Shown: one piece after another, positions 1-64,000 of the stretch
Layout of the letters: each line of letters starts with the position of its first letter
Numbering within the stretch: the stretch's first letter is position 1
NCBI RefSeq assembly: GCF_002843385.1
Contig: NZ_MVDE01000023.1
Coordinates: 1-64,000 of the forward strand
Reading direction: 5' to 3'
DNA length: 64,000 nucleotides
Source of the DNA: Labilibaculum manganireducens
GTDB taxonomy: Bacteria; Bacteroidota; Bacteroidia; Bacteroidales; Marinifilaceae
Position numbers and translations under genes: made by a program
Notes under the pieces: generated by a model
The model's input: only the letters and a program-made list of their open reading frames with translations
The model's database searches: none
What the model was told of the DNA's origin: nothing

Positions 1-312
1 AAAAAATAAAAACGTGTCGTTGCCGTGAAATTAAAAATCATAGTACATCCTTTTTATGTGAATTTTAAGAATGTAAAAATCTAAAATCTTATCGAAAATC
101 CATATGCGCTATTGTGGAGACGGATACATTTCATTCCCAATTGTTAATTATTTGGGGGGCTTCGGGTCAGGTTTTCCGTTGAACTCTACGGCTAGCCTTC
201 GTACCTCAGGCAATCCAATTTGAAGTGAACCCCAAAAGTTGGACGGTTATAAAATAAATTAATAAGATTGAGTAAAGCTGTTCTTTCGTTACAATCCACG
301 TTGTAAAAAGCC
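1..312. other. Non-coding left edge with an IS3-like terminal sequence
   Basis: I see no gene here. At 221-250 the plus strand carries TGAAGTGAACCCCAAAAGTT followed by GGACGG. This resembles the terminal inverted repeat of IS3/IS150-group elements, which typically end TG...CCCCAAAAGTTGGA. No transposase frame is attached and no second end is visible, so this would be a solo end or decayed remnant. A GC-richer patch at about 155-215 is not recognised. Confidence 0.35.
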
Positions 313-558
313 TTATACACCCTTTTCTGCTTGTTTAAGCATCATGGCTAGTTTATTGTTTGCGAATCTTATATTTTCAATACTTGGACAACCTCTTTTT
401 ATTCTTCCATTATCCCAATATTCTTCTTTAATTGAGTAATTTGCATTTAAATAAGCCATTTTTGTTTTGTGCCGTAAGAATAATTTTATCGGAAATGTTC
501 CGTCTTTCTTGGCTTTTCGGGTGTCTAAGTTGAGATTTATCGCTACCATAATTTGCAC
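313..558 (-). pseudogene. Tyrosine recombinase N-terminal fragment (arm DNA-binding domain only)
   Basis: This 81-residue product has the look of the arm-type DNA-binding domain that begins Bacteroidota phage/transposon integrases: a beta-rich start with NLNLDTRK, KKDGTFPIKLFLRH, a three-strand pattern, then a WDNGR turn and a helix. The family is normally about 370-410 residues. Here the SAM-like core-binding and catalytic domains (R-H-R-Y) are absent and a stop follows the first helix. It lies just downstream of a tRNA gene, the usual place for an integrated element, so it is probably the scar of a lost island. It has no promoter that I can identify. Family assignment comes from pattern recognition, not a search. 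Confidence 0.6.
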
Positions 559-628
559 GTTTTTATACTTTTAAAGCTACAAAAAGCATCTTAAACCGCA
601 ATATTTAAGTAAAAATAAAGCAAAATAA

Positions 629-655
629 AAGCGGTTACAGAGGATGTAACCGCTT
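629..655 (-). terminator. Terminator of tRNA-Pro
   Basis: A perfect 11-bp stem (629-639 with 645-655, loop gagga) is followed on the minus strand by a T-rich run. It sits 22 nt after the 3' end of the tRNA. Confidence 0.75.
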
Positions 656-677
656 GATAATCATTAATCTTACATCG

Positions 678-753
678 TCGGGGCGAGAAGATTCGAACTT
701 CCGACCCCACGCCCCCCAGACGTGTACTCTAAACCTGGCTGAGCTACGCCCCG
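678..753 (-). tRNA. tRNA-Pro (anticodon GGG)
   Basis: Reading the minus strand gives a full cloverleaf. The acceptor stem is CGGGGCG/CGCCCCG, with a D arm containing GCTC...GAGT. The anticodon stem CACGT/GCGTG encloses loop CTGGGGG, so the anticodon is GGG and reads CCC/CCU. The T arm is GGAAG-TTCGAAT-CTTCT. The discriminator base is A and CCA is not encoded. A hairpin terminator follows. The integrase fragment beyond its 3' end suggests the tRNA has served as an attachment site. Confidence 0.93.
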
Positions 754-863
754 ATATTGCAGGCAACAAATATAGTTTATGTCTAAGAATTGTCAAAATG
801 AAAACAGCTGAAAGATTCGAGTTAATTGATGTGAACATCTACTTTTTCTATGAATAAACACAC

Positions 864-893
864 TTGTAGTTATCTGGATATTTTGTAGATTTG
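864..893 (+). promoter_or_regulatory. trxB promoter, Bacteroidota type
   Basis: TTG at 864-866 and TAGATTTG at 886-893 are separated by 19 nt, matching the -33/-7 consensus of the Bacteroidota primary sigma factor. The expected start site near 900 leaves a leader of about 34 nt before ATG 934. Confidence 0.7.
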
Positions 894-933
894 CTACTCG
901 AAAACTTATTTAGAAATAGAATAATTAACATAT

Positions 934-1926
934 ATGGAATTTAAGTCAATGAATCTGAAGGATACCAATCCTTCTACACCTGAAGGGGATATGGAAAATG
1001 TAAAATGTCTGATTGTTGGATCTGGTCCTGCCGGATATACTGCAGCAATTTACGCCGCAAGAGCAAATTTGAATCCTGTTTTAATTGAAGGTTTGCAACC
1101 CGGAGGACAATTGACAACAACAACAGAGGTTGATAATTTTCCCGGATATGCAGATGGAGTTACCGGCCCGGCTATGATGGCTGATTTAAAAAAACAAGCA
1201 GAAAGATTTGGTACAGATTGTCGTTGGGGGTTAGTAACCGAAGTAGACTTTTCTATTTATCCTCACAAGGTAATTGTTGACGGAAAGAAAGTTATCATGG
1301 CAGAGACAGTTATTTTGGCAACGGGTGCTACCGCTAAATATTTAGGTTTTCCAACCGAAGAAAAATATATGGGTTCGGGAGTTTCAGCTTGTGCAACCTG
1401 CGATGGTTTCTTTTACCGTGGATTGGATGTTGCAGTAGTTGGAGGTGGCGATACGGCGGCAGAAGAAGCAACTTATCTGGCTGGATTGTGCAGGAAAGTA
1501 TATTTAATTGTACGTAAAAATTATTTAAGAGCTTCTAAGGCTATGCAGGATCGTGTTGCCCGAACAGAAAATATTGAAGTTCTTTATGAGCACAATACCA
1601 AAGAGCTTTATGGCGACGGTGTAGTGCAGGGGGCTAAGTTGATAAAGCGAATGGGAGAGGCCGATGAGACAGAAGTGGACATCAAAATAGATGGTTATTT
1701 TGTCGCAATCGGGCACACACCTAATTCAAAGATATTTAGTAAGTATTTAAAAACCGATGAGCAAGGATATGTATTGACTGAACCGGATTCGACCAAAACA
1801 AATGTTCCCGGAGTGTTTGCAGCAGGAGATTTAAAAGATCCTCACTACCGTCAGGCAATTACTTCAGCAGGTTCAGGATGTATGGCAGCTATGGATGCTG
1901 AGAGATTTATTTCTGAAAGAGAATAA
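934..1926 (+). CDS. trxB: Thioredoxin-disulfide reductase
   Basis: Cytoplasmic FAD enzyme that passes electrons from NADPH to thioredoxin. The 330 residues show the FAD-binding GSGPAGYTAAIYAARAN near residue 27. The redox-active disulfide is CATC within CATCDGFFYRG near residue 152, and the NADPH site is VVGGGDTAAEEA near residue 168. The C-terminal FAD motif is GVFAAGDLKD. Length is slightly above the usual 310-320 because of an N-terminal extension of about 20 residues; a later start at the Met at 949 or 991 is possible. It is monocistronic: its own promoter lies upstream and a terminator follows. Assignment is secure from the full motif set. Confidence 0.96.
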   Translation: MEFKSMNLKDTNPSTPEGDMENVKCLIVGSGPAGYTAAIYAARANLNPVLIEGLQPGGQLTTTTEVDNFPGYADGVTGPAMMADLKKQAERFGTDCRWGLVTEVDFSIYPHKVIVDGKKVIMAETVILATGATAKYLGFPTEEKYMGSGVSACATCDGFFYRGLDVAVVGGGDTAAEEATYLAGLCRKVYLIVRKNYLRASKAMQDRVARTENIEVLYEHNTKELYGDGVVQGAKLIKRMGEADETEVDIKIDGYFVAIGHTPNSKIFSKYLKTDEQGYVLTEPDSTKTNVPGVFAAGDLKDPHYRQAITSAGSGCMAAMDAERFISERE

Positions 1927-1949
1927 ATGCAAATTTTGTTAGATATAGA

Positions 1950-1984
1950 TTACCCGATTACTTGTTAGTCGGGTAATTTTTTTA
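1950..1984 (+). terminator. trxB terminator
   Basis: An 11-bp stem, TTACCCGATTA pairing with TAGTCGGGTAA (one G-T pair), is followed by a run of about eight T. Confidence 0.85.
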
Positions 1985-1987
1985 CGC

Positions 1988-2023
1988 AAAAAAAACGACA
2001 TTCGAAAGAATGTCGTTTTTTTT
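1988..2023. terminator. Bidirectional terminator between trxB and the spt-like gene
   Basis: A perfect 8-bp stem CGACATTC/GAATGTCG with a GAAA tetraloop (1996-2015) is flanked by A-tract on the left and T-tract on the right. It can therefore end transcription from either side of this convergent pair. Confidence 0.88.
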
Positions 2024-2036
2024 ATTGTTTAGAATA

Positions 2037-3287
2037 CTATTGATTAAAAATATCAGCAAATTTCTCATTGCTGTATTTTCCTTCGCTCAATTTCTTAGCA
2101 ACTTCTTTAAATGCGTTAACAGTGTACTCAACATCCTCTAAAGTGTGCATTGCAGTAGGAATCAATCTAAGTAGCAATTGTCCTTTAGGAATTACAGGGT
2201 AAACAACGATAGAACAGAAAATATTGTAATTCTCTCTTAAATCCATAGTTACCTGAGTTCCTTCAGCCACACTACCCGATAAATAAACTGGTGTTACAGG
2301 AGATTCTGTTACGCCAATGTTTAATCCGGCTTTAGTTAAACCAGTTTGCAGAGCATTGGTTACGTTCCAAAGTTTCTCACGCAATTCAGGAGAGTTTTTC
2401 AAAAGTTCCAAACGCTTAATAGATCCTTCCACAATAGGCATTGGCAATGATTTTGCAAAAATCTGAGATCTCATTGTGTATCTTAGGTAAGTACCAACTT
2501 CTTCGCTGCAGGCGATAAAAGCACCGATACCAGCCATTGCTTTTGCGAAAGTACTGAAATGCAAATCTACTTTATTTTCAACACCGAAATGCTCAATAGA
2601 ACCAGCACCGGTTTTTCCCATCACACCAAAACCATGAGCATCATCAACTAGTAAACGGAAATTGAAATCATCCTTAAGGGCACAAATTTCATCTAATTTA
2701 CCAAGGTCACCAGCCATTCCAAACACACCTTCAGTAATTACAAGAATACCACCACCTGTTTTTTCAGTCCATTTAGTGGCTCTGTCTAATTCTTTACGAA
2801 GATTATCCATATCGTTATGAGGATAAACGAAGCGTTTTCCAACATGAAGTCTCAAACCATCCATGATACATGCATGCGATTCAGAATCGTAAACAATCAC
2901 ATCATGACGACCAACAAGAGAATCAATAATAGAAACCATACCTTGATATCCAAAATTAAGAAGGAATGCATCTGGTTTTCCAACAAAATCAGCCAATTGA
3001 GCTTCTAACTCTTCATGACGGCTTGTTTGTCCGGACATCATACGAGCTCCCATTGGATAGGCTAATCCCCATCTTGCAGCAGCTTCAGCATCTTCTTTTC
3101 TTACTTCAGGGTGATTTGCCAATCCGATATAGTTATTCAAACTCCATGTTAAAACCTCTTTTCCTCGAAATTTCATTCTTGATCCAATTTCGCCTTCCAA
3201 TTTAGGAAATGCAAAATATCCATGAGCTTGCTTAGCGTATTGCCCTAGATTTCCTTTTTTTGAGGTAACTTTGTCAAATATATCCAC
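2037..3287 (-). CDS. spt: Serine palmitoyltransferase-like alpha-oxoamine synthase
   Basis: PLP-dependent enzyme of the alpha-oxoamine synthase family, which condenses an amino acid with an acyl-thioester and releases CO2. In Bacteroidota the close relatives start sphingolipid synthesis from serine and palmitoyl-CoA. Seen here: the N-terminal SLNNYIGLANHPEV region, the PLP-phosphate turn GARMMSGQTSRH, the DDAHGFGVMGKTG motif with the Asp that holds the pyridine, and the PLP lysine in FSTFAKAMAGIGAF. At 416 residues it is slightly longer than KBL or BioF. The start codon is GTG. A promoter sits 40 nt upstream. A related subfamily uses cysteate to make sulfonolipids, and sequence alone by eye does not exclude that. 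The AOS fold is certain; the exact substrate is inferred. Confidence 0.85.
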   Translation of the reverse strand: MDIFDKVTSKKGNLGQYAKQAHGYFAFPKLEGEIGSRMKFRGKEVLTWSLNNYIGLANHPEVRKEDAEAAARWGLAYPMGARMMSGQTSRHEELEAQLADFVGKPDAFLLNFGYQGMVSIIDSLVGRHDVIVYDSESHACIMDGLRLHVGKRFVYPHNDMDNLRKELDRATKWTEKTGGGILVITEGVFGMAGDLGKLDEICALKDDFNFRLLVDDAHGFGVMGKTGAGSIEHFGVENKVDLHFSTFAKAMAGIGAFIACSEEVGTYLRYTMRSQIFAKSLPMPIVEGSIKRLELLKNSPELREKLWNVTNALQTGLTKAGLNIGVTESPVTPVYLSGSVAEGTQVTMDLRENYNIFCSIVVYPVIPKGQLLLRLIPTAMHTLEDVEYTVNAFKEVAKKLSEGKYSNEKFADIFNQ

Positions 3288-3326
3288 AGTCTATGCTTTT
3301 TTTGAAATGTTTTAATTGCAACTGTG

Positions 3327-3356
3327 CAAAAGTAATGTTTTTTGGAATTTTAGCAA
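3327..3356 (-). promoter_or_regulatory. Promoter of the spt-like gene
   Basis: On the minus strand TTG (3354-3356) and TACTTTTG (3327-3334) are spaced by 19 nt. The leader to the GTG start would be about 35 nt. Confidence 0.68.
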
Positions 3357-3416
3357 TAAATTATAAAGAATTGTATAATATGAGTGGAAAGTATCCTATT
3401 TTTCGCTTGAAAAATA

Positions 3417-3424
3417 TATCTTTG
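3417..3424 (+). promoter_or_regulatory. -7 element of the bamD operon
   Basis: TATCTTTG fits the TAnnTTTG -7 consensus. Its predicted transcript start near 3431 lies on top of the upstream ATG at 3429, so the usable bamD start is the ATG at 3456. No clear TTG is seen at the expected spacing. Confidence 0.6.
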
Positions 3425-3455
3425 CAAAATGCAAAAAAATGGAGTAGCTATACCT

Positions 3456-4259
3456 ATGAGAAAAATTGTTTATGTTTTTTTACTGTTCACCTTTGTTTTA
3501 GGTGGATGCAGTGAGTATCAAAAACTTCTTAAGAGTAACGATAATCCTTTGAAATATAAGAAGGCTGTTGAATACTATAATGCAGAAGAATATGTAAAAG
3601 CGTCAACTCTTTTTGAGGAGTTGTTACCAATTTATAGGGGAACAAGTAAGGCGGAAACAATCAGCTACTATATTTCTTACTGTTCGTATGGTTCGGGAGA
3701 TTATATTTCTGCGGGGTATTTCTTCAGGAATTTCCTGAAAACATTTCCGGATAGTCCATATTCAGAAGAGAGTTTGTATATGAGTGCATATTGCTACTAT
3801 TTGGAGTCACCAAAACCAAGATTGGATCAGACATCAACAAAAGATGCGATTGATGCTTTTCAATTATACATTAACCGCTATCCGAATTCTACCCGAATTC
3901 CAAAATGCAACGATTATATTGATGAGATGCAGGATAAGCTGGTGCTGAAATCATTCCTAAGTGCAAGAAATTATTATGACAGAGAACATTTTCCTGCAGC
4001 AATTGTTTCCTTGCAAAATGGATTGAAAGATTACCCTGGTTCTTCTTATCGGGAAGATTTAATGTTTATGTTGTTGGAATCTCGATATGAATTGGCCTTA
4101 TTAAGTGTTGAAGACAAAAAAAGAGAAAGATACAATCTCGCAAAGGAAGAATATTTTTCTTTTGTTGATGAATTCCCTGAAAGTAAGTATCGAAAGCGTG
4201 CTGAAAAAATGATTGAAGGTATAGAAGCCTACTTGAGTAAGTTTAATACGAATATTTAA
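3456..4259 (+). CDS. bamD: Outer membrane assembly lipoprotein BamD
   Basis: Outer membrane lipoprotein that works with BamA to insert beta-barrel proteins. From ATG 3456 the protein starts MRKIVYVFLLFTFVLGGC, a short type II signal peptide with lipobox Cys at residue 18. TPR-like helical pairs then run to the C-terminus, including KYKKAVEYYNAEEYVKASTLFEELL and FLKTFPDSPYSEES, with repeated P/D-S turns typical of BamD/YfiO. An ATG 27 nt upstream would put charged residues before the signal and lies at the predicted transcript start, so I reject it. It is the first gene of the conserved Bacteroidota block bamD-rpoZ-coaBC-porD-recN. Confidence 0.88.
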   Translation: MRKIVYVFLLFTFVLGGCSEYQKLLKSNDNPLKYKKAVEYYNAEEYVKASTLFEELLPIYRGTSKAETISYYISYCSYGSGDYISAGYFFRNFLKTFPDSPYSEESLYMSAYCYYLESPKPRLDQTSTKDAIDAFQLYINRYPNSTRIPKCNDYIDEMQDKLVLKSFLSARNYYDREHFPAAIVSLQNGLKDYPGSSYREDLMFMLLESRYELALLSVEDKKRERYNLAKEEYFSFVDEFPESKYRKRAEKMIEGIEAYLSKFNTNI

Positions 4260-4282
4260 AATAGATCTAATTCTTTTATAGT

Positions 4283-4618
4283 ATGGATTACAAGAAAACA
4301 AATGCAGCAAGTTCTACAATTACCCGTAACATGACTGAGTTAAGTGAAGAAGTGGGTAATGTTTACGAATCTGTGGTGATTATGGCAAAACGTTCTAATC
4401 AGATTGCTGTTGAACTGAAAAGTGAACTGAATAAGAAGTTGCAGGAGTTTGCATCTTATACAGATAACTTGGAAGAGGTTTTTGAAAATCGCGAGCAAAT
4501 TGAAATCTCTAAATATTACGAGAGATTGCCAAAGCCATCATTAATCGCGGTTGAGGAATTTATTAATGGAGAAATCTATTACAGAAATCCTGCAAAAGAG
4601 GTACAAACAGAAGATTAA
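4283..4618 (+). CDS. rpoZ: RNA polymerase omega subunit, Bacteroidota form
   Basis: Small RNA polymerase subunit (omega/RPB6 family) that helps assemble and stabilise the beta-prime subunit. The 111-residue protein has the family pattern: an N-terminal segment with TITRNM, then GNVYESVVIMAKRSNQIAVELKSEL, a helix rich in the small and charged residues of omega, and an acidic C-terminal tail. It starts 23 nt after bamD and precedes coaBC, the order found across Bacteroidota, which is the main support because omega is short and weakly conserved. A hairpin with T-tract follows it. Confidence 0.82.
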   Translation: MDYKKTNAASSTITRNMTELSEEVGNVYESVVIMAKRSNQIAVELKSELNKKLQEFASYTDNLEEVFENREQIEISKYYERLPKPSLIAVEEFINGEIYYRNPAKEVQTED

Positions 4619-4635
4619 TTACAAAATAGTTTATT

Positions 4636-4670
4636 AGTTCCCTTTGCAGCAAAAGGGAACTTTTTATTTT
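4636..4670 (+). terminator. Terminator-like hairpin between rpoZ and coaBC
   Basis: A 10-bp stem, AGTTCCCTTT/AAAGGGAACT, is followed by TTTTTATTTTT. It would lower or separate expression of coaBC relative to bamD-rpoZ. coaBC starts only 13 nt later. Confidence 0.75.
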
Positions 4671-4682
4671 TAAGTCTGATTT

Positions 4683-5240
4683 ATGTTAAAAGATAAAAAC
4701 ATTATTCTTGGAGTTACCGCAAGTATTGCTGCTTATAAAGCGGCTTCTTTAGTGCGTTTATTGGTGAAAGAAGGAGCAAATGTAAAAGTGATCATGACTA
4801 CCTATGCAAAGGAGTTTATTTCTCCTGTAACCATGGCCACCTTATCCAAAAATACCGTATTATCAGATTTCTTTAAGCATGATGATGGATCATGGAATAG
4901 TCATGTAGATTTAGGTATTTGGGCAGATTTATTGATTGTTGCACCAACTACAGCCAATACAATGGCTAAAATGGCGAATGGTATTTGTGATAATTTGCTT
5001 TTAACAACTTATCTTTCAGCCAAGTGTCCGGTTATTCATACACCTGCAATGGATTTGGATATGTTTAAGCATCCTGCCACATTGCGGAATATGGAAATTT
5101 TAAGATCCTACGGCGATCTGTTTATAGAACCTTCGAGTGGTGAATTGGCAAGCGGACTTTACGGAAAGGGAAGAATGGAAGAACCGGAAATTATCGTTAA
5201 GAAAATTATCGAATTTTTCGAATCTAAAAAAAAAAACTAA
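4683..5240 (+). CDS. coaBC: CoaBC, phosphopantothenoylcysteine decarboxylase part (CoaC domain)
   Basis: First half of the bifunctional coenzyme A enzyme. CoaC decarboxylates 4'-phospho-N-pantothenoylcysteine with FMN. Seen: GVTASIAAYKAASLVR flavin-binding start, HVDLGIWADLLIVAPTTANTMAKMANGICDNLL with the catalytic His and the N/C motifs, and the PAMDLDMF loop (PXMNXXMW-like). The frame ends at TAA 5238-5240 inside the linker, right after an uninterrupted run of 11 A (5226-5236). A -1 shift in that run joins it to the CoaB frame and gives a normal protein of about 401 residues. Whether this is a real mutation, programmed slippage or a homopolymer sequencing error cannot be told from the sequence. 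Confidence 0.88.
   Translation: MLKDKNIILGVTASIAAYKAASLVRLLVKEGANVKVIMTTYAKEFISPVTMATLSKNTVLSDFFKHDDGSWNSHVDLGIWADLLIVAPTTANTMAKMANGICDNLLLTTYLSAKCPVIHTPAMDLDMFKHPATLRNMEILRSYGDLFIEPSSGELASGLYGKGRMEEPEIIVKKIIEFFESKKKN
5226..5236 (+). other. A11 run at the coaBC frameshift
   Basis: Eleven consecutive A residues sit where the CoaC and CoaB frames meet. With twelve A the two halves are continuous. The zero-frame codons AAA AAA AAA AAC contain A AAA AAA and A AAA AAC heptamers, which are slippery for both ribosome and polymerase. A 7-bp stem (CACAGGA 5263-5269 with TCCTGTG 5290-5296) lies 26 nt downstream, which is further away than usual for ribosomal frameshift stimulators. Confidence 0.8.
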
Positions 5241-5293
5241 GCAATAAGAAGATTTTAATTACCACAGGACCAACTTACGAAAAGATTGATCCT

Positions 5294-5887
5294 GTGCGCT
5301 TTATTGGTAATTTTTCATCTGGGAAAATGGGCTTTTCAATAGCCGAAGAATTGGCTTCCCAGGGAGCTCAGGTTGTTTTGGTAAGCGGACCTACCTCTTT
5401 AAGTACTCAAAATTCAAATATTAAACGTATTGATGTTGTTTCCGCTCAGGAAATGTACGAGGCATCGCTAAAGGCATTCCCAAACTGCGATGGGGGAATT
5501 ATGACCGCTGCTGTGGCCGACTTTACACCTGTAACAACCGAAAATACCAAGGTGAAAAGGGGAAAGGAAAATTATACCATAGAGCTTACTCCCACAAAGG
5601 ATATTGCAGCATCTTTGGGTGTCATTAAAACAATAAATCAATTTTTGGTCGGATTTGCATTGGAAACAAATGATGAAGAAACCAATGCCAAATTGAAGTT
5701 GGAGAAGAAAAATCTGGATTTCGTAGTTCTTAATTCATTGAATGATAAAGGTGCCGGTTTTCAGTACGATACCAATAAGATAACGATAATAAATAAGAGT
5801 GGGGAGTGTAAAAAATACGGATTGAAAAGTAAAGCAGAGGTGGCAAAAGATATCGTTAATGAATTGATTGCATATTATGAAGAATAA
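5294..5887 (+). CDS. coaBC: CoaBC, phosphopantothenate-cysteine ligase part (CoaB domain)
   Basis: Second half of CoaBC. CoaB joins phosphopantothenate and cysteine using CTP. The coding frame really begins upstream, at 5237, as KKILITTGPTYEKIDPV, the conserved CoaB opening. The coordinates given start at GTG 5294, the first possible initiation codon in this frame, but initiation there would cut off that conserved strand and is unlikely to give a working enzyme. Downstream are RFIGNFSSGKMG, GGIMTAAVADFTP, and KLKLEKKNLDFVVLN with the K-X-K region that acts in the CTP site. It is followed 59 nt later by porD. Expression therefore probably depends on a -1 shift in the A11 run. Confidence 0.85.
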   Translation: MRFIGNFSSGKMGFSIAEELASQGAQVVLVSGPTSLSTQNSNIKRIDVVSAQEMYEASLKAFPNCDGGIMTAAVADFTPVTTENTKVKRGKENYTIELTPTKDIAASLGVIKTINQFLVGFALETNDEETNAKLKLEKKNLDFVVLNSLNDKGAGFQYDTNKITIINKSGECKKYGLKSKAEVAKDIVNELIAYYEE

Positions 5888-5946
5888 ATATTGGTTCACT
5901 TCCGTTTAAATTTTTAACTTTAGCTGGTAACTTTTGAAATCGAATT

Positions 5947-6852
5947 ATGCGAAAACTCATTGTATTGCTATTTGCTTTTATCATCTCCATTCCTTTGTAT
6001 TCTCAGGAGTTAAGGTGTAATGTTCAGATTGTGAGTCAGCAAATCCAGGGAACCAATAAGCAGGTATTTAGAACGCTTCAGACTGCGGTTTACGAGTTTA
6101 TGAATACTACCCGATGGACAGATCACGTTTATAGTTACGATGAGAGAATTGAATGTACAATTCTAATTAATTTAACCAATCAAATATCGGCTGATGAGTT
6201 TAAGGGCACCGTTCAGGTTCAGGTTAGCCGACCAATATTTAATTCTTCTTACAATAGTGTATTGCTGAATTTTAAGGATGATGATGTTCAGTTCAAGTAC
6301 GTAGAGTATCAAACTTTAGAGTTCAACGAGGCAACTACACCTACTAGCTTAACTGCATTGTTATCGTACTATGCTTATATTGTTTTAGGTTTGGATTACG
6401 ATACTTATTCGATGGATGGCGGGAGTGTTTATTACGCAAAAGCCGAGGAGATTGTAAATAAGATGCAAAATTCAAATGTAAAAGGTTGGAAGGCTTTCGA
6501 AAGTAGGAAAAACAGATATTGGTTGGTCGAGAACATATTAAACAATGCTTATAGTCCAGTTCGAGAGTGCCTTTATCGCTACCATCGTTTAGGGTTGGAT
6601 AATATGGCAGAACGTTTAACTGAATCGAGAGCCGAAATAGCAGAAAGTTTACGATTACTTCAGAAAGCATATAGAGCAAAACCAGGATCATTTATTCTTC
6701 AAATATTTTTTGATGCAAAAGCCGATGAGTTGGTAAATATTTTTTCAGAATCCTTTACGGATGAAAAGAAAAGGGTTTTTAATATACTCAGCGAAATTGA
6801 TCCTGCCAATATTTCAAAATACAATAAAATAATAGGGCAAAAAGAGAAGTAA
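5947..6852 (+). CDS. porD: Type IX secretion system protein PorD (DUF4835 family)
   Basis: Exported protein of the DUF4835 family, which is named PorD in type IX secretion system annotations. The 301 residues start with a signal peptide MRKLIVLLFAFIISIPLYSQ. The mature protein contains the family landmarks QELRCNVQIVSQQIQGTNKQVF, YEFMNTTRWT and the YYAYIVLGLDYDTYSMDGG stretch. Its position between coaBC and recN is conserved in Bacteroidota. Its precise biochemical role is not established; the T9SS link is from the family. A T9SS cargo protein is encoded at 45986-50179 in this same window. Confidence 0.78.
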   Translation: MRKLIVLLFAFIISIPLYSQELRCNVQIVSQQIQGTNKQVFRTLQTAVYEFMNTTRWTDHVYSYDERIECTILINLTNQISADEFKGTVQVQVSRPIFNSSYNSVLLNFKDDDVQFKYVEYQTLEFNEATTPTSLTALLSYYAYIVLGLDYDTYSMDGGSVYYAKAEEIVNKMQNSNVKGWKAFESRKNRYWLVENILNNAYSPVRECLYRYHRLGLDNMAERLTESRAEIAESLRLLQKAYRAKPGSFILQIFFDAKADELVNIFSESFTDEKKRVFNILSEIDPANISKYNKIIGQKEK

Positions 6853-6910
6853 TTCTATTTTAGGAATAAGCTTGTTTTGCCGAGTTACCATGATCATTTT
6901 TTAGATTCCT

Positions 6911-8566
6911 ATGCTTCAATCCATATCAATTCAGAATTATGCTTTAATTACAAAGCTGGATATTGAATTTTCAGATGGTTTCTCAGTAATAACGGGAGAA
7001 ACAGGTTCTGGTAAGTCAATACTTTTAGGAGCCTTATCCTTGGTTTTAGGTCAAAGAGCTGAGGTGAATGTACTTAAGGATAAAGAACAAAAGTGCATAA
7101 TCGAAAGTTCATTTTCAATTGAACGGTATCAATTAGAGAAGTTTTTTGCTGACAACGAATTGGATTACGAAAAGGAAACGCTGCTGCGAAGAGAAATACT
7201 TCCTAATGGTAAGAGCCGGGCTTTTGTGAACGATTCACCTGTAAGTGTAAAAATTTTAAAAGAGTTGGGTTTGCGCCTGATTGATGTGCACAGCCAAAAT
7301 CAGAATTTGGTGATTGGAAGTTTCGAATATCAGGTTGGAATTGTAGATACTTATGCAGGCAATTCGGAGATCTTAAAAAAGTATCAGGAGTGTTTTGATA
7401 AATTCCAAAAGCTAAAGCAGGAGTTGCGTAAACAAGAAGAATTGGCTGCCAAGGAAAAGGCTGATTTGGATTATTTTCAGTTTCAGTTGGAACAATTGCT
7501 TGAGGCAAAATTAGTTGCCGGTGAACAAGTTGAAATGGAAGCTGAGTTGGAAACTCTGACTCATGCCGAGGAGATTAAGTCGGGTTTGGTTAAAGCGTAT
7601 GAAAATCTGTCGGAAGGTGAATTCCCGATTGTTACGCAGTTGAAAGAGGCGCGGAATGCAGTAGCTCAAATCAAAAACGTATTTCCGGATGCTGAAAGTT
7701 TTTTTGAACGATTGGAGAGTGCATATATCGAATTGAATGATCTTGCGCAAGAATTGGATCGAAGCAATGAGTCTGTTGAATTGGATCCTTCAAGAATTGA
7801 ATTTTTAAATCAGAAATTAGATGCTATTTATTCCCTGCAACAGAAACATCATGTGAATTCTGGTGAAGAACTAATTCAAATACGGGAAGAATTGATACAA
7901 AAGGTGGATAAAATTGTTTCTGGTGATGATTTCATTGAAGATTTGAAGAAGCAATTAAAAGCGCAGGAAGAATTGGTTCTTAAATCAGCTAAAAAGCTTA
8001 CAGATAGTAGGGTAAAGGTAATTCCTGCTATTGAGAAAACAATCGTTTCGCAGCTGGTTCAGCTCGGAATTCCCAATGCAAACTTTAAGGTCTCTACACA
8101 AATTAAAGAAGATTTTCAGTATTTGGGATGCGATTATTTGAGTTTTCTGTTCAGTGCCAATAAGAATGGTCAGCTAGAGGAAGTGCAAAGAGTTGCTTCA
8201 GGGGGAGAGTTGTCCCGACTCATGTTGAGTATCAAGTATTTAATATCTTCGTCGACAGCATTGCCATCCATCGTTTTTGATGAAATTGACACGGGAGTTT
8301 CCGGTGAAATTGCAGCTAAAATGGGGACTATGATGAATAAAATGGCAGAAAATATTCAGGTAATCAGTATTACTCACCTTCCTCAGATAGCAGGAAAAGG
8401 AAAAAATCATTATAAGGTTTATAAGGCAGATGATGAGCTGGAAACCTATTCAAATATTGTACTTCTCGACCAGCAAAGCCGAATAGAAGAGCTTGCTAAA
8501 ATGCTAAGCGGAGCTGACCTCACTCAGGCAGCTTTGGATAATGCTAAAGTGTTGTTATCTAATTGA
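6911..8566 (+). CDS. recN: DNA repair protein RecN
   Basis: SMC-like ATPase acting in recombinational repair of double-strand breaks. The 551 residues show the N-terminal half-ATPase with Walker A GETGSGKS near residue 30 and IDVHSQNQN. Two long coiled-coil arms (about residues 150-350) follow. The C-terminal half has the ABC signature VASGGELSRLMLSIK, Walker B SIVFDEIDTGVSG and the H-loop region ISITHLPQIAGKG. This is the normal length for RecN. It starts 58 nt after porD and ends the block that begins with bamD. Confidence 0.96.
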   Translation: MLQSISIQNYALITKLDIEFSDGFSVITGETGSGKSILLGALSLVLGQRAEVNVLKDKEQKCIIESSFSIERYQLEKFFADNELDYEKETLLRREILPNGKSRAFVNDSPVSVKILKELGLRLIDVHSQNQNLVIGSFEYQVGIVDTYAGNSEILKKYQECFDKFQKLKQELRKQEELAAKEKADLDYFQFQLEQLLEAKLVAGEQVEMEAELETLTHAEEIKSGLVKAYENLSEGEFPIVTQLKEARNAVAQIKNVFPDAESFFERLESAYIELNDLAQELDRSNESVELDPSRIEFLNQKLDAIYSLQQKHHVNSGEELIQIREELIQKVDKIVSGDDFIEDLKKQLKAQEELVLKSAKKLTDSRVKVIPAIEKTIVSQLVQLGIPNANFKVSTQIKEDFQYLGCDYLSFLFSANKNGQLEEVQRVASGGELSRLMLSIKYLISSSTALPSIVFDEIDTGVSGEIAAKMGTMMNKMAENIQVISITHLPQIAGKGKNHYKVYKADDELETYSNIVLLDQQSRIEELAKMLSGADLTQAALDNAKVLLSN

Positions 8567-8648
8567 TTATTTCATATCTGATTGAATTAAAGAATTTATT
8601 CAGTCTTAATTAATGAGCTTATTTAGGATCATTCTTAATTTAATGTGT

Positions 8649-8656
8649 TATCTTTG
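8649..8656 (+). promoter_or_regulatory. -7 element of fabI
   Basis: TATCTTTG matches TAnnTTTG, with the ATG at 8685 about 28 nt downstream. A -33 TTG is not evident at the correct spacing. Confidence 0.55.
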
Positions 8657-8684
8657 AAGCTGAAAAAAATGATAATTACTAAGT

Positions 8685-9524
8685 ATGTCGTATAATTTAT
8701 TAAAAGGAAAAAGAGGGATTATTTTTGGTGCCTTGAATGAAATGTCTATTGCATGGAAAGTTGCAGAACTTGCCGTGGCAGAAGGAGCTGAGATTGTTTT
8801 AACAAATACTCTTGTTTCCATCCGAATGGGTACAATTGATGAATTGGCTAAAAAATGTAATGCTCAGGTAATTCCTGCTGATGCTACAAGTCCTGAGGAC
8901 TTGGAAGTGTTGTTTACAAAATCAATGGAGATTTTAGGTGGTAAGATTGACTTCGTTCTTCATTCAATCGGTATGTCGCCAAATGTTCGTAAAGGACTTG
9001 CTTACGATGAATTGAACTACGAATACTTGAAAAAAACATTGGATATTTCGGCTATTTCATTTCACAAAGTATTGCAAACAGCAAAGAAGCTTGATGCAAT
9101 GGCTGAGTGGGGATCAGTAGTTGCTTTATCTTATGCCGCTGCGCAAAGAACAATGTACGAATACAACGATATGGCTGATGCTAAATCGATGTTGGAATCA
9201 ATCGCCAGAAGTTTTGGTTACATCTACGGACGTGAAAAAAGTGTGCGTATTAATACTATTTCGCAATCACCAACAATGACTACTGCCGGCAGCGGAGTTA
9301 AAGGATTCGATTCATTAATTGATTTCTCGGAACGAATGTCGCCTCTTGGAAATGCTACTGCTGAAGAATGTGCGAATTATTGCATCACTTTATTCTCAGA
9401 TCTGACAAAGAAAGTTACCATGCAGAATTTATTTCATGACGGAGGTTTCTCAAGTATGGGTATGAGTTATAGGGCTATGAGTCAATATAATAAGAGTTTT
9501 AATCCTTGTGATTGTAAAGAATAA
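8685..9524 (+). CDS. fabI: Enoyl-[acyl-carrier-protein] reductase (NADH), FabI
   Basis: Short-chain dehydrogenase that carries out the last reduction of each fatty-acid elongation cycle. The 279 residues open with LLKGKRGIIFGALNEMSIAWKVAE, the FabI-type nucleotide loop (G-A-x-N-x-x-S-I-A-W). They contain FVLHSIGM and the catalytic Tyr-X6-Lys in YNDMADAKSM (residues about 165-172), then the SQSPTMTTAGSGVKGFD substrate loop. The C-terminus is longer than in E. coli FabI by about 15 residues, as is common in Bacteroidota. Single gene with its own -7 element and a strong terminator. This enzyme class is the triclosan target. Confidence 0.95.
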   Translation: MSYNLLKGKRGIIFGALNEMSIAWKVAELAVAEGAEIVLTNTLVSIRMGTIDELAKKCNAQVIPADATSPEDLEVLFTKSMEILGGKIDFVLHSIGMSPNVRKGLAYDELNYEYLKKTLDISAISFHKVLQTAKKLDAMAEWGSVVALSYAAAQRTMYEYNDMADAKSMLESIARSFGYIYGREKSVRINTISQSPTMTTAGSGVKGFDSLIDFSERMSPLGNATAEECANYCITLFSDLTKKVTMQNLFHDGGFSSMGMSYRAMSQYNKSFNPCDCKE

Positions 9525-9548
9525 TAAAAAGCTAAATATTATCTTTTG

Positions 9549-9579
9549 AATCCGGATTGAAAAATCCGGATTTTTTTTT
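9549..9579 (+). terminator. fabI terminator
   Basis: A 10-bp stem AATCCGGATT/AATCCGGATT around loop GAAA is followed by nine T. Confidence 0.9.
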
Positions 9580-9605
9580 GCAGAAAATCATGAATTGAAA
9601 AATGC

Positions 9606-9642
9606 GTAGATTTTTAAAATCTACTGATAATATGTACATTTG
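9606..9642 (+). promoter_or_regulatory. Promoter and probable operator of cysCDN
   Basis: A -7 box TACATTTG lies at 9635-9642. A perfect palindrome, GTAGATTTT-T-AAAATCTAC (9606-9624), is centred about 33 nt before the expected transcript start, so it replaces the usual TTG -33 element. That position suits either a repressor that blocks sigma or an activator that substitutes for the weak -33. The regulator is unknown. Confidence 0.6.
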
Positions 9643-9697
9643 CCCTTACTTTTCAAAAATCAGAATTGTAAGAAAATAGCAAAACAAAAAATAGTTA

Positions 9698-10306
9698 ATG
9701 ACCACAAAGGCAACAAATATCCATCCTGTGTTTGATCGGATTTTAGGAAGGGAAGATAAAGAGGGGGTTTTAAATCAGAATTCTAAGGTTATTTGGATGA
9801 CTGGACTTTCCGGATCAGGTAAAACCACTATTGCTATCGGATTGGAGAAGGAACTTCAGAAGAGGGGTTTTTTAACCCAGATTCTTGATGGAGATAACAT
9901 CCGAACAGGAATCAATAAAAATTTAGGCTTTTCGGAAGAAGACAGGACTGAAAATATCAGGCGAATTGCCGAGGTGTCTAAGTTATTTTTGAATTGTGGT
10001 ATCATTACAATTAATTGTTTTGTGAGTCCTACTATTGATATTAGGGATGTAGCAAAGGAAATAGTTGGGAAAGAAGATTTTTTAGAGGTGTATGTAAATG
10101 CATCTTATAAAGTATGTGAAGAGAGAGATGTAAAAGGATTGTACAAGAAAGCCAGAAATGGAGAAATTAAAAATTTCACTGGCCTTGATTCACCTTTTGA
10201 AGCACCTGAGAATCCTTTTTTGGAAATCAAAACCTCTGAAATGACGCCTGAGGAGTCGGTAGAAAAAGTTGTAAATGCAATTTTACCTCGGTTAATAAGA
10301 AATTAG
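9698..10306 (+). CDS. cysC: Adenylyl-sulfate (APS) kinase
   Basis: Phosphorylates APS to PAPS with ATP in sulfate activation. The 202 residues have the P-loop WMTGLSGSGKTT near residue 33, the APS-binding LDGDNIRTGINKNLGFSEEDRTENIRRIAEV segment, and the FVSPTIDIRDVAKEIVG and KGLYKKARNGEIKNFTGLDSPFEAPENP lid regions. It is a stand-alone kinase, not fused to CysN. It leads the operon cysC-cysD-cysN, with 82 nt to cysD. PAPS can be used for reduction to sulfide or for sulfating polymers; no PAPS reductase is in the window. Confidence 0.95.
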   Translation: MTTKATNIHPVFDRILGREDKEGVLNQNSKVIWMTGLSGSGKTTIAIGLEKELQKRGFLTQILDGDNIRTGINKNLGFSEEDRTENIRRIAEVSKLFLNCGIITINCFVSPTIDIRDVAKEIVGKEDFLEVYVNASYKVCEERDVKGLYKKARNGEIKNFTGLDSPFEAPENPFLEIKTSEMTPEESVEKVVNAILPRLIRN

Positions 10307-10388
10307 TGAAGTTGAAAACTAAGTAGACTTTATTGTAAATGACTGTTTCAATAAATAGTCTGTTAGAAAGCAAATAAAATATTTTCGA

Positions 10389-11294
10389 ATGAAGGAATAC
10401 AATATTAATCATTTAAGAGAACTGGAAGCTGAATCTATTTTTGTGATTCGTGAAGTTGCTGCTCAATTTGAAAATCCGGTCATGTTATTTTCCGGAGGAA
10501 AAGATTCTATTATCATGTTTCACTTGGCTCGTAAGGCTTTTGCTCCTGCAAAGGTGCCTTTCCCAATGATGCATATTGATACGGGACATAATTTTGCAGA
10601 AACCATCGAGTTTAGAGATATGCTGATGGAGAAAACAGGAACCCGTATTATTGTGCGTTACGTTCAGGATTCTATTGATCAGGGAAAAGTTGCAGAAGAA
10701 ACTGGATTTAATGCCAGTAGAAATAAGTTGCAAACAGTTACACTCTTGGATGGTATCGAAGATTTAAAAGTAGATTGTGCAATGGGCGGTGGTCGTCGCG
10801 ATGAGGAGAAAGCAAGAGCTAAAGAACGTTTTTTCTCTCATAGAGATGAGTTCGGTCAGTGGGATCCAAAAAATCAGCGTCCTGAATTGTGGAACCTTTT
10901 TAACGGGAAGAAACACATTGGAGAACATTTTAGAGTATTTCCTATTTCGAATTGGACTGAAATGGATGTGTGGCAATACATCTATCTTGAAAATATTGAA
11001 ATTCCTAATCTGTATTTTTCCCACGAACGTGAAGTGTTTCAAAGAAATGGAACTCTTTTGGCTAAAAGTGATTGCATACCGATGCGTCCAGGAGAAAAGA
11101 CAGAGAAAAGAATCGTTAGATTCCGTACCATTGGAGATGCTACCTGCACCGGAGCTGTTGAATCGGAGGCACATTCTTTAGAAGAAATTATCGAAGAAGT
11201 TGCTGCTACAAGAACAACCGAGCGTGGAACAAGAGCCGATGACAGAAGGTCGGAAGCTGCGATGGAAGATCGTAAGAAAGAAGGATATTTTTAA
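10389..11294 (+). CDS. cysD: Sulfate adenylyltransferase subunit 2
   Basis: Catalytic small subunit of ATP sulfurylase, making APS from ATP and sulfate in a complex with the GTPase CysN. The 301 residues carry the PP-loop FSGGKDSIIMFHLARKAF near residue 34 and the HIDTGHNFAETIEFRD, AMGGGRRDEEKARAKERFFS and ISNWTEMDVWQYI motifs of the CysD family. The C-terminus RRSEAAMEDRKKEGYF is typical. It is the middle gene of the operon, with 55 nt to cysN. Confidence 0.97.
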   Translation: MKEYNINHLRELEAESIFVIREVAAQFENPVMLFSGGKDSIIMFHLARKAFAPAKVPFPMMHIDTGHNFAETIEFRDMLMEKTGTRIIVRYVQDSIDQGKVAEETGFNASRNKLQTVTLLDGIEDLKVDCAMGGGRRDEEKARAKERFFSHRDEFGQWDPKNQRPELWNLFNGKKHIGEHFRVFPISNWTEMDVWQYIYLENIEIPNLYFSHEREVFQRNGTLLAKSDCIPMRPGEKTEKRIVRFRTIGDATCTGAVESEAHSLEEIIEEVAATRTTERGTRADDRRSEAAMEDRKKEGYF

Positions 11295-11349
11295 AAATTG
11301 AATGTGAGGCTAAAAGCTGGAAGCTGGAGGCTAAGAGAAAAATACAGAT

Positions 11350-12624
11350 ATGTCAGAGAAATCAGCAGGATATTTAGATATGGAGCTTTTACGATTCACC
11401 ACTGCAGGAAGTGTTGATGACGGCAAGAGTACCCTTATTGGAAGATTATTATATGATAGTAAAGCCATTTTCGAAGATCAAATGGAAGCTATCGAAATCA
11501 GCAGTAAAAAAAGAGGCGATGAAGAAGTCGACCTTGCTTTGCTGACAGACGGCTTAAGAGCTGAACGTGAACAAGGAATAACCATAGATGTTGCATATCG
11601 TTATTTTGCAACGCCAAAACGTAAATTTATTATTGCCGATACTCCAGGACACATTCAGTATACCCGAAACATGGTTACAGGTGCGTCTACTGCGAATGCT
11701 GCATTAATTTTGGTGGATGCACGTAATGGTGTAATTGAACAGACACTTCGTCATTCATACATTGCCAATTTACTGCAAATACCACATATTATTGTGTGCA
11801 TCAATAAAATGGATTTGGTTGACTATTCACAGGAGACTTATGATAGAATTAAGTCTGATTACCAAAAAACGATTGTTGATAAATTGAACATTAAAGATGT
11901 TCGTTTTATTCCTATTTCGGCAAAATTGGGTGATAATGTGGTGGATGCATCAACTAAAATGGATTGGTATTCCGGTACTCCATTGTTGGATCTTCTGGAA
12001 AATATTAAAATCGTTGATGATCGTAATCACGGAGATTCAAGATTACCCGTTCAGTATGTAATTCGTCCCCAATTAGATGAGTTTCACGATTATCGTGGAT
12101 ATGCCGGTAGGGTAGCAAGTGGTGTTTTTCATCCTGGCGATAAGGTTCGGATTTTACCTTCGGGAATTGAAACTAGTATTGAGGCGATTGATTCTTTTAC
12201 CGGAGAACAAGAAGTTGCTTTTACTCCTCAATCAGTAACATTACGATTAAGTGATAATATTGATATTTCAAGAGGAGATATGATTGTTGACGCGAATAAT
12301 GTACCGAATGTTAGTCAGGAATTTGAGGCAATGCTTTGCTGGATGAATGAACGGGCTATGATGCCTCGTGGAAAATATACAATTAAGCACACCACCAACG
12401 AAACCCGATGTATGATTCGTGATGTGAAGTTTAAAGTAAATGTTGATACCTTGGATGAAGTGACAGATGATAAGGTGGTTGGATTAAACGATATTGCATG
12501 CGTGTCTTTTAAAGCAGCAAAACCATTGTTTTTCGATTCGTATAAAAAGAACCGTTTAACGGGAAGTTTTATTCTTATTGATGAAGGAACCAATGAAACG
12601 GTTGCTGCCGGGATGATCTTATAA
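11350..12624 (+). CDS. cysN: Sulfate adenylyltransferase subunit 1 (GTPase)
   Basis: EF-Tu-like GTPase that drives APS synthesis by CysD. The 424 residues contain G1 GSVDDGKSTLIGRLL, the switch region EREQGITIDVAYRYF, G3 DTPGHIQYTRNM, G4 NKMDLVDYS and G5 ISAKLGD. Beta-barrel domains II and III follow. It ends without the CysC kinase extension seen in CysNC fusions, which agrees with the separate cysC two genes upstream. The 55-nt gap before it contains the short tandem words GGCTAAAAGCTGGAAGCTGG (11308-11327 area). Terminator follows. Confidence 0.97.
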   Translation: MSEKSAGYLDMELLRFTTAGSVDDGKSTLIGRLLYDSKAIFEDQMEAIEISSKKRGDEEVDLALLTDGLRAEREQGITIDVAYRYFATPKRKFIIADTPGHIQYTRNMVTGASTANAALILVDARNGVIEQTLRHSYIANLLQIPHIIVCINKMDLVDYSQETYDRIKSDYQKTIVDKLNIKDVRFIPISAKLGDNVVDASTKMDWYSGTPLLDLLENIKIVDDRNHGDSRLPVQYVIRPQLDEFHDYRGYAGRVASGVFHPGDKVRILPSGIETSIEAIDSFTGEQEVAFTPQSVTLRLSDNIDISRGDMIVDANNVPNVSQEFEAMLCWMNERAMMPRGKYTIKHTTNETRCMIRDVKFKVNVDTLDEVTDDKVVGLNDIACVSFKAAKPLFFDSYKKNRLTGSFILIDEGTNETVAAGMIL

Positions 12625-12646
12625 AATCCAATTGTTGGATTACAAG

Positions 12647-12678
12647 ATGGCTGAGACAATTGTTTCAGCCATTTTTTT
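12647..12678 (+). terminator. cysN terminator
   Basis: Stem ATGGCTGA-ACA with TGT-TCAGCCAT followed by seven T. Confidence 0.8.
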
Positions 12679-12684
12679 GCAATA

Positions 12685-12719
12685 AAAAAGAGATTGCCAT
12701 TATAGCAATCTCCTTTTTA
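12685..12719 (-). terminator. Terminator of the FadL-like gene
   Basis: GAGATTGC (12690-12697) pairs with GCAATCTC (12705-12712). A-tract on the left and T-tract on the right make it usable from both sides of the convergent pair. Confidence 0.78.
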
Positions 12720-12733
12720 TAGTAGTAATGTTC

Positions 12734-14194
12734 TTAAAATTTGAATCCAAAGGTCATTCGAACCTGATGGTTTGTATTGTTTAAACGAACGATATCATTA
12801 CTGCCTGAGTAGAGAACAAAATCTTCATTGTATTCTTTGTACTGGTAAGCCATATCAAAGAAGAAGTTGTTTTGTTTAATTCCGAAACCGGCTGAGTAGG
12901 TGTCAAAACCCTCATCAATATTAAAATTTTTGTAAGGATCTCCGATTTTAGCGTATCCACCGCGTATACTTATATTAGGAGTAAGGCGGTATTCGGCACC
13001 AATTCTTAAATTAGAAGTAGAACGGTACGAGTTAGCAATGTCTTGATTTTCGCTCATTAAATCACCTGCATCACTATCGTTAAATTCGGCATTAGAGTAA
13101 TCAATCATTTCGTAATCAACGCTAAGTACACCTTTTTGGCCAAATAGGTAGGCTGCACTAAGAATTGTTCTAAACGGAGTTTCAAGATCGTAACTGGTTC
13201 TTGATACAAACTCCGACTTGAAGGCATGATATGCATCTCCGTCTTCAGGAAATGCATCAGGAATATTTGGATCAAATTCTGAACTTACTGATGTATCATA
13301 GGTTTCGTCAAGATTATAAAATGTAGGAGTATGAATTGCTGCACCCACTCTTAAACTGTTTGTGACTTTATAGATCGCTCCAAATTTAAAATTAACACCG
13401 ACACCAGATGTTGTCATATATTCATTAAAGGTAAATTCATTTAATGATGTAATGTTATCAGCAAGGGAAAATTCTGAATAAGAGGTTGTTGATTTGTGGT
13501 ATAGATCTTGAATTCCAACAGTTGCACCTAAATATAGCTTGTGCCCATAATTTGCTCCAAATGATAATACATATTCGCCAATGTATCCTTTCTCGTCAAT
13601 TCGTTTTTGCTGATCCATACGATCATTACCGAAAAGAACAGATTGATAATTTAACTCATCATCATTGTTGATAAGATAAGTATCGTAAGCAAGTTTTTCT
13701 TCAAAAGAGTACAGGTTGTCCGGAGAGTTGCCGGCGGCCAAATCTGCCCACTTATCAAGCAATGAAGTTCCTGAATTTAAATTGAATAAATATCCTTCAC
13801 GATTGAAATTTGCAATTCGGTTGTAGCCAATTCCAAAGTTGAAATTTTGCCATCCTTTCTCAGGTGCTATTCTTGGAATGTAGCTTGCTACATAGCCAAC
13901 ATTTCCCATTGTAAAGCTGTATTTATCCTCTGAAAATCCACTGTTTTTCGATTTAGTATATTCAATCGAAGGAGTGAACGTAAATTCAGAACTTCTGTAA
14001 ACACCAATACCTGCAGGGTTAATGCTTAGACTTGAAAAGTCGCCACCTAAAGCACCAAAAGCACCGCCCATGGCGGCTGAACGTGCAGTTCCACTAAATT
14101 CTTGTCTCGAATATTTAAGAGCATTATCTACACTCTGAGAATAGGTAGTTCCTGCAATTAGGGACAAAATGAGCAAAAAAGTATATCGTTTCAT
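12734..14194 (-). CDS. OmpP1/FadL-family outer membrane protein
   Basis: Predicted outer membrane beta-barrel of the FadL/OmpP1 hydrophobic-compound transporter family. From ATG 14194 the protein starts with a signal peptide MKRYTFLLILSLIAGTTYSQ, then SARSAAMGGAFGALGGDFSSLSINPAGIGVYRSSEF. This is the N-terminal plug motif seen in the family (MGGA...NPAG). Alternating beta-strands ending in aromatic residues follow, and the C-terminus HQVRMTFGFKF fits BamA-dependent insertion. An ATG 48 nt upstream would add 16 residues before the signal and is unlikely. Substrate is unknown; similar genes are often labelled hemin receptor without evidence. Confidence 0.82.
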   Translation of the reverse strand: MKRYTFLLILSLIAGTTYSQSVDNALKYSRQEFSGTARSAAMGGAFGALGGDFSSLSINPAGIGVYRSSEFTFTPSIEYTKSKNSGFSEDKYSFTMGNVGYVASYIPRIAPEKGWQNFNFGIGYNRIANFNREGYLFNLNSGTSLLDKWADLAAGNSPDNLYSFEEKLAYDTYLINNDDELNYQSVLFGNDRMDQQKRIDEKGYIGEYVLSFGANYGHKLYLGATVGIQDLYHKSTTSYSEFSLADNITSLNEFTFNEYMTTSGVGVNFKFGAIYKVTNSLRVGAAIHTPTFYNLDETYDTSVSSEFDPNIPDAFPEDGDAYHAFKSEFVSRTSYDLETPFRTILSAAYLFGQKGVLSVDYEMIDYSNAEFNDSDAGDLMSENQDIANSYRSTSNLRIGAEYRLTPNISIRGGYAKIGDPYKNFNIDEGFDTYSAGFGIKQNNFFFDMAYQYKEYNEDFVLYSGSNDIVRLNNTNHQVRMTFGFKF

Positions 14195-14323
14195 AAAAAA
14201 GTATTTTAAAATGTCCTGTGTTATCCTGATTAAAAATTGCAACTATTCAATCTAAAGAGAGTAAACTGAAAAGTTATATCAGATATAGGGTGATCGTAAA
14301 TATGTTACTATAGGTTTTGTTTA

Positions 14324-14361
14324 TATTCACCGGAATTTGGAGAACGATATTCCGGTGAATA
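14324..14361. other. Strong hairpin after the low-complexity lipoprotein gene
   Basis: A 13-bp stem TATTCACCGGAAT (14324-14336) pairs with ATTCCGGTGAATA (14349-14361). The T-run lies on the plus-strand side (14362-14369), so for the minus-strand gene it follows an A-run and lacks a 3' U-tract. It could stabilise the mRNA end or act as a terminator for antisense transcription. Confidence 0.6.
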
Positions 14362-14367
14362 TTTTTT

Positions 14368-15891
14368 TTATCTTCTTCTGGTGCTTCCTGAATTGCTTGA
14401 ATTCGAACTTCCGCTTGATGATCTGGAGCTTCCACTTGATGATCTTGTTGAAGTTCCTGATGATCCGGAGCTGCTTCTAGAGGAACGAACCGACGATCCT
14501 GACGATCCAGATGATCTTCTGGTTCCGCTGTTGCTGTAACCAGAATTGGATTTAGAAGAACCTGATCTGTATGATGGTCTGGACGAATTATTATTCACTT
14601 TAGAATAAGACGATCTTGTTGACGATTTTGAATAATTCGATTTGTTCGAATTTGAAGATCGGTTATAAGAAGGTCGTGTATTCGTTTGTGGCTTATTATA
14701 ACTTGGTGACGAACTTCTACGGGTATTAGAATAACTGTTTCTATTTTGATTGATATTCCCGTTGGAATAATTACTTCTGGTATTTGTCCTTGTTGCAGGA
14801 GTAGTTCCATAAGTAGATCTTCTGCCTGATGTGCCATTTAATACAGTTCTTCTTGTTCCGTAAGAATTTCCATTGCCTGAGCTGTAACGAGCCGCGGCAT
14901 TACTCCTTCTGATATCATTGGCAACTGAGCTTGTTGATCTTCTGCTTGTACTTACAGTACCAGCTTTCGTGCTTGAAGCAGCAGATCTTCGGGTTGACGC
15001 CGATGCCGCACTTGCGTTTGTTCGTCTGGAGGCACTTGCATTAGTTGCAGTTCCTGCCTTATAATTATTTGATCTTCTTTTTCCATCATAAGTTGAAGAG
15101 GCATAATTATGATATCCGTGGTGGCCATAATATCCATGATGCCCGTAATAACCATAGTGTCCATAGTATGGATAGTAGCTTCCGTAGTAGTGATTTGAGA
15201 ATCCCCAGCCGAAATTCAAATCCCAATACCAGCTGTCGCCAAAGCCCATGTTAAATCCCCAATAGGAATTATAGCCATAGTTTCCGTATGGATAGTTGTA
15301 AGCAAACAGATTGCCGTATCTCATTGTGGAGTAATTATATCCATTGTAAAAGCGGTAATTTGTCCATGTTGGTGTCCACCATACATTGTTTCCGTCTACG
15401 TAAACATTCCAGTCAGGATCTCCGGCCAGCCACATGGCGGTATTGTAACCACTGTTATCGTAGTAACCAAATCCCTGAGGATACATGTCCCGTAAACGTT
15501 GAGCTTCTTCCTGATCCCGTTCCGAACCAGAAAATCCACCTAAGTAATAACCTGAATCACCTTCGTAAATCACTGTGTCGACACTACCAATTGACTCATC
15601 ATTTAATATTTCAGTGTATTTTTGTTGTAATGCATCAAAATTACGATCATCAAGAGCTTCCGATTCCATGTTTGGATTGGTTTTTGTTGATGATTGTGTT
15701 GCAGTTGACGGAGCTAAAGAATTGCTCTTTTGAACAGCAGGGGAATTGGCTTCAACTTTTTGAACTAATAAAGGAGCCTGATTAGGATTGTAATACAAAT
15801 CATCTTCGTAAACTGCTGTTCCCACATAAGATGGGGAGCAACTGGTTGCAAAGAATGCTGTAACGAGTAGAATTTTTAAATAGGTTTTCAT
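14368..15891 (-). CDS. Low-complexity lipoprotein (Gly/Tyr-rich middle, Ser/Arg/Asn-rich tail)
   Basis: Exported lipoprotein of unknown function. It starts MKTYLKILLVTAFFATSC, a type II signal peptide with Cys at residue 18. Residues of about 90-200 look folded (TVIYEGDSGYYLGGF, DPDWNVYVDGNNVWW). Residues of about 200-265 are a YGYYGHHGYY-type Tyr/Gly/His stretch. The remaining 240 residues are almost only Ser, Arg, Thr, Asn, Gly and Ala (SRRSTSS, SSGSSGTS). Such proteins occur in Bacteroidota near envelope genes but have no agreed function. The tail is basic and probably disordered. Single gene, minus strand, divergent from proS. Confidence 0.72.
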   Translation of the reverse strand: MKTYLKILLVTAFFATSCSPSYVGTAVYEDDLYYNPNQAPLLVQKVEANSPAVQKSNSLAPSTATQSSTKTNPNMESEALDDRNFDALQQKYTEILNDESIGSVDTVIYEGDSGYYLGGFSGSERDQEEAQRLRDMYPQGFGYYDNSGYNTAMWLAGDPDWNVYVDGNNVWWTPTWTNYRFYNGYNYSTMRYGNLFAYNYPYGNYGYNSYWGFNMGFGDSWYWDLNFGWGFSNHYYGSYYPYYGHYGYYGHHGYYGHHGYHNYASSTYDGKRRSNNYKAGTATNASASRRTNASAASASTRRSAASSTKAGTVSTSRRSTSSVANDIRRSNAAARYSSGNGNSYGTRRTVLNGTSGRRSTYGTTPATRTNTRSNYSNGNINQNRNSYSNTRRSSSPSYNKPQTNTRPSYNRSSNSNKSNYSKSSTRSSYSKVNNNSSRPSYRSGSSKSNSGYSNSGTRRSSGSSGSSVRSSRSSSGSSGTSTRSSSGSSRSSSGSSNSSNSGSTRRR

Positions 15892-15930
15892 CGCTTGTCC
15901 TCCAATAATGAATTATCTAAGATTATTTTT

Positions 15931-15938
15931 TACTTTTG
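15931..15938 (+). promoter_or_regulatory. -7 element of proS
   Basis: TACTTTTG matches TAnnTTTG, 54 nt before ATG 15993. Confidence 0.5.
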
Positions 15939-15992
15939 TAAGGAATTATAACTACCATAAAAGTAGCAAATACCATACCAAAACAATATATA

Positions 15993-17468
15993 ATGGCAAA
16001 AGTTTTAACCAGTAGAAGCGAAAATTACTCGCAATGGTATAATGACTTGGTGATCAAGGCAGATTTAGCAGAAAACTCTCCTGTAAGGGGATGTATGATT
16101 ATTAAACCTTATGGCTATGCTATTTGGGAAAAGATACAGGCTCAATTGGATAAAATGTTCAAGGAGACGGGTCATCAAAATGCATATTTTCCTCTTTTAA
16201 TTCCTAAATCATTTTTGAGTAAGGAAGCTGATCATGTGGAAGGTTTTGCAAAGGAATGTGCAGTGGTAACTCATTACCGTTTGAAAAATGATCCGAACGG
16301 AAAAGGAGTGATTGTTGATCCTGAAGCGAAATTGGAGGAAGAGTTAATTATTCGGCCTACTTCTGAAACGATTATTTGGAGTACTTATAAAAACTGGATT
16401 CAATCGTACCGCGACTTACCAATTCTTTGTAATCAGTGGGCGAATGTTATGCGTTGGGAAATGCGGACCCGTTTATTTTTGCGTACATCAGAATTTCTAT
16501 GGCAAGAAGGCCATACGGCACATGCAACCAAAGAAGAGGCATTGATCGAGACCAAACAAATGGTTGATATTTACGGTGAATTTGCTGAAAAATGGATGTC
16601 TGTTCCTGTGTTAAAGGGACATAAAACAGAATCTGAGCGTTTTGCAGGAGCATTGGATACTTATTGTATTGAAGCCTTAATGCAGGATGGTAAAGCTCTT
16701 CAAGCTGGAACATCTCACTTTTTGGGACAGAATTTTGCAAAAGCATTTGATGTGAAATTTACTAACAAAGAAGGCAAAGAGGATTATGTTTGGGCAACTT
16801 CATGGGGTGTTTCAACCCGTTTAATGGGTGCTTTAGTTATGGCTCACTCCGATGATAATGGCTTGGTACTGCCTCCAAAACTGGCGCCAATTCAGGTTGT
16901 GATTGTACCCATTTACCGAAAAGCTGAAGAGCTGGAAAAAATATCAGAAACTATAAATCCTATTGTTGCAAAACTAAAAGCCAAAGGCATTTCAGTTAAA
17001 TTCGATGATAGCGATAATCGCAAGCCGGGATGGAAATTTGCTGAATACGAATTAAAGGGTGTACCTGTTCGTTTGGCAATTGGTGCCCGCGATTTGGAGA
17101 ATGGAACTATTGAGTTGGCCCGTCGTGATACCCTAACAAAAGAAACAGTTTCTATTGAAGGTGTAGAAGATTTGATTGAAAATTTAATGGAAGAAATTCA
17201 GAATAGCATTTTCCAGAAAGCATTAGATTTTAGAACAGAAAAAACGACAAAAGTAGATACTTACGAAGAGTTTAAAGAACTTTTGGAAAGCAAAACCGGA
17301 TTTTTCCTTGCTCACTGGGATGGTACAGCCGAAACAGAAGAGAAAATTCAAACAGAGACTAAAGCAACTATTCGCTGTATTCCTTTCGAAGGAGATGGTG
17401 AAGAAGGTTTTTGTATGGTAACCGGTAAGCCTTCTAAGCAACGGGTGGTATTTGCAAAATCCTATTAA
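15993..17468 (+). CDS. proS: Prolyl-tRNA synthetase (short, eukaryote/archaea-like type)
   Basis: Class II synthetase that charges tRNA-Pro. The 491 residues show motif 1 around [20 protein letters not shown], the [19 protein letters not shown] stretch, motif 2 [25 protein letters not shown] and motif 3 [25 protein letters not shown]. These are followed by the anticodon-binding domain and a C-terminal zinc-like extension ending VVFAKSY. There is no INS editing domain between motifs 2 and 3, so this is the short ProS3-type rather than the E. coli type. Its substrate gene, tRNA-Pro(GGG), is at 678-753. Confidence 0.96.
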
Positions 17469-17496
17469 TTAAGAAAAGTTAAATGTAAATATTATC

Positions 17497-17530
17497 AAAC
17501 AGTCATCAGGTATCTGATGACTGTTTTTTT
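17497..17530 (+). terminator. proS terminator
   Basis: A 13-bp stem AAACAGTCATCAG/CTGATGACTGTTT with loop GTAT, followed by a T-run. Confidence 0.9.
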
Positions 17531-17564
17531 GTATATTTACTTTTCAATTTTAAACAATAATACA

Positions 17565-18248
17565 ATGAATATCTTAAACACAAAAGCTGCTATACTCTCA
17601 ACAATTATGGACAAAGCTTCATTAAAGCAAATTGTTTATAAAAATACCAAGGAAATATTTGAGGAATTACGGGTTGTAGTTAAAAATTTAATTGAAGAGT
17701 ATAATTCAGAATTAGGCGAGGTCGATGAAAATATACTTTTATCTTTTGAAGACAAAGGAGAATTTGAATATCAAATTAAAATTGCATCTGATATTTTAGT
17801 TTTTAGTTTACATACCAATGTCTTTCAATTTAACAGAGATCATAATGTGTGGAAGCAAGCTTACGTGAAAACAGATCCTGACAATGCTTACTCAGGCATT
17901 ATTAATGTCTATAATTTTTTGGCAGATTCTTTTAAATATACTCGATATGAGGATTTAGGATATTTGGTTGCCCGGATTTTTATCAACAGAGAAAAGCATT
18001 ACATTGTTGAGGGGAAAAGACAATTGGGTTTGCTGCAAACGGATTTATCGGTTTCTACTGCAGATCATGATAACCTGCGAAACATTGTGGAAACTGCCAT
18101 TAATTATTCTTTGAATTTCGATTTATTGGTTCCTCCATACGATAATGTGAAGATCATGTCAGTAGGACAGATGTTCGAGAAAATTCAGAATGCAAGAATA
18201 CCAACGGGTAAACGATTGGGTTTTCAGTTTAAATCCGATGATGTATAA
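17565..18248 (+). CDS. Conserved-looking protein of unknown function
   Basis: I do not recognise a family. From ATG 17565 the product is 227 residues, soluble, with no signal peptide or membrane segment. It is rich in Asp, Asn, Lys and aromatic residues. It has an N-terminal helical part (KQIVYKNTKEIFEELRVVVKNLIEEYN), a central stretch with HTNVFQFNRDHNVWKQAYVK and a C-terminal KIMSVGQMFEKIQNARIPTGKRLGFQF. The upstream ATG at 17517 lies inside the proS terminator stem and is rejected. Codon use matches its neighbours. It stands alone between proS and pepT. Confidence 0.7.
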   Translation: MNILNTKAAILSTIMDKASLKQIVYKNTKEIFEELRVVVKNLIEEYNSELGEVDENILLSFEDKGEFEYQIKIASDILVFSLHTNVFQFNRDHNVWKQAYVKTDPDNAYSGIINVYNFLADSFKYTRYEDLGYLVARIFINREKHYIVEGKRQLGLLQTDLSVSTADHDNLRNIVETAINYSLNFDLLVPPYDNVKIMSVGQMFEKIQNARIPTGKRLGFQFKSDDV

Positions 18249-18377
18249 CAGTTAAGATTCGCAATAAGAAAACCTGAATCAAATTCATTTTCAAACATCA
18301 TTTTAGTAATATTGCAACGCTTCACCAAAAAGTTTTGGGAAGCTTTATTTGTGTATTTTTAATTATAAACACCAGAT

Positions 18378-19604
18378 ATGAGTGCCGTAATAGAAAAATT
18401 TATACGATACGTAAAATTCGATACCCAATCGGATACCGAAACCGGGTTAACTCCCAGTACACCCGGACAAATGTTTTTGGCAAAAGAATTGACCCGGGAA
18501 TTGGAAGAGATGGGATTGGAAAATATTAGTCTTGACGAGAACGGATACATTATGGCTGTTCTTCCTTCCAATTTGGATCATGAAGTTCCTGCCGTAGGTT
18601 TTGTAGCTCATATGGATACAAGTCCTGATTTTTCAGGAAAACATGTGAAGCCTCAGTTTTGGGAAAACTACAATGGCGAAGATATTGTTTTGAATGAAGA
18701 AAAGAATATCGTAATGAAAGTTGCTGATTTTCCGGAATTGAAAAAATACAAAGGTCAAACGATAATAACAACGAATGGCATAACGCTGTTGGGGGCGGAT
18801 GATAAAGCGGGTGTTGCAGAGATCATGACTGCGATAGAATATCTTACCGAACATCCTGAAATTAAACACGGTCCTGTTCATGTTGGCTTTACGCCTGATG
18901 AAGAAATTGGAAAAGGGGCTGATTTCTTTAATGTGAAGAAGTTTGGAGCTGAGTTTGCTTATACGCTTGATGGTGGTGAAATTGGCGAGTTGCAGTATGA
19001 GAATTTTAATGCTGCATTTGCAAAAATCAGCTTTCAGGGCCGTAATGTTCATCCAGGAATGGCGAAAGACAAAATGATTAACTCGATGTTGATTGCCAAT
19101 GAATTTCTGACACGTTTACCTGAAAATGAAGTGCCCGACAAAACAGAAGGTTACGAAGGCTTTTACCATTTAATTTCGATGGCGGGAAATGTTGAGAATT
19201 CAAATCTTCAATACATTATCCGCGATTTTGAAATGAAGAAGTATGAAGGGAGAAAACAATTTGTACAATCTCTTTGTGATGAGTTTTGTGAGAAATATGG
19301 TGAGGGAAGTGTAAGTCTGGAAATAACCAATCAGTATTACAACATGCGTGAAAAAATTGAGCCGGTGAAATACATTGTTGATATTGCTGAAGAAGCAATG
19401 AAGCAAGTAGGAGTTGAGCCAATGATCATTCCAATTCGTGGAGGAACTGATGGAAGTCGCCTTTCCTATATGGGTTTACCTTGTCCGAATATATTTGCCG
19501 GCGGACATAATTTCCACGGAAGATTCGAATACGTTCCGGTAGAATCAATGGAAAAATCGGTAGAAGTAATTCTGAAAATTGTAGAATTAATTTCGAAACG
19601 ATAA
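18378..19604 (+). CDS. pepT: Peptidase T (tripeptide aminopeptidase)
   Basis: Zinc aminopeptidase of family M20B that releases the N-terminal residue of tripeptides in the cytoplasm. The 408 residues are the normal length. Metal ligands are seen in [13 protein letters not shown] (H-x-D), [14 protein letters not shown] (bridging Asp), [14 protein letters not shown] (catalytic Glu and ligand Glu), [12 protein letters not shown] (Asp) and the late His in [14 protein letters not shown]. Monocistronic, with a bidirectional terminator shared with the convergent hxlR-type gene. Confidence 0.96.
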
Positions 19605-19623
19605 CTGAATAAATATACAAAGA

Positions 19624-19649
19624 GAAAGGCAATCGTTTGGTTGCCTTTC
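19624..19649. terminator. Bidirectional terminator between pepT and the HxlR gene
   Basis: GAAAGGCAA (19624-19632) pairs with TTGCCTTTC (19641-19649). The 3' arm is immediately followed by the stop codon region of the opposing gene. Confidence 0.72.
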
Positions 19650-19964
19650 TTATTTCATTAATTTTTCGAACATCCTTCCACCTAAAAACATGGCTTTTAA
19701 AATAGGATGAATCTCTTTTCCCAAATCGGTAAGGCTGTATTCCACTTTTGGCGGAACTTCAGGATAAACCTTACGGATCACCAAACCATCTTCTTCCAAT
19801 TCTTTTAGGTTTTTGCTAAGCATTCGGTCGCTGATATCGGGCAAAAGTTTCACCAATTCGTTGTATCGCTTGGTTCCTTGTATCAGATGCAAAATGATGG
19901 TTGCTTTTCGTTTTCCTTTAACGAAATTGATAAATGTATCTATTGGACAATCTCCTTTTTTCAA
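19650..19964 (-). CDS. HxlR-family winged-helix transcriptional regulator
   Basis: A 104-residue DNA-binding protein of the HxlR/MarR-like family. The conserved Cys lies in GDCPID near residue 6, followed by GKRKATIILHLIQGTKRYNELVKLLPDISDRMLSKNLKELEEDGLVIRKVYPEVPPKVEYSLTDLGKEI. These are the classic HxlR recognition helix (ISxRMLSxxLKxLExDGLVxR) and wing (PPxVEYSLTxxG). Such regulators often sense electrophiles or redox through the Cys and control the neighbouring divergent gene. Here that is the AcuI-like reductase, whose promoter contains an inverted repeat. Confidence 0.92.
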   Translation of the reverse strand: MKKGDCPIDTFINFVKGKRKATIILHLIQGTKRYNELVKLLPDISDRMLSKNLKELEEDGLVIRKVYPEVPPKVEYSLTDLGKEIHPILKAMFLGGRMFEKLMK

Positions 19965-20038
19965 AATAAAAAAGTTTTTACGTGTTGATAATCAGCAATT
20001 CCGAACAAATTGTTAGTAGCCTGCCAAAGTGTAAGTTC

Positions 20039-20076
20039 TTGATTAGTAATTAAAATGCTTGTAGCTTTGGTACAAG
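20039..20076 (+). promoter_or_regulatory. AcuI-like gene promoter with embedded inverted repeat (probable HxlR operator)
   Basis: TTG at 20039-20041 and TAGCTTTG at 20062-20069 are spaced by exactly 20 nt. A perfect inverted repeat, CTTGTA-N7-TACAAG (20058-20076), covers the -7 box. A repressor bound there would block initiation, and the adjacent divergent hxlR-type gene is the obvious candidate. Confidence 0.68.
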
Positions 20077-20100
20077 ATAAGAATTAAATCAGGATAAGAT

Positions 20101-21099
20101 ATGGATACAAAAAGAGAATTTAAAGCACTGCGAATTTACGAAGAAGAGGGTAAATTCATCAGAAGGATTGAAAAACGGAAAATTGAAGATCTTCCGGAAG
20201 GAGAGGTAATTGTGAGAGTGAAGTATTCTTCTTTGAATTTTAAAGATGCACTTTCGGTATCTGGAAATAAAGGAGTGACTCGAAAATATCCGCATACACC
20301 GGGCATTGATGCGGCAGGAGTTGTGGAATATTCATCGGGTGAAAGGTTTAAAGCCGGCGATGAAGTAATTGTAACCAGCTACGATTTGGGTATGAACACC
20401 GATGGTGGTTTTGCAGAATACATTCGTGTGCCGGAGGCTTGGGTTGTGGCATTGCCAAAAGAATTGGACTTTAAACAAGCCATGATTTATGGAACTGCTG
20501 GATTTACGGCTGCTTTATCGGTGTATAGCTTGTTGTCGGCAGGACAAACTTCAAAAATGGGACCGGTAGTGGTTACAGGAGCCTTAGGTGGAGTGGGTAG
20601 TATTGCTATTAGTATATTGGTTAGTTTAGGCTTTGAAGTAATTGCAGCGACTTTCGAAAACAGTGGTGGTGAAGATGAATTACACGAATTAGGTGTTGCT
20701 AATCGCATTAGTAGTGAAATTACCGATGATCAATCGGGAAGACCATTATTGAAGCCACTTTGGGCAGGAGCCATTGATGTTATTGGTGGAAATACTTTGC
20801 ATACACTTCTTAAAGCTTGCAAACCATTGGGAAATGTGACCTGTTGTGGTAATGTTGGCTCAGGAGATTTGGCAATGACGGTTTATCCATTCATTCTAAA
20901 CGGCATTAGTTTAATTGGTATTGATTCTCAGAATTGCCCAATGGAATTGCGCCAAAAAGTTTGGAACAAGTTGGCTTCTGATTGGAATGTTTACAGCAAC
21001 AAAGAGCAGGTTATTGAATCATCTTTAGAAGAATTGGATACTTATATTGATTTAATGTTGGCAAAGAAGAGTCGCGGGAGAGTTATTGTGAAACTTTAG
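20101..21099 (+). CDS. Zinc-independent alcohol dehydrogenase/quinone oxidoreductase, YhdH/AcuI type
   Basis: NADPH-dependent medium-chain reductase of the YhdH/AcuI subfamily, members of which reduce acryloyl-CoA to propionyl-CoA or detoxify enones. The 332 residues contain YSSLNFKDALSVSG and KYPHTPGIDAAGVVEYS near the N-terminus, then DEVIVTSYDLGMNTDGGFAEYIRVP, the Rossmann loop VVTGALGGVGSIAISIL near residue 160, and GIDSQNCPMELRQKVW near the C-terminus. Structural-zinc cysteines are absent, as in this subfamily. It is controlled by its own promoter opposite an HxlR-type regulator, which suggests induction by reactive carbonyls or quinones. Confidence 0.85.
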   Translation: MDTKREFKALRIYEEEGKFIRRIEKRKIEDLPEGEVIVRVKYSSLNFKDALSVSGNKGVTRKYPHTPGIDAAGVVEYSSGERFKAGDEVIVTSYDLGMNTDGGFAEYIRVPEAWVVALPKELDFKQAMIYGTAGFTAALSVYSLLSAGQTSKMGPVVVTGALGGVGSIAISILVSLGFEVIAATFENSGGEDELHELGVANRISSEITDDQSGRPLLKPLWAGAIDVIGGNTLHTLLKACKPLGNVTCCGNVGSGDLAMTVYPFILNGISLIGIDSQNCPMELRQKVWNKLASDWNVYSNKEQVIESSLEELDTYIDLMLAKKSRGRVIVKL

Positions 21100-21120
21100 T
21101 TTTTTTTAATATTAAAAGAG

Positions 21121-21149
21121 AAAGGGCAGCCAATTGGTTGCCTTTTTTG
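21121..21149 (+). terminator. Terminator of the AcuI-like gene
   Basis: GGCAGCCAATTGGTTGCC is nearly self-complementary (one G-T pair) and is followed by six T. Confidence 0.8.
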
Positions 21150-21375
21150 ATTAAAACACAAATAGGCTTTATATGTCTGAGGTAAGGAGTGTTTTTAATG
21201 TGTTGTTGCAGGCAATACCAGTCAAATATTAAGCAGAAGAATAGAGATTCATAAAATAATTAATCATTTAAAAGTATTGATTATGCAAGTGATTGAAACA
21301 TTGGAGTCAAGAGTTTTCAGTCTGAAAGCAACTATTTTTTTGTATCTTGCCCCCTAAATTATTGAGGAAATTAGA

Positions 21376-22602
21376 ATGAGTTCAATTCATACAATAAGTA
21401 TAGATAATTTGGGGAGGGGTAAATCCCAGCTAAAGCTTGTTGAAGAGGCTGAAAACAAAGCCGTTTTAACTCATTATCTGCATAATTATCAAAATGGTGT
21501 GAAAAAGCACTACGAAAAGGATGCTCTGTTAGCTCTAAATAATTTTTTGGAATGCGAACAGCAAAGCGATAATTCTCCTGTATTGCTGGAAAATACATTA
21601 CAACAACTCTTACTTGAAGTTGAAAATGTGCCATTCCCAACTCCTGAAAATTACAAGTTTAAATTTATTGATCTTTTTGCCGGTATTGGCGGGTTTAGAC
21701 TTGCATTGCAAAATGCAGGAGGGAAATGTATCTATACCAGTGAATGGAATAGTGGAGCAAAAAAAACTTACCGGGCAAATTTTGGGGAAATTCCATTTGG
21801 AGATATAACCAACGGGAAAAATAAAAATTACATTCCTGATCAATTTGATATTTTATGTGCGGGCTTTCCTTGTCAGGCATTTTCAATTGCCGGGAATCGA
21901 AAAGGTTTTGCTGATACACGGGGGACTTTATTTTTTGATGTGGAACAAATCATTGAAAGGCATCAGCCTAAGGTTGTTTTTCTGGAAAATGTTAAAAATT
22001 TGGTCTCTCACGATAAAGGAAATACGTTTAAAGTAATTCTTGAAACATTAGAAGTAAAGTTAGGATATAAAGTATTTCACAAAGTTTTAAATTCGGCAAC
22101 ACATGCAAATGTTCCTCAAAACAGAGAGCGGATTTTTATTGTAGCTTTTGATCCTGATCAGGTTGAAAATTATTTGAATTTTGAATTTCCCGAAGAGATT
22201 AAATTAACAAAGACCATTCATGATTTTATAGAAAAAGGGAAGCAGGATGATATTTATTATTACAAAAAGGGTCATAAATATTACCAGGAATTGGAGAGAT
22301 CAATGATATCGAAAGATACCGTTTATCAGTGGCGAAGGGTTTATGTAAGAGAAAATAAAAATAATGTTTGTCCGACCTTAACTGCAAATATGGGTACCGG
22401 CGGACATAATGTGCCGCTTATTAAAGATGATTTTGGAATACGAAAACTAACTCCAAAAGAATGCTTTGCATTTCAAGGCTATCCTGTTCATGATTATATC
22501 TTGCCTAAGCTAGCAAACAGTAATTTGTATATGCAGGCAGGTAATTCGGTTACAACAAGCTTAATTGAGCGAATCGCTAAGCAAATTTGTATGGTTTTAT
22601 GA
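21376..22602 (+). CDS. DNA (cytosine-5-)-methyltransferase
   Basis: Type II 5-methylcytosine methyltransferase. The 408 residues hold, in order, motif I FIDLFAGIGGFRLALQNAG (near residue 96), motif IV AGFPCQAFSIAG with the catalytic Cys, motif VI VVFLENVKNL, motif VIII VPQNRERIFIVAF, a short variable target-recognition region of about residues 260-330, motif IX RKLTPKECFAFQGYP and motif X QAGNSVTTSLIERIA. An unusual N-terminal extension of about 90 residues precedes motif I (NGVKKHYEKDALLALNNFLE). Specificity cannot be read by eye. The next gene, 57 nt downstream, may be its restriction partner. Confidence 0.94.
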   Translation: MSSIHTISIDNLGRGKSQLKLVEEAENKAVLTHYLHNYQNGVKKHYEKDALLALNNFLECEQQSDNSPVLLENTLQQLLLEVENVPFPTPENYKFKFIDLFAGIGGFRLALQNAGGKCIYTSEWNSGAKKTYRANFGEIPFGDITNGKNKNYIPDQFDILCAGFPCQAFSIAGNRKGFADTRGTLFFDVEQIIERHQPKVVFLENVKNLVSHDKGNTFKVILETLEVKLGYKVFHKVLNSATHANVPQNRERIFIVAFDPDQVENYLNFEFPEEIKLTKTIHDFIEKGKQDDIYYYKKGHKYYQELERSMISKDTVYQWRRVYVRENKNNVCPTLTANMGTGGHNVPLIKDDFGIRKLTPKECFAFQGYPVHDYILPKLANSNLYMQAGNSVTTSLIERIAKQICMVL

Positions 22603-22659
22603 TATCATTTGCAGGAAAATAATTAATGAAAAAGAATACATATATTGAATTTTGCCAAG

Positions 22660-23178
22660 ATGAATAAAGTACTTTTAAATCAATTAGTTTATTTTAAAAG
22701 AGTAAATATCCCTAAATATATAGAAGCTAATATTCAATCAATAGCACTAAAGCATCTTGAATTGCCTGATATGGGAAAATTAAGGGACAGAATGGAAGGG
22801 CAGCTATATTATAGTCGGTTAAGAGATGATATATTTTCAGAATATGCTTTTGAGAATCTTATTGGTCTGCGGAAATTTGATTGGGATAAACGAACTAAAA
22901 AAAATTACAACAGAAAAAAGTACGTTTTCGAAAATAAGACTCTGAATTTAGTTTTATTCGCGGGCGATTCGTTACCAAAATTCAGTGCTGATCATGTAAG
23001 TAATTGCATTTTTGTTCATGTTAATACTGATAGTCGTGTTCTTGTAAGTGGTTTGGCAACAAAGAGTATGATTGATGAAATGACTGTTAAACAGGATTCA
23101 AAAATAATTGAGTTTGCTGATTTTAAAGGTTTATTAGAGTACAATTCAATGGAGGAGTTAATCATGAAGATGGAATAA
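22660..23178 (+). CDS. Unknown protein next to the methyltransferase, possible restriction endonuclease
   Basis: From ATG 22660 the product is 172 residues; a TTG five codons earlier is also possible. I do not recognise the family. It has a helical start, then FSEYAFENLIGLRKFDWDKRTKKNYNRKKYVFENKTLNLVLFAGDSLPKF, in which E...(E)NK(T) on predicted strands could be read as a PD-(D/E)XK-like core. A strand SNCIFVHVNTDSRVLVSGLAT follows. Size and position directly after a 5-methylcytosine methyltransferase fit a type II restriction enzyme, which are often orphan in sequence. This is inference from context; it could equally be an unrelated accessory gene. Confidence 0.6.
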   Translation: MNKVLLNQLVYFKRVNIPKYIEANIQSIALKHLELPDMGKLRDRMEGQLYYSRLRDDIFSEYAFENLIGLRKFDWDKRTKKNYNRKKYVFENKTLNLVLFAGDSLPKFSADHVSNCIFVHVNTDSRVLVSGLATKSMIDEMTVKQDSKIIEFADFKGLLEYNSMEELIMKME

Positions 23179-23264
23179 AATATTATTCTTATTACTTTAG
23201 TCTTTAATTGATATTTTGACAAAATACTCGTTTATATTAAGAAGGGAAATCAAAAAAAACAGGA

Positions 23265-23720
23265 ATGAAAGAAGTTGAAAAGCTATCAGAAAGTACTAAT
23301 TACAGTGCAGTTAATTTGGGTGATTTAAAAGATATAATGGATTACTCTCTAATTCATCCTGCAAGTAAAAACTTAATAGAAGGCAAAGTTTTTTTAAAAG
23401 ATGCGACTAAAGCAACCGGCACTGAAATTTCATTTAATTCGCTTCCACCACAATCTGAGCAATCTTATTTTCACATTCACAGAAAAAATGAAGAAACTTA
23501 TATAATCCTAAAAGGCTCCGGTTTTTTTCAAGTGGACGAAGATTGTTTTAGTATAAAAGAAGGAAGTACAATACGGGTTGCACCACAAGGGAAACGTGGT
23601 ATCTGTAATTCTTCTAATGAAACAATGATATATATGGTAATTCAGTCTAAAGAAAATTCTCTGGAAGAGCATACCGTTGCCGATGGAGAAAGAGTTCCTG
23701 TTGAACCTAAATGGAGATAA
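23265..23720 (+). CDS. Cupin-domain protein
   Basis: A 151-residue single-domain cupin. Motif 1 is FHIHRKNEETYIILKGSGFFQVDED, giving the metal ligands His, His and Glu. Motif 2 is GSTIRVAPQGKRGICNSSNETMIYMVIQ, in which the usual His is not obvious. It has no signal peptide, so it is cytoplasmic. Such small cupins act as sugar isomerases, dioxygenases or sensors, and nothing here separates these. It stands alone between the methyltransferase pair and pabB, so it may be part of the accessory patch. Confidence 0.82.
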   Translation: MKEVEKLSESTNYSAVNLGDLKDIMDYSLIHPASKNLIEGKVFLKDATKATGTEISFNSLPPQSEQSYFHIHRKNEETYIILKGSGFFQVDEDCFSIKEGSTIRVAPQGKRGICNSSNETMIYMVIQSKENSLEEHTVADGERVPVEPKWR

Positions 23721-23964
23721 AAACAAATAAGAAATTGTCTAAAGTTGGTAATGACGCGATGAAAATTCTTCGTATGCCATATTGCTGATGATAATCAGAC
23801 AAAAAGCAAAAAAATATCTTCTACGCAAGATGTAGAAGCCGTCCAAACAAAAAATGATCATATTAAGTTTCAGGAAGATCTCCTTAAATTAATATTCACT
23901 TCATATCGTATTGCAGTATTTCTTCTATTTTGTAGAAGAGAAGAGATTCTATGCATCTTTTCTT
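23721..23964. other. Intergenic stretch without recognisable gene
   Basis: About 245 nt between the cupin gene and pabB. I see no RNA gene, terminator or repeat apart from CTTCTAnnnnGTAGAAG (23925-23941), a short symmetric element of unknown meaning. Confidence 0.4.
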
Positions 23965-23972
23965 TAAATTTG
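23965..23972 (+). promoter_or_regulatory. -7 element directly at the pabB start codon
   Basis: TAAATTTG matches TAnnTTTG and ends only 4 nt before ATG 23977. If used, the mRNA would be leaderless or nearly so. Confidence 0.45.
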
Positions 23973-23976
23973 CCAT

Positions 23977-25287
23977 ATGCGAAAAAGGCTTACTTTCCAC
24001 ATATCCGACACAACAAAATTTAAAGAACAATTGCTTTTTTGGAGCAAGAAGTTTCAGTGCGTATGTATTCTTGACAGTCACGAAGTGAATTTGAAGGAGA
24101 ATTCGAAAATGGAATACAATACATACGAGTTGGTTGCCGGTATCGATGCCCTTCAAATTATTGAGCCGGAGCAGAATTGCTTCGATAACCTAAAAGCTGA
24201 GATCGATTTTGCTAAAGATTGGTGGTTTGGTTATTTGGGTTATGATCTTAAAAATGAGATTGAGAATTTAAGTTCAGACAATCAGGATGGTCTGGACTTG
24301 CCGCAAATGAATTTTTTTCGTCCGCGTTGGGTGTTTCTTTTAGATGTGGATACCTTATTGGTTCATTATTTCGAAGAGGAATTTTCCGAAGAGGATATTT
24401 ATAATTTGGTCATGAATATTCAGAATATATCTGTACCAAAAGAGAAAGAGGTTACTGTTGCGGAAATAAAATCCAGAATCAGCCGGGAAGAGTATTTAAA
24501 AGCTATCAGGCAATTGAAGGAGCACATCCGAATAGGTGATATTTACGAAGTCAATTTTTGTCAGGAATTTTATGCGGAGGATACTTATATCCGGCCAAGG
24601 CAAATGTTTCGAAAATTAATGAAGGTTTCGCCTACGCCATATTCATGTTTTTACCGAATGGGAGAGAAGTATTTGTTATCGGCAAGTCCGGAACGATATC
24701 TTAAAAAAGTGGGGCGGAAAATTATATCTCAACCCATTAAGGGAACGGCTAAAAGAGGTGCGAATGAAGAAGAAGATAAGTTGATTAAAGAGAATTTGTT
24801 TTCTGATGCTAAGGAGAGAGCCGAGAACATCATGATAGTGGATTTAGTTCGCAACGATTTGTCGAGAACTGCAGCAAAGGACTCTGTAATTGTTGAGGAA
24901 TTGTGTGGTATTTATACATTTCCTCAGGTTCATCAAATGATTTCGACTATAGTTTCGGAGCTGAAAGAAGATGTTCATTTTGTAGAAGCAATTCGTCAGA
25001 CTTTCCCTATGGGATCGATGACCGGTGCGCCAAAGGTTAGAGCCATGAAATTGATTGAGAAATACGAATCAACCAAAAGAGGACTGTTTTCCGGAGCAGT
25101 TGGTTATATCACTCCTGATGGTGATTTTGATTTTAATGTTGTAATTCGAAGTATTCAGTATAACGCAATGAATCATTACCTGTCGTTTATGGTGGGCGGG
25201 GCTATTACCATGCAGTCAAATCCTGAAAAGGAATATGAGGAATGTATGTTGAAGGCAAAAGCCATTGTAAAAGTATTAAAAGAGTAA
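23977..25287 (+). CDS. pabB: Aminodeoxychorismate synthase component I
   Basis: Chorismate-utilising enzyme that makes 4-amino-4-deoxychorismate for folate synthesis. The 436 residues show the chorismate-binding fold: RIGDIYEVNFCQEFYAED, the signature PIKGTAKRG (the Lys marks PabB rather than TrpE, which has Ala), ERAENIMIVDLVRNDLSR, FPMGSMTGAPKVRAMKLIEKYE and VGGAITMQSNPEKEYEECMLKAKA. PabA and PabC are not in the window. The N-terminal MRKRLTF region looks like related PabB proteins, supporting this start despite the -7 element almost touching it. Confidence 0.93.
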   Translation: MRKRLTFHISDTTKFKEQLLFWSKKFQCVCILDSHEVNLKENSKMEYNTYELVAGIDALQIIEPEQNCFDNLKAEIDFAKDWWFGYLGYDLKNEIENLSSDNQDGLDLPQMNFFRPRWVFLLDVDTLLVHYFEEEFSEEDIYNLVMNIQNISVPKEKEVTVAEIKSRISREEYLKAIRQLKEHIRIGDIYEVNFCQEFYAEDTYIRPRQMFRKLMKVSPTPYSCFYRMGEKYLLSASPERYLKKVGRKIISQPIKGTAKRGANEEEDKLIKENLFSDAKERAENIMIVDLVRNDLSRTAAKDSVIVEELCGIYTFPQVHQMISTIVSELKEDVHFVEAIRQTFPMGSMTGAPKVRAMKLIEKYESTKRGLFSGAVGYITPDGDFDFNVVIRSIQYNAMNHYLSFMVGGAITMQSNPEKEYEECMLKAKAIVKVLKE

Positions 25288-25347
25288 GGGATTTTTTATC
25301 TTTAAACTTTGAGCAAAAACTCATTGGTTACAATTAAATACTATTTG

Positions 25348-26670
25348 ATGCAACGTAAAATTGTTCGTTTTGTAGAAGAGGAAAATTTATTTTATCGCGA
25401 CGAAAAAATCTTGGTTGCGGTAAGCGGAGGAGTAGATTCCGTTGTTTTGCTTGATCTTCTTTGCAAAATGGAAGTGGAGTGCGGGGTTGCTCATTGTAAT
25501 TTTCATTTGCGCGACGAGGAATCAGATGGAGACTTTGAGTTTGTGAAGAATTTGGCCAAAGAGAAAGGTTTGGCGTTTTACTCGATAGATTTTGACACTA
25601 AAAAGTATGCTGCCGAGAATAAAATTTCTATCGAAATGGCAGCTCGCGACCTGCGTTACAATTGGTTTGAACAGGTAAGAGAAGTTTCTGAATACAAATA
25701 CATTGCTGTTGGCCATCATGCTGATGATGTTGCAGAAACAGTGCTGATAAATTTGGCTCGCGGGACGGGGATTCATGGTTTATCGGGAATTAAACCGAAG
25801 TTGGGTAAGATTGTGCGTCCACTGCTGCCATTTCCGCGTAAGCAGTTGCTTGAGTATGCAAAAAAGCACTCTATTGATTTTCGTGAGGACAGAACAAATG
25901 CGGAAACTGATTATGTGCGGAATAAAATACGACATCAGATAATGCCTGTATTGGAGGAGATTAATCCGGCCATTCGTGCTACCATGACCGAGAATGTGCA
26001 GCGTTTTCGTGAGGTGGAGCAGATTTACAACAAGGTAATTGAACAGAACCGTTTGCACTTGGTTTTTACACGTGAGAATCAGTTGTTAATTTCAATTCCA
26101 AAGTTGAAAGAGCTTTTGGCTCCTGTGTCTCATTTGTACGAGTTGCTTTCTCCATATGGCTTTCATCATCGTGATGTTCGCAAAATTGCAGAATCTATTC
26201 ATGGAATTTCCGGTAAGTTGTTTTATTCGGCAAGCCATCAATTGTTACGCGATCGGGAATATTTAATCCTTACCGAGATTTCAGAAGGGAACAATAATGA
26301 ATATTTAATTGAGGCTGAGGAAGCTAAACTTAAATTACCAGTAGAGCTAAAGGTTTCGTTTTTGGATAGAACGCCCGGATTTCAATTCCCCAACAGCACT
26401 AAAATTGCCTGTTTCGATGCGAACAAACTTCAGTTCCCGCTTAAGTTGAGGAAATGGAAAGAAGGAGATTATTTTTATCCTATCGGTATGAAGGGCAAGA
26501 AGAAGATTTCCGATTTCTTTATCGATCAAAAATTCTCTCTTCAGGAGAAAGAGAACACCTGGTTGTTGTTGTCAGGCAATAAAATTGTATGGGTAGTCGG
26601 GCACCGCATGGATGATCGATTTAAGATTACAGGCAACACCACCAAGATATACCGATTGGAGTTGGAATAG
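25348..26670 (+). CDS. tilS: tRNA(Ile)-lysidine synthetase
   Basis: Modifies C34 of the AUA-reading tRNA-Ile to lysidine, an essential step. From ATG 25348 the 440 residues contain the N-type ATP pyrophosphatase loop VAVSGGVDSVVLLDLL near residue 23, HCNFHLRDEESDGDFEFV, AVGHHADDVAETVLINLARGTGIHGLSGI and RPLLPFPRKQLLEYAKKHSIDFREDRTNAETDYVRNKIRHQIMP. A central helical domain follows, then the C-terminal TilS domain (LRKWKEGDYFYPIGMKGKKKISDFFIDQK). A TTG 39 nt upstream could extend it. It starts 60 nt after pabB and may share its transcript. Confidence 0.95.
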   Translation: MQRKIVRFVEEENLFYRDEKILVAVSGGVDSVVLLDLLCKMEVECGVAHCNFHLRDEESDGDFEFVKNLAKEKGLAFYSIDFDTKKYAAENKISIEMAARDLRYNWFEQVREVSEYKYIAVGHHADDVAETVLINLARGTGIHGLSGIKPKLGKIVRPLLPFPRKQLLEYAKKHSIDFREDRTNAETDYVRNKIRHQIMPVLEEINPAIRATMTENVQRFREVEQIYNKVIEQNRLHLVFTRENQLLISIPKLKELLAPVSHLYELLSPYGFHHRDVRKIAESIHGISGKLFYSASHQLLRDREYLILTEISEGNNNEYLIEAEEAKLKLPVELKVSFLDRTPGFQFPNSTKIACFDANKLQFPLKLRKWKEGDYFYPIGMKGKKKISDFFIDQKFSLQEKENTWLLLSGNKIVWVVGHRMDDRFKITGNTTKIYRLELE

Positions 26671-26683
26671 CTTTTAAAAAGAA

Positions 26684-26708
26684 CTTGTTCATTATTGAAC
26701 AAGCTCTT
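26684..26708. terminator. Bidirectional terminator between tilS and the small unknown gene
   Basis: A perfect 8-bp stem CTTGTTCA/TGAACAAG with loop TTAT, followed by CTCTTTT; the opposite strand also has a T-rich side. Confidence 0.75.
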
Positions 26709-26724
26709 TTGCTTAGTCTTAGTT

Positions 26725-26997
26725 TTAAGCCTCAACTTTTTGAAGCAAACTTTCTTTTAAATTTTTGAGTAATGCTTTTTTTACTTTGCGTGGTTTTTCA
26801 GCACTAATTTCTTCCAGAGCAATTAATGCAAGATTGCCAATTTCGAAAAGACCAACAGGATTTTTGTCGAAGTTGTAGCTGCCAATTACATACTCTAATT
26901 TTGATTTAAGTTCGTTGTATGCATCGTTTCCAGGTTTATTCAAACATTCCAATGCTTCCTGACAAACGTCTCTAAGTTCTTCATTTTTAATATCCAT
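26725..26997 (-). CDS. Small protein of unknown function
   Basis: A 90-residue, mostly helical, soluble protein with a mildly acidic N-terminal half and a basic C-terminal third (KPRKVKKALLKNLKESLLQKVEA). I recognise no domain. The pattern DVCQEALECLNKPGNDAYNELKSKLEYVIGSYNFDKNPVGLFEIGNLALIALEE looks like a compact four-helix fold. It has its own terminator and no clear partner. A coding origin is supported by length, good start context and ordinary codon use. Confidence 0.65.
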   Translation of the reverse strand: MDIKNEELRDVCQEALECLNKPGNDAYNELKSKLEYVIGSYNFDKNPVGLFEIGNLALIALEEISAEKPRKVKKALLKNLKESLLQKVEA

Positions 26998-27285
26998 AGC
27001 TTTCGGGTTAAATAGTTAATATCTATCTAATTTACGAAATCATTCATTTATTAGAGTTATTTATATGTTAGCTTTTTATTTCTAATTTATATAGATCAAT
27101 ATTTATCTTGTCGAAATTGTTTCCGTTATTGACCAACATCGTTTGCGCTGTTGGTAAACGATGTTGTAGAGGTGGTTTTTAAGAATTTTATAGTTTGCGG
27201 GTACTTCAATTTACGAGTAAATCTGAAAAAGAGAAAGCACAGCTAATAGCCGTACTTTTCTTTAAAAGTGTTTTATAATTTTAAT
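26998..27285. other. Intergenic region with a strong stem-loop
   Basis: An 11-bp perfect stem CAACATCGTTT (27134-27144) pairs with AAACGATGTTG (27156-27166) around an 11-nt loop. No T-tract follows on either side within a few bases, so it does not look like a simple terminator. No gene is seen. Confidence 0.5.
27225..27258 (-). terminator. pccB terminator
   Basis: On the minus strand AAAGTACGGCT pairs with AGCTGTGCTTT (two G-T pairs) and is followed by CTCTTTTT, 28 nt after the pccB stop. Confidence 0.68.
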
Positions 27286-28821
27286 TTACAATGGAATGTT
27301 ACCATGTTTTTTCGGTGGATTCTGTTCGCTTTTGTTTGCGCACATATCCAAAGCCTGCACCAATTTGTGGCGGGTTTGTTTGGGTTGAATAATTTCATCG
27401 ATGTATCCCAGTTCTGCCGCTTTGTAAGGATTAGCAAACTTATCACGGTAATCTTCAATAGCATCTGCTCTTTCCGATTCTGTAAGTCCTTTGTGCATAA
27501 TATTAACAGCTCCTTCGGCACCCATAACGGCAATTTCACCAGTAGGATAGGAGTAATTAATATCTGCACCAATGTGTTTCGAAGCCATAACATCATAAGC
27601 ACCACCATATGCCTTACGGGTGATTAAAGTTATTTTTGGCACAGTGGCTTCTGCGAAAGCATATAATAGCTTAGCGCCATGCTTAATAATTCCACCAAAT
27701 TCCTGAGCAGTTCCCGGAAGGAAACCAGGCACATCCACGAAAGTGATTAAAGGAATATTAAAGGCATCGCAGAAACGCACAAATCTGGCTGCCTTAACAG
27801 AGCTGTTGATATCTAAAACGCCAGCCATAAAAGCAGGATTATTAGCTACAATTCCCACGGGTTTTCCACTTAATCTGGCAAAACCAATGCATATGTTTTG
27901 TGCATATAGCGGCATTACCTCAAAAAAGTTGTGATCATCTACAACCGTCTCGATAATATCTTTGATGTTGTATGGTTTGTTGGGATCAACAGGAACCATA
28001 GTCTGAAGTTTTTCAGCTTCGCGGTGAATATTGTCTGTACAAGGCTTTATTGGCGGATCTTCCATATTGTTTGACGGAAGAAAACCAATCAGCTCACGAA
28101 GCATTATCATGGCTTGTTCGTCGTTATCGGCAGTAAAATGAGCAACACCACTTTTAGAATTGTGAGTGATTGCTCCCCCAAGTTCTTCTTTAGTTACTTC
28201 TTCGTGTGTAACTGTTTTTATTACATCGGGTCCGGTTACAAACATATAACTTGTATCCTTCACCATCATAATAAAATCGGTAAGAGCAGGAGAGTATACG
28301 GCACCGCCTGCACATGGCCCCATAATTGCTGAAATCTGCGGAATTACTCCGGAACCTCTTACGTTCTGATAAAAGATATCAGCATATCCGGCTAAACTCT
28401 GCACGCCTTCCTGAATTCGTGCTCCTCCTGAATCATTCAAACCAATAATAGGAGCGCCCATTTTCATGGCTAATTTTGTAATTTTAACAATTTTATCGGC
28501 GTTGGCACTACTCAACGAACCACCAAAAACTGTAAAGTCCTGGGCGAAAACATAAACCAAACGACTGTCGATTTTGCCATAGCCGCAAACAACACCATCG
28601 CCAAGTATTTTGTTTTTCTCCATACCAAAATCGGTAGAACGGTGCGTAACCATTTTGTCTACTTCCACGAAAGTTTCGGGATCCATAAGATCCATGATTC
28701 TCTCTCTGGCAGTTTTTTTACCACCAGCATGATGTTTTGCAATTCTATCTTGTCCGCCACCAGCTTCGGCGGCCTTATTTAATTCTTCAAACTTTTTAAT
28801 TTTGTCTTCGAGTGTCAACAT
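27286..28821 (-). CDS. pccB: Acyl-CoA (propionyl-CoA) carboxylase carboxyltransferase subunit
   Basis: Carboxyltransferase that moves the carboxyl group from biotin to an acyl-CoA such as propionyl-CoA. The 511 residues have the crotonase-like fold motifs [39 protein letters not shown] (oxyanion hole), [75 protein letters not shown], and the family-typical C-terminus [11 protein letters not shown]. It is the last gene of accC-biotin carrier-pccB. A close paralogue, mmdA, is at 55603. The presence of a biotin carboxylase in this operon argues for the forward, ATP-dependent carboxylation. Confidence 0.93.
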
Positions 28822-28848
28822 TTCTTTATAATTATAAATTTTGAATGA

Positions 28849-28909
28849 TTAATTATGAATGTTATTTCAAGTTGAGGAATTCATAATTAACAACTCATAA
28901 TTGTTAATT
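28849..28909. repeat. Overlapping AT-rich inverted repeats between pccB and the biotin carrier gene
   Basis: TTAATTATGAAT (28849-28860) pairs with ATTCATAATTAA (28879-28890). AATTAACAA (28885-28893) pairs with TTGTTAATT (28901-28909). The two hairpins share 28885-28890 and cannot form together. They lie inside the operon transcript. Confidence 0.6.
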
Positions 28910-28920
28910 TGTAATTTAAA

Positions 28921-29430
28921 TTAGTCAATAAATACCAAAGGTTGATTTCCATCAATGATATCCTCTTCGTGAACAAAGATTTCTTTTACAATACCATCTT
29001 TCATGGCTTTGTACTCGCTTTCCATTTTCATTGCTGACACAATAATTACGGTATCTCCCTTTTTTACTTCACTCCCCAATTCAACAGGAATCTTTACTAC
29101 TTTTCCAGGCATTGGCGAGGTGATTGTGCTCTCTGCAGCTTCGAGGTTACCCGAATTTCTTGCTTGCAGATATTTGGTTTCAGCATCTATAATTTCCGCA
29201 TCATAGGAATGGTAAAATGTGTTGACTGAATACTTTTTTGAAGAATCAGTTTCAATTAATTCCACATTATAGGAGCGACCTTTATATAGAACAGAGTACA
29301 CGCCATTTTCAACCTGCAGCATATCCAGATTGTACTCTTTGGAGTCAACCATTATTTTGATTTGATTTCCCTCTTCGGCTAAAAGTTCAACTTTTGCCAT
29401 CCGTTCGCCCAATTTTATTTCAATTGCCAT
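28921..29430 (-). CDS. Biotin carboxyl carrier protein of the acyl-CoA carboxylase
   Basis: A 169-residue biotin/lipoyl-attachment protein. The C-terminal 80 residues form the biotinyl domain: SPMPGKVVKIPVELGSEVKKGDTVIIVSAMKMESEYKAMKDGIVKEIFVHEEDIIDGNQPLVFID, with the biotinylated Lys in AMKMES. The N-terminal half (KVELLAEEGNQIKIMVDSKEYNLDMLQVENGVYSVLYKGRSYNVEL) resembles the linking domain of acyl-CoA carboxylase carrier proteins. It lies between accC and pccB, 23 nt from accC, so the three form one complex. Confidence 0.9.
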   Translation of the reverse strand: MAIEIKLGERMAKVELLAEEGNQIKIMVDSKEYNLDMLQVENGVYSVLYKGRSYNVELIETDSSKKYSVNTFYHSYDAEIIDAETKYLQARNSGNLEAAESTITSPMPGKVVKIPVELGSEVKKGDTVIIVSAMKMESEYKAMKDGIVKEIFVHEEDIIDGNQPLVFID

Positions 29431-29453
29431 TTTATTATTTTTTTGTTTGTCCT

Positions 29454-30977
29454 TTAGTTTTCACTTGCTCTAAACATTCCCCTTCTGCGTCCAAATTCTT
29501 TCCACTTGCTTTGCAGTGATGATTTTGGACAAATTTGAGTGCTTTTCAGTTTGTTGTGATAATTGATAAAGGCGGTAACTATGGCCAGATCTTCAAAAGA
29601 TTGCTTTGCTTCATCAGGAGCAAGAAGAAAATCTTCGTTATTTTGAATAAAGTGAGTATCGTAGGTGCCTTTTCTAAAGTCAGGACAATCCATGATTTTT
29701 TCAAGATATTTGATTGAGGTTTTTACACCCGTAATTTTGTATTCGAAAAGTGCCCGTCGCATTCGTTCGATCGCTTCCTCTCTTGTTTTGGCCCAAATAA
29801 TTAGTTTGGAAATCATTGGGTCGTAATGAATTGGAATTTCATATCCTTCATAAACGTAGCCATCGGTTCTAACTCCTAAGCCCATTGGTTCAGTAATGTG
29901 GGTAATCACACCCGGACTCGGCATAAAGTTATTATCGGTATCTTCCGCGTAAATTCTGCATTCGATTGCATGTCCGAACTGAAAAATATCTTCTTGTTTC
30001 ATTTTCAATTCGTGTCCTTCGGCAATTAAAATTTGTTGTTTCACAAGATCATATCCGGTTACCCTTTCGGTGATAGGATGCTCGACTTGCAGTCGTGTAT
30101 TCATTTCAAGGAAATAGTAGTTGTGATCATTATCTACCAGAAACTCAATGGTGCCTGCCCCATGATAATTAACAGCTTTGGCGGCCGCAACGGCATGTTC
30201 TCCCATTTGGGCTCTTAACTCAGAAGTCATCAGCGGAGAGGGCGTTTCTTCCACCACCTTCTGATGTCGTCTTTGAACGGAGCATTCTCTTTCGCAAAGA
30301 TGAATTACATTGCCATGTTTGTCACCAAGGATCTGAAACTCGATGTGATGAGGAGAAGAAATGTATTTTTCGATATAAACAGCGTCATCACCAAATGATG
30401 CCATGGCTTCCGATTTTGCAGCTCTTAGTCCTTCCAGAATATTTTCTTCTTTGTCGACCATTCGCATTCCTTTTCCACCACCTCCGGCAGAAGCTTTAAT
30501 CATTACCGGTAAACCAATTTCCCGAACCGTTTTAAGTATTGTCGATTCATCTTTTAGGTTTTCTTTAGTCCCCGGAACTACAGGAACACCACTCTTAATC
30601 ATGGTTTGTCGAGCGGTGATTTTGTCACCCATTGTTGCAATTACTTCGGGAGTTGGACCTATAAAAATGATACCTTCTTTCTCGCAGCGTTTTGAGAATT
30701 CAGCATTTTCGCTTAAAAATCCATAACCAGGGTGAATGGCGTCAGCCTTTACCAGTTTTGCTGCGTTTATTATTTTATCCATATTTAAATAACTTTCTGC
30801 TGATGTTGCAGGTCCGATATGAATGGCCTGATCGGCATATCGCACATGCATAGATGTTCGATCGACATCGGAGTAAACAGCAACAGAAAGAATTCCCAAT
30901 TCTCTGCATGATCGCATAACGCGCAGAGCAATTTCTCCTCGATTTGCAACAAGGACTTTTGAAATCTTCTTGATCAT
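29454..30977 (-). CDS. accC: Biotin carboxylase subunit of acyl-CoA carboxylase
   Basis: ATP-grasp enzyme that carboxylates biotin with bicarbonate. The 507 residues show KVLVANRGEIALRVMRSCRELGI, PGYGFLSENAEFSKRCEKEGI, the glycine-rich ATP loop MIKASAGGGGKGMRMV, CSVQRRHQKVVEETPSP, GTIEFLVDNDHNYYFLEMNTRLQVEHPITE with the catalytic residues, and ECRIYAEDTDNNFMPSPG. It has a C-terminal extension of about 50 residues beyond E. coli AccC (ending SKWKEFGRRRGMFRASEN). Such tails help assembly in propionyl-CoA carboxylases. First gene of the operon. Confidence 0.94.
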   Translation of the reverse strand: MIKKISKVLVANRGEIALRVMRSCRELGILSVAVYSDVDRTSMHVRYADQAIHIGPATSAESYLNMDKIINAAKLVKADAIHPGYGFLSENAEFSKRCEKEGIIFIGPTPEVIATMGDKITARQTMIKSGVPVVPGTKENLKDESTILKTVREIGLPVMIKASAGGGGKGMRMVDKEENILEGLRAAKSEAMASFGDDAVYIEKYISSPHHIEFQILGDKHGNVIHLCERECSVQRRHQKVVEETPSPLMTSELRAQMGEHAVAAAKAVNYHGAGTIEFLVDNDHNYYFLEMNTRLQVEHPITERVTGYDLVKQQILIAEGHELKMKQEDIFQFGHAIECRIYAEDTDNNFMPSPGVITHITEPMGLGVRTDGYVYEGYEIPIHYDPMISKLIIWAKTREEAIERMRRALFEYKITGVKTSIKYLEKIMDCPDFRKGTYDTHFIQNNEDFLLAPDEAKQSFEDLAIVTAFINYHNKLKSTQICPKSSLQSKWKEFGRRRGMFRASEN

Positions 30978-31419
30978 ATTTTGGTCTTCGTTTAAAAGCC
31001 TGTAAAGGCTTTGTTTTTAATCAACTAATCCATCTGATAGTTAGAAAAATATTTTTCCAAAAAGAATAATATACAGCATAGATGTGTTGTAGAACATTTA
31101 AATGTAATCAAAATTTCGAAGTTTTCAAGTAATTAAATATAAAGATGTGTGTATGTGTTGATCATAAATCACACCTACTTTAATGTGATTAATTTAACTG
31201 AAAATCAGTAGTTTATAGGGGTGGTGTTTAGCAGTGTGGGAATTTCAGTTCAAAAAAATTGTAAAATGGGCGAAATCCGCCAATTATGTTGCAGAACAAG
31301 GATTGTATTTTTAAGAAATTATGGAATTTAGGCAATAATAAGGATGAAATGGAGTGGTTTTTTAGCCGTTGGCGTAAATATTATTTTTGTCAAATGAATA
31401 TTTGGAACCGGAGAGGGAC
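30978..31419. other. Upstream region of accC
   Basis: No gene is seen. AATCACA-N10-TGTGATT (31167-31190) is a perfect 7-bp inverted repeat about 190 nt upstream of accC and might bind a Crp/Fnr-type regulator. AAAGCC-N6-GGCTTT (30995-31012) forms a small hairpin in the accC leader. Confidence 0.4.
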
Positions 31420-32751
31420 TTAGTTTTTGTTTTTTACCTCTCCGCCAAATTCGAAACCAAGGCTTTCCAGTTCTTTTTTTATAATTTCTAAATCGATATT
31501 ATTTCCTTCTAACTGCAAAAGTTTTTGTTCCAAATTTACTTCTGCCAGAGTAATGTTTTTCATGGCTCCAATGTGTTTTTCCACACTGTTTTTACAATGA
31601 TTACAGCTCATTCCATTCACTATTACCAGTTTTTTATTGACAGCTATGTCATGATCAGTTGATTTAAGCTTGTTTTTGCCGGAAATATATTTTTGTAAAT
31701 AGCCGTTGATAATCAATAGAACTAATGCAATACTGCTTCCCCATCTCATCCAGTCAGGAAGCATCCAATGTCCTTCATGTGCCCCCATATGATCATGCAA
31801 TGCCCCCATAGTGAACCATTCTCGTGGGAATACATTATCAATTAATAGTCCAAAAATTAATGCTCCTAAAATAATTGAGATTAAATAAGACCACATTGTT
31901 TTTTTACCGAGAACTTTATTTAGTACTGTAATGGTTGCCGCATTGGTTGCCGGACCGGCCATTAGGAATACCAAAGCGGCTCCGGGCGAAATGCCTTTCA
32001 TCATTAATATAGCAGCCACAGGCACCGATGAAGTTGCACAAATATAAAGAGGAATGGAGGCCACAAGAATTACCAGCATACCAATAAAATCATTTCCAAT
32101 ATAAGCAGAGAAAAAGTCGTCAGGAATTAGTACTGAAATTACAGCGGCCAAAAGAAGTCCAATAATTAACCACTTCGAAATGTCCTGCAGAAAATCTACA
32201 AAAGCATATTTGAACATGGTGTAGAGTGGTGATTTTTTCTTTTTAGTTTCTGTATTGCATTCTCCATCACATCCACAGTCCGATTCTTTTTCCGTAGAGC
32301 AGCAAGAATCGGGGCTTTGTACGGGAATTGCTTTTTCATCTTTATCAAAATGATTGGTGAGCATTCCGCCAAACAGTCCGGTTAGTAATGCTATAAAGGG
32401 ACGAATGATTGCAAAAGGTAAGCCTAATAAGGAATAAGTTACTAAAATTGAGTCTACACCAGTTTGGGGTGTTGAGATTAGAAATGATACAGATGAACCT
32501 TTGGAAGCACCGCTCTTATAAAATGAAATACCGGTAGGTATAACTCCGCAAGAGCACAATGGAAGTGGAATGCCCAGAAGTGCGGCATATAAAACGGATT
32601 TTCCGTTTTTCTGACCTAAATACTTGTCGATAAATTTCTGAGGAAATGCCACTTTCAAAATTCCTGCAAATAAAAAACCTAGCATTAGGTAGGGTGACAT
32701 CTCGTTTAAGATATCTATAAAATCTATAAAAAACTGATTGATATATTCCAT
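31420..32751 (-). CDS. Permease of the DUF318/ArsP-like family with C-terminal HMA domain (SO_0444-type Cu/Zn efflux)
   Basis: A 443-residue inner-membrane protein with about nine hydrophobic helices in two blocks (residues 1-125 and 170-350). It contains the duplicated family signature PLCSCGVIPTGISFYKSGASKGSSVSFLISTPQTG and PLYICATSSVPVAAILMMKGISPGAALVFLMAGPATNA. Between them is a Cys-rich loop DSCCSTEKESDCGCDGEC. The last 65 residues are a heavy-metal-associated domain with VNGMSCNHCKNSVEKHIG (CxxC). The metal ligands in loop and HMA domain suggest a thiophilic or transition metal cargo. A divergent porin/FMN-protein unit lies upstream; an inverted repeat AATACC-N8-GGTATT lies in the gap. 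Confidence 0.87.
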   Translation of the reverse strand: MEYINQFFIDFIDILNEMSPYLMLGFLFAGILKVAFPQKFIDKYLGQKNGKSVLYAALLGIPLPLCSCGVIPTGISFYKSGASKGSSVSFLISTPQTGVDSILVTYSLLGLPFAIIRPFIALLTGLFGGMLTNHFDKDEKAIPVQSPDSCCSTEKESDCGCDGECNTETKKKKSPLYTMFKYAFVDFLQDISKWLIIGLLLAAVISVLIPDDFFSAYIGNDFIGMLVILVASIPLYICATSSVPVAAILMMKGISPGAALVFLMAGPATNAATITVLNKVLGKKTMWSYLISIILGALIFGLLIDNVFPREWFTMGALHDHMGAHEGHWMLPDWMRWGSSIALVLLIINGYLQKYISGKNKLKSTDHDIAVNKKLVIVNGMSCNHCKNSVEKHIGAMKNITLAEVNLEQKLLQLEGNNIDLEIIKKELESLGFEFGGEVKNKN

Positions 32752-32885
32752 AGTTGAGCTTCTCTTTAGTATCCGAAATTCTATAAGTAAATAGCAAATC
32801 CGGAGCTTTTACAGACTCAAAAGTATTAAAATATTTGGATATATATATAAGGTATATCAGTAATAAAAGAGCTCACAGTCTAAAA

Positions 32886-32905
32886 ATACCAATATGTAGG
32901 TATTT
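32886..32905. promoter_or_regulatory. Inverted repeat between the permease and porin genes
   Basis: AATACC and GGTATT face each other across 8 nt in the divergent region. Dyads of this sort bind dimeric metal sensors, but no regulator gene is adjacent. Direct half-site-like words TTAGTC also occur twice at about 32922-32935. Confidence 0.4.
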
Positions 32906-32992
32906 ATGCTTATTAAGACTTAGTCTAATTTAGTCGTCGAAATAATGCTTGTTATTCGAGCAGAAAAACTAAAACCTAATTGTTTTAAACTG

Positions 32993-34165
32993 ATGAAAAA
33001 AGGATTACTATTTGTGGCTGTGATTGCTGCATTTTTTACAACAAAAGCACAGGATGCTCAGGAACCAAAAAGTATTGGAACAACTATTTTGGACAGAGTT
33101 AAAGATGAGAAATTAAGTATTGGTGGATATGGTGAGGTTCATTACAATCAGCAAATTAGTGGTAACACTCGTTACAATGGAAATATGGATGTTCACAGAA
33201 TGGTATTGTTTTTTGGATATCAATTTAATGATAAGACTTCGTTTGTTACCGAAATTGAATACGAACACGTAAAGGAGTTGTACGTTGAGCAAGCATTTCT
33301 AAACTATAATGTTCGTCCAAACACAAGTTTGAGAGCAGGTTTAATGTTGGTGCCAATGGGTATTGTAAATGAATATCACGAACCAACTACTTTTAACGGT
33401 GTGGAGCGCCCGAGTGTGGATAACAGCATTGTTCCGACTACATGGCGCGAAGTCGGAGTTGGACTTAGCGGGCGCATGCCTTCATTTCCTGTAAAGTATC
33501 AATTGTATGTAATGAATGGTTTTATGGGATACAACGGTGCAGGTGTTCTTAGAGGTTCTGATGGATTTAGAAAAGGTCGTCAGAAAGGCGCTGAATCTAC
33601 ATTTACATCACCTTCTTTATCTGCTAAATTGGATTACTATGGAGTAAAAGGCTTAAATATTGGTTTGGCCGGATATTTCGGAAAAACTCAGTCATCTGCC
33701 TTTAATGGATTGGATAAGAATGATGATTTTGCTGAGGAAGCTGCAGATTCAACACGTGTTGGAATAAGCATGTTTGGTATGGATGTTCGTTACAAGGTGA
33801 ATGCTTTACAGTTAAAAGGTCAGTACATTCATTCTTTTATCAGTGATGTTGAAGCGTACAATGATAAAACAGGTAAGGATCTTGGAAAGCAAATGCAAGG
33901 TTACTATTTAGAGGCAGGATATGATTTATTAGATGGTAAAGAGCAGGCTTTGGTTCCATTTGTACGCTACGAAAATTATAACACACATCACAAAACGGCT
34001 GGGAATATGGTTGCAAACAAAGCTTACGACCGGGAAGAGGTATTCTTTGGAGTAAGTTATCATTTGGCAAAGGGAGCAGTGGTAAAAGCTGATTACCAAA
34101 TGTCTAAAGATGGTAATGATGTGAAAAATAATTTTGTGAATTTTGGTGTAGGCGTTTGGTTCTAG
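32993..34165 (+). CDS. Porin-like outer membrane beta-barrel protein
   Basis: Outer membrane barrel of 390 residues from ATG 32993, beginning MKKGLLFVAVIAAFFTTKAQ (signal peptide). Then come ILDRVKDEKLSIGGYGEVHYNQQ, the first strand of a phosphate-selective porin O/P-like barrel, and regular alternating strands (MVLFFGYQFNDKTSFVTEIEYEHVKELYVEQAFLNYNVRPNTSLRAGLMLVPMG). The terminal strand VNFGVGVWF ends in aromatic Phe. An upstream ATG at 32945 would put 16 residues before the signal. It is followed, after a weak terminator, by an exported FMN-binding protein. Substrate unknown. Confidence 0.82.
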   Translation: MKKGLLFVAVIAAFFTTKAQDAQEPKSIGTTILDRVKDEKLSIGGYGEVHYNQQISGNTRYNGNMDVHRMVLFFGYQFNDKTSFVTEIEYEHVKELYVEQAFLNYNVRPNTSLRAGLMLVPMGIVNEYHEPTTFNGVERPSVDNSIVPTTWREVGVGLSGRMPSFPVKYQLYVMNGFMGYNGAGVLRGSDGFRKGRQKGAESTFTSPSLSAKLDYYGVKGLNIGLAGYFGKTQSSAFNGLDKNDDFAEEAADSTRVGISMFGMDVRYKVNALQLKGQYIHSFISDVEAYNDKTGKDLGKQMQGYYLEAGYDLLDGKEQALVPFVRYENYNTHHKTAGNMVANKAYDREEVFFGVSYHLAKGAVVKADYQMSKDGNDVKNNFVNFGVGVWF

Positions 34166-34189
34166 TACTAACGCAATTAAAATATTTTA

Positions 34190-34230
34190 CTTCAAGGCAT
34201 TTTGGGTTTCCATTGTGCTTTGAGGTTTTT
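34190..34230 (+). terminator. Weak terminator between porin and FMN-binding protein genes
   Basis: CTTCAAGGCA pairs with TGCTTTGAGG (two G-T pairs) and is followed by TTTTT. Read-through into the next gene is likely. Confidence 0.5.
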
Positions 34231-34250
34231 CAAGTAAAGGAGATTTGTTG

Positions 34251-34799
34251 ATGAAAAGATGGATAAATATTATTCAGCTGGTAGTTGTTTTTGTTTTGAT
34301 TCATGGAACATTTACTGCAAATGCAAGTGAATTCCCTAAATCCATACAGAAAAAAATAGATAAAGAAGTTCAAAAAATATTCCCCGTTGAAAATTTGATA
34401 ATGGATGATATTGACAATCTAAATCTGGATGCTTTTAATTGTGAAGGGGTAAGGGATTTACATTTGAGTACACTAAAGAAGGCGGATAAATTAATGGGTT
34501 TTGCTTGTTTTGCGTCATCAAAAGGGAAGAATGATTTTTTCGATTATATGGTTCTGTTCAATGAAAATCTCGAAATTCAAAAAGTAGTGGTACTTATTTA
34601 CAGATCTTCCTATGGCGGCGAAATTATGGCTAAATCGTGGTTGAAGCAGTTTATTGGAAAAATAGGAGGAGAGGAGATGGAATTTGGAAAAGATATTGAT
34701 GGGATTTCCGGAGCCACAATTTCAGCTCCGGCAATGGCTAAAGGTGTAAAAACTATTAGTCTGCTTTTAAGTCAGCTAAAAGCTAAAGGGGAAATCTAA
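34251..34799 (+). CDS. Exported FMN-binding domain protein
   Basis: A 182-residue protein with an N-terminal signal MKRWINIIQLVVVFVLIHGTFTANA and an FMN-binding domain like the one in RnfG/NqrC/NosR. The C-terminal GKDIDGISGATISAPAMAKGVKTI contains the D-x-x-(S/T)GAT motif in which the Thr is joined covalently to FMN by ApbE. It is probably periplasmic and part of an extracytoplasmic electron path. It has no partner redox subunits here; its neighbours are a porin upstream and mntP convergent downstream, whose stop codon overlaps by 4 nt. Start chosen at ATG 34251 over TTG codons just upstream. Confidence 0.85.
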   Translation: MKRWINIIQLVVVFVLIHGTFTANASEFPKSIQKKIDKEVQKIFPVENLIMDDIDNLNLDAFNCEGVRDLHLSTLKKADKLMGFACFASSKGKNDFFDYMVLFNENLEIQKVVVLIYRSSYGGEIMAKSWLKQFIGKIGGEEMEFGKDIDGISGATISAPAMAKGVKTISLLLSQLKAKGEI

Positions 34800-35362
34800 G
34801 CTGGAAAAAATAAATGCTCGATTAAAATTCGTATTCCAATAAGAATTAGAACTATACCGCCGATTGTTTCAAATCGATGACTCATTTCACTACCAATCTT
34901 TTTACCCAGCAACATTCCAAGCATAGAAACAATGAATGTTATTATGCCTATTATAATTGCTGGAAACCAAATAACAACATCAATAAGAGCAAGGCTTAAA
35001 CCTACCACCAAAGCATCTATACTTGTTGCTACAGAAATTCCTATAAGTACCAGCAATTTTAACGGGTTAAAAGAGCAATCTTTTTCTTTGGCAGTTATAC
35101 TTTCATAAATCATTTTACTTCCCATTCCTGCAAGCAGAATAAAGGCTGCCCAATGATCAAAATCTTTGATTAAATCCTTTAACTCCCATCCGGTATACCA
35201 TCCTATAATTGGCATTCCTCCCTGAAAAACAGCAAGAAAAACAGCAATTTTAACAGCTTGAAAAAAATGGATTTTTTTAATAGCCAATCCACTGCAAACC
35301 GAAGCAGCAAATGAATCAACAGAAAGTCCAAGGGCAAGAAGAAGAATGCTTAATAATTCCAT
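34796..35362 (-). CDS. mntP: Manganese efflux pump MntP
   Basis: A 188-residue inner-membrane protein of the MntP (YebN) family, which exports Mn2+. It has six hydrophobic helices in two related halves, with the conserved acidic signatures LLLALGLSVDSFAASVCSG near the N-terminus and LVLIGISVATSIDALVVGLSLAL in the second half, each with the membrane Asp. A KKIHFFQAVKIAVFLAVFQGGMPIIGWYTG segment follows the first helix. The start at ATG 35362 is supported by a TATCTTTG -7 element at 35384-35391, which would lie inside any longer frame. It overlaps the convergent FMN-binding gene by 4 nt. Confidence 0.93.
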   Translation of the reverse strand: MELLSILLLALGLSVDSFAASVCSGLAIKKIHFFQAVKIAVFLAVFQGGMPIIGWYTGWELKDLIKDFDHWAAFILLAGMGSKMIYESITAKEKDCSFNPLKLLVLIGISVATSIDALVVGLSLALIDVVIWFPAIIIGIITFIVSMLGMLLGKKIGSEMSHRFETIGGIVLILIGIRILIEHLFFPA

Positions 35363-35383
35363 GTAATCGTATTTTTTGGACTG

Positions 35384-35391
35384 CAAAGATA
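35384..35391 (-). promoter_or_regulatory. -7 element of mntP
   Basis: TATCTTTG on the minus strand, 21 nt before the ATG. It argues against the upstream in-frame ATG at 35425. Confidence 0.55.
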
Positions 35392-35413
35392 TGTGCTTCG
35401 TATTTAAGAGTCG

Positions 35414-35445
35414 TAAAAAAAGCAATTTCCGGAAAAGAAATTGCT
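35414..35445 (-). terminator. Terminator of the histidine kinase gene
   Basis: On the minus strand AGCAATTTC/GAAATTGCT (9 bp) is followed by seven T. Confidence 0.85.
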
Positions 35446-35467
35446 TATTTAAAAGTATTCTAAAAAA

Positions 35468-37600
35468 CTAAGCCGATTTTAAGGAGAAAATGAATTTACT
35501 CCCTTTATTTTCTTCACTTTCAACCCAAATTTCGCCACCGTTTTTCTTCACAAATTCTTTACAGAGAATAAGGCCCAGACCACTTCCGGTTTCTTCCTTA
35601 GTGCCATTAGTTGTAAAGTTACAATCCAATCGAAAAAGTTTATCCTGATTGTTTTTACTAATTCCGATACCATTATCTTTTACCGAAAGATGAATAAAAT
35701 CACCATCTAATACAGAAGACAGGAATATTTCGCCATTTTCATCTGTGAATTTTAATGCGTTGCTAATTAGGTTTCTAATTATGGTGTTTACCATGTTTAT
35801 ATCACCAAATGCTACCGTGTTGGGTTGTATATCTGAAAATAATTTTATTGATTTATCTGCAGCTTTTAATTTGAAAAGAGCAAGATTGGATTGAATTAAT
35901 TCGTATAAATTAATTTGAGTTGGTGTAAATTCAAGTATTCCACGTTGATCATTAGCCCATTGCAAAAGATTTTCAAGTAGTGTAAATAAACTGTTCGCAG
36001 ATTCATTAATGTTGGCATTATACTCTTCTATGAGCTCTAAATTTTTTCCTTTCTCTACTTCCGATTTTATCAGTTCCGAAAATCCTAATATGGCGTTAAA
36101 AGGTGATCTTAAATCATGTGCAATTATTGAAAAGAACTTATCTTTTGTAGCATTCATGATTTTTAATTTGGAATTGGAATCTTCCAATTTGCCGTTTATA
36201 ATTTTAATTTGATTGTTTATCTTAATTTTAGAGCGAAAAAGGATAATTATTAGAAGGATAACAGCAAGCGCTAAGAAAGAGAAAATATAAAGGTATTTCG
36301 CTCTCATTTTTTCTTGTTCCAGTTTTTCTTGAGTAAATTGGTTTTTCACTCTTAAAATTTCATTCTCCTTCTCTTTTTTTTCAGAATCAAACTGCGTTTG
36401 AAGTTCAACTATTTTCTCTGTTCTTGATTTTTGTTGTATGCTATCCTTAAGAGAGTTGTATGCTATCATGGAGGAATAGGCTTTTTGGTATTTCCCTGTT
36501 TTATTGTAATATTCAGCAAGGAGCTTCAATAAATCACTTCTTTTACCTTTTGTCTTTAATTTCTTAGTTAAAGAAATTCCTTCTTCAAGATACTTATATG
36601 CCTGATTAAAATTACCCAAACTTAGGTGAACCTGAGTTAAAGTTTCAAGATTATAAATAATTTCAGTTTCAAGATGTAATTGACGATTGGTAGATAATGA
36701 TTCGCGCAGGAATACAATTGCCTTATCTGTATTCCCCATTTTAAAATAATTTTCACCAATATTATTCAGACACAATGCAATGTCTGCCTTATTATTTGCC
36801 TTTTTATCGATATCAAGACTTTTCTCGTAAAACAGTAATGCTTTATTGTAATCTGAATCGTTCTGGTATATAATTGCTAAATTATTATAAAGAACGGATA
36901 GAGTGTCATCATCCTTTAGCTCTATCGCGATTTCCATGGCTTGATTGTAATAGGATATTGCCTTCTTCCTTTGATTCTCATCGGAATAAATATTGGCCAT
37001 GTTAATGAGAAGACTTAGTCTGGTATCATTGTCGTACTTTACCTCTTCAAATTTAAGCGCTTCTACATATTTACTCAGCGCTAATTCTAAATCGCCTCTT
37101 TCATAGTATATTTCCCCGAGTCCGATAAGATTATTAATTTTATTTTTGTTATTCTTGATTGCTTCGCATATTTCCAAAGATTTATTGTATTGGATGATTG
37201 CGCTGTCGTATTTGCTGGCTAATACATAATAGTACCCTAAACAGGAATGTACTCTGCCAATACTTAAAGAATCATTTATTATATATGCGATTGATTTGGC
37301 TTCATCAATGACTTCTTTCGCATTTGTCAGATCTCTGCTCACAGAATAATTGTAAAAACATTCAATCTGCGAATTGATGATCAATTTTTGGTTATTACTC
37401 TTTATAGATAGTTGCAGCGCTTTATCTGAAAAATAAATTGCACTATCAGTTTTTACCGTATAGTACGTCCTTGATTTGGTCAGATATTGTTCTATCTTAA
37501 TACTATCCTGATTCTTTACGCCATCTGAAACTCTATTTGCAAATAGAGCATTGGAGAAAGAAATAAAAAAAAGCAAAGCAAGTGGTAGGGGAAATTGCAT
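35468..37600 (-). CDS. TPR-containing sensor histidine kinase
   Basis: A 710-residue membrane kinase. It has a signal peptide (residues 1-21), a periplasmic array of about seven tetratricopeptide repeats (residues 60-400, for example LNNIGENYFKMGNTDKAIVFLRES), and a coiled coil. A single membrane helix YLYIFSFLALAVILLIIILF lies near residue 440. The HisKA domain has the phospho-accepting His in FFSIIAHDLRSPFNAILGF near residue 494. The HATPase_c domain shows N box NLISNALKFTDENG, G1 VKDNGIGIS and G2 GSGLGLILCKEFV. No receiver domain is attached and no response regulator gene is adjacent, so it is an orphan. The signal it senses is unknown. Confidence 0.92.
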   Translation of the reverse strand: MQFPLPLALLFFISFSNALFANRVSDGVKNQDSIKIEQYLTKSRTYYTVKTDSAIYFSDKALQLSIKSNNQKLIINSQIECFYNYSVSRDLTNAKEVIDEAKSIAYIINDSLSIGRVHSCLGYYYVLASKYDSAIIQYNKSLEICEAIKNNKNKINNLIGLGEIYYERGDLELALSKYVEALKFEEVKYDNDTRLSLLINMANIYSDENQRKKAISYYNQAMEIAIELKDDDTLSVLYNNLAIIYQNDSDYNKALLFYEKSLDIDKKANNKADIALCLNNIGENYFKMGNTDKAIVFLRESLSTNRQLHLETEIIYNLETLTQVHLSLGNFNQAYKYLEEGISLTKKLKTKGKRSDLLKLLAEYYNKTGKYQKAYSSMIAYNSLKDSIQQKSRTEKIVELQTQFDSEKKEKENEILRVKNQFTQEKLEQEKMRAKYLYIFSFLALAVILLIIILFRSKIKINNQIKIINGKLEDSNSKLKIMNATKDKFFSIIAHDLRSPFNAILGFSELIKSEVEKGKNLELIEEYNANINESANSLFTLLENLLQWANDQRGILEFTPTQINLYELIQSNLALFKLKAADKSIKLFSDIQPNTVAFGDINMVNTIIRNLISNALKFTDENGEIFLSSVLDGDFIHLSVKDNGIGISKNNQDKLFRLDCNFTTNGTKEETGSGLGLILCKEFVKKNGGEIWVESEENKGSKFIFSLKSA

Positions 37601-38253
37601 TGTGGTTTTGAATCTTAAGTTTGGATGCTATTATTAAATTAGATTGTTTTTAATTGTTTGGTTAAGGTTTTATTTGTTGATATTATTTATTCTTAATTGT
37701 CTAATAATGAGTCGAAATATAGTAATATTAATTAGAATAAACTTGGTTGAAATAATAGTATTATTATTTTGATAGATGACAAACGGAATGTATTAGACAC
37801 TTTGTTTTTTTTTTGTAAAAAAACGTTTTGAATTGGATAAAGATTGTGATTAATACGTAACCAATTTCTAATATTTTTTTTGATAATAGATCGGTTTAGG
37901 CGAAATTGCCCCAGAGACTTTATGCCTTTAATTGTTGGCGTTTAAGTACTTTGCGAAAAGAAAATAAGCCGGAATGCTTTATTGATGTGTAAATTGATTT
38001 GGAATGACAGAAAATAAATTATTTAGACGAATTCTGAATTGATAATTCATACAACGGAAACAATTTGCAAGAAAAAATGAATTGCTTTTTTACAGATACT
38101 TAATTGTATCGAAATATTTTTTCAGGAAAAAATATTCACACTCAAATTCTTAATTACAGACGTTACTTTCCTTCATCTGCAGTATTTGTAAACGAAGCTA
38201 AGATACCATCAAATTGTTTAGAGTTTTAATTTTGAATATCTCTTCCTGTAATA
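37601..38253. other. 650-nt gap without recognisable gene
   Basis: Very AT-rich, with runs of T at 37807-37816 and about 37869-37880. I found no open frame of note, tRNA, hairpin terminator for nadC or repeat. It may hold promoters for the kinase on its left side. Confidence 0.4.
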
Positions 38254-39102
38254 CTAAAGAATAATGTTTTGGCTGATATCTAATGCGGTTACAGAATGGG
38301 TGAGAGCACCAATTGAAATAAAGTCTACTCCCGTTTTGGAAACTCCGGCAATCCTCTCCAAATTCATATTTCCAGATGCTTCAACCAAAGCTTTGCCATT
38401 AATGAAGTCAACAGCTTCTTTCATTAATTCATTACTCATATTATCGAGCATGATGATATCTGCACCTGCAGCAACAGCTTCTTTAACTTCATTTAAGTTT
38501 GTTGTTTCTACCTCCACTTTAATATCCGAAGGAATTGCTTTACGAACCTGTTCAACAGCGGAGGTAATGCTGCCGGCAATCTTAATGTGATTGTCTTTAA
38601 TCATTACCATATCATATAAACCAATGCGATGATTGGTTCCTCCGCCCATTTTAACTGCATATTTGTCGAATGTCCGTAAGCCGGGAACTGTTTTTCTTGT
38701 ATCCAGTATTTTCACCTTTGTCCCTTTAGCTTCGGCAACATATTTAGCTGTTTCGGTAGCAATACCCGACATTCTTTGCAGTAAATTTAAGGCTAGTCTT
38801 TCGCCGGTTAAAAGGGCCCTGAATGTTCCTTTTATTTCAAGAATAACGTCTCCTTTTGATACCCGGTCACCATCTTTAATTTTTGGATTCCATTTTAAAT
38901 TTGCATCCAATTTACGAAACACCATTTCGGCAATATCCAAACCTGCAACTATACCATCAGCTTTTGCCGTCATACTTGCAGTCGCGGATGTATTTTCGGG
39001 GACTATATTATTTGTGGTAATGTCACCACTTCCTATATCTTCCTGAAAAGCATGATTAATGATGAGTTCAATTTCCTGAACGTTGAATCCTGATTCTTTC
39101 AT
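38254..39102 (-). CDS. nadC: Nicotinate-nucleotide pyrophosphorylase (carboxylating)
   Basis: Makes nicotinate mononucleotide from quinolinate and PRPP, releasing CO2, in NAD synthesis. The 282 residues are the usual length. They show QEDIGSGDITTNNIVPENT near residue 15, GDVILEIKGTFRALLTGERLALNLLQRMSGIAT, ILDTRKTVPGLRTFDKYAVKMGGGTNHRIGLYDMVMIKDNHI with the substrate-binding Arg, His and Lys residues, and EVETTNLNEVKEAVAAGADIIMLDN. It follows nadB after 10 nt and forms an operon with it. nadA is not in the window. Confidence 0.96.
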   Translation of the reverse strand: MKESGFNVQEIELIINHAFQEDIGSGDITTNNIVPENTSATASMTAKADGIVAGLDIAEMVFRKLDANLKWNPKIKDGDRVSKGDVILEIKGTFRALLTGERLALNLLQRMSGIATETAKYVAEAKGTKVKILDTRKTVPGLRTFDKYAVKMGGGTNHRIGLYDMVMIKDNHIKIAGSITSAVEQVRKAIPSDIKVEVETTNLNEVKEAVAAGADIIMLDNMSNELMKEAVDFINGKALVEASGNMNLERIAGVSKTGVDFISIGALTHSVTALDISQNIIL

Positions 39103-39112
39103 ATTTGATAAT

Positions 39113-40696
39113 TTAATCTTGAGATCGATGATCTACAGGAACAAAATAAATTTCTTTATTAATTTGTTGAATCGAGTGGGTAAGGAATCTTGATTTTTCT
39201 TTTGGGAAATCTTCTCTGTAATGACCTCCGCGACTCTCTTGTCTTGCCAATGCTGCAGTGGTTAGCAGATGACATACTTTTATAAGGTTTTGCAAACGAA
39301 CGCTGTAATATTCATAAGCTTCAAAAGGAAAACTATTTTCGATTGATTCTAAAAGTGAAATAACTTCCGTTAATTCTGTATGGTTTCGTACTATTCCTGC
39401 CTTTAAATTCATCTCATTTGCAATTTCATTGCAATGATTTAGGAATGATTGTTCCAGATCTGCATTAATATGCAGTTCGGTCTTATTTAAGGGAAACGGA
39501 TCGGTAAGCAAATTAGTTTCCCTGGCATGATCGACAGCTCTCTTGCCAAAAACCAAACACTCAAGCAATGAGTTTGAAGCAAGTCTGTTGGCACCCATAA
39601 CTCCTGATGAAGCTAATTCCCCACAAGCATACAGTCTCGATATATTGGTTTCAGCGTGTATTCCGGTTTTAATTCCTCCAACCATATAATGCGCTGCGGG
39701 AGCAATCGGAATTTCCTGAGTCATATCAACACCTGAAGATTCGCAATTTTTATTAATAGACGGGAAACGATTTTTTATTTTCTCTCCATCAAGATGTTTA
39801 AGGTTAAGAATCACATGATTGCTTCCGCTTTGTTTCATCTGATTGAAAATGGACCGGGCAACAATATCGCGGGGAGCTAATTCGGCTAACGGATGAATTG
39901 CCGGCATGAATCGTTCTCCTTTTGAATTTAAAAGATGAGCACCTTCACCGCGAACAGCTTCGCTAATCAGAAAAGTATATCCTTCCTTAGAATAAAAAGA
40001 ACTGGGATGAAACTGAATGAATTCCATATCAGCTATTTCGGCACCGGCCTTATAAGCCAGGTTGATTCCATCACCAACCGTAGTGTGCGGGTTTGTTGTT
40101 CTTTGATAGACCGCAGAAGCTCCGCCCGAAGCAAGAATCGTATTCTTAGCTTCAATTAGGAGATTGGTATTGTCGGTGATATTGTAGCTTTTTGCTCCGG
40201 CGCAAATTTTATTTTCAACAAGCAATTCAAAAACCATATGGTTTTCAAATATCTCAATGTTGGGATTGTTCACTACTTGTTTAATCAAAAAAAGAGTCAT
40301 TTCTTTTCCTGTTGAATCACCACCGGCATGAAGTATCCGCCTTCGGTGATGCCCTCCTTCAAGTCCCAAAGCCAGTTTGCCGTTCTCTTTATCGAATTGC
40401 ATGCCCAAATCGATTATGTCCTGAATACGATCCGGCCCCTCGTTAACGAGAATTTCCACAGGAATAAGGTCACACAAACCACGGCCGGCGGTTAAAGTAT
40501 CTTCTAAATGATATTGAGGGAAATCTTCAGGATCGGTTACAGCAGCAATGCCTCCCTGCGCATAGTATGAATTGCTAACATCAATCTTCGACTTAGTTAA
40601 AATGGCAACTTTCCCAAAGCGGGAAGCATAGTAGGCCGAATATAAACCAGCCAATCCACTTCCGATTACTAAATAATCGAACTTTTTGTGTAGCAT
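39113..40696 (-). CDS. nadB: L-aspartate oxidase
   Basis: FAD enzyme that oxidises aspartate to iminoaspartate, the first step of bacterial NAD synthesis. The 527 residues carry FAD motif YLVIGSGLAGLYSAYYASRFGK, SYYAQGGIAAV, GLEGGHHRRRILHAGGDSTGKEMT, FIQFHPSSFY, SEAVRGEGAHLLNSKGERFMP with the active-site Arg, PAAHYMVGGIKTGIHAETNISRLYACGELASSGVMGANRLASNSLLECLVFGKRA. C-terminal helical domain RNHTELTEVISLLESIE. First gene of nadB-nadC with a TAATTTTG -7 box upstream. Confidence 0.96.
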   Translation of the reverse strand: MLHKKFDYLVIGSGLAGLYSAYYASRFGKVAILTKSKIDVSNSYYAQGGIAAVTDPEDFPQYHLEDTLTAGRGLCDLIPVEILVNEGPDRIQDIIDLGMQFDKENGKLALGLEGGHHRRRILHAGGDSTGKEMTLFLIKQVVNNPNIEIFENHMVFELLVENKICAGAKSYNITDNTNLLIEAKNTILASGGASAVYQRTTNPHTTVGDGINLAYKAGAEIADMEFIQFHPSSFYSKEGYTFLISEAVRGEGAHLLNSKGERFMPAIHPLAELAPRDIVARSIFNQMKQSGSNHVILNLKHLDGEKIKNRFPSINKNCESSGVDMTQEIPIAPAAHYMVGGIKTGIHAETNISRLYACGELASSGVMGANRLASNSLLECLVFGKRAVDHARETNLLTDPFPLNKTELHINADLEQSFLNHCNEIANEMNLKAGIVRNHTELTEVISLLESIENSFPFEAYEYYSVRLQNLIKVCHLLTTAALARQESRGGHYREDFPKEKSRFLTHSIQQINKEIYFVPVDHRSQD

Positions 40697-40748
40697 TATT
40701 AAAAATCTTGGTTCGTGCGAAATTAGGGAATTTCATTTTATTTCGGTG

Positions 40749-40756
40749 CAAAATTA
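40749..40756 (-). promoter_or_regulatory. -7 element of nadBC
   Basis: TAATTTTG on the minus strand, about 53 nt before the nadB ATG. No clear -33 TTG. Confidence 0.45.
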
Positions 40757-40834
40757 TACGAATTTTAAAGAACAGGAACAGTATTTGTTGATTTTTTATG
40801 TGATAATGCTCTTTTAAGATTCATGAAAAGCTAA

Positions 40835-40971
40835 AAAGAGGATGTCCAAAAAGTTCAATCTTATTGTCATTCTGAGCCTGTCGAAGAATCTTTATCTTTG
40901 AAAAACAGATGTTTCGACTCCGCTCAACATGACGTTTTCAAGTGAAATTTTACTTTTTGGACATCCTCTTT
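40835..40971. repeat. 137-bp element with perfect 20-bp terminal inverted repeats
   Basis: The arm at 40835-40854 (AAAGAGGATGTCCAAAAAGT) is exactly complementary to 40952-40971. The interior contains a second imperfect dyad, GTCATTCTGAGCCTGTCGAA against TTCGACTCCGCTCAACATGAC. This wording resembles the dispersed intergenic palindromes common in Bacteroidota (CATTCTGAGC...GAAGAATC). The element would fold into one long hairpin at the 3' end of the otsAB transcript, 12 nt after its stop. No transposase frame, so it is a miniature or REP-like element. Confidence 0.8.
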
Positions 40972-40983
40972 GAAAGTTTCTTG

Positions 40984-43191
40984 CTATTTAATGAATTCCG
41001 AAAGTAATTTTCGAACCGAAGCGACAGATTCAACTTTGTATTTTGCTGCTGTGTTTTTAAGTCCAACCTTTATGGTATGAGTCGATTCCGGAAGTTCTCG
41101 GAACATGTATTCATCAGTCCAATCATCTCCTATGGCCATCACAAAATCAAAATTCTGGTTTTTAAGAAATTGCATAGCTGCAATCCCCTTGTTTATTCCA
41201 CCGCTCTTCACTTCAATTACTTTATTGCCTTCTAATATTTCTAGGTTGTGATTGGCGATCATTGTGGTTAACTCGTCCCGAAGCTCATTCGCTCTAAGTT
41301 CTCCTTGTTCCGGTTCTGCCTTTCTGAAATGCCAAACCAGCGAATAGTTTTTTTCCTCGATAAAAGATCCGGGTGTTTGGTCAACAAAAGTTTCTAAAGT
41401 AGGACGAATATTTGGTTTCCAGATATCCGAAGCATTGCTTAGCATTTTCCACTCTTTTTGATTTTTTCTAAGCCAAACACCATGTTCAACAATCAAATTG
41501 ATTTTGTGTCCGTCGAACCATTTCTCAAGACTATCCCGATCCCGGCCACTTATAATTGTAATTACATTACGAGGATCTTCTTCCAGTTTGAAAAGAATTT
41601 TATGAAGCTCTTCATCCGGTTTTGCATCATTTGGGTTCGATCTGAAGCCGGTTAGCGTTCCGTCGTAATCAAGGAATATGGCTCTTTTTTCTGAAGAATG
41701 GTATTTCGAGCTAAGGTTTTCCATGATTTTACTATTAATTTTCTTCGCATAGAATGAGTTTTGGATTTTTTCAACTTTTGCTAAAGATTTTACAAACTCA
41801 CTGGACCATTTGAAAACATCATATCGTTTTATCCTGTCCTGAAGAAAGATCATTCGTTCCCGCTGCTCATCAAGCGGCATAATTAAGGCCTGATTAATTG
41901 CACTTGCAATTTCGTTAATATTGTTGGGATTAATAATCAGAGCTTCACCCATTTCTTTGGCAACACCTGCCATTTCACTTAAAATGATAACACCTGTTCT
42001 ATTTGTTCTTGATGCTACATATTCTTTCGCAACCAGATTCATTCCATCGCGCACAGGCGTTACCAGAGCAACATCACATGAACTGTATAACTCAATCAGG
42101 TTTTCGAAGGGCAGCGAACGGTAAAAATACCAAACCGGCGTGTAATTAATACTCCCGAATTTACCATTTACAGTTCCAACCAATTCATCCACCTCTCTCT
42201 TAAGGTTGATATAGTGTTCTACGGTTCCACGGGATGGTACCGCAAGCATTATCAGTGTTACTTTGCCTATAAATTCAGGATAATCTTCTAAGAATTTTGA
42301 GAAAGCCCGTAAGCGGTTTGGAATTCCCTTCGAGTAATCCATGCGGTCGATCGAGAGAATTAGCTTTCGTTCAGGCGAAACCAGAAAATATTTTTCCAGC
42401 TCACGATGAAGCTTCGATTTTTCCTGAAGTGGTTTTTGAAATGTTTGAGTTGCAGCATCTCTAAATTTATCGTAGTCAATTCCCATTGGAAATGAGTCAA
42501 CAAGTATAATCCGGTCTTCGATGTGAATTTGGTTGAATGAAATCTCGTAACCCATTAAACGACGCACCGAACTGCAAAAATGTCTTTGATAATCGAAAGT
42601 ATGAAAGCCTATCAGATCAGCACCCAGAATACCTTGTATCAATTCTTTTCGCCATGGCAAAATTCGAAAGACTTCAAAAGAAGGAAAGGGGATGTGGAGA
42701 AAAAAGCCAATGGTAACACCAGGCTTTTTTGATTTTATCATTTCAGGAACCAGTAATAATTGATAGTCGTGAATCCAAATGGTGTCACCTTCCTCTATAG
42801 TTTCCAGTGCTTTATCAGCAAATTTTTGATTCACGCTTACAAAAGCGTCCCATAATTCATGATCGTAATCAATATATTGCGCGAAATAGTGAAACAGCGG
42901 CCAAATAGTCCGGTTACTAAAACCATCATAGTACAAGTCTATTTCCTGTTTCGACAAATGAACAGACACACAATCTTCTTTAATTAATTCTTCTTCAATT
43001 CCTGCAGTTAATTGATCGTCAAGATCATCGCTGGGTAATCCCGGCCAGCCAATCCATTTTCCATTGTATTCTTTGTAAACCGACCTCATACCTGTTGCAA
43101 GCCCGCCAACACTCGGAATTAATTCGATGTTGTCATTTTCTACGTTAATACTAAAAGGGAGTCTGTTGGAGACAATGTGAATTCGATTCAT
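40984..43191 (-). CDS. otsAB: Bifunctional trehalose-6-phosphate synthase/phosphatase
   Basis: Fusion of two trehalose enzymes. Residues 1-470 are a GT20 glycosyltransferase that joins UDP- or GDP-glucose and glucose-6-phosphate: IHIVSNRLPFSI, VGGLATGM, WIHDYQLLLVPEMI, FFLHIPFPSFEVFRILPWR, IGFHTFDYQRHF, SIDRMDYSKGIPNRLRAF, RDGMNLVAKEYVASR. Residues of about 490-735 are a HAD phosphatase: RAIFLDYDGTLTGF with the nucleophile Asp, VITIISGRD, and MAIGDDWTDEYMF. All catalytic motifs are present in both halves. It is divergent from the GH15 gene at 43294. Confidence 0.95.
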   Translation of the reverse strand: MNRIHIVSNRLPFSINVENDNIELIPSVGGLATGMRSVYKEYNGKWIGWPGLPSDDLDDQLTAGIEEELIKEDCVSVHLSKQEIDLYYDGFSNRTIWPLFHYFAQYIDYDHELWDAFVSVNQKFADKALETIEEGDTIWIHDYQLLLVPEMIKSKKPGVTIGFFLHIPFPSFEVFRILPWRKELIQGILGADLIGFHTFDYQRHFCSSVRRLMGYEISFNQIHIEDRIILVDSFPMGIDYDKFRDAATQTFQKPLQEKSKLHRELEKYFLVSPERKLILSIDRMDYSKGIPNRLRAFSKFLEDYPEFIGKVTLIMLAVPSRGTVEHYINLKREVDELVGTVNGKFGSINYTPVWYFYRSLPFENLIELYSSCDVALVTPVRDGMNLVAKEYVASRTNRTGVIILSEMAGVAKEMGEALIINPNNINEIASAINQALIMPLDEQRERMIFLQDRIKRYDVFKWSSEFVKSLAKVEKIQNSFYAKKINSKIMENLSSKYHSSEKRAIFLDYDGTLTGFRSNPNDAKPDEELHKILFKLEEDPRNVITIISGRDRDSLEKWFDGHKINLIVEHGVWLRKNQKEWKMLSNASDIWKPNIRPTLETFVDQTPGSFIEEKNYSLVWHFRKAEPEQGELRANELRDELTTMIANHNLEILEGNKVIEVKSGGINKGIAAMQFLKNQNFDFVMAIGDDWTDEYMFRELPESTHTIKVGLKNTAAKYKVESVASVRKLLSEFIK

Positions 43192-43293
43192 AAAAAGGAA
43201 ATTTAAATTTTGGTTTAAAAACAGTCTAAAGTCATGGAAAATCTTTATTTTCCGTGGAGTTTTTATGGTTAAGCTCTAAAATAGCATTTTTTT

Positions 43294-45105
43294 ATGAAGA
43301 ATTTAAATTACGGGGTAATAGGAAATTGTAGAAGTGCGGCACTGGTTTCGGAAAAGGGGTCGTTGGATTGGGTGTGTTTGCCACAATTTGATTCATCTTC
43401 TGCATTTGCTAAGTTGTTGGATAAGAGTAAAGGTGGTAGTTTTGAAATTTTACCTGAGAGTGCAACAAATATAACACAGGAGTACCGAAAAAATACGAAT
43501 ATTTTAAAAACAAGATTTGAGTGTATCGATGGAGTTTTTGAAGTTTTGGATTTTATGCCCAGATATGTAACAGAGAAAAATGATTACTACATGCCTCCTG
43601 ATGTAGTTCGTTTTTTTCGATTGGTTTATGGAAAACCAAAGTTTCGGATTAAATACAATCCTCAACTCGATTATGCCCGAAATACAACTAAAAATAAATT
43701 GTCCAGTGAGAAATTTATAAAATCGTATACTACATCAGGTAATTATGACTCGTTGTATTTGTATTCCAGTTTTAATGGTTCTGATATATTGAATCAGGAA
43801 GTCATTGAATTGGAAAAAGATGAATTTTGCGAGGTTAGTTACAATCAGAAGTTACTGGAACAAACACTTGACCGCATTTATTTAAAATTGCAGCGGACAA
43901 AAACATATTGGCTGAATTGGAGCGAAAAAACCAAAGTGCTGCCGAAATACAATGAAGAATCCAATCGGAGTGCACTGGTGTTAAAATTGTTGAGTTATCA
44001 GAAAAGCGGGGCTGTTCTGGCAGCATTAACAACTTCTTTACCCGAAACAATTGGGGAAGTTAGAAATTGGGATTATCGCTTTTGCTGGATTCGCGATGGC
44101 TCTATGGTTGTAAAGATTCTCACCCAATTGGGACATTATAATGTGGCGAAACGATACCTGAATTTTATTATGAATATTATTCCTGAGAAGAATGAGAAAA
44201 TTCAGATCATGTATGGTATTAATGGTGAGAAAAAGCTTTCGGAATACGAGTTGGAACACCTTGCAGGTTATGAAGGTTCCAAACCCGTAAGGGTTGGGAA
44301 TGCTGCCTACAAGCAAAAGCAGAATGATATTTATGGAATTTTGGTCGATCTGATTCATCAGCATTTCGAAATGTTTGAAAATTCTCTCGACCATAGTGAG
44401 GAATTATGGACCATTGTGAGAAGCATTGTGAAGGTTGTAGAGGAGAATTGGAAAAAGCCGGATCGGGGAATTTGGGAAATTCGTGGTAAAAGTCTTCATT
44501 TTACTTTTAGTAAAGTGATGTGCTGGGTGGCTTTCGACCGGGCAGTTAAAATCGCAACCCTTTTAAAGCGCGATTATTATGTAGGAAAGTGGACTGTGCT
44601 TCGACATTCGGTGAAAGAAGATATCATGAAAAAGGCATGGAGTGAAAAGAAACAGGCGTTCACCCAATTCTATGGCTCTGAGGATATGGATGCATCTGTA
44701 TTGTTAATGGAGAGTTATGGTTTTATCAATGCCGCAGATGAGAAGTATAAATCGACAGTACTAACCATTCAAAACGAATTGGAACATGACGGTTTAATGT
44801 ATCGTTATAAAAACAAGGACGATTTTGGGACGCCAAAGTCTGCCTTCACAATTTGTTCTTTCTGGTTGATAAACAGTTTGTATAAAATTGGCAGGAAAAA
44901 GGAGGCGAAAGAGAAATTTGATAAGTTATTAACCTATTCAAATCATTTGGGTTTGTTTGCTGAGGATATCGATTTTGTATCAAAACGAATGCTAGGTAAT
45001 TTTCCACAGGCTTATTCGCATTTGGCGATAATCGAAACAGCATTAAATTTTTCAGATTCTACTTTCGATGATGAGGATAGTTTGTTGGATCAGTTGAGTA
45101 GTTAA
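43294..45105 (+). CDS. Glycoside hydrolase family 15 protein (trehalase/glucoamylase type)
   Basis: A 603-residue cytoplasmic protein of GH15. The N-terminal domain starts NYGVIGNCRSAALVSEKGSLDWVCLPQFDSSSAFAKLL, as in bacterial GH15 proteins. The (alpha/alpha)6 barrel has NWDYRFCWIRDGSMVV near residue 250, the WEIRGKSLHFTFSKVMCWVAFDRAV segment with a general-acid Glu, and GNFPQAYSHLAIIETALN near the end with a second catalytic position. No signal peptide. Divergent neighbour otsAB makes trehalose, so trehalose hydrolysis is a sensible role, but glucoamylase-type activity on alpha-glucans cannot be excluded. Confidence 0.88.
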   Translation: MKNLNYGVIGNCRSAALVSEKGSLDWVCLPQFDSSSAFAKLLDKSKGGSFEILPESATNITQEYRKNTNILKTRFECIDGVFEVLDFMPRYVTEKNDYYMPPDVVRFFRLVYGKPKFRIKYNPQLDYARNTTKNKLSSEKFIKSYTTSGNYDSLYLYSSFNGSDILNQEVIELEKDEFCEVSYNQKLLEQTLDRIYLKLQRTKTYWLNWSEKTKVLPKYNEESNRSALVLKLLSYQKSGAVLAALTTSLPETIGEVRNWDYRFCWIRDGSMVVKILTQLGHYNVAKRYLNFIMNIIPEKNEKIQIMYGINGEKKLSEYELEHLAGYEGSKPVRVGNAAYKQKQNDIYGILVDLIHQHFEMFENSLDHSEELWTIVRSIVKVVEENWKKPDRGIWEIRGKSLHFTFSKVMCWVAFDRAVKIATLLKRDYYVGKWTVLRHSVKEDIMKKAWSEKKQAFTQFYGSEDMDASVLLMESYGFINAADEKYKSTVLTIQNELEHDGLMYRYKNKDDFGTPKSAFTICSFWLINSLYKIGRKKEAKEKFDKLLTYSNHLGLFAEDIDFVSKRMLGNFPQAYSHLAIIETALNFSDSTFDDEDSLLDQLSS

Positions 45106-45127
45106 GAAAATTTTAAATGATTGTTTG

Positions 45128-45170
45128 AACAGCACCATATTGACATCGGTTATTTGGTGCTGTTTTTATT
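45128..45170 (+). terminator. GH15 gene terminator
   Basis: AACAGCACCA (45128-45137) pairs with TGGTGCTGTT (45155-45164), followed by TTTATTTT. Confidence 0.8.
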
Positions 45171-45177
45171 TTCTGAT

Positions 45178-45549
45178 TTAGCCTTTCAGTAAACTGATTA
45201 CCTCTTTTAAGGTCTTGTTTTCGTTTTCGAGTAACTCGATTCTTTTTTTAAGGCCATCTACTTCTGCATCTATCTGAGATAGTTCCATGCCTTTTTCTAC
45301 CGCCTTTTGTGATTGATTCTCTCTCTCCAGTCTATTCGCAATTTCCTGAAAAATATTTAATTCAAGAGCCTGACAGATACTCCATAGTCTGTTTACCTGA
45401 AGTGTTGATCTGTCCAGTTGTTGGTGAAGTGAAATAGGGCGGATATTAATTTTCCGTGCTAACCAGCTTACCGTTAGGTTTCGTTTCGATAAGTTTTGTC
45501 GAATCATTCGGTGAATGCTAAAGGGGATTTTTTCTGATTTTGGGTTCAT
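45178..45549 (-). CDS. HTH DNA-binding protein with C-terminal coiled coil
   Basis: A 123-residue protein. Residues 10-65 read as a lambda-repressor-like helix-turn-helix (IHRMIRQNLSKRNLTVSWLARKINIRPISLHQQLDRSTLQVNRLWSICQALELNIFQEIANRL). Residues 80-123 are a heptad coiled coil (DGLKKRIELLENENKTLKEVISLLKG) suited to dimer or higher-order assembly. I recognise no named family. Immediately upstream (112-342 nt before its start) lies an array of eleven 21-bp phased units, an arrangement that suggests multi-site binding or autoregulation by this protein. That link is inference. Confidence 0.8.
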   Translation of the reverse strand: MNPKSEKIPFSIHRMIRQNLSKRNLTVSWLARKINIRPISLHQQLDRSTLQVNRLWSICQALELNIFQEIANRLERENQSQKAVEKGMELSQIDAEVDGLKKRIELLENENKTLKEVISLLKG

Positions 45550-45660
45550 GCGTATGCGGCGGGTTTAAAAATTAATATTCTTCCTGATTCAGTTTTACAG
45601 AAATTGTAAACCTGAGAGCAAATATGCTTCCTACAAGTATAAAGTTAAACCTTATAGATA

Positions 45661-45891
45661 GTAAAATCAATAGTTTAGTCATTAAAATACATCTTTTAAG
45701 ATGTAAAAAACGTAATAATTTAAGTAAGAAAGATAATATGAGATGTAAATTACTTATCAGATTAGGTAAAAAAGATAATAAAAGATGTAAAAAACGATTT
45801 ACAGTAAGTAAAATACCTGATTTATGATGTAAAACTCATCATATAAATAGTAAAATATATATCAGGAGATGTAAAGTACGTCATAGGGAGA
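45661..45891. repeat. Array of eleven 21-bp units starting GTAAA, with 42-bp super-period
   Basis: The word GTAAA (or TTAAA, GTAAG) has its first T at 45662, 45683, 45704, 45725, 45746, 45767, 45788, 45809, 45830, 45851 and 45872, exactly 21 nt apart with no exception. Every second unit is preceded by GAT, so GATGTAAA recurs at 45700, 45742, 45784, 45826 and 45868, a strict 42-bp period. The rest of each unit is degenerate and AT-rich; units 4 and 6, and 3 and 7, are the most alike. The array lies between the 3' end of the T9SS protein gene and the start of the HTH gene. Confidence 0.92.
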
Positions 45892-45985
45892 TCGTGTCCA
45901 GCTAAGAAGCTTTGTTGGTGACTGAGGAGAAAAAAGAGCTTGCCGAATTACGACAAGCTCTCACTAAAATACCTGTTTGATCTTC

Positions 45986-48900
45986 TTATTTCACCAATAG
46001 TTTTCCCTTGTATATTTTTTCACCCGAAAGGTTGATGATATGCACACCGGGTTTCAATTGTTCCCGGTTTATAATTACGTTGTCTCCTGTAATGTTTTCA
46101 ATAATCCGAACTACACGGCCACTTGCATCCACAACCACCAACCGGTATTTCTGATTGGTTTTGTTAGGGAAGACTACATTACTTTTGTTTACCAGTGGGT
46201 TAGGATATATCATTAGCTTTTCAACTTCTTCGCCCAGTTCATTAATTGCTGTAGCTATCTCAACGGTTATATAATTTTCTTTGGTATTGGTATTTGATGT
46301 ACCATTTGTGCCGATTACTTTTAACGTTACGTCATAAATCCCTGCTTCACTATATGATACAGTAGGATTCTGCATCGTATTATCGTCAGCAGTACCACCT
46401 GCAAAATTCCATTCCCACGATGCAATTTCGCCTGTTGATAAATCAGTAAAGCTAATATTATCTGCTGTTGTTGTGGTAGTTGAGTTTGCGGTGAAATCAG
46501 CCTTCAATGGAGGTGCAATATTTTCTTCATATCCAACTAGTGCTTTAATGGCTAATGCTGAATTGGCAGCATAGATATTTCCATCCGAGAAACTTTTCCA
46601 TTCACCTTCATAGGTAAGGTAGGCTGAATTGTCCCAAGTAATATCTCCATCTAAAGGAAGGTGATAAACTGCAAATGTATCAACTGGATTTTCATAAAAG
46701 ACTTCGTAGCCAACAAAAAAGCTGGAGTTGACTTCAATAGGAGAGTCAAGAATAATTTCATTAAACTGTTGAGCCTGCAATTCGGAAAAAGCGATTTCTT
46801 TTGAATAAATTTCAGTTTCCGGTAAGCTTTCACCATTCCATATTTTTAAAGCTATTTTAGGATCTGAAGATTTCTGTTCTATTATAACTGGATTTAACTG
46901 AATACTCCGAACAACGTTTAAGTTTGGATTAACCATCTCAAATTTCTCAGCAAATTGAGACATATTATAACTGTTGTGTCCTGCTGTATATCCCCAAGAT
47001 GTTGCTCCATTGAAAGAGTAAATTGAAAGTTTGGATTCATCTGTGTCTGTAACATTATAAAGTAACTGATCTCCGAAATCATCAGCATCCAGAACGGTAA
47101 TATAAGCTGTTTTTGTTTCTGTGTCATTAAATGATTCACCGCCGACAGTCAATTTGACATTATAAGTACCAACAGTACTGTAGGTAACAACAGGATTTTG
47201 CTCTGTTGAGCTTTCAGGTGCTCCTCCCGGAAAACTCCAATTCCAGGAAGTTGGGGTGCCTGCAGATTGATCAGTAAAAGTAACTTCGGTTCCTACATTA
47301 ACATTTGTGGAACTGGCTGTAAATGCAGCCTTAACCGATTTTACAACTATTGCAGATACAATTTCTTGTATGTTTTCACCGACGCTGTTCTTTGCTTTTA
47401 AGGATACTTTGAAAGTACCGGCAGTATTGTATGCGATATCGCGGGGGTGTTCCTCTACAGAAGTATTGGGCGTTGCACCTTCGAAAGTCCATTCCCATGA
47501 AGTAATTCCATCACCAATGGTACGATTCATGAAATTAATGGCATCATCTTTATAAATTGTGTCCTGAGTCATTCCAATAAGTGCAACTGGCGCAGCAGAG
47601 CTAAAATCATCATCAGCTGTAAATACCCCATTGCCATGAGTTGCAACAGCAAAGAATCCATCTCTACGAGCTTTTATCATTGAAACAACGCTGGTTCCGA
47701 TTTGGTTAATTGCTTGCTGTGTCCAGATAGTAGAGCTTCCCTCAAGTTTTGTTGTACTGTACAAACCGGTACTGGTACCCGCATAATAAGTAGTATCTGT
47801 AGGCGAAACCATAAATGCAACCGATCTTACAGACGGACCATTGTTAGTTCCGTTTATTTCTTCCAGATTTCCACTAACAGGAGTCCAGCTGGTTCCACCA
47901 TCAGTCGTATTAAATATACTTTCAATTCCGTAATTGGAAAATCCGACCAATACTTCATTCGCATTTAAAGGGTTTGCATCAATAGAAATTACATTTCCAG
48001 CTGGCATATTTGTTCCTGTAATGTCGGTCTTCTTTGCCCATTTCGAGTGCGAATTTTCAATTTTATAAACTTTTCCTGTTGATGTTCCATAATACAGAAT
48101 GTGAGCAGGGAAGGTTGAGGATTCCATTGCCGATACAGTTCCGCTTGCTTTTGAAATTTCCAGTTTTTCCCAATTTTTCGTGGCTTCATTGGGTTGTAGT
48201 TTTGGAATCTCAAATACATTGGAATTTCTCCAGATGTATTGTCCTGCAGCATAGTATAAAATTTCACTGTTGTTGGCATCCTCAATAAATGGATTGATAA
48301 ACAATTGTCCGGTTGCACCCTCTGGATCAACACGGGTCCAGTAGTAACTTGCCTCATCTGTTACGTTATCTTCAAGGTAGGTGGTGCCGCTTTGCGATGA
48401 GGTGAGCAGGCTGTTGCCCAAATTAAAAATACTGCAGTAACTGCCGTCGCCAGACCCCCAGGCTAACCAATCTTGATCTGAATCGGAAGTTTCAGCAAGC
48501 CAGGTACCGTTGTCCTGAAATCCGGAAAGTAATACTTTGTTTGTTCTTATATCGTTATCAACAGCAACTGTATAAGCTTGTGTTGTTAAGTAGCCATTGT
48601 TCAGAAATTCCCAATCAACAGGCATGCTTTTGTCTCCTTCCGATGCTGGTTCAGAAAATGTATCGTCTGTTTGTTTATAGTTGTTCGTAATGCTTATTCC
48701 ACCATCGTGTCCACATAGTAATGTTGCATTATCATTCTTAAATACTAATGCATGTACATCCGGATGATGATTTGGATATTGAGTAACGTTGTTTTCTGTT
48801 GCATAGCCTCCAATCCAGTAGGTTTTTGATTTATCAGTCGATTTCCCAACACTTAAAGGACTTGCTTTTGTGGCAAAAGCATCATCGGAACGAAGCAGAT

Positions 48901-50179
48901 TAGTGCCGCCGATAAAAACCATATTTTCATTATCCGGAGCAACTTTTATTACCATATTGTAAGAACCCTGCGAGTTGTAACCATTTACATCCGTGTCTCC
49001 GTCGCCGCCTTCCGGCAGATTTTGTGACCGGTCTACCCATGTTGCCGGAGTTGTTGCGGAAGAATTATAAGTCAATTTCCAAAAACTGTGATTTTGAAAA
49101 CCTGCTCCTGTTGTTTCACCTAAAATATAAACAATATCATTGGTCGTATTACTTGTTGCATGTGCAAGTACCACTCTGTTATAATCTGCAGGAAATCCAC
49201 TTGGAGTAATGTCTTCCCAATCATTTAAATTTCCCGTTGAGGATCTGTAGATTCCTTTTGTTGTACCATCGGCACTTAAAGAAGCGTACTTAATCCCGCC
49301 GGGAGTACAGATAATATCTTCATAATAGGAATCAGATTCGATAACATCAGTCCAGCTGGTTCCGCCATCCGTTGAGCGCTTAATTCCATCAGCAGTTGCA
49401 ACGTATACATCGCTGTTGTTCGGGTCAACGCATATGTTCCAGGCATAATCGAAAGGGTCATATATTTCAGATGTATTGGAAGTAGTAGATGTTAAAGATG
49501 TCCAGTTGTCGCCGTTATCGGTAGATTTAAACAGTCCGTTTCCCCGGTAAGGAGCACCACCTTCCGATGCTGAATTACCTATTAGTTCTCCGGTTGTATA
49601 ATACCAGATTGCAGTGTTGTTTGGATCTTGTGCAATAGAAGTTACACTAGGGTGGTCTTCAAGCTTTGTTGTACGGGTCCAACTAACACCGTTATCGGCT
49701 GATTTCCACATTCCGCCGGTTATTCCTCCAGCAAGAATTATATTTTCATTTGCTATGTCAACAGCCAGAGCCCTGGTTCGTCCACCAACATTTCGAGGTC
49801 CGCTGTTGGTATAGCTTAATCCTCCTGTTTTTAACCTGCTCTGTAAACCTGAGGCTGAGGAAAGGACATATGCCTTTTCCAGTTCTTTAATGTTTAATGG
49901 GATCTGTCCCGTAAGAGGGTTTTTTAATATATTTCTTTCGTACAAGGCTCTGGCAATAGGATCATCCGCACGTTTTGGTTTTCCTGCTTCTTTATCAGCA
50001 ATTTTAGCAAGCTTTCTTTTGTTTAGTGTTCTATTGGTTAATTCGTTGTACGTTTTTTCTGTAATTACGATATTTTTCACTCCTAACACAGAGTGTTTTT
50101 GTACTGTTAGTTTTCTATTTTGCGAAAGTATCGGAAAAGAGATTGTTATTGCGAGTAATATGGTGAAAATTGATTTCAT
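45986..50179 (-). CDS. Large T9SS-secreted protein with VPS10/BNR propeller and PKD domains
   Basis: A 1397-residue exported protein. It has a signal peptide MKSIFTILLAITISFPILSQ and a pro-like region to about residue 100. About 700 residues of sortilin/BNR-type beta-propeller repeats follow (SADNGVSWTRT, STDNGDNWTSL, STDGGTSWTDV, TTDGGTSWTPVSGN). Three PKD domains are near residues 880-960, 970-1040 and 1240-1310 (ITSWEWTFEGATPN, PTSWNWSFPGGAPE, IASWEWNFAGGTAD). A type A C-terminal sorting domain covers the last 75 residues (LMIYPNPLVNKSNVVF ... LKPGVHIINLSGEKIYKGKLLVK). The propeller carries no visible catalytic triad; function is probably surface binding or degradation-associated. Confidence 0.92.
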   Translation of the reverse strand: MKSIFTILLAITISFPILSQNRKLTVQKHSVLGVKNIVITEKTYNELTNRTLNKRKLAKIADKEAGKPKRADDPIARALYERNILKNPLTGQIPLNIKELEKAYVLSSASGLQSRLKTGGLSYTNSGPRNVGGRTRALAVDIANENIILAGGITGGMWKSADNGVSWTRTTKLEDHPSVTSIAQDPNNTAIWYYTTGELIGNSASEGGAPYRGNGLFKSTDNGDNWTSLTSTTSNTSEIYDPFDYAWNICVDPNNSDVYVATADGIKRSTDGGTSWTDVIESDSYYEDIICTPGGIKYASLSADGTTKGIYRSSTGNLNDWEDITPSGFPADYNRVVLAHATSNTTNDIVYILGETTGAGFQNHSFWKLTYNSSATTPATWVDRSQNLPEGGDGDTDVNGYNSQGSYNMVIKVAPDNENMVFIGGTNLLRSDDAFATKASPLSVGKSTDKSKTYWIGGYATENNVTQYPNHHPDVHALVFKNDNATLLCGHDGGISITNNYKQTDDTFSEPASEGDKSMPVDWEFLNNGYLTTQAYTVAVDNDIRTNKVLLSGFQDNGTWLAETSDSDQDWLAWGSGDGSYCSIFNLGNSLLTSSQSGTTYLEDNVTDEASYYWTRVDPEGATGQLFINPFIEDANNSEILYYAAGQYIWRNSNVFEIPKLQPNEATKNWEKLEISKASGTVSAMESSTFPAHILYYGTSTGKVYKIENSHSKWAKKTDITGTNMPAGNVISIDANPLNANEVLVGFSNYGIESIFNTTDGGTSWTPVSGNLEEINGTNNGPSVRSVAFMVSPTDTTYYAGTSTGLYSTTKLEGSSTIWTQQAINQIGTSVVSMIKARRDGFFAVATHGNGVFTADDDFSSAAPVALIGMTQDTIYKDDAINFMNRTIGDGITSWEWTFEGATPNTSVEEHPRDIAYNTAGTFKVSLKAKNSVGENIQEIVSAIVVKSVKAAFTASSTNVNVGTEVTFTDQSAGTPTSWNWSFPGGAPESSTEQNPVVTYSTVGTYNVKLTVGGESFNDTETKTAYITVLDADDFGDQLLYNVTDTDESKLSIYSFNGATSWGYTAGHNSYNMSQFAEKFEMVNPNLNVVRSIQLNPVIIEQKSSDPKIALKIWNGESLPETEIYSKEIAFSELQAQQFNEIILDSPIEVNSSFFVGYEVFYENPVDTFAVYHLPLDGDITWDNSAYLTYEGEWKSFSDGNIYAANSALAIKALVGYEENIAPPLKADFTANSTTTTTADNISFTDLSTGEIASWEWNFAGGTADDNTMQNPTVSYSEAGIYDVTLKVIGTNGTSNTNTKENYITVEIATAINELGEEVEKLMIYPNPLVNKSNVVFPNKTNQKYRLVVVDASGRVVRIIENITGDNVIINREQLKPGVHIINLSGEKIYKGKLLVK

Positions 50180-50409
50180 CTGTTTATAATTTTTATTTTA
50201 TGGTCAGATGGAACTTCCCATATAATGATCTCCCTTTGTGCAGAAAGCTTTATACATGGACGTTTCATATGTTTTGACTATTATAATGCAGAATACCTGC
50301 AAATTAAGTTTCCTTATTAAATTAGAGATATTTCCTGGCATTAATCATTTTAGGGCAGTTCTCCTGTATTCCAGGAACCAATATGATAAGGACTGCATTG
50401 AAATTAATT
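50180..50409. other. Intergenic gap upstream of the T9SS protein gene
   Basis: AT-rich, 230 nt. No confident promoter, RNA or repeat found. Confidence 0.35.
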
Positions 50410-50823
50410 TTATTGTTTTATTTCTGATTGATAATCTACCAGTTTGTAAAGGGGCGTGTTGTGCACTCCTTCGATGCAGGATATTAAACAAGAAATGCTT
50501 TTTGCAGATTTCAAATTCATAAATTGTTGTTCTGTAATTTTTATTTGAATGCTTTGTTCCTTTTCGAAAGTCGAAGTAAAGCCTGCACCATAAGCTTTTA
50601 TGGAAATCACTTTTCCGTTTAGCAGGAATTTATTGTTCTCTGATAAAAATTTAAAGTCACTTATTACAAGAGAACAAGTACCAGGGGCAATTTGTTTTTC
50701 CAAATGAATTGGTTTTTCTTTTTGATTAGAACCGGAGGTTTTCTCCGCTTGGCTGATTTTATTCGGGGGAGCACACGCTAATGTTAATCCCAGAATGGCA
50801 ATAAGGGGTAAAAAATGTTTCAT
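50410..50823 (-). CDS. Small lipoprotein of unknown function
   Basis: From ATG 50823 the product is 137 residues starting MKHFLPLIAILGLTLAC, a type II signal with lipobox LTLAC, followed by a Ser/Lys/Glu-rich linker. The folded part (GTCSLVISDFKFLSENNKFLLNGKVISIKAYGAGFTSTFEKEQSIQIKITEQQFMNL) reads as a small beta-sandwich of five or six strands with three Cys (SCLISCIEG). No family recognised. A start nine codons upstream would place a polar stretch before the signal. It lies downstream of purL on the same strand but is separated by the purL terminator. Confidence 0.7.
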   Translation of the reverse strand: MKHFLPLIAILGLTLACAPPNKISQAEKTSGSNQKEKPIHLEKQIAPGTCSLVISDFKFLSENNKFLLNGKVISIKAYGAGFTSTFEKEQSIQIKITEQQFMNLKSAKSISCLISCIEGVHNTPLYKLVDYQSEIKQ

Positions 50824-50887
50824 ATAAGTTGTGATTTTGTTAGTTGTCACAAGTTATGAAAAATGTATTAGTTTTTACGTTGCACTT

Positions 50888-50925
50888 AAGCAAAAAAAAA
50901 TACCCCCTTAAAAAGGAGGTATTCT
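50888..50925 (-). terminator. purL terminator
   Basis: On the minus strand AATACCTCC pairs with GGGGGTATT (one G-T pair) and is followed by nine T. Confidence 0.88.
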
Positions 50926-50943
50926 ATATTTAAGTTATTGATA

Positions 50944-53900
50944 TTATTTGTGTTCCATGATCCATTTTTTTGCATTTACAAATGCTTCAATCCATGGTGA
51001 CACTTCGTCATCAATACGGTTTTCATTGTAATGAGCCCAGTTCCAAGGGTAAGTTGCTCTTTCCAGGTGAGGCATCATTGCTAAATGGCGGCCATCATTT
51101 GATGATATTGCAGCCGTTGCAAATGGCGAGCCGTTTGGATTGGCAGGATACTTATCAATGTTGTATCTCATAGGAATCTGATACTTGTCTTGTCCGTATG
51201 GTAAATCAAATTTACCTTCCCCGTGAGCAACCCAAATACCTAATTTACTTCCGGCTAAAGACGAAAGCATAATTGAGTTATTTTCCGGTATTGATACACT
51301 TACAAATCCTGATTCGAATTTGTGTGATTCGTTATGAAGAAGTTTTGGATGTTTTTCATGATCAGGATAAATTAATCCCAGTTCAGAAATTAACTGACAT
51401 CCATTACAAACTCCAAGACTTAAAGTATCTTTTCGGGCATAGAAATTATCAAGAGCTTTTTTAGCTTTTTCATTGTAAAGGAAAGCTCCGGCCCATCCTT
51501 TTGCAGAACCCAATACATCTGAGTTAGAGAAACCTCCAACAAAAACAATCATGTTGACATCGGAAAGATCTTCACGTCCGGCAATCAGGTCAGTCATATG
51601 AACATCCTTAACATCCATTCCTGCCAAATGCATCATCCAGGCCATCTCACGATCTCCGTTTACACCTTTCTCACGAATAATAGCAGCTTTAACACCTGAT
51701 TTTTCTTTTCTTTTTGGATCAATTCCGAATTGTTTAAATTTCCCTGTGAAGTTCTCATCGAATTTGAATTCCAGTTCATTCTCTTTATAAGATTTGAATC
51801 TTTCCAAAGCCAATTCTTTGCCTGATTGACTTCTATCCAAAAGATAAGAAGTTTTGAACCAAAGATCACGTAAGGAGGCGATATCAAGATCAATAACCTG
51901 ATCTTCTTTTGATATTTGCATCTTTCCTGCCTCGCCAAGAGTTCCAATTACATGGAATTTAATTCCTTTAACGGCCAGATCCTTTGAAATAGTTTCAAGA
52001 TCTTTCACCTGGAAAATAACACCTGGGTTTTCGCTAAATAAGACTTTAACCAAATCGCTTTCGTCAATCGATGAAAGATCAATATCAGCACCAAGTCTGT
52101 TGTCTGCAAAACACATCTCCAACAATGCTGTAATCATACCACCAGCAGAAATATCATGACCGGCAAGTACTTTGCCTTCCAATATTAATTGCTGAAGAGT
52201 TTCAAATGCTTTTGCAAAATATTTTGAATCCTTAACATCAGGAGTCTGTGTTCCTAATTTATTTACAATCTGAGCAAAACTGCTTCCTCCCAATTGGAAA
52301 TCATCTTTCGAGAAATCCATATATATTAAATGAGAATCAGCTTCGTTTTTCAGAACCGGAGAAATCATTTTATTGATGTCTGTTATTTCGCCAACAGTGG
52401 AAATGATAACTGTTCCAGGAGAATAAACAACATCGTCTTTTCCATATTTTTGGGTCATGGAAAGTGAATCTTTTCCTGTTGGGATATTGATTCCCAATTC
52501 AATGGCAAAATCGCTAATTGACTGCACAGCCTGATACAAACGGGCATCTTCACCGGCATTTTTACAAGGCCACATCCAGTTTGCAGATAATGAAACACCT
52601 TTAAGTCCCTGCTCAATTGGAGCCCAAACCATGTTGGTTAATGATTCGGCAATAGATAGGCGACTGCCATTTTCGGAATTTACCAAAGCGGCAATTGGTG
52701 TATGACCAATAGAGGTTGCAATTCCTTTTTCACCTTGGAAATCAATTGCTACAGCACCTAGATTATTCAAAGGCAATTGAAGAGGTCCGGCACATTGCTG
52801 CATAGCAACTTTACCGGTTACCGATCTGTCAACTTTGTTGGTCAACCAATCTTTACAGGCAACAGCTTCCAATTGAAGAACATTTTCGATGTATTCTTCT
52901 ATTTTATTAGTATCGTATTCAACAGCTTCAAATTTTTCGTCTAAAGTTGAATCTGTCAAGACTGTTTTTGGCGGTTTTCCAAACATTTCAGAAAGACCAA
53001 GATCAATTGGGTTCTGTCCTGTTTTTTTATCCTCAAAAGTGAATCTCATATCACCGGTTGTTTCACCAACCTGGTAAATAGGAGCTCTTTCTCTATCTGC
53101 AATTCGGGTTAAAAGGGCAACATCTTTTTCTTTAATAACCAATCCCATTCTTTCCTGAGACTCGTTACCTACAATTTCTTTAGCTGAAAGGGTAGGATCA
53201 CCAACAGGAAGAGCATTCAAATCAATTTTACCACCGGTTTCTTCAACCAATTCCGATAAGCAATTTAAGTGTCCGCCTGCTCCATGATCATGAATAGAAA
53301 CAATAGGATTCTCATCTATTTCAGCCATTGCTCTAATCGCATTGCAAACTCTTTTTTGCATTTCAGGATTAGAACGTTGAACTGCATTTAACTCAATAGA
53401 GTTTGTGAATTCACCGGTTGCAACAGAGGAAACAGCTCCACCGCCCATTCCAATTCTGTAGTTGTCACCACCTAAAAGAATTACTTTATCGCCTTTTTCA
53501 GGAATATCTTTTTGAGCTTGTTCCAATCTGCCGTATCCAATTCCTCCGGCCTGCATAATAACTTTATCGTAACCGTATTTTTTATTGTTTTCGAAGTGTT
53601 CGAAAGTAAGAACAGAACCACAAATAAGAGGCTGACCAAATTTATTTCCGAAATCACTGGCTCCGTTCGATGCCTTAATTAAAATTTCTTCAGGAGTTTG
53701 GTACAACCATTTTCTGGCATCAGTAGCATTTTCCCAAGAGCGTGAAGCTTCCAGTCTAGGATAGGAAGTCATATAAACAGCAGTTCCGGCCATAGGAACT
53801 GAAGCTTTTCCTCCTGCAATTCTATCTCTGATTTCACCTCCTGTACCAGTTGCTGCACCATTAAATGGTTCAACAGTGGTTGGGAAATTATGTGTTTCCG

Positions 53901-54633
53901 CTTTAAGCGAAATTACAGTGTTAATGTCTTTGGTTTGAAAGAAATCTGCTTTATCATGAGTAACAGGAGCAAACTGTTCCATTTTAGGTCCTTCTAAAAA
54001 GGCACAATTGTCTTTGTAGGCAGATACAATTCTGTTGTGATTTAATTGGGAAGTTTTTTTAATTAATTGGAAAAGTGAAGATTCTTTTTCCTCACCATCA
54101 ATAACAAACACTCCGTTAAAAATTTTGTGACGACAGTGCTCCGAATTAACCTGAGAGAAACCAAACACTTCTGAATCAGTTAATTTTCTGCCTATTTTTT
54201 CTGAAACTCCATTTAAATAATCAACCTCTTCGCTGCTGAGAGCCAAACCTTCTTTTTGGTTGTATGCAGTAATGTTTTCAATATTTATAATTGGTTCCGG
54301 TTGCTTTTCAATGGTGTAGATGTCTTGACCAATTTTTTTATAAGAAGCTTGCAGCATAGGATCGTATGCTGCTTTTTCGTTTTCCGCTTTATGAAATTCT
54401 TCAATGCGCAAAATTCCTGAAATTCCCATGTTTTGGGTGATTTCAACAGCATTAGTACTCCAAGGAGTAATCATTTCCTTTCTTGGGCCAATAAAAAATC
54501 CCTCTATCTCATCTTCTTGAATTTTTTCGGCATCTCCGAATAGCCAGGAAAGCTTTTCAAAATCCAATACATTCAATTGGTTAGTTGTCTGAACAACAAA
54601 GTGTACTTCGTCTTTTTTGAAGAATAGTATCAT
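50944..54633 (-). CDS. purL: Phosphoribosylformylglycinamidine synthase, large single-chain type
   Basis: Converts FGAR and glutamine to FGAM in purine synthesis. The 1229 residues match the long proteobacterial-type enzyme with fused domains. The FGAM synthase core has [92 protein letters not shown] and [23 protein letters not shown]. The C-terminal class I glutaminase from about residue 970 has [42 protein letters not shown] with the nucleophile Cys, and the His/Glu pair near the end ([11 protein letters not shown]). Promoter and terminator both visible, so it is monocistronic. Confidence 0.97.
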   Translation of the reverse strand: [1229 protein letters not shown]

Positions 54634-54686
54634 CTTAGAGTCTGCTTATGAAATTTATAATAATGGTTGAAACCTGTTTCAAAATG

Positions 54687-54710
54687 CAAATATAGGTAAA
54701 AGACTTTACA
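54687..54710 (-). promoter_or_regulatory. purL promoter with adjacent dyad
   Basis: TATATTTG on the minus strand (54687-54694) matches the -7 consensus, about 54 nt before the ATG. Just upstream is GTAAA-AGAC-TTTAC (54697-54710), a perfect 5-bp dyad that could be a regulator site. No regulator is suggested by context. Confidence 0.5.
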
Positions 54711-55103
54711 CAATGTAACAAAAGGATCCTCTAAGCTTGTAGAATTGCTCTTTGCCCTTGAATGCAAAAAAAGTATGAAATGAGAATTGTGTCAAGCAAC
54801 AGTTGTGGACGTGGTTTTTTGTACGGGTTAACTAAAAAAATCATGAAATATATTTGTGTCCGGATATGTTGAGGAATAGTAAAATATATTTCTGTTTTAT
54901 CGGAAAAGAGATTTTCTTTGATCTCGCAAATGCAGGAAGTGTTATGTGAGTTCATTAATTATGCAAAGGTTTGCATGAAGTGATTTCTAAATAAGAATTT
55001 AAGAAAGTAGTTTTTTTGTTATTTGTTTGATTATTAGGAGGAAAGTGAGAACTTGCAGTTTTTAATACATGTTGAAAAACAACTTTTATAATGTTACAGA
55101 TCA
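54711..55103. other. Divergent gap between purL and mce
   Basis: No gene seen. A perfect dyad ATGCAAA-GG-TTTGCAT lies at 54961-54976, about 200 nt before mce. A short open frame on the minus strand in this gap has no family features. Confidence 0.35.
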
Positions 55104-55134
55104 TTGATTACCGTTTTTCAAATCGATATTTTTG
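55104..55134 (+). promoter_or_regulatory. Promoter of the mce-mmd operon
   Basis: TTG 55104-55106 and TATTTTTG 55127-55134 are spaced by exactly 20 nt. Leader to ATG 55163 is about 22 nt. Confidence 0.72.
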
Positions 55135-55162
55135 TAACCTTATAATTTAAAATATATCTATA

Positions 55163-55567
55163 ATGAAACCATCCCATATTGAACATATCGGTATAGCCGT
55201 AAAAAGTTTAGAAGAAGCAATTCCATTCTACGAAAAGGTATTAGGATTAGAATGTTATGCAGTTGAAGAGGTAGTTGATCAGAAGGTTAAAACAGCTTTT
55301 TTCAAAGTTGGAGATACCAAAATTGAGTTGTTGGAATCAACAGATCCTGAAGGTCCGATAGGTAAGTTTGTTGCGAAAACAGGTGGAGGAATGCATCACA
55401 TGGCATTCGCAGTAGAAGATGTTCAGCAAGCATTAACTGAAGTTCAGGAAGCTGGTTGTGAAGTAATCGATAAAACACCCCGTAATGGTGCAGAAGGTTT
55501 AAAAATTGGATTTTTACATCCAAAATCAACTCAGCGTGTGCTGACTGAAATTTGTGGCAATAAATAA
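55163..55567 (+). CDS. mce: Methylmalonyl-CoA epimerase
   Basis: Interconverts R- and S-methylmalonyl-CoA. The 134 residues form a vicinal-oxygen-chelate fold with two beta-alpha-beta3 modules. IEHIGIAVKSLEEAIPFYEKVLGLE contains the first His ligand, KVGDTKIELLESTDPEGPIGKFV the Glu ligand region, and GMHHMAFAVEDVQQAL the second His; FLHPKSTQRVLTEI ends the site with the last Glu. It leads the methylmalonyl-CoA decarboxylase operon, 35 nt before mmdA, so it supplies the stereoisomer that the decarboxylase needs. Confidence 0.95.
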   Translation: MKPSHIEHIGIAVKSLEEAIPFYEKVLGLECYAVEEVVDQKVKTAFFKVGDTKIELLESTDPEGPIGKFVAKTGGGMHHMAFAVEDVQQALTEVQEAGCEVIDKTPRNGAEGLKIGFLHPKSTQRVLTEICGNK

Positions 55568-55602
55568 GGAATACTCAATAAATAATAATAACTCAATTAG
55601 TT

Positions 55603-57159
55603 ATGGCTAGTCAGGATAAAATTAAAAAGTTAATTGATTTAAGAGCAGAGGCTAAGCTTGGTGGAGGTGTGAAAAGAATAGAATCTCAACACAAGAAAGG
55701 CAAGTTTACAGCTCGTGAAAGAATCGATATGCTTCTTGATGAAGGAAGTTTCGAGGAATTTGACATGTTTGTATCGCACCGTTGTACTAACTTCGGTATG
55801 GAGAAAACGAAATTTTTAGGCGATGGTGTTGTTACCGGTCAGGGAACAATCGACGGACGTTTGGTATTCGTATTCTCTCAGGATTTTACTGTTTTTGGCG
55901 GATCGTTATCTGAAACTTTTGCACAGAAAATTTGTAAAATCATGGATATGGCAATGAAAATGGGTGCACCGGTTGTGGGTCTTAATGATTCAGGAGGAGC
56001 TCGTATTCAGGAAGGTGTAACTGCTTTGGCAGGTTATGCTGAGATTTTCCAGAGAAATATTATGGCTTCTGGTGTAATTCCTCAGATTTCAGCAATTTTC
56101 GGTCCTTGTGCGGGTGGTGCTGTTTATTCTCCGGCTCTTACCGATTTTATCATGATGACAGAAGAAAAGTCATACATGTTCGTTACTGGTCCTAAGGTTG
56201 TTAAGACAGTTACCGGTGAAGATATTTCTGTTGAAGATTTGGGAGGTGCCAAAATGCATGCAAGCAAATCAGGTGTATCTCACTTCATGGTAGAAGACGA
56301 AGAAGAAGGTATCATGATTGTACGTAAGTTGTTATCTTACATGCCGTCAAATAACTTGGAAGAAGCTCCAATTACAGCTTGTTCAGATCCTATTGATAGA
56401 ATGGATGATGTTCTTAATGAAATCATTCCTGCAAATCCAAACATGCCTTATGACATGAAGGATGTAATTTATACGATTGCTGATGATGCTGAATTTCTTG
56501 AAGTTCACCGTCATTATGCAAAGAATATTATTGTAGGTTTTACTCGTATGGGTGGAATGTCTGTAGGTGTTGTTGCCAATCAGCCTAGTTTCCTTGCTGG
56601 AGTACTTGATATTGAGTCTTCAAGAAAAGCGGCCAGATTCATTCGTTTCTGCGACTGTTTTAATATTCCAATTTTAACCTTGGTTGACGTTCCTGGTTTC
56701 TTGCCTGGATCAAGTCAGGAATTTGGTGGTATCATTACTCATGGTGCGAAATTAATGTTCGCTTATGGTGAGGCTACAGTTCCAAAAGTAACTATTACTC
56801 TAAGAAAATCTTACGGTGGTGCTCATGATGTAATGTCTTGTAAGCAACTTCGTGGTGATTTGAATTATGCATGGCCTACAGCTGAAATTGCTGTTATGGG
56901 TGCAAAAGGTGCAATCGAAGTACTTCACGGAAGAAAAATGGCTGAATTGTCGGATGATGAAAAAGTAAAATTCATCGCAGATACTGAGCTTGAGTACAAC
57001 GAGGCATTTGCAAATCCATACAATGCAGCGTCATATGGTTATATCGATGATGTAATTGAGCCACGTAATACACGTTTCAGAGTGATTCGCGCATTCCAGT
57101 CTCTTCAGACTAAGAAGCAAATGAATCCACCTAAAAAACATTCTAATATTCCATTATAA
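55603..57159 (+). CDS. mmdA: Methylmalonyl-CoA decarboxylase alpha subunit (carboxyltransferase)
   Basis: Carboxyltransferase that takes CO2 from methylmalonyl-CoA onto biotin. The 518 residues contain [129 protein letters not shown] and the C-terminus [11 protein letters not shown]. It is a close paralogue of pccB at 27286. Here it is followed by oadG, a biotin carrier and an OadB-type Na+ pump rather than by a biotin carboxylase, so the decarboxylating, Na+-exporting complex is the likely role. Confidence 0.93.
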
Positions 57160-57171
57160 AAAAAACGTTCT

Positions 57172-57522
57172 ATGTTAATGAATATTTTATCTATAGGAAG
57201 TCAAGGTGGATGGACTGTTGCTATTGTAGGTTATTCCATTGTATTTGTTGCATTGGTACTACTGGTAATTGTTTTTGTCAATTTGCCGAAACTCTTACAC
57301 CTTAACTTAAGAAAAAAGTTGGTGAGAGAAGGTCGATCTGGCTCTGAAACTGATGATTTAAACATCGAGGGAGGTGTTAATGCAGCTATTGCAATGGCCT
57401 TGCACATGCACTTTAACCAGAATCACGATGATGAAAGCAATATCATTACAATTAAAAAAGTTACTAAGAATTATTCTCCATGGAGTTCTAAGATTTATGG
57501 AGTAATGAATCAACCAAGATAA
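57172..57522 (+). CDS. OadG-like gamma/delta subunit of the Na+-pumping decarboxylase
   Basis: A 116-residue membrane anchor of the OadG/MmdD family. One membrane helix, WTVAIVGYSIVFVALVLLVIVFVNLPKLL, near residues 14-42 is followed by a cytoplasmic tail rich in His, Asn and charged residues, and WSSKIYGVMNQPR at the end. In the complex this subunit holds alpha and beta together. It starts 12 nt after mmdA and ends 5 nt before the biotin carrier gene. Confidence 0.85.
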   Translation: MLMNILSIGSQGGWTVAIVGYSIVFVALVLLVIVFVNLPKLLHLNLRKKLVREGRSGSETDDLNIEGGVNAAIAMALHMHFNQNHDDESNIITIKKVTKNYSPWSSKIYGVMNQPR

Positions 57523-57527
57523 GCAAA

Positions 57528-57950
57528 ATGAAGAAGTTCAAATTTACAATACGTGGGCAGGAATACGATGTTGAAATCAAGGATTTTGAAGGATCGAATG
57601 CCAAAATTGAAGTGAACGGAACGAGTTATGATGTGGATGTGCATGTTGCAGATAAATCATCAAAAACTCCTAGATTGGTTCGCAAGCCGGTGGTTAATAA
57701 GCCAGGCGAAGGTAGTATCAAGAAAAGTGGAGGCGGAGCTTCAACAGTAAAGGCACCACTTCCGGGTAGTATTATTAAAATTAACATTGCAGTTGGTGAT
57801 TCTATCAATCCGGGAGATACTCTTTTGGTGATGGAGGCAATGAAAATGGAAAATAATGTGTTAGCCGAAAAAGGAGGAACCGTTAAAGCCATAAAGGTTG
57901 CAGTTGGCGATAGCGTACTTCAGGATGACGTACTAATTGAAATAGCATAA
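57528..57950 (+). CDS. mmdC: Biotin carrier subunit of the decarboxylase
   Basis: A 140-residue protein. An N-terminal domain KKFKFTIRGQEYDVEIKDFEGSNAKIEVNGTSYDVDVH is followed by a Pro/Gly/Lys linker (KPVVNKPGEGSIKKSGGGAS). The biotinyl domain is VKAPLPGSIIKINIAVGDSINPGDTLLVMEAMKMENNVLAEKGGTVKAIKVAVGDSVLQDDVLIEIA with biotin-Lys in EAMKMEN. It shuttles CO2 from MmdA to the membrane beta subunit. This arrangement is typical of MmdC/GcdC. Followed 31 nt later by oadB. Confidence 0.92.
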   Translation: MKKFKFTIRGQEYDVEIKDFEGSNAKIEVNGTSYDVDVHVADKSSKTPRLVRKPVVNKPGEGSIKKSGGGASTVKAPLPGSIIKINIAVGDSINPGDTLLVMEAMKMENNVLAEKGGTVKAIKVAVGDSVLQDDVLIEIA

Positions 57951-57981
57951 CATCTCAAGAATAAAAGGCAAAAACTATATA

Positions 57982-59616
57982 ATGAGAAAACTTTATTCAT
58001 TGGTATTCTCAATGATTTTGGTAATGGGGTTAGCTTTTAACTCCATTGCTCAAAAATCATCGGATACCGCAGAAAAATTAACAACGGGAAAATGGGTTAA
58101 CCATGAAGATGGTTATATTCCTAACCCGGTTGGAAATTCCGATATTACTGTAAAAAGATATAAAATTTTCGAATTCAAAAGTGATAAAACATTTATCATG
58201 GATTCGGTAAAGCAGCGTTTTACTGGTAAGTGGAAAGCAGAAGGGGAAAATGTTATAATGACGTTTAATCCACAAACTGTAACACACTTGCAAAAAAATA
58301 TTGATCCGAACTCTAATTCGAATAGTTATCTTACAACTTCAGAAATTCTAAATCTTGGTTCGCGTATAGCCAAAGTAGATGGTGATTTTCTTAGGTTTGC
58401 CAACTCTAGTCTTGATTGTGAAAATAATTCAGGCGCGGTAGTTGGATTAAAGAATTTTTATGAATTTACCGGTTTTGCGAATGTTACCGGTGGTAACTTA
58501 TTGATGGTATTGATCGGCTTGTTTTTTATCTTTTTAGCCATTAAATACGATTACGAGCCTCTATTGCTGATTCCAATCGGAATGGGTGTTATTATTGGTA
58601 ATATTCCAATGTTTCAGGCTGTAGATTTTAATTTGAAATTAGGAATTTATGAGCCCGGATCAGTAATGAATATTCTGTATTCAGGGGTGGTGAGTGGTTG
58701 GTATCCTCCACTAATATTCCTTGGTATTGGTGCAATGACTGACTTTTCATCGCTAATTAGCAATCCAAGATTGATGATTTTGGGTGCAGCTGCGCAAATT
58801 GGTATTTTCGTTACCTTTTTGGGAGCTCTTTGGTTGGGCTTCGCTCCGCCGGAGGCTGGAGCAATAGGAATTATTGGTGGTGCCGATGGACCTACAGCAA
58901 TTTTCCTGTCATCGAAACTGGCAAATGGAATGAATGTGATGGCGAATGGAGAAACTGTTAAAAATCTAATTGGACCTATCGCAATTGCAGCTTATTCATA
59001 TATGGCTTTGGTTCCGGTAATTCAACCTCCGATTATCAACTTGTTAACAACTAAGAAAGAGAGAAAAATTAAGATGAAGCCACCACGTGCGGTAAGTCGT
59101 CTTGAGAAAATAATTTTTCCTATCATTGGATTGTTGTTAACTGCATTTATTTCTCCAACAGCATTGCCTCTTTTGGGTATGTTATTCTTTGGTAACTTAC
59201 TAAAAGAATCAACTGTAACCAATCGTTTGGCTGATACGGCAAGTAATGCGTTAATTAACACAATTACAATTTTATTGGGAGTTACTGTTGGTGCATCTAC
59301 ACAGGCTGATGTTTTCTTAACTAAAGATTCGATCTTAATTTTCGGATTGGGTGCAGCTTCATTTATTGTGGCTACAGCTGGAGGTGTAATTTTTGGTAAA
59401 ATTATGAATTGGCTTTCTCCAAAAGATCGTCCGATTAACCCAATGATTGGAGCGGCAGGAGTATCGGCAGTGCCGGATAGTGCTCGTGTTGTTCAAACAA
59501 TGGGGTTACAAAATGATCCAACCAATCACTTGTTGATGCATGCAATGGCACCTAATGTTTCCGGTGTTATTGGCTCGGCAGTGGCCGCTGGTATTTTATT
59601 GAGTTTCTTGATGTAA
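57982..59616 (+). CDS. oadB: Na+-pumping decarboxylase beta subunit with an extra exported N-terminal domain
   Basis: Membrane subunit that decarboxylates carboxybiotin and exports Na+. The canonical OadB/MmdB part is residues of about 160-544: ANVTGGNLLMVLIGLFFIFLAIKYDYEPLLLIPIGMGVIIGNIP, GIYEPGSVMNILYSGVVSGWYPPLIFLGIGAMTDFSSLISNP, GGADGPTAIFLSSKLA with the essential Asp, and GVSAVPDSARVVQTMG. The first 160 residues are unusual for the family. They form a signal peptide MRKLYSLVFSMILVMGLAFNSIAQ and a lipocalin-like beta domain with TGKWVNHEDG and FEFKSDKTFIMDSVKQRFTGKWKAEGENVIM. The family is usually 370-440 residues. The fusion is in one open frame. Last gene before the terminator. Confidence 0.92.
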   Translation: MRKLYSLVFSMILVMGLAFNSIAQKSSDTAEKLTTGKWVNHEDGYIPNPVGNSDITVKRYKIFEFKSDKTFIMDSVKQRFTGKWKAEGENVIMTFNPQTVTHLQKNIDPNSNSNSYLTTSEILNLGSRIAKVDGDFLRFANSSLDCENNSGAVVGLKNFYEFTGFANVTGGNLLMVLIGLFFIFLAIKYDYEPLLLIPIGMGVIIGNIPMFQAVDFNLKLGIYEPGSVMNILYSGVVSGWYPPLIFLGIGAMTDFSSLISNPRLMILGAAAQIGIFVTFLGALWLGFAPPEAGAIGIIGGADGPTAIFLSSKLANGMNVMANGETVKNLIGPIAIAAYSYMALVPVIQPPIINLLTTKKERKIKMKPPRAVSRLEKIIFPIIGLLLTAFISPTALPLLGMLFFGNLLKESTVTNRLADTASNALINTITILLGVTVGASTQADVFLTKDSILIFGLGAASFIVATAGGVIFGKIMNWLSPKDRPINPMIGAAGVSAVPDSARVVQTMGLQNDPTNHLLMHAMAPNVSGVIGSAVAAGILLSFLM

Positions 59617-59638
59617 TAAACATCAATATAGATATTGT

Positions 59639-59670
59639 AAAGGGTTGTCGGTTTCGACAACCCTTTTTTT
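59639..59670 (+). terminator. oadB terminator and group II intron target
   Basis: An 11-bp stem AAGGGTTGTCG/CGACAACCCTT with loop GTTT, then seven T. The group IIC intron starts three nt after the T-run, as is typical for this intron class. Confidence 0.92.
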
Positions 59671-59673
59671 GTT

Positions 59674-61586
59674 GTGTGCCGTGCATGGCGAATAACTAGA
59701 CGGTGGAAGTCCGTTATGGGGGCTTGTAGCTGCCAACCATTAGTCAAGAGCAAGGGTGTCCATCGCGAGGTGGAATCTGAAGGAAGCTGGCGGCAAATTT
59801 CCGGCCCGAGGAACACGAATATCATCAGGCATATCCAGTGGGATGAGTTTGCAACACAAAACGAAGTCCAAAAACTACACAGACACTGGAGTGTAAATGA
59901 TGCGGGTATATGGAATGAAAGTTATTAGTCTTACCACGGGAGGTCTCACAGACGTGCTGAAACGGAAGTATGATGCGCGGTTGAAATAAGATTTGTTGTG
60001 AGAAGTCAGCCGAGGTCATAGTACTGGATTAATCGATTGGATCCGGGAAGGACAGAACCTTAAGAAGTGAAAGTAAATGAATGTTACCGAGAGAAGGAAA
60101 GAAAGCAGAAAATATCGAAAGATACCTACCAGCAAAAAGATAGGGCGGAACCCGAAGGATATGCAGGAGGGCAGACTTTCATGAGGATGACTGAAAACAA
60201 CATCACTAATGCCGACAATTCGAAATATGGATTACTCGAGTGTATCCTTTCCCCGCAGAACTTAAATGCAGCCTTTAAACGGGTAAAGAGCAATAAAGGA
60301 AGTGGTGGTATAGACAAGATGGAAGTCGAATCTCTCGGAGATTATCTGATCTGCCATAAGGACTCATTAATTCAATCCATATTGGACGGTAAATACCGTC
60401 CCAATCCTGTCCGAAGGGTAGATATCCCTAAGGACAACGGTCAAAAGAGATCGCTAGGTATCCCCACAGTAGTTGATCGTGTCGTTCAACAGGCTATCGC
60501 ACAGGTTTTGTCACCTATTTACGAGAAGCAGTTCTCTACAAACAGTTATGGGTTTAGACCCAAACGTAGTGCACATCAGGCCTTGATTAAGTGTAAAGAA
60601 CATATCACTAATGGTTATAAATATGCCATAGATATGGATCTTGAAAAGTTCTTCGATACGGTAAATCAGAGCAAACTGATTGAGATTTTATCAAGAACAG
60701 TAAAAGATGGACGAGTTGTCTCACTTATACACAGATATCAAAAAGCAGGAGTTGTCGTACGCAACAAGTTTGAAGGATCGAAAATGGGCGTACCACAGGG
60801 CGTACCACAGGGCGGTCCATTAAGTCCCTTACTGAGCAATATCATGCTGAATGAGTTGGATAAAGAGCTTGTAAAACGAGGTCATAACTTTGTTCGTTAC
60901 GCTGATGATATGGTTATTTTATGCAAAAGCATCCGTAGTGCTAAGCGTACTATGGTTAATATCATCGCATATATTAAAGAACGATTGTTTCTGAAAGTAA
61001 ATAATGAAAAGACTAGTGTAGCCTATATCTCGAAAATCAAATTTTTGGGATACTCTTTCTATGTGAATAAAAAGAAGGGGCGATTACGATTACATCCCAA
61101 AAGTTTAGCCAAGATGAAAGAGAAAATTAGAACTCTCACATCAAGGAATAATGGATGGGGAGATGCAAAATGGAAATTAGAACTCAAGCAGTATATCACT
61201 GGTTGGTTAAACTATTTTAAATTGGCTGACATTAAGAGTCTTCTGTCTAAAATTGATGAGTGGTACCGCAGACGCTTACGGATGGTTATCTGGAAGCAAT
61301 GGAAACGTATCAGAAGTCGTGGACGGAATCTTATTAAGTTAGGTATTGCAAAATACAAAGCTTGGGAGTATGCAAATACACGGAAAGCTTATTGGAGAAC
61401 ATCCAATAGTCCCATTTTAAAAACGTCTATCACCAATGACCGTTTAAAGCAAGCTGGGTATATCTTTTTCTCGGATTATTATCGAAAAGTTAATGGCGTA
61501 AATTAAGGAACCGCCGTATACGAGAACCGTACGTACGGTGGTGTGGAAGGACGAAACGGGAACTAATCCCGTTTCTCCTATCCGAT
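59674..61586 (+). mobile_element. Group II intron, class C, with its maturase gene
   Basis: The 5' end is GTGTGCC at 59674, fitting GUGYG. About 390 nt of structured non-coding RNA precede the maturase frame. Domain V is at 61510-61542: ACCGCCGTA pairs with TACGGTGGT. The catalytic triad is CGC (61512-61514) with a central G-U pair and a 2-nt CG bulge (61532-61533). The distal helix has only four base pairs. CGC triad, short domain V and position directly behind a rho-independent terminator are class C features. Domain VI is the hairpin GAAACGGG/CCCGTTTC (61553-61575), with the 3' end placed at CCGAT, 61586. Boundaries are read by eye and may be off by a base or two. Confidence 0.88.
60067..61506 (+). 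CDS. ltrA: Group II intron reverse transcriptase/maturase
   Basis: Intron-encoded protein that folds the intron RNA for splicing and reverse transcribes it into new sites. Up to 479 residues. RT motifs: SNKGSGGIDKM, RRVDIPKDNGQKRSLGIPTVVDRVVQQAIAQVL (RT1-2), SYGFRPKRSAHQAL, YAIDMDLEKFFDTVN (RT3), GGPLSPLLSNIMLNELDKEL (RT4), FVRYADDMVILCKS with catalytic YADD near residue 278, and KTSVAYISKIKFLGYSF. Domain X and a GIIM-type C-terminus follow; there is no HNH endonuclease, as usual for class C. GVPQ is repeated (residues 241-248) from a 12-bp direct duplication. The true start may be a Met near 60181. Confidence 0.95.
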   Translation: MKVNECYREKERKQKISKDTYQQKDRAEPEGYAGGQTFMRMTENNITNADNSKYGLLECILSPQNLNAAFKRVKSNKGSGGIDKMEVESLGDYLICHKDSLIQSILDGKYRPNPVRRVDIPKDNGQKRSLGIPTVVDRVVQQAIAQVLSPIYEKQFSTNSYGFRPKRSAHQALIKCKEHITNGYKYAIDMDLEKFFDTVNQSKLIEILSRTVKDGRVVSLIHRYQKAGVVVRNKFEGSKMGVPQGVPQGGPLSPLLSNIMLNELDKELVKRGHNFVRYADDMVILCKSIRSAKRTMVNIIAYIKERLFLKVNNEKTSVAYISKIKFLGYSFYVNKKKGRLRLHPKSLAKMKEKIRTLTSRNNGWGDAKWKLELKQYITGWLNYFKLADIKSLLSKIDEWYRRRLRMVIWKQWKRIRSRGRNLIKLGIAKYKAWEYANTRKAYWRTSNSPILKTSITNDRLKQAGYIFFSDYYRKVNGVN

Positions 61587-61760
61587 TGTTCATGAACTTG
61601 AGTACTGTCATTTTTTTTTCACGTCTAAAATGTTATATTTAGATACATTAATTGATCAGATGTAAAATGGTAATAAAAGGAGTGGTGGGAACTGATTATT
61701 TAGGTTCTTGCTTCTCCTTTTTTTTCTTTGGAAATTTTGGCGATCTAAATCTCATTCATT
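61587..61760 (+). promoter_or_regulatory. Leader of the citrate lyase operon with terminator-like hairpin
   Basis: AAAAGGAG (61675-61682) pairs with CTCCTTTT (61714-61721), with inner GGAAC/GTTC pairing possible. It is followed by a T-run to 61725, 35 nt before the citDE ATG. Because no gene ends here, it may be an attenuator or a relic terminator cut off by the intron insertion. A clear -33/-7 promoter is not seen. Confidence 0.45.
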
Positions 61761-62987
61761 ATGGAACTTGGAGAACAAATTAGCAGGTCTGGAAATTGTG
61801 ATTCTAATAGCAAAGGGGATTGTTTTGTTAGTATTGAGTTAACACAATCCGGAGGTGTAAATTTTGAATTGGAATCAAAGGTGAAAGTTTTTTACGGGAA
61901 ATCAATCGAAAGACTTTGCAGATCAATACTTGATTTCTTTTCAATTGAGAATGCTGTCATTGCAGTTAAAGATAATGGGGCATTGCCTTATGTTATCGCA
62001 GCACGAATCGAGTCGGCAGTTAAACAATTAGTTGCTTCTGAAAAAGAATTTCTCTTCGATTTTCTCACAGATAATTTATATCAGTCAAATAAGGATCGGT
62101 TTCGGTTTTCCAGGCTGTATTTGCCCGGAAACACGCCATATATGATGATAAATGCAGGTCTTCATAAACCCAATGGTATTATCCTTGATTTGGAAGATGC
62201 TGTTGCTGTCTCGAAAAAGAATGAAGCAAGATATATCGTAAGAAATGCGTTGCGTTCTCAGAATTTCTACGGTGCAGAGAGAATGGTTCGAATTAATCAA
62301 GGAGAATTTGGCATTGAGGATTTGGCCTTTATTGTGCCTCACAATGTACATGTAATTTTAGTGCCAAAATGTGAGTCTGTTGCTGATGTTTATAAGATTG
62401 AAGAAGAAATCAGAAGAATTAAGAAACGCGAAGATTTGATACAGGATATTTTTTTGATGCCAATCATTGAAAGTGCTCTTGGAGTTGAAAATGCTTATGA
62501 AATTGCAGCTTCATCAAACAATATTATTGCTGTGGCAATTGGTCTTGAAGATTATACCGCAGATTTGGGGGTTCAGCGAACCAATGCAGGCACAGAATCT
62601 TTGTATGCAAGAATGCGGGTTGTGAATGCTTGTCATGCAGCCAAAATTCAGGCAATTGATTCTGTTTTTTCAGATGTGGGGGATATGGAGGCATTGGCCG
62701 AAAATGTAAAAAGGTCGAAATCATTGGGTTTTCAAGGGATGGGCTGTATTCATCCCAGACAGATATCAGTAATACATGGAAATTTCGCACCAAATTGGAA
62801 TGAAATAGAAAGGGCAAAGAAAATTGTGAATGCTTTTCATGAAGCAGAGAAGAATGGGCTTGCAGTTGTATCGGTTGGAACAAAAATGGTTGATCCTCCT
62901 GTGGTAAAACGGCAATTAAAGGTACTTGAATTAGCAATTAATCTTGGAATACTATCAAAGGATTGGAGGAATGAATATGTCGGTTAA
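61761..62987 (+). CDS. citDE: Citrate lyase: fused acyl carrier (CitD) and beta subunit (CitE)
   Basis: A 408-residue fusion. Residues 1-95 match the citrate lyase acyl carrier: a Ser-containing start (SGNCDSNSKGD) for the phosphoribosyl-dephospho-CoA arm, GGVNFELESKVKVFYGKSIERLCRSIL and IAVKDNGALPYVIAARIESAVKQL. Residues of about 110-408 are CitE, citryl-CoA lyase, a TIM barrel: SRLYLPGNTPYMMINAGLHKPNGIILDLEDAVAVSKKNEAR, MVRIN, VILVPKCES, LMPIIESALGVENAYEIA, AIGLEDYTADLGVQRT and MGCIHPRQISVIHGNF. In most species CitD (about 98 residues) and CitE are separate genes. The last 17 nt overlap citF, showing tight coupling. Confidence 0.9.
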   Translation: MELGEQISRSGNCDSNSKGDCFVSIELTQSGGVNFELESKVKVFYGKSIERLCRSILDFFSIENAVIAVKDNGALPYVIAARIESAVKQLVASEKEFLFDFLTDNLYQSNKDRFRFSRLYLPGNTPYMMINAGLHKPNGIILDLEDAVAVSKKNEARYIVRNALRSQNFYGAERMVRINQGEFGIEDLAFIVPHNVHVILVPKCESVADVYKIEEEIRRIKKREDLIQDIFLMPIIESALGVENAYEIAASSNNIIAVAIGLEDYTADLGVQRTNAGTESLYARMRVVNACHAAKIQAIDSVFSDVGDMEALAENVKRSKSLGFQGMGCIHPRQISVIHGNFAPNWNEIERAKKIVNAFHEAEKNGLAVVSVGTKMVDPPVVKRQLKVLELAINLGILSKDWRNEYVG

Positions 62988-64000
62988 ATTGATTGAAAAT
63001 GCTGTCGGACGAATGGTTCCGACAGAAATTAATGGTCAGAAGGAAATTCCTTATATGGGAGTTGGAAAATTTATACCTAAGAAGAGAAAATATAATTCTT
63101 ATATCTCTACCAATGCTGAGTTTCCTGCTGATGGTAATAAAAAAGTAAAGAACTTAAAAGAAGCCTTACAAAAAGCAGGTCTAGCTAATGGCATGAGGAT
63201 TTCTACTCACCATCATTTTAGAGATGGAGACTTGTTGGCCAACATGGTGTTTGATATTGCGCATGAGATGGGGGTAAAGGATCTGATTTGGTTTCCATCA
63301 GCATCATTTCCTTGCCATGAACACCTGATTCCATATTTGGAAGATGGTACCATTTCCCGTATTGAGGGAAGTATGAATGGCCCTTTAGGTAAATATTGTT
63401 CTGAAGGCAAAATGAAGGGTGTAGCTGTTTTGCGTTCCCATGGTGGAAGGTATCAGGCTATTCAGGATGGAGAAGTTCATATTGATATTGCCATTATTGG
63501 TGCCGCTTGTGCTGATCCTTTTGGAAATGCAAATGGACTTAACGGTAAGTCAGCTTCAGGTTTACTCGGATTTGCTTTAGCTGATTCTCAGTTTGCAGAT
63601 AAGGTAATTGTTGCTACGGATAATATGGTCGCTTTTCCTTGTGTACCATGGCAAATTCAAGGAAATTACGTCGATTTTACTGTTGAAATGGATCAAATAG
63701 GTATTCCGGAAAAAATCGTTTCAGGAACAACGCAAATCACGAAAAGTCCGGATCGTTTATTAATAGCAGAATTGACTGCGCGATTTTGTGAGGAAGCAGG
63801 AATTATTAAAGATGGATTTTCATTTCAGGCAGGGGCAGGAGGTACGTCACTGGCTATTGGTGAGTTTTTTTGCAGAATAATGAAAGAGAAAGGCATAAAA
63901 GCCAGGTTTGCCAGAGGTGGCAGTAACAAATATCTGGTTCAGATGCTTGAAGAAGGACTTGTAGAATATATATTGGATGGTCAGACTTTTGATTTGGAAG
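62971..64000 (+). CDS. citF: Citrate lyase alpha subunit, 3' end outside the window
   Basis: Citrate:acetyl-ACP transferase subunit of citrate lyase. The frame starts at ATG 62971 (or 62977), overlapping the citDE end, and stays open to the last base. About 343 of roughly 510 expected residues are present. Seen: NAVGRMVPTEINGQKEIPYMGVGKFIP, ISTHHHFRDGDLLANMVFDIAHEMGVKDLIWFPSASFPCHEHLIPYLEDGTISRIEGSMNGPLG, GVAVLRSHGGRYQAIQDGEVHIDIAIIGAACADPFGNANGLNGKSASGLLGFALADSQFADKVIV, and FQAGAGGTSLAIGEFF. These match CitF. Truncated only by the window edge. Confidence 0.93.
   Translation, partial: MNMSVKLIENAVGRMVPTEINGQKEIPYMGVGKFIPKKRKYNSYISTNAEFPADGNKKVKNLKEALQKAGLANGMRISTHHHFRDGDLLANMVFDIAHEMGVKDLIWFPSASFPCHEHLIPYLEDGTISRIEGSMNGPLGKYCSEGKMKGVAVLRSHGGRYQAIQDGEVHIDIAIIGAACADPFGNANGLNGKSASGLLGFALADSQFADKVIVATDNMVAFPCVPWQIQGNYVDFTVEMDQIGIPEKIVSGTTQITKSPDRLLIAELTARFCEEAGIIKDGFSFQAGAGGTSLAIGEFFCRIMKEKGIKARFARGGSNKYLVQMLEEGLVEYILDGQTFDLE

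Follow-up and report, generated by a model that had tools for sequence, protein, structure and literature searches.

An eleven-unit 21-bp phased array upstream of an XRE-zipper gene of Labilibaculum manganireducens and its link to a gene family in Bacteroidia

The window analysed here is a stretch of 64,000 nucleotides from L. manganireducens (contig NZ_MVDE01000023.1, genome G000 below). The features of the locus are as follows.

45661-45891, no strand assigned: phased array of eleven 21-bp units, two unit types alternating in a 42-bp super-period
45178-45549, minus strand: gene of an XRE/Cro-type HTH protein of 123 aa with a predicted long C-terminal helix
45550-45660, minus strand: region from the array to the start codon, where the promoter and 5' leader are expected
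45934-45962, minus strand: terminator-like hairpin, 3' of the upstream minus-strand PKD gene and between that gene and the array
45986-50179, minus strand: upstream neighbour, a large PKD-domain protein, which is a syntenic marker outside the element
43294-45105, plus strand: convergent neighbour, a GH15-type enzyme

The HTH gene was found at the coordinates and on the strand that the first-pass annotation had given. No same-strand gene lies behind it and the GH15 gene converges on it, while the array sits between the hairpin of the PKD-domain gene and the HTH gene, both of these genes being on the minus strand. The PKD-domain protein gave a C-terminal sorting-domain match just below the cutoff. 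It was also the upstream neighbour at the loci of G006, G007, G004, and G002 and, as judged from its last residues, in Marinifilum flexuosum, and was absent at the G003 locus. A promoter scan of 45000-46100 gave 5 sigma-70-type matches against 4.5 in shuffles and identified no promoter, those of Bacteroidetes lying outside its reach. In the window genome, 45550-45660 is devoid of a 12-nt stretch that three relatives have between the array and the HTH start. Two further observations concern the surroundings. Within 40984-45105, the GH15 gene, which has a trehalase-like N-terminus, is divergent from its other neighbour, presumably a trehalose-phosphate synthase/phosphatase-like gene. Group II intron matches were found at 59759-61586 (plus strand) around an ORF at 60067-61506, which we take to be reverse-transcriptase-like; the flanks are presumably a decarboxylase-like membrane gene and a citrate-lyase-like gene.

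The units of the array start at 45661 + 21n, the last of the eleven at 45871. GTAAA-type words had been claimed eleven times at 21-nt steps, and the positions held, with the exact word in 9 of 11 units (unit 2 reads TTAAA and unit 4 GTAAG). The five-fold recurrence of GATGTAAA at 42-nt steps was confirmed exactly (45700, 45742, 45784, 45826, and 45868). On the minus strand, the sense of the HTH gene, the units start with TTTTAC or similar, and the TTTTACATC type alternates with a second type. The self-match across 45661-45891 was 53% at lag 21 and 62% at lag 42 compared with window means of 29% (sd about 4%), and at both lags the array holds the top-scoring 231-base stretch of the 64-kb window. 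TRF gave the 42-bp array the highest score among 8 rows. The pattern GTAAA-N16-GTAAA-N16-GTAAA had 5 forward matches in the whole genome, every one inside the array, and its backward-read control had 1 forward and 4 reverse matches; this is the sole array with its motif in the genome. Stops in 5 of 6 frames inside or near the array make it non-coding, one plus frame being open for 67 codons and one minus frame for a similar length. A CRISPR array was ruled out, as the units are degenerate and without spacers and neither neighbour gene is a cas gene.

To follow the array between related genomes, G000 was compared with G007. Changes numbered 35/230 in the array, 4/111 from the array to the ATG, and 8/143 beyond the start codon. 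Two gaps fell in the outermost array unit, the stretch from the first GTAAA word to the last being free of them; the G006 orthologue has a single interior 1-nt deletion, which breaks the frame. The perfect spacing that had been described therefore holds within the window array and is not absolute in its orthologues. The wider proposal that spacing is kept better than sequence was supported, the window orthologues changing letters fast at nearly constant spacing. In these orthologues a block of six positions beginning with the G of GTAAA differed in 6/132 cases and the other fifteen in 40/328 (Fisher p 0.015, pooling two comparisons with related genomes). Judged from these counts, the GTAAA core is less variable than the rest of the unit.

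The array holds 15 A- or T-tracts, whose vector sum at 10.5 bp was 11.5, a value reached by 0 of 1000 3-bp-block shuffles. The shuffles had a mean vector sum of 2.6 with a mean of 9.9 tracts; as shuffling removes the period as well and leaves fewer tracts than the array has, the test shows phasing, not selection for bending. The tracts are thus phased at 10.5 bp, which makes the intrinsic curvature predicted by the first-pass annotation plausible.

To evaluate the link of such arrays to the gene family more systematically, family members were gathered with a 15-sequence profile, and the array score was the best z across lags 20-22 and 41-44 in the 500 bp upstream, with a threshold of z 4.5. 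The family table holds 127 matches hand-picked from the search tables, not all matches; those omitted (e.g., L016, L020, L071, L114-L117, L147, and L150, plus matches without a locus) were mostly weak or had hardly any upstream DNA. The 110 core members were told apart from the 17 weak or zipper-less ones by eye, when the scores were already visible. Five core members (L109, L129, L134, L170, and L172) were retained despite an in-frame stop, and the upstream sequence of two others (L166 and L178) was too short, which left 108 testable core members. Upstream arrays were found in 66/108 of these, with 0/108 at seven control lags and 2/110 downstream, so that the position is mainly upstream. With one member per 70%-identity cluster, the counts were 35/65 upstream, 0/65 at control lags, and 0/66 downstream. 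The weak or zipper-less set had arrays in 2/17 (L191 and L113), giving 68/125 when pooled with the core. The background among ORFs of at least 100 codons, family included, was 17/856 in 1.2 Mb of G007 and 50/624 in 787 kb of G381, with control-lag counts of 1 and 4, respectively. By group, upstream arrays were found in 35/45 members in Marinifilaceae, 10/23 in other families of the order, and 21/40 in other orders of the class, these counts including many orthologues and not being independent. At z 4.5, 42 of the 108 testable core members were without an array, and outside Marinifilaceae 32/63. In a phylum-wide sample at E 1e-12, the family was found in the own genome only of 345, part of each genome's candidates being scored. 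These results support a link of the array to the XRE-zipper gene family beyond the window locus, for which the first-pass annotation had proposed to search relatives. The arrays are a real, lineage-wide phenomenon with a concrete candidate partner protein.

The distance from the array edge to the ATG had a median of 83 bp (n = 48), and the median array had about nine units. Most family arrays had a period of 21 or 42; the others had 22/44 (L137, L153, L186, and L135), 41 (L152, L167, and L108), or 43 (L058). Periods of 22, 41, 43, and 44 besides 21/42 point to two or four helical turns and exclude a codon explanation. An origin from coding heptads was accordingly rejected on these periods not divisible by 3, the stops in most frames, and the frame-breaking deletion in the G006 orthologue. 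Most genomes of the genus Labilibaculum that were searched have three to five XRE-zipper loci each. In the window genome, 21-bp arrays were found at the family loci on C23, C28, and C7 and at a shortened copy on C5, while the locus on C31 had a weak one only. At the C5 locus (L191, 142079-144234), the shortened copy has a good 21-bp array, and its units resemble those at C7 and at the relatives of the C7 locus. Gene and array may have been copied there as one piece.

Arrays were also found away from this family. In 787 kb of G381, a member of the class, there were 36, 42, and 31 peaks of z 5 at lags 21, 42, and 63, compared with 0-11 at other lags. At z 7, 37 arrays were found, of which four adjoin the XRE-zipper family and 33 do not, as far as the profile detects the family; 26 of the 37 are 21-bp arrays away from it. 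Arrays independent of the HTH gene were what the first-pass annotation had said would speak against its reading, and for 33 of the 37 strongest G381 arrays this is so, while the family itself had an upstream array in 4/4 members of the G381 sample. The G381 units are mostly unrelated to one another, with no pair including an HTH array above a similarity of 0.71 and two non-HTH pairs at 0.98 and 0.89. A 1.2-Mb part of G007 gave 12, 10, 10, and 12 peaks of z 5 at lags 21, 41, 42, and 63, compared with 0-5 at other lags. Several G007 arrays lie at other genes, on the 3' side, and the XRE-zipper family had arrays in 2/3 at z 5. Over all genes at z 5, there were 48 upstream vs 36 downstream arrays for 657 genes in G381, and 17 vs 21 for 895 in G007. 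One genome of the order that gave no family match at E 1e-12 was sampled over 400 kb and had no 21/41/42 peak at z 6; three 22-bp peaks, one 32-bp and one 54-bp peak were present, and a single inverted repeat in two copies accounts for two of the 22-bp peaks. A 50-kb stretch of E. coli had its strongest lag-21 and lag-42 signal (z 6.7 and 7.1) inside the coding region of the threonine-rich gfcA.

Several of these other arrays have neighbours or units worth recording. In G381, a family of proteins of about 220 aa ending like GEAGPDSxPxSxVIV (C2, C3, and C4; L254-L293) had an upstream array in 7/7 cases; it is unrelated to the XRE-zipper family, and the single member scanned matched nothing in Pfam. 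In G007, two arrays on C1 (49743-49931 and 921103-921290; L196 and L220) have common unit words and a common leader, which indicates that some arrays are dispersed copies. Two 41-bp arrays of G007 with similar G+C-rich units (C1 206690-207470 and 844144-844330; L204 and L216) were also found, and the gene beside one of them is presumably RAYT-like. This is a likeness to REP elements with a RAYT transposase; for the window array such an element was rejected, as it is a single array with its motif in its own genome and adjoins no RAYT gene. A weak 41/42-bp array lies upstream of the gene of a DUF6261 protein (G007 C1 1625908-1626110; L235). Genes of a family with a YGSI-type motif were found on the far side of the array, upstream of L127 and at G007 1179608-1180093, and one such gene had a weak gag-like Pfam match (E 0.0017).

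The first-pass annotation knew of no described element with this design, and here it has to be corrected. Tandem repeats that keep one length (20-21 or 52 nt) while their sequence varies are known in bacteria from the work of Subirana and Messeguer (2019-2021), who remarked in 2021 that 20-21 nt are two helical turns and proposed an unknown protein polymerising on the repeats, or an RNA role (PMC8161180); such repeats are also the subject of another paper by the same authors (PMC6749651). The window array is regular, falls in the 20-21-nt length class and has at least four units, and in a single genome (G381) several arrays have one period and unrelated sequences, as in those repeats. Going by the accessible text of the two papers, the likeness covers a 20-21-nt period, mostly private and non-coding sequence, several unrelated arrays per genome, and short conserved words within units. 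On this comparison of sequence features, the window array fits the class of constant-length variable-sequence repeats. Unlike the repeats as described in that text, the arrays here precede an HTH-zipper gene family in Bacteroidia and also have periods of 22, 41, 43, and 44. The accessible text names no partner gene, and the main text of both papers has no word beginning with "Bacteroid". Among the matches listed in the literature search, none linked such arrays to the XRE-zipper gene family. As far as searched, three things are new: that the arrays are linked to an HTH-zipper family, that they occur in Bacteroidia, and that their helical periods cover a range. The TAACTGA heptamer repeats (PMC4679880) have 7-bp units and are a different thing. 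In P. gingivalis, a minisatellite is reported to lie within a MITE (PMC4596501).

The arrays may be general satellites of Bacteroidia, in which the period matters and not the sequence and which favour the space beside certain gene families, the XRE-zipper family being one. Their role could then be that of curved DNA, or of a platform for one abundant nucleoid protein or for transcription insulation. The many G381 arrays away from the family, with units mostly unrelated to each other, agree with this explanation, as do the arrays on the 3' side of genes, the phased A-tracts of the window array, and the constant-length repeats of other phyla, for which the accessible text makes a similar proposal. 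On the other hand, the core positions of the unit changed less than the rest, the XRE-zipper link in Marinifilaceae (35/45) is far above the G007 background (17/856), and the family arrays lie upstream and rarely downstream. We consider such a general role a serious contender, with a clearly less than even chance of being right.

To characterise the candidate partner, the structure of the window protein was predicted with AlphaFold2 as a monomer (mean pLDDT 86, pTM 0.56). The model has a Cro/C1-type HTH and a single long helix of 57 residues (residues 66-122), which, on this model, is probably the oligomerisation part of an XRE-zipper protein. Foldseek gave HTH-level matches only, led by ClgR, HipB, and C.Esp1396I; none was at E ≤ 0.001, and those to HipB and C.Esp1396I had E values of about 0.02-0.09 and covered about the HTH only. 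Pfam HTH_26 was above cutoff in 2 of the 5 proteins scanned (2 of 4 relatives), the window protein being below; no NCBIfam model was above cutoff for the five, and the PDB sequence profile search had a best E of 0.038. A phage or defence origin was rejected, as PHROGs and PADLOC gave HTH-level or weak matches only for four proteins, the best being phrog_1373 (1.5e-8) for a relative.

HipB of hipBA and C.Esp1396I are XRE autorepressors with several operators, and the window protein is like them in the Cro/C1 HTH fold of its predicted structure. It differs in its long C-terminal helix, in the number of units (about nine per array at the median, as above), and in that no toxin or restriction partner lies beside the HTH gene in the window. 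No toxin or enzyme gene was found in an operon with it there, the GH15 gene being convergent. Plasmid centromere or KfrA-type systems combine an HTH and a coiled coil with a repeat array near their own promoter, as does the locus studied here; they differ in that the present arrays have several loci per genome and the window has no partner NTPase. Plasmid-type partition was rejected, as no ParA-, ParM-, or TubZ-type NTPase lies beside the array, whose neighbours are the GH15 enzyme and the PKD protein.

To look for binding sites away from the arrays, the units of several arrays were searched elsewhere in their genomes. For four strong arrays (L161, L127, L174, and L185), no site scored at or above the median of the own units in the parts sampled (24% of G007 or about 18% of G381). 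For L183, 6 sites were found elsewhere compared with 4.0 in the control. The search had no power for the window-type array L009 (602 matches vs 763 in the permuted control), nor for L099 and L119. The absence of comparable sites for four arrays in the sampled parts would suit a centromere-like or bridging site, at which the protein binds the array to tether or segregate DNA and not to regulate transcription, and so would the long C-terminal helix. But no NTPase or filament gene adjoins in the window, and most Labilibaculum genomes searched have three to five such loci, and we consider this explanation quite unlikely. A palindromic score of at least 0.67 was found in 7/28 family arrays and 3/26 other arrays, the reversed-profile control being equally high. 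Palindromic content showed no separation of HTH-linked from other arrays (p 0.81) and no excess over that control (p 0.64). The recognition-helix block covaried with the array no better than other HTH blocks did, with a partial correlation of 0.26 compared with up to 0.46.

The array sequences were further compared across 50 arrays. The median correlation of array profiles was 0.87 at protein identities of at least 95% (13 pairs), 0.71 at 70-95% (34 pairs), and 0.25-0.30 below 70% (1178 pairs). At L168, the protein is 74-78% identical to its relatives and the array has an unrelated unit at an equal 21-bp period. Going by these profiles, array sequences are mostly private to each locus. One step size with differing sequences, and the turnover of units between species, are also what a mutational habit would leave behind, in which fixed-step slippage or recombination makes duplications and neither period nor sequence is functional. 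However, the degenerate units hold register in the window array, the window orthologues show a phase-specific constraint, and one gene family has a bias toward its 5' side; a purely mutational origin is therefore highly improbable in our estimation.

The array could also work as RNA, either as a structured leader or as an antisense transcript. A structured transcript was among the roles first suggested for the array. None of 200 shuffles folded as well as the plus strand (z -3.39), while for the minus strand 8 of 200 shuffles fold at least equally well (z -1.87). This reading is not favoured and is the least credible of those weighed, as the strand with the stronger folding signal lies antisense to the HTH gene, T predominates on the sense strand of some arrays and A on that of others (L009 and L035), and no Rfam family reaches its gathering score over the array.

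The reading that we put first, which we hold to be evenly balanced between right and wrong, makes the array a multi-site operator private to the XRE-zipper protein encoded beside it and bound by that protein side by side. Each 21-bp step would offer one site to a protein dimer, with every site on the same face of the helix, and adjacent dimers would join via their long C-terminal helices. The result would be a bent nucleoprotein complex with cooperative binding, located immediately before the promoter of the protein's own gene, and this complex would most likely serve autogenous control. In favour of this reading are the upstream arrays of the family compared with the control lags and the background, the periods that fit helical turns, the less variable core in the window orthologues, the four strong arrays with no comparable site elsewhere in the sampled parts, and the genome of the order that had neither a family match nor a 21/41/42 peak in 400 kb. 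Against it are the 42 core members with no array, the G381 arrays away from the family together with the 7/7 family there, the similar numbers of arrays upstream and downstream over all genes, the promoter scan that identified none, and the palindrome and covariation results, neither of which clearly tied the arrays to HTH dimers. A broader version of this private-operator reading is possible but doubtful. Each XRE-zipper protein in Bacteroidia would recognise its own upstream array only, the pair co-diversifying under a fixed spacing of two helical turns; the partner so far missing from the constant-length satellites would then be this protein, and private arrays would have further partners in other orphan families linked to arrays, of which the 7/7 family of G381 would be one.

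In the accessible text on constant-length repeats, a protein was postulated and left unnamed. In Marinifilaceae, such arrays adjoin, at 35 of 45 loci, genes of a family whose proteins have one part for DNA binding and another probably for oligomerisation, and the array-linked family recurs in other orders. The question of what reads the spacing may thus be reduced to a binding experiment with one protein and one fragment.
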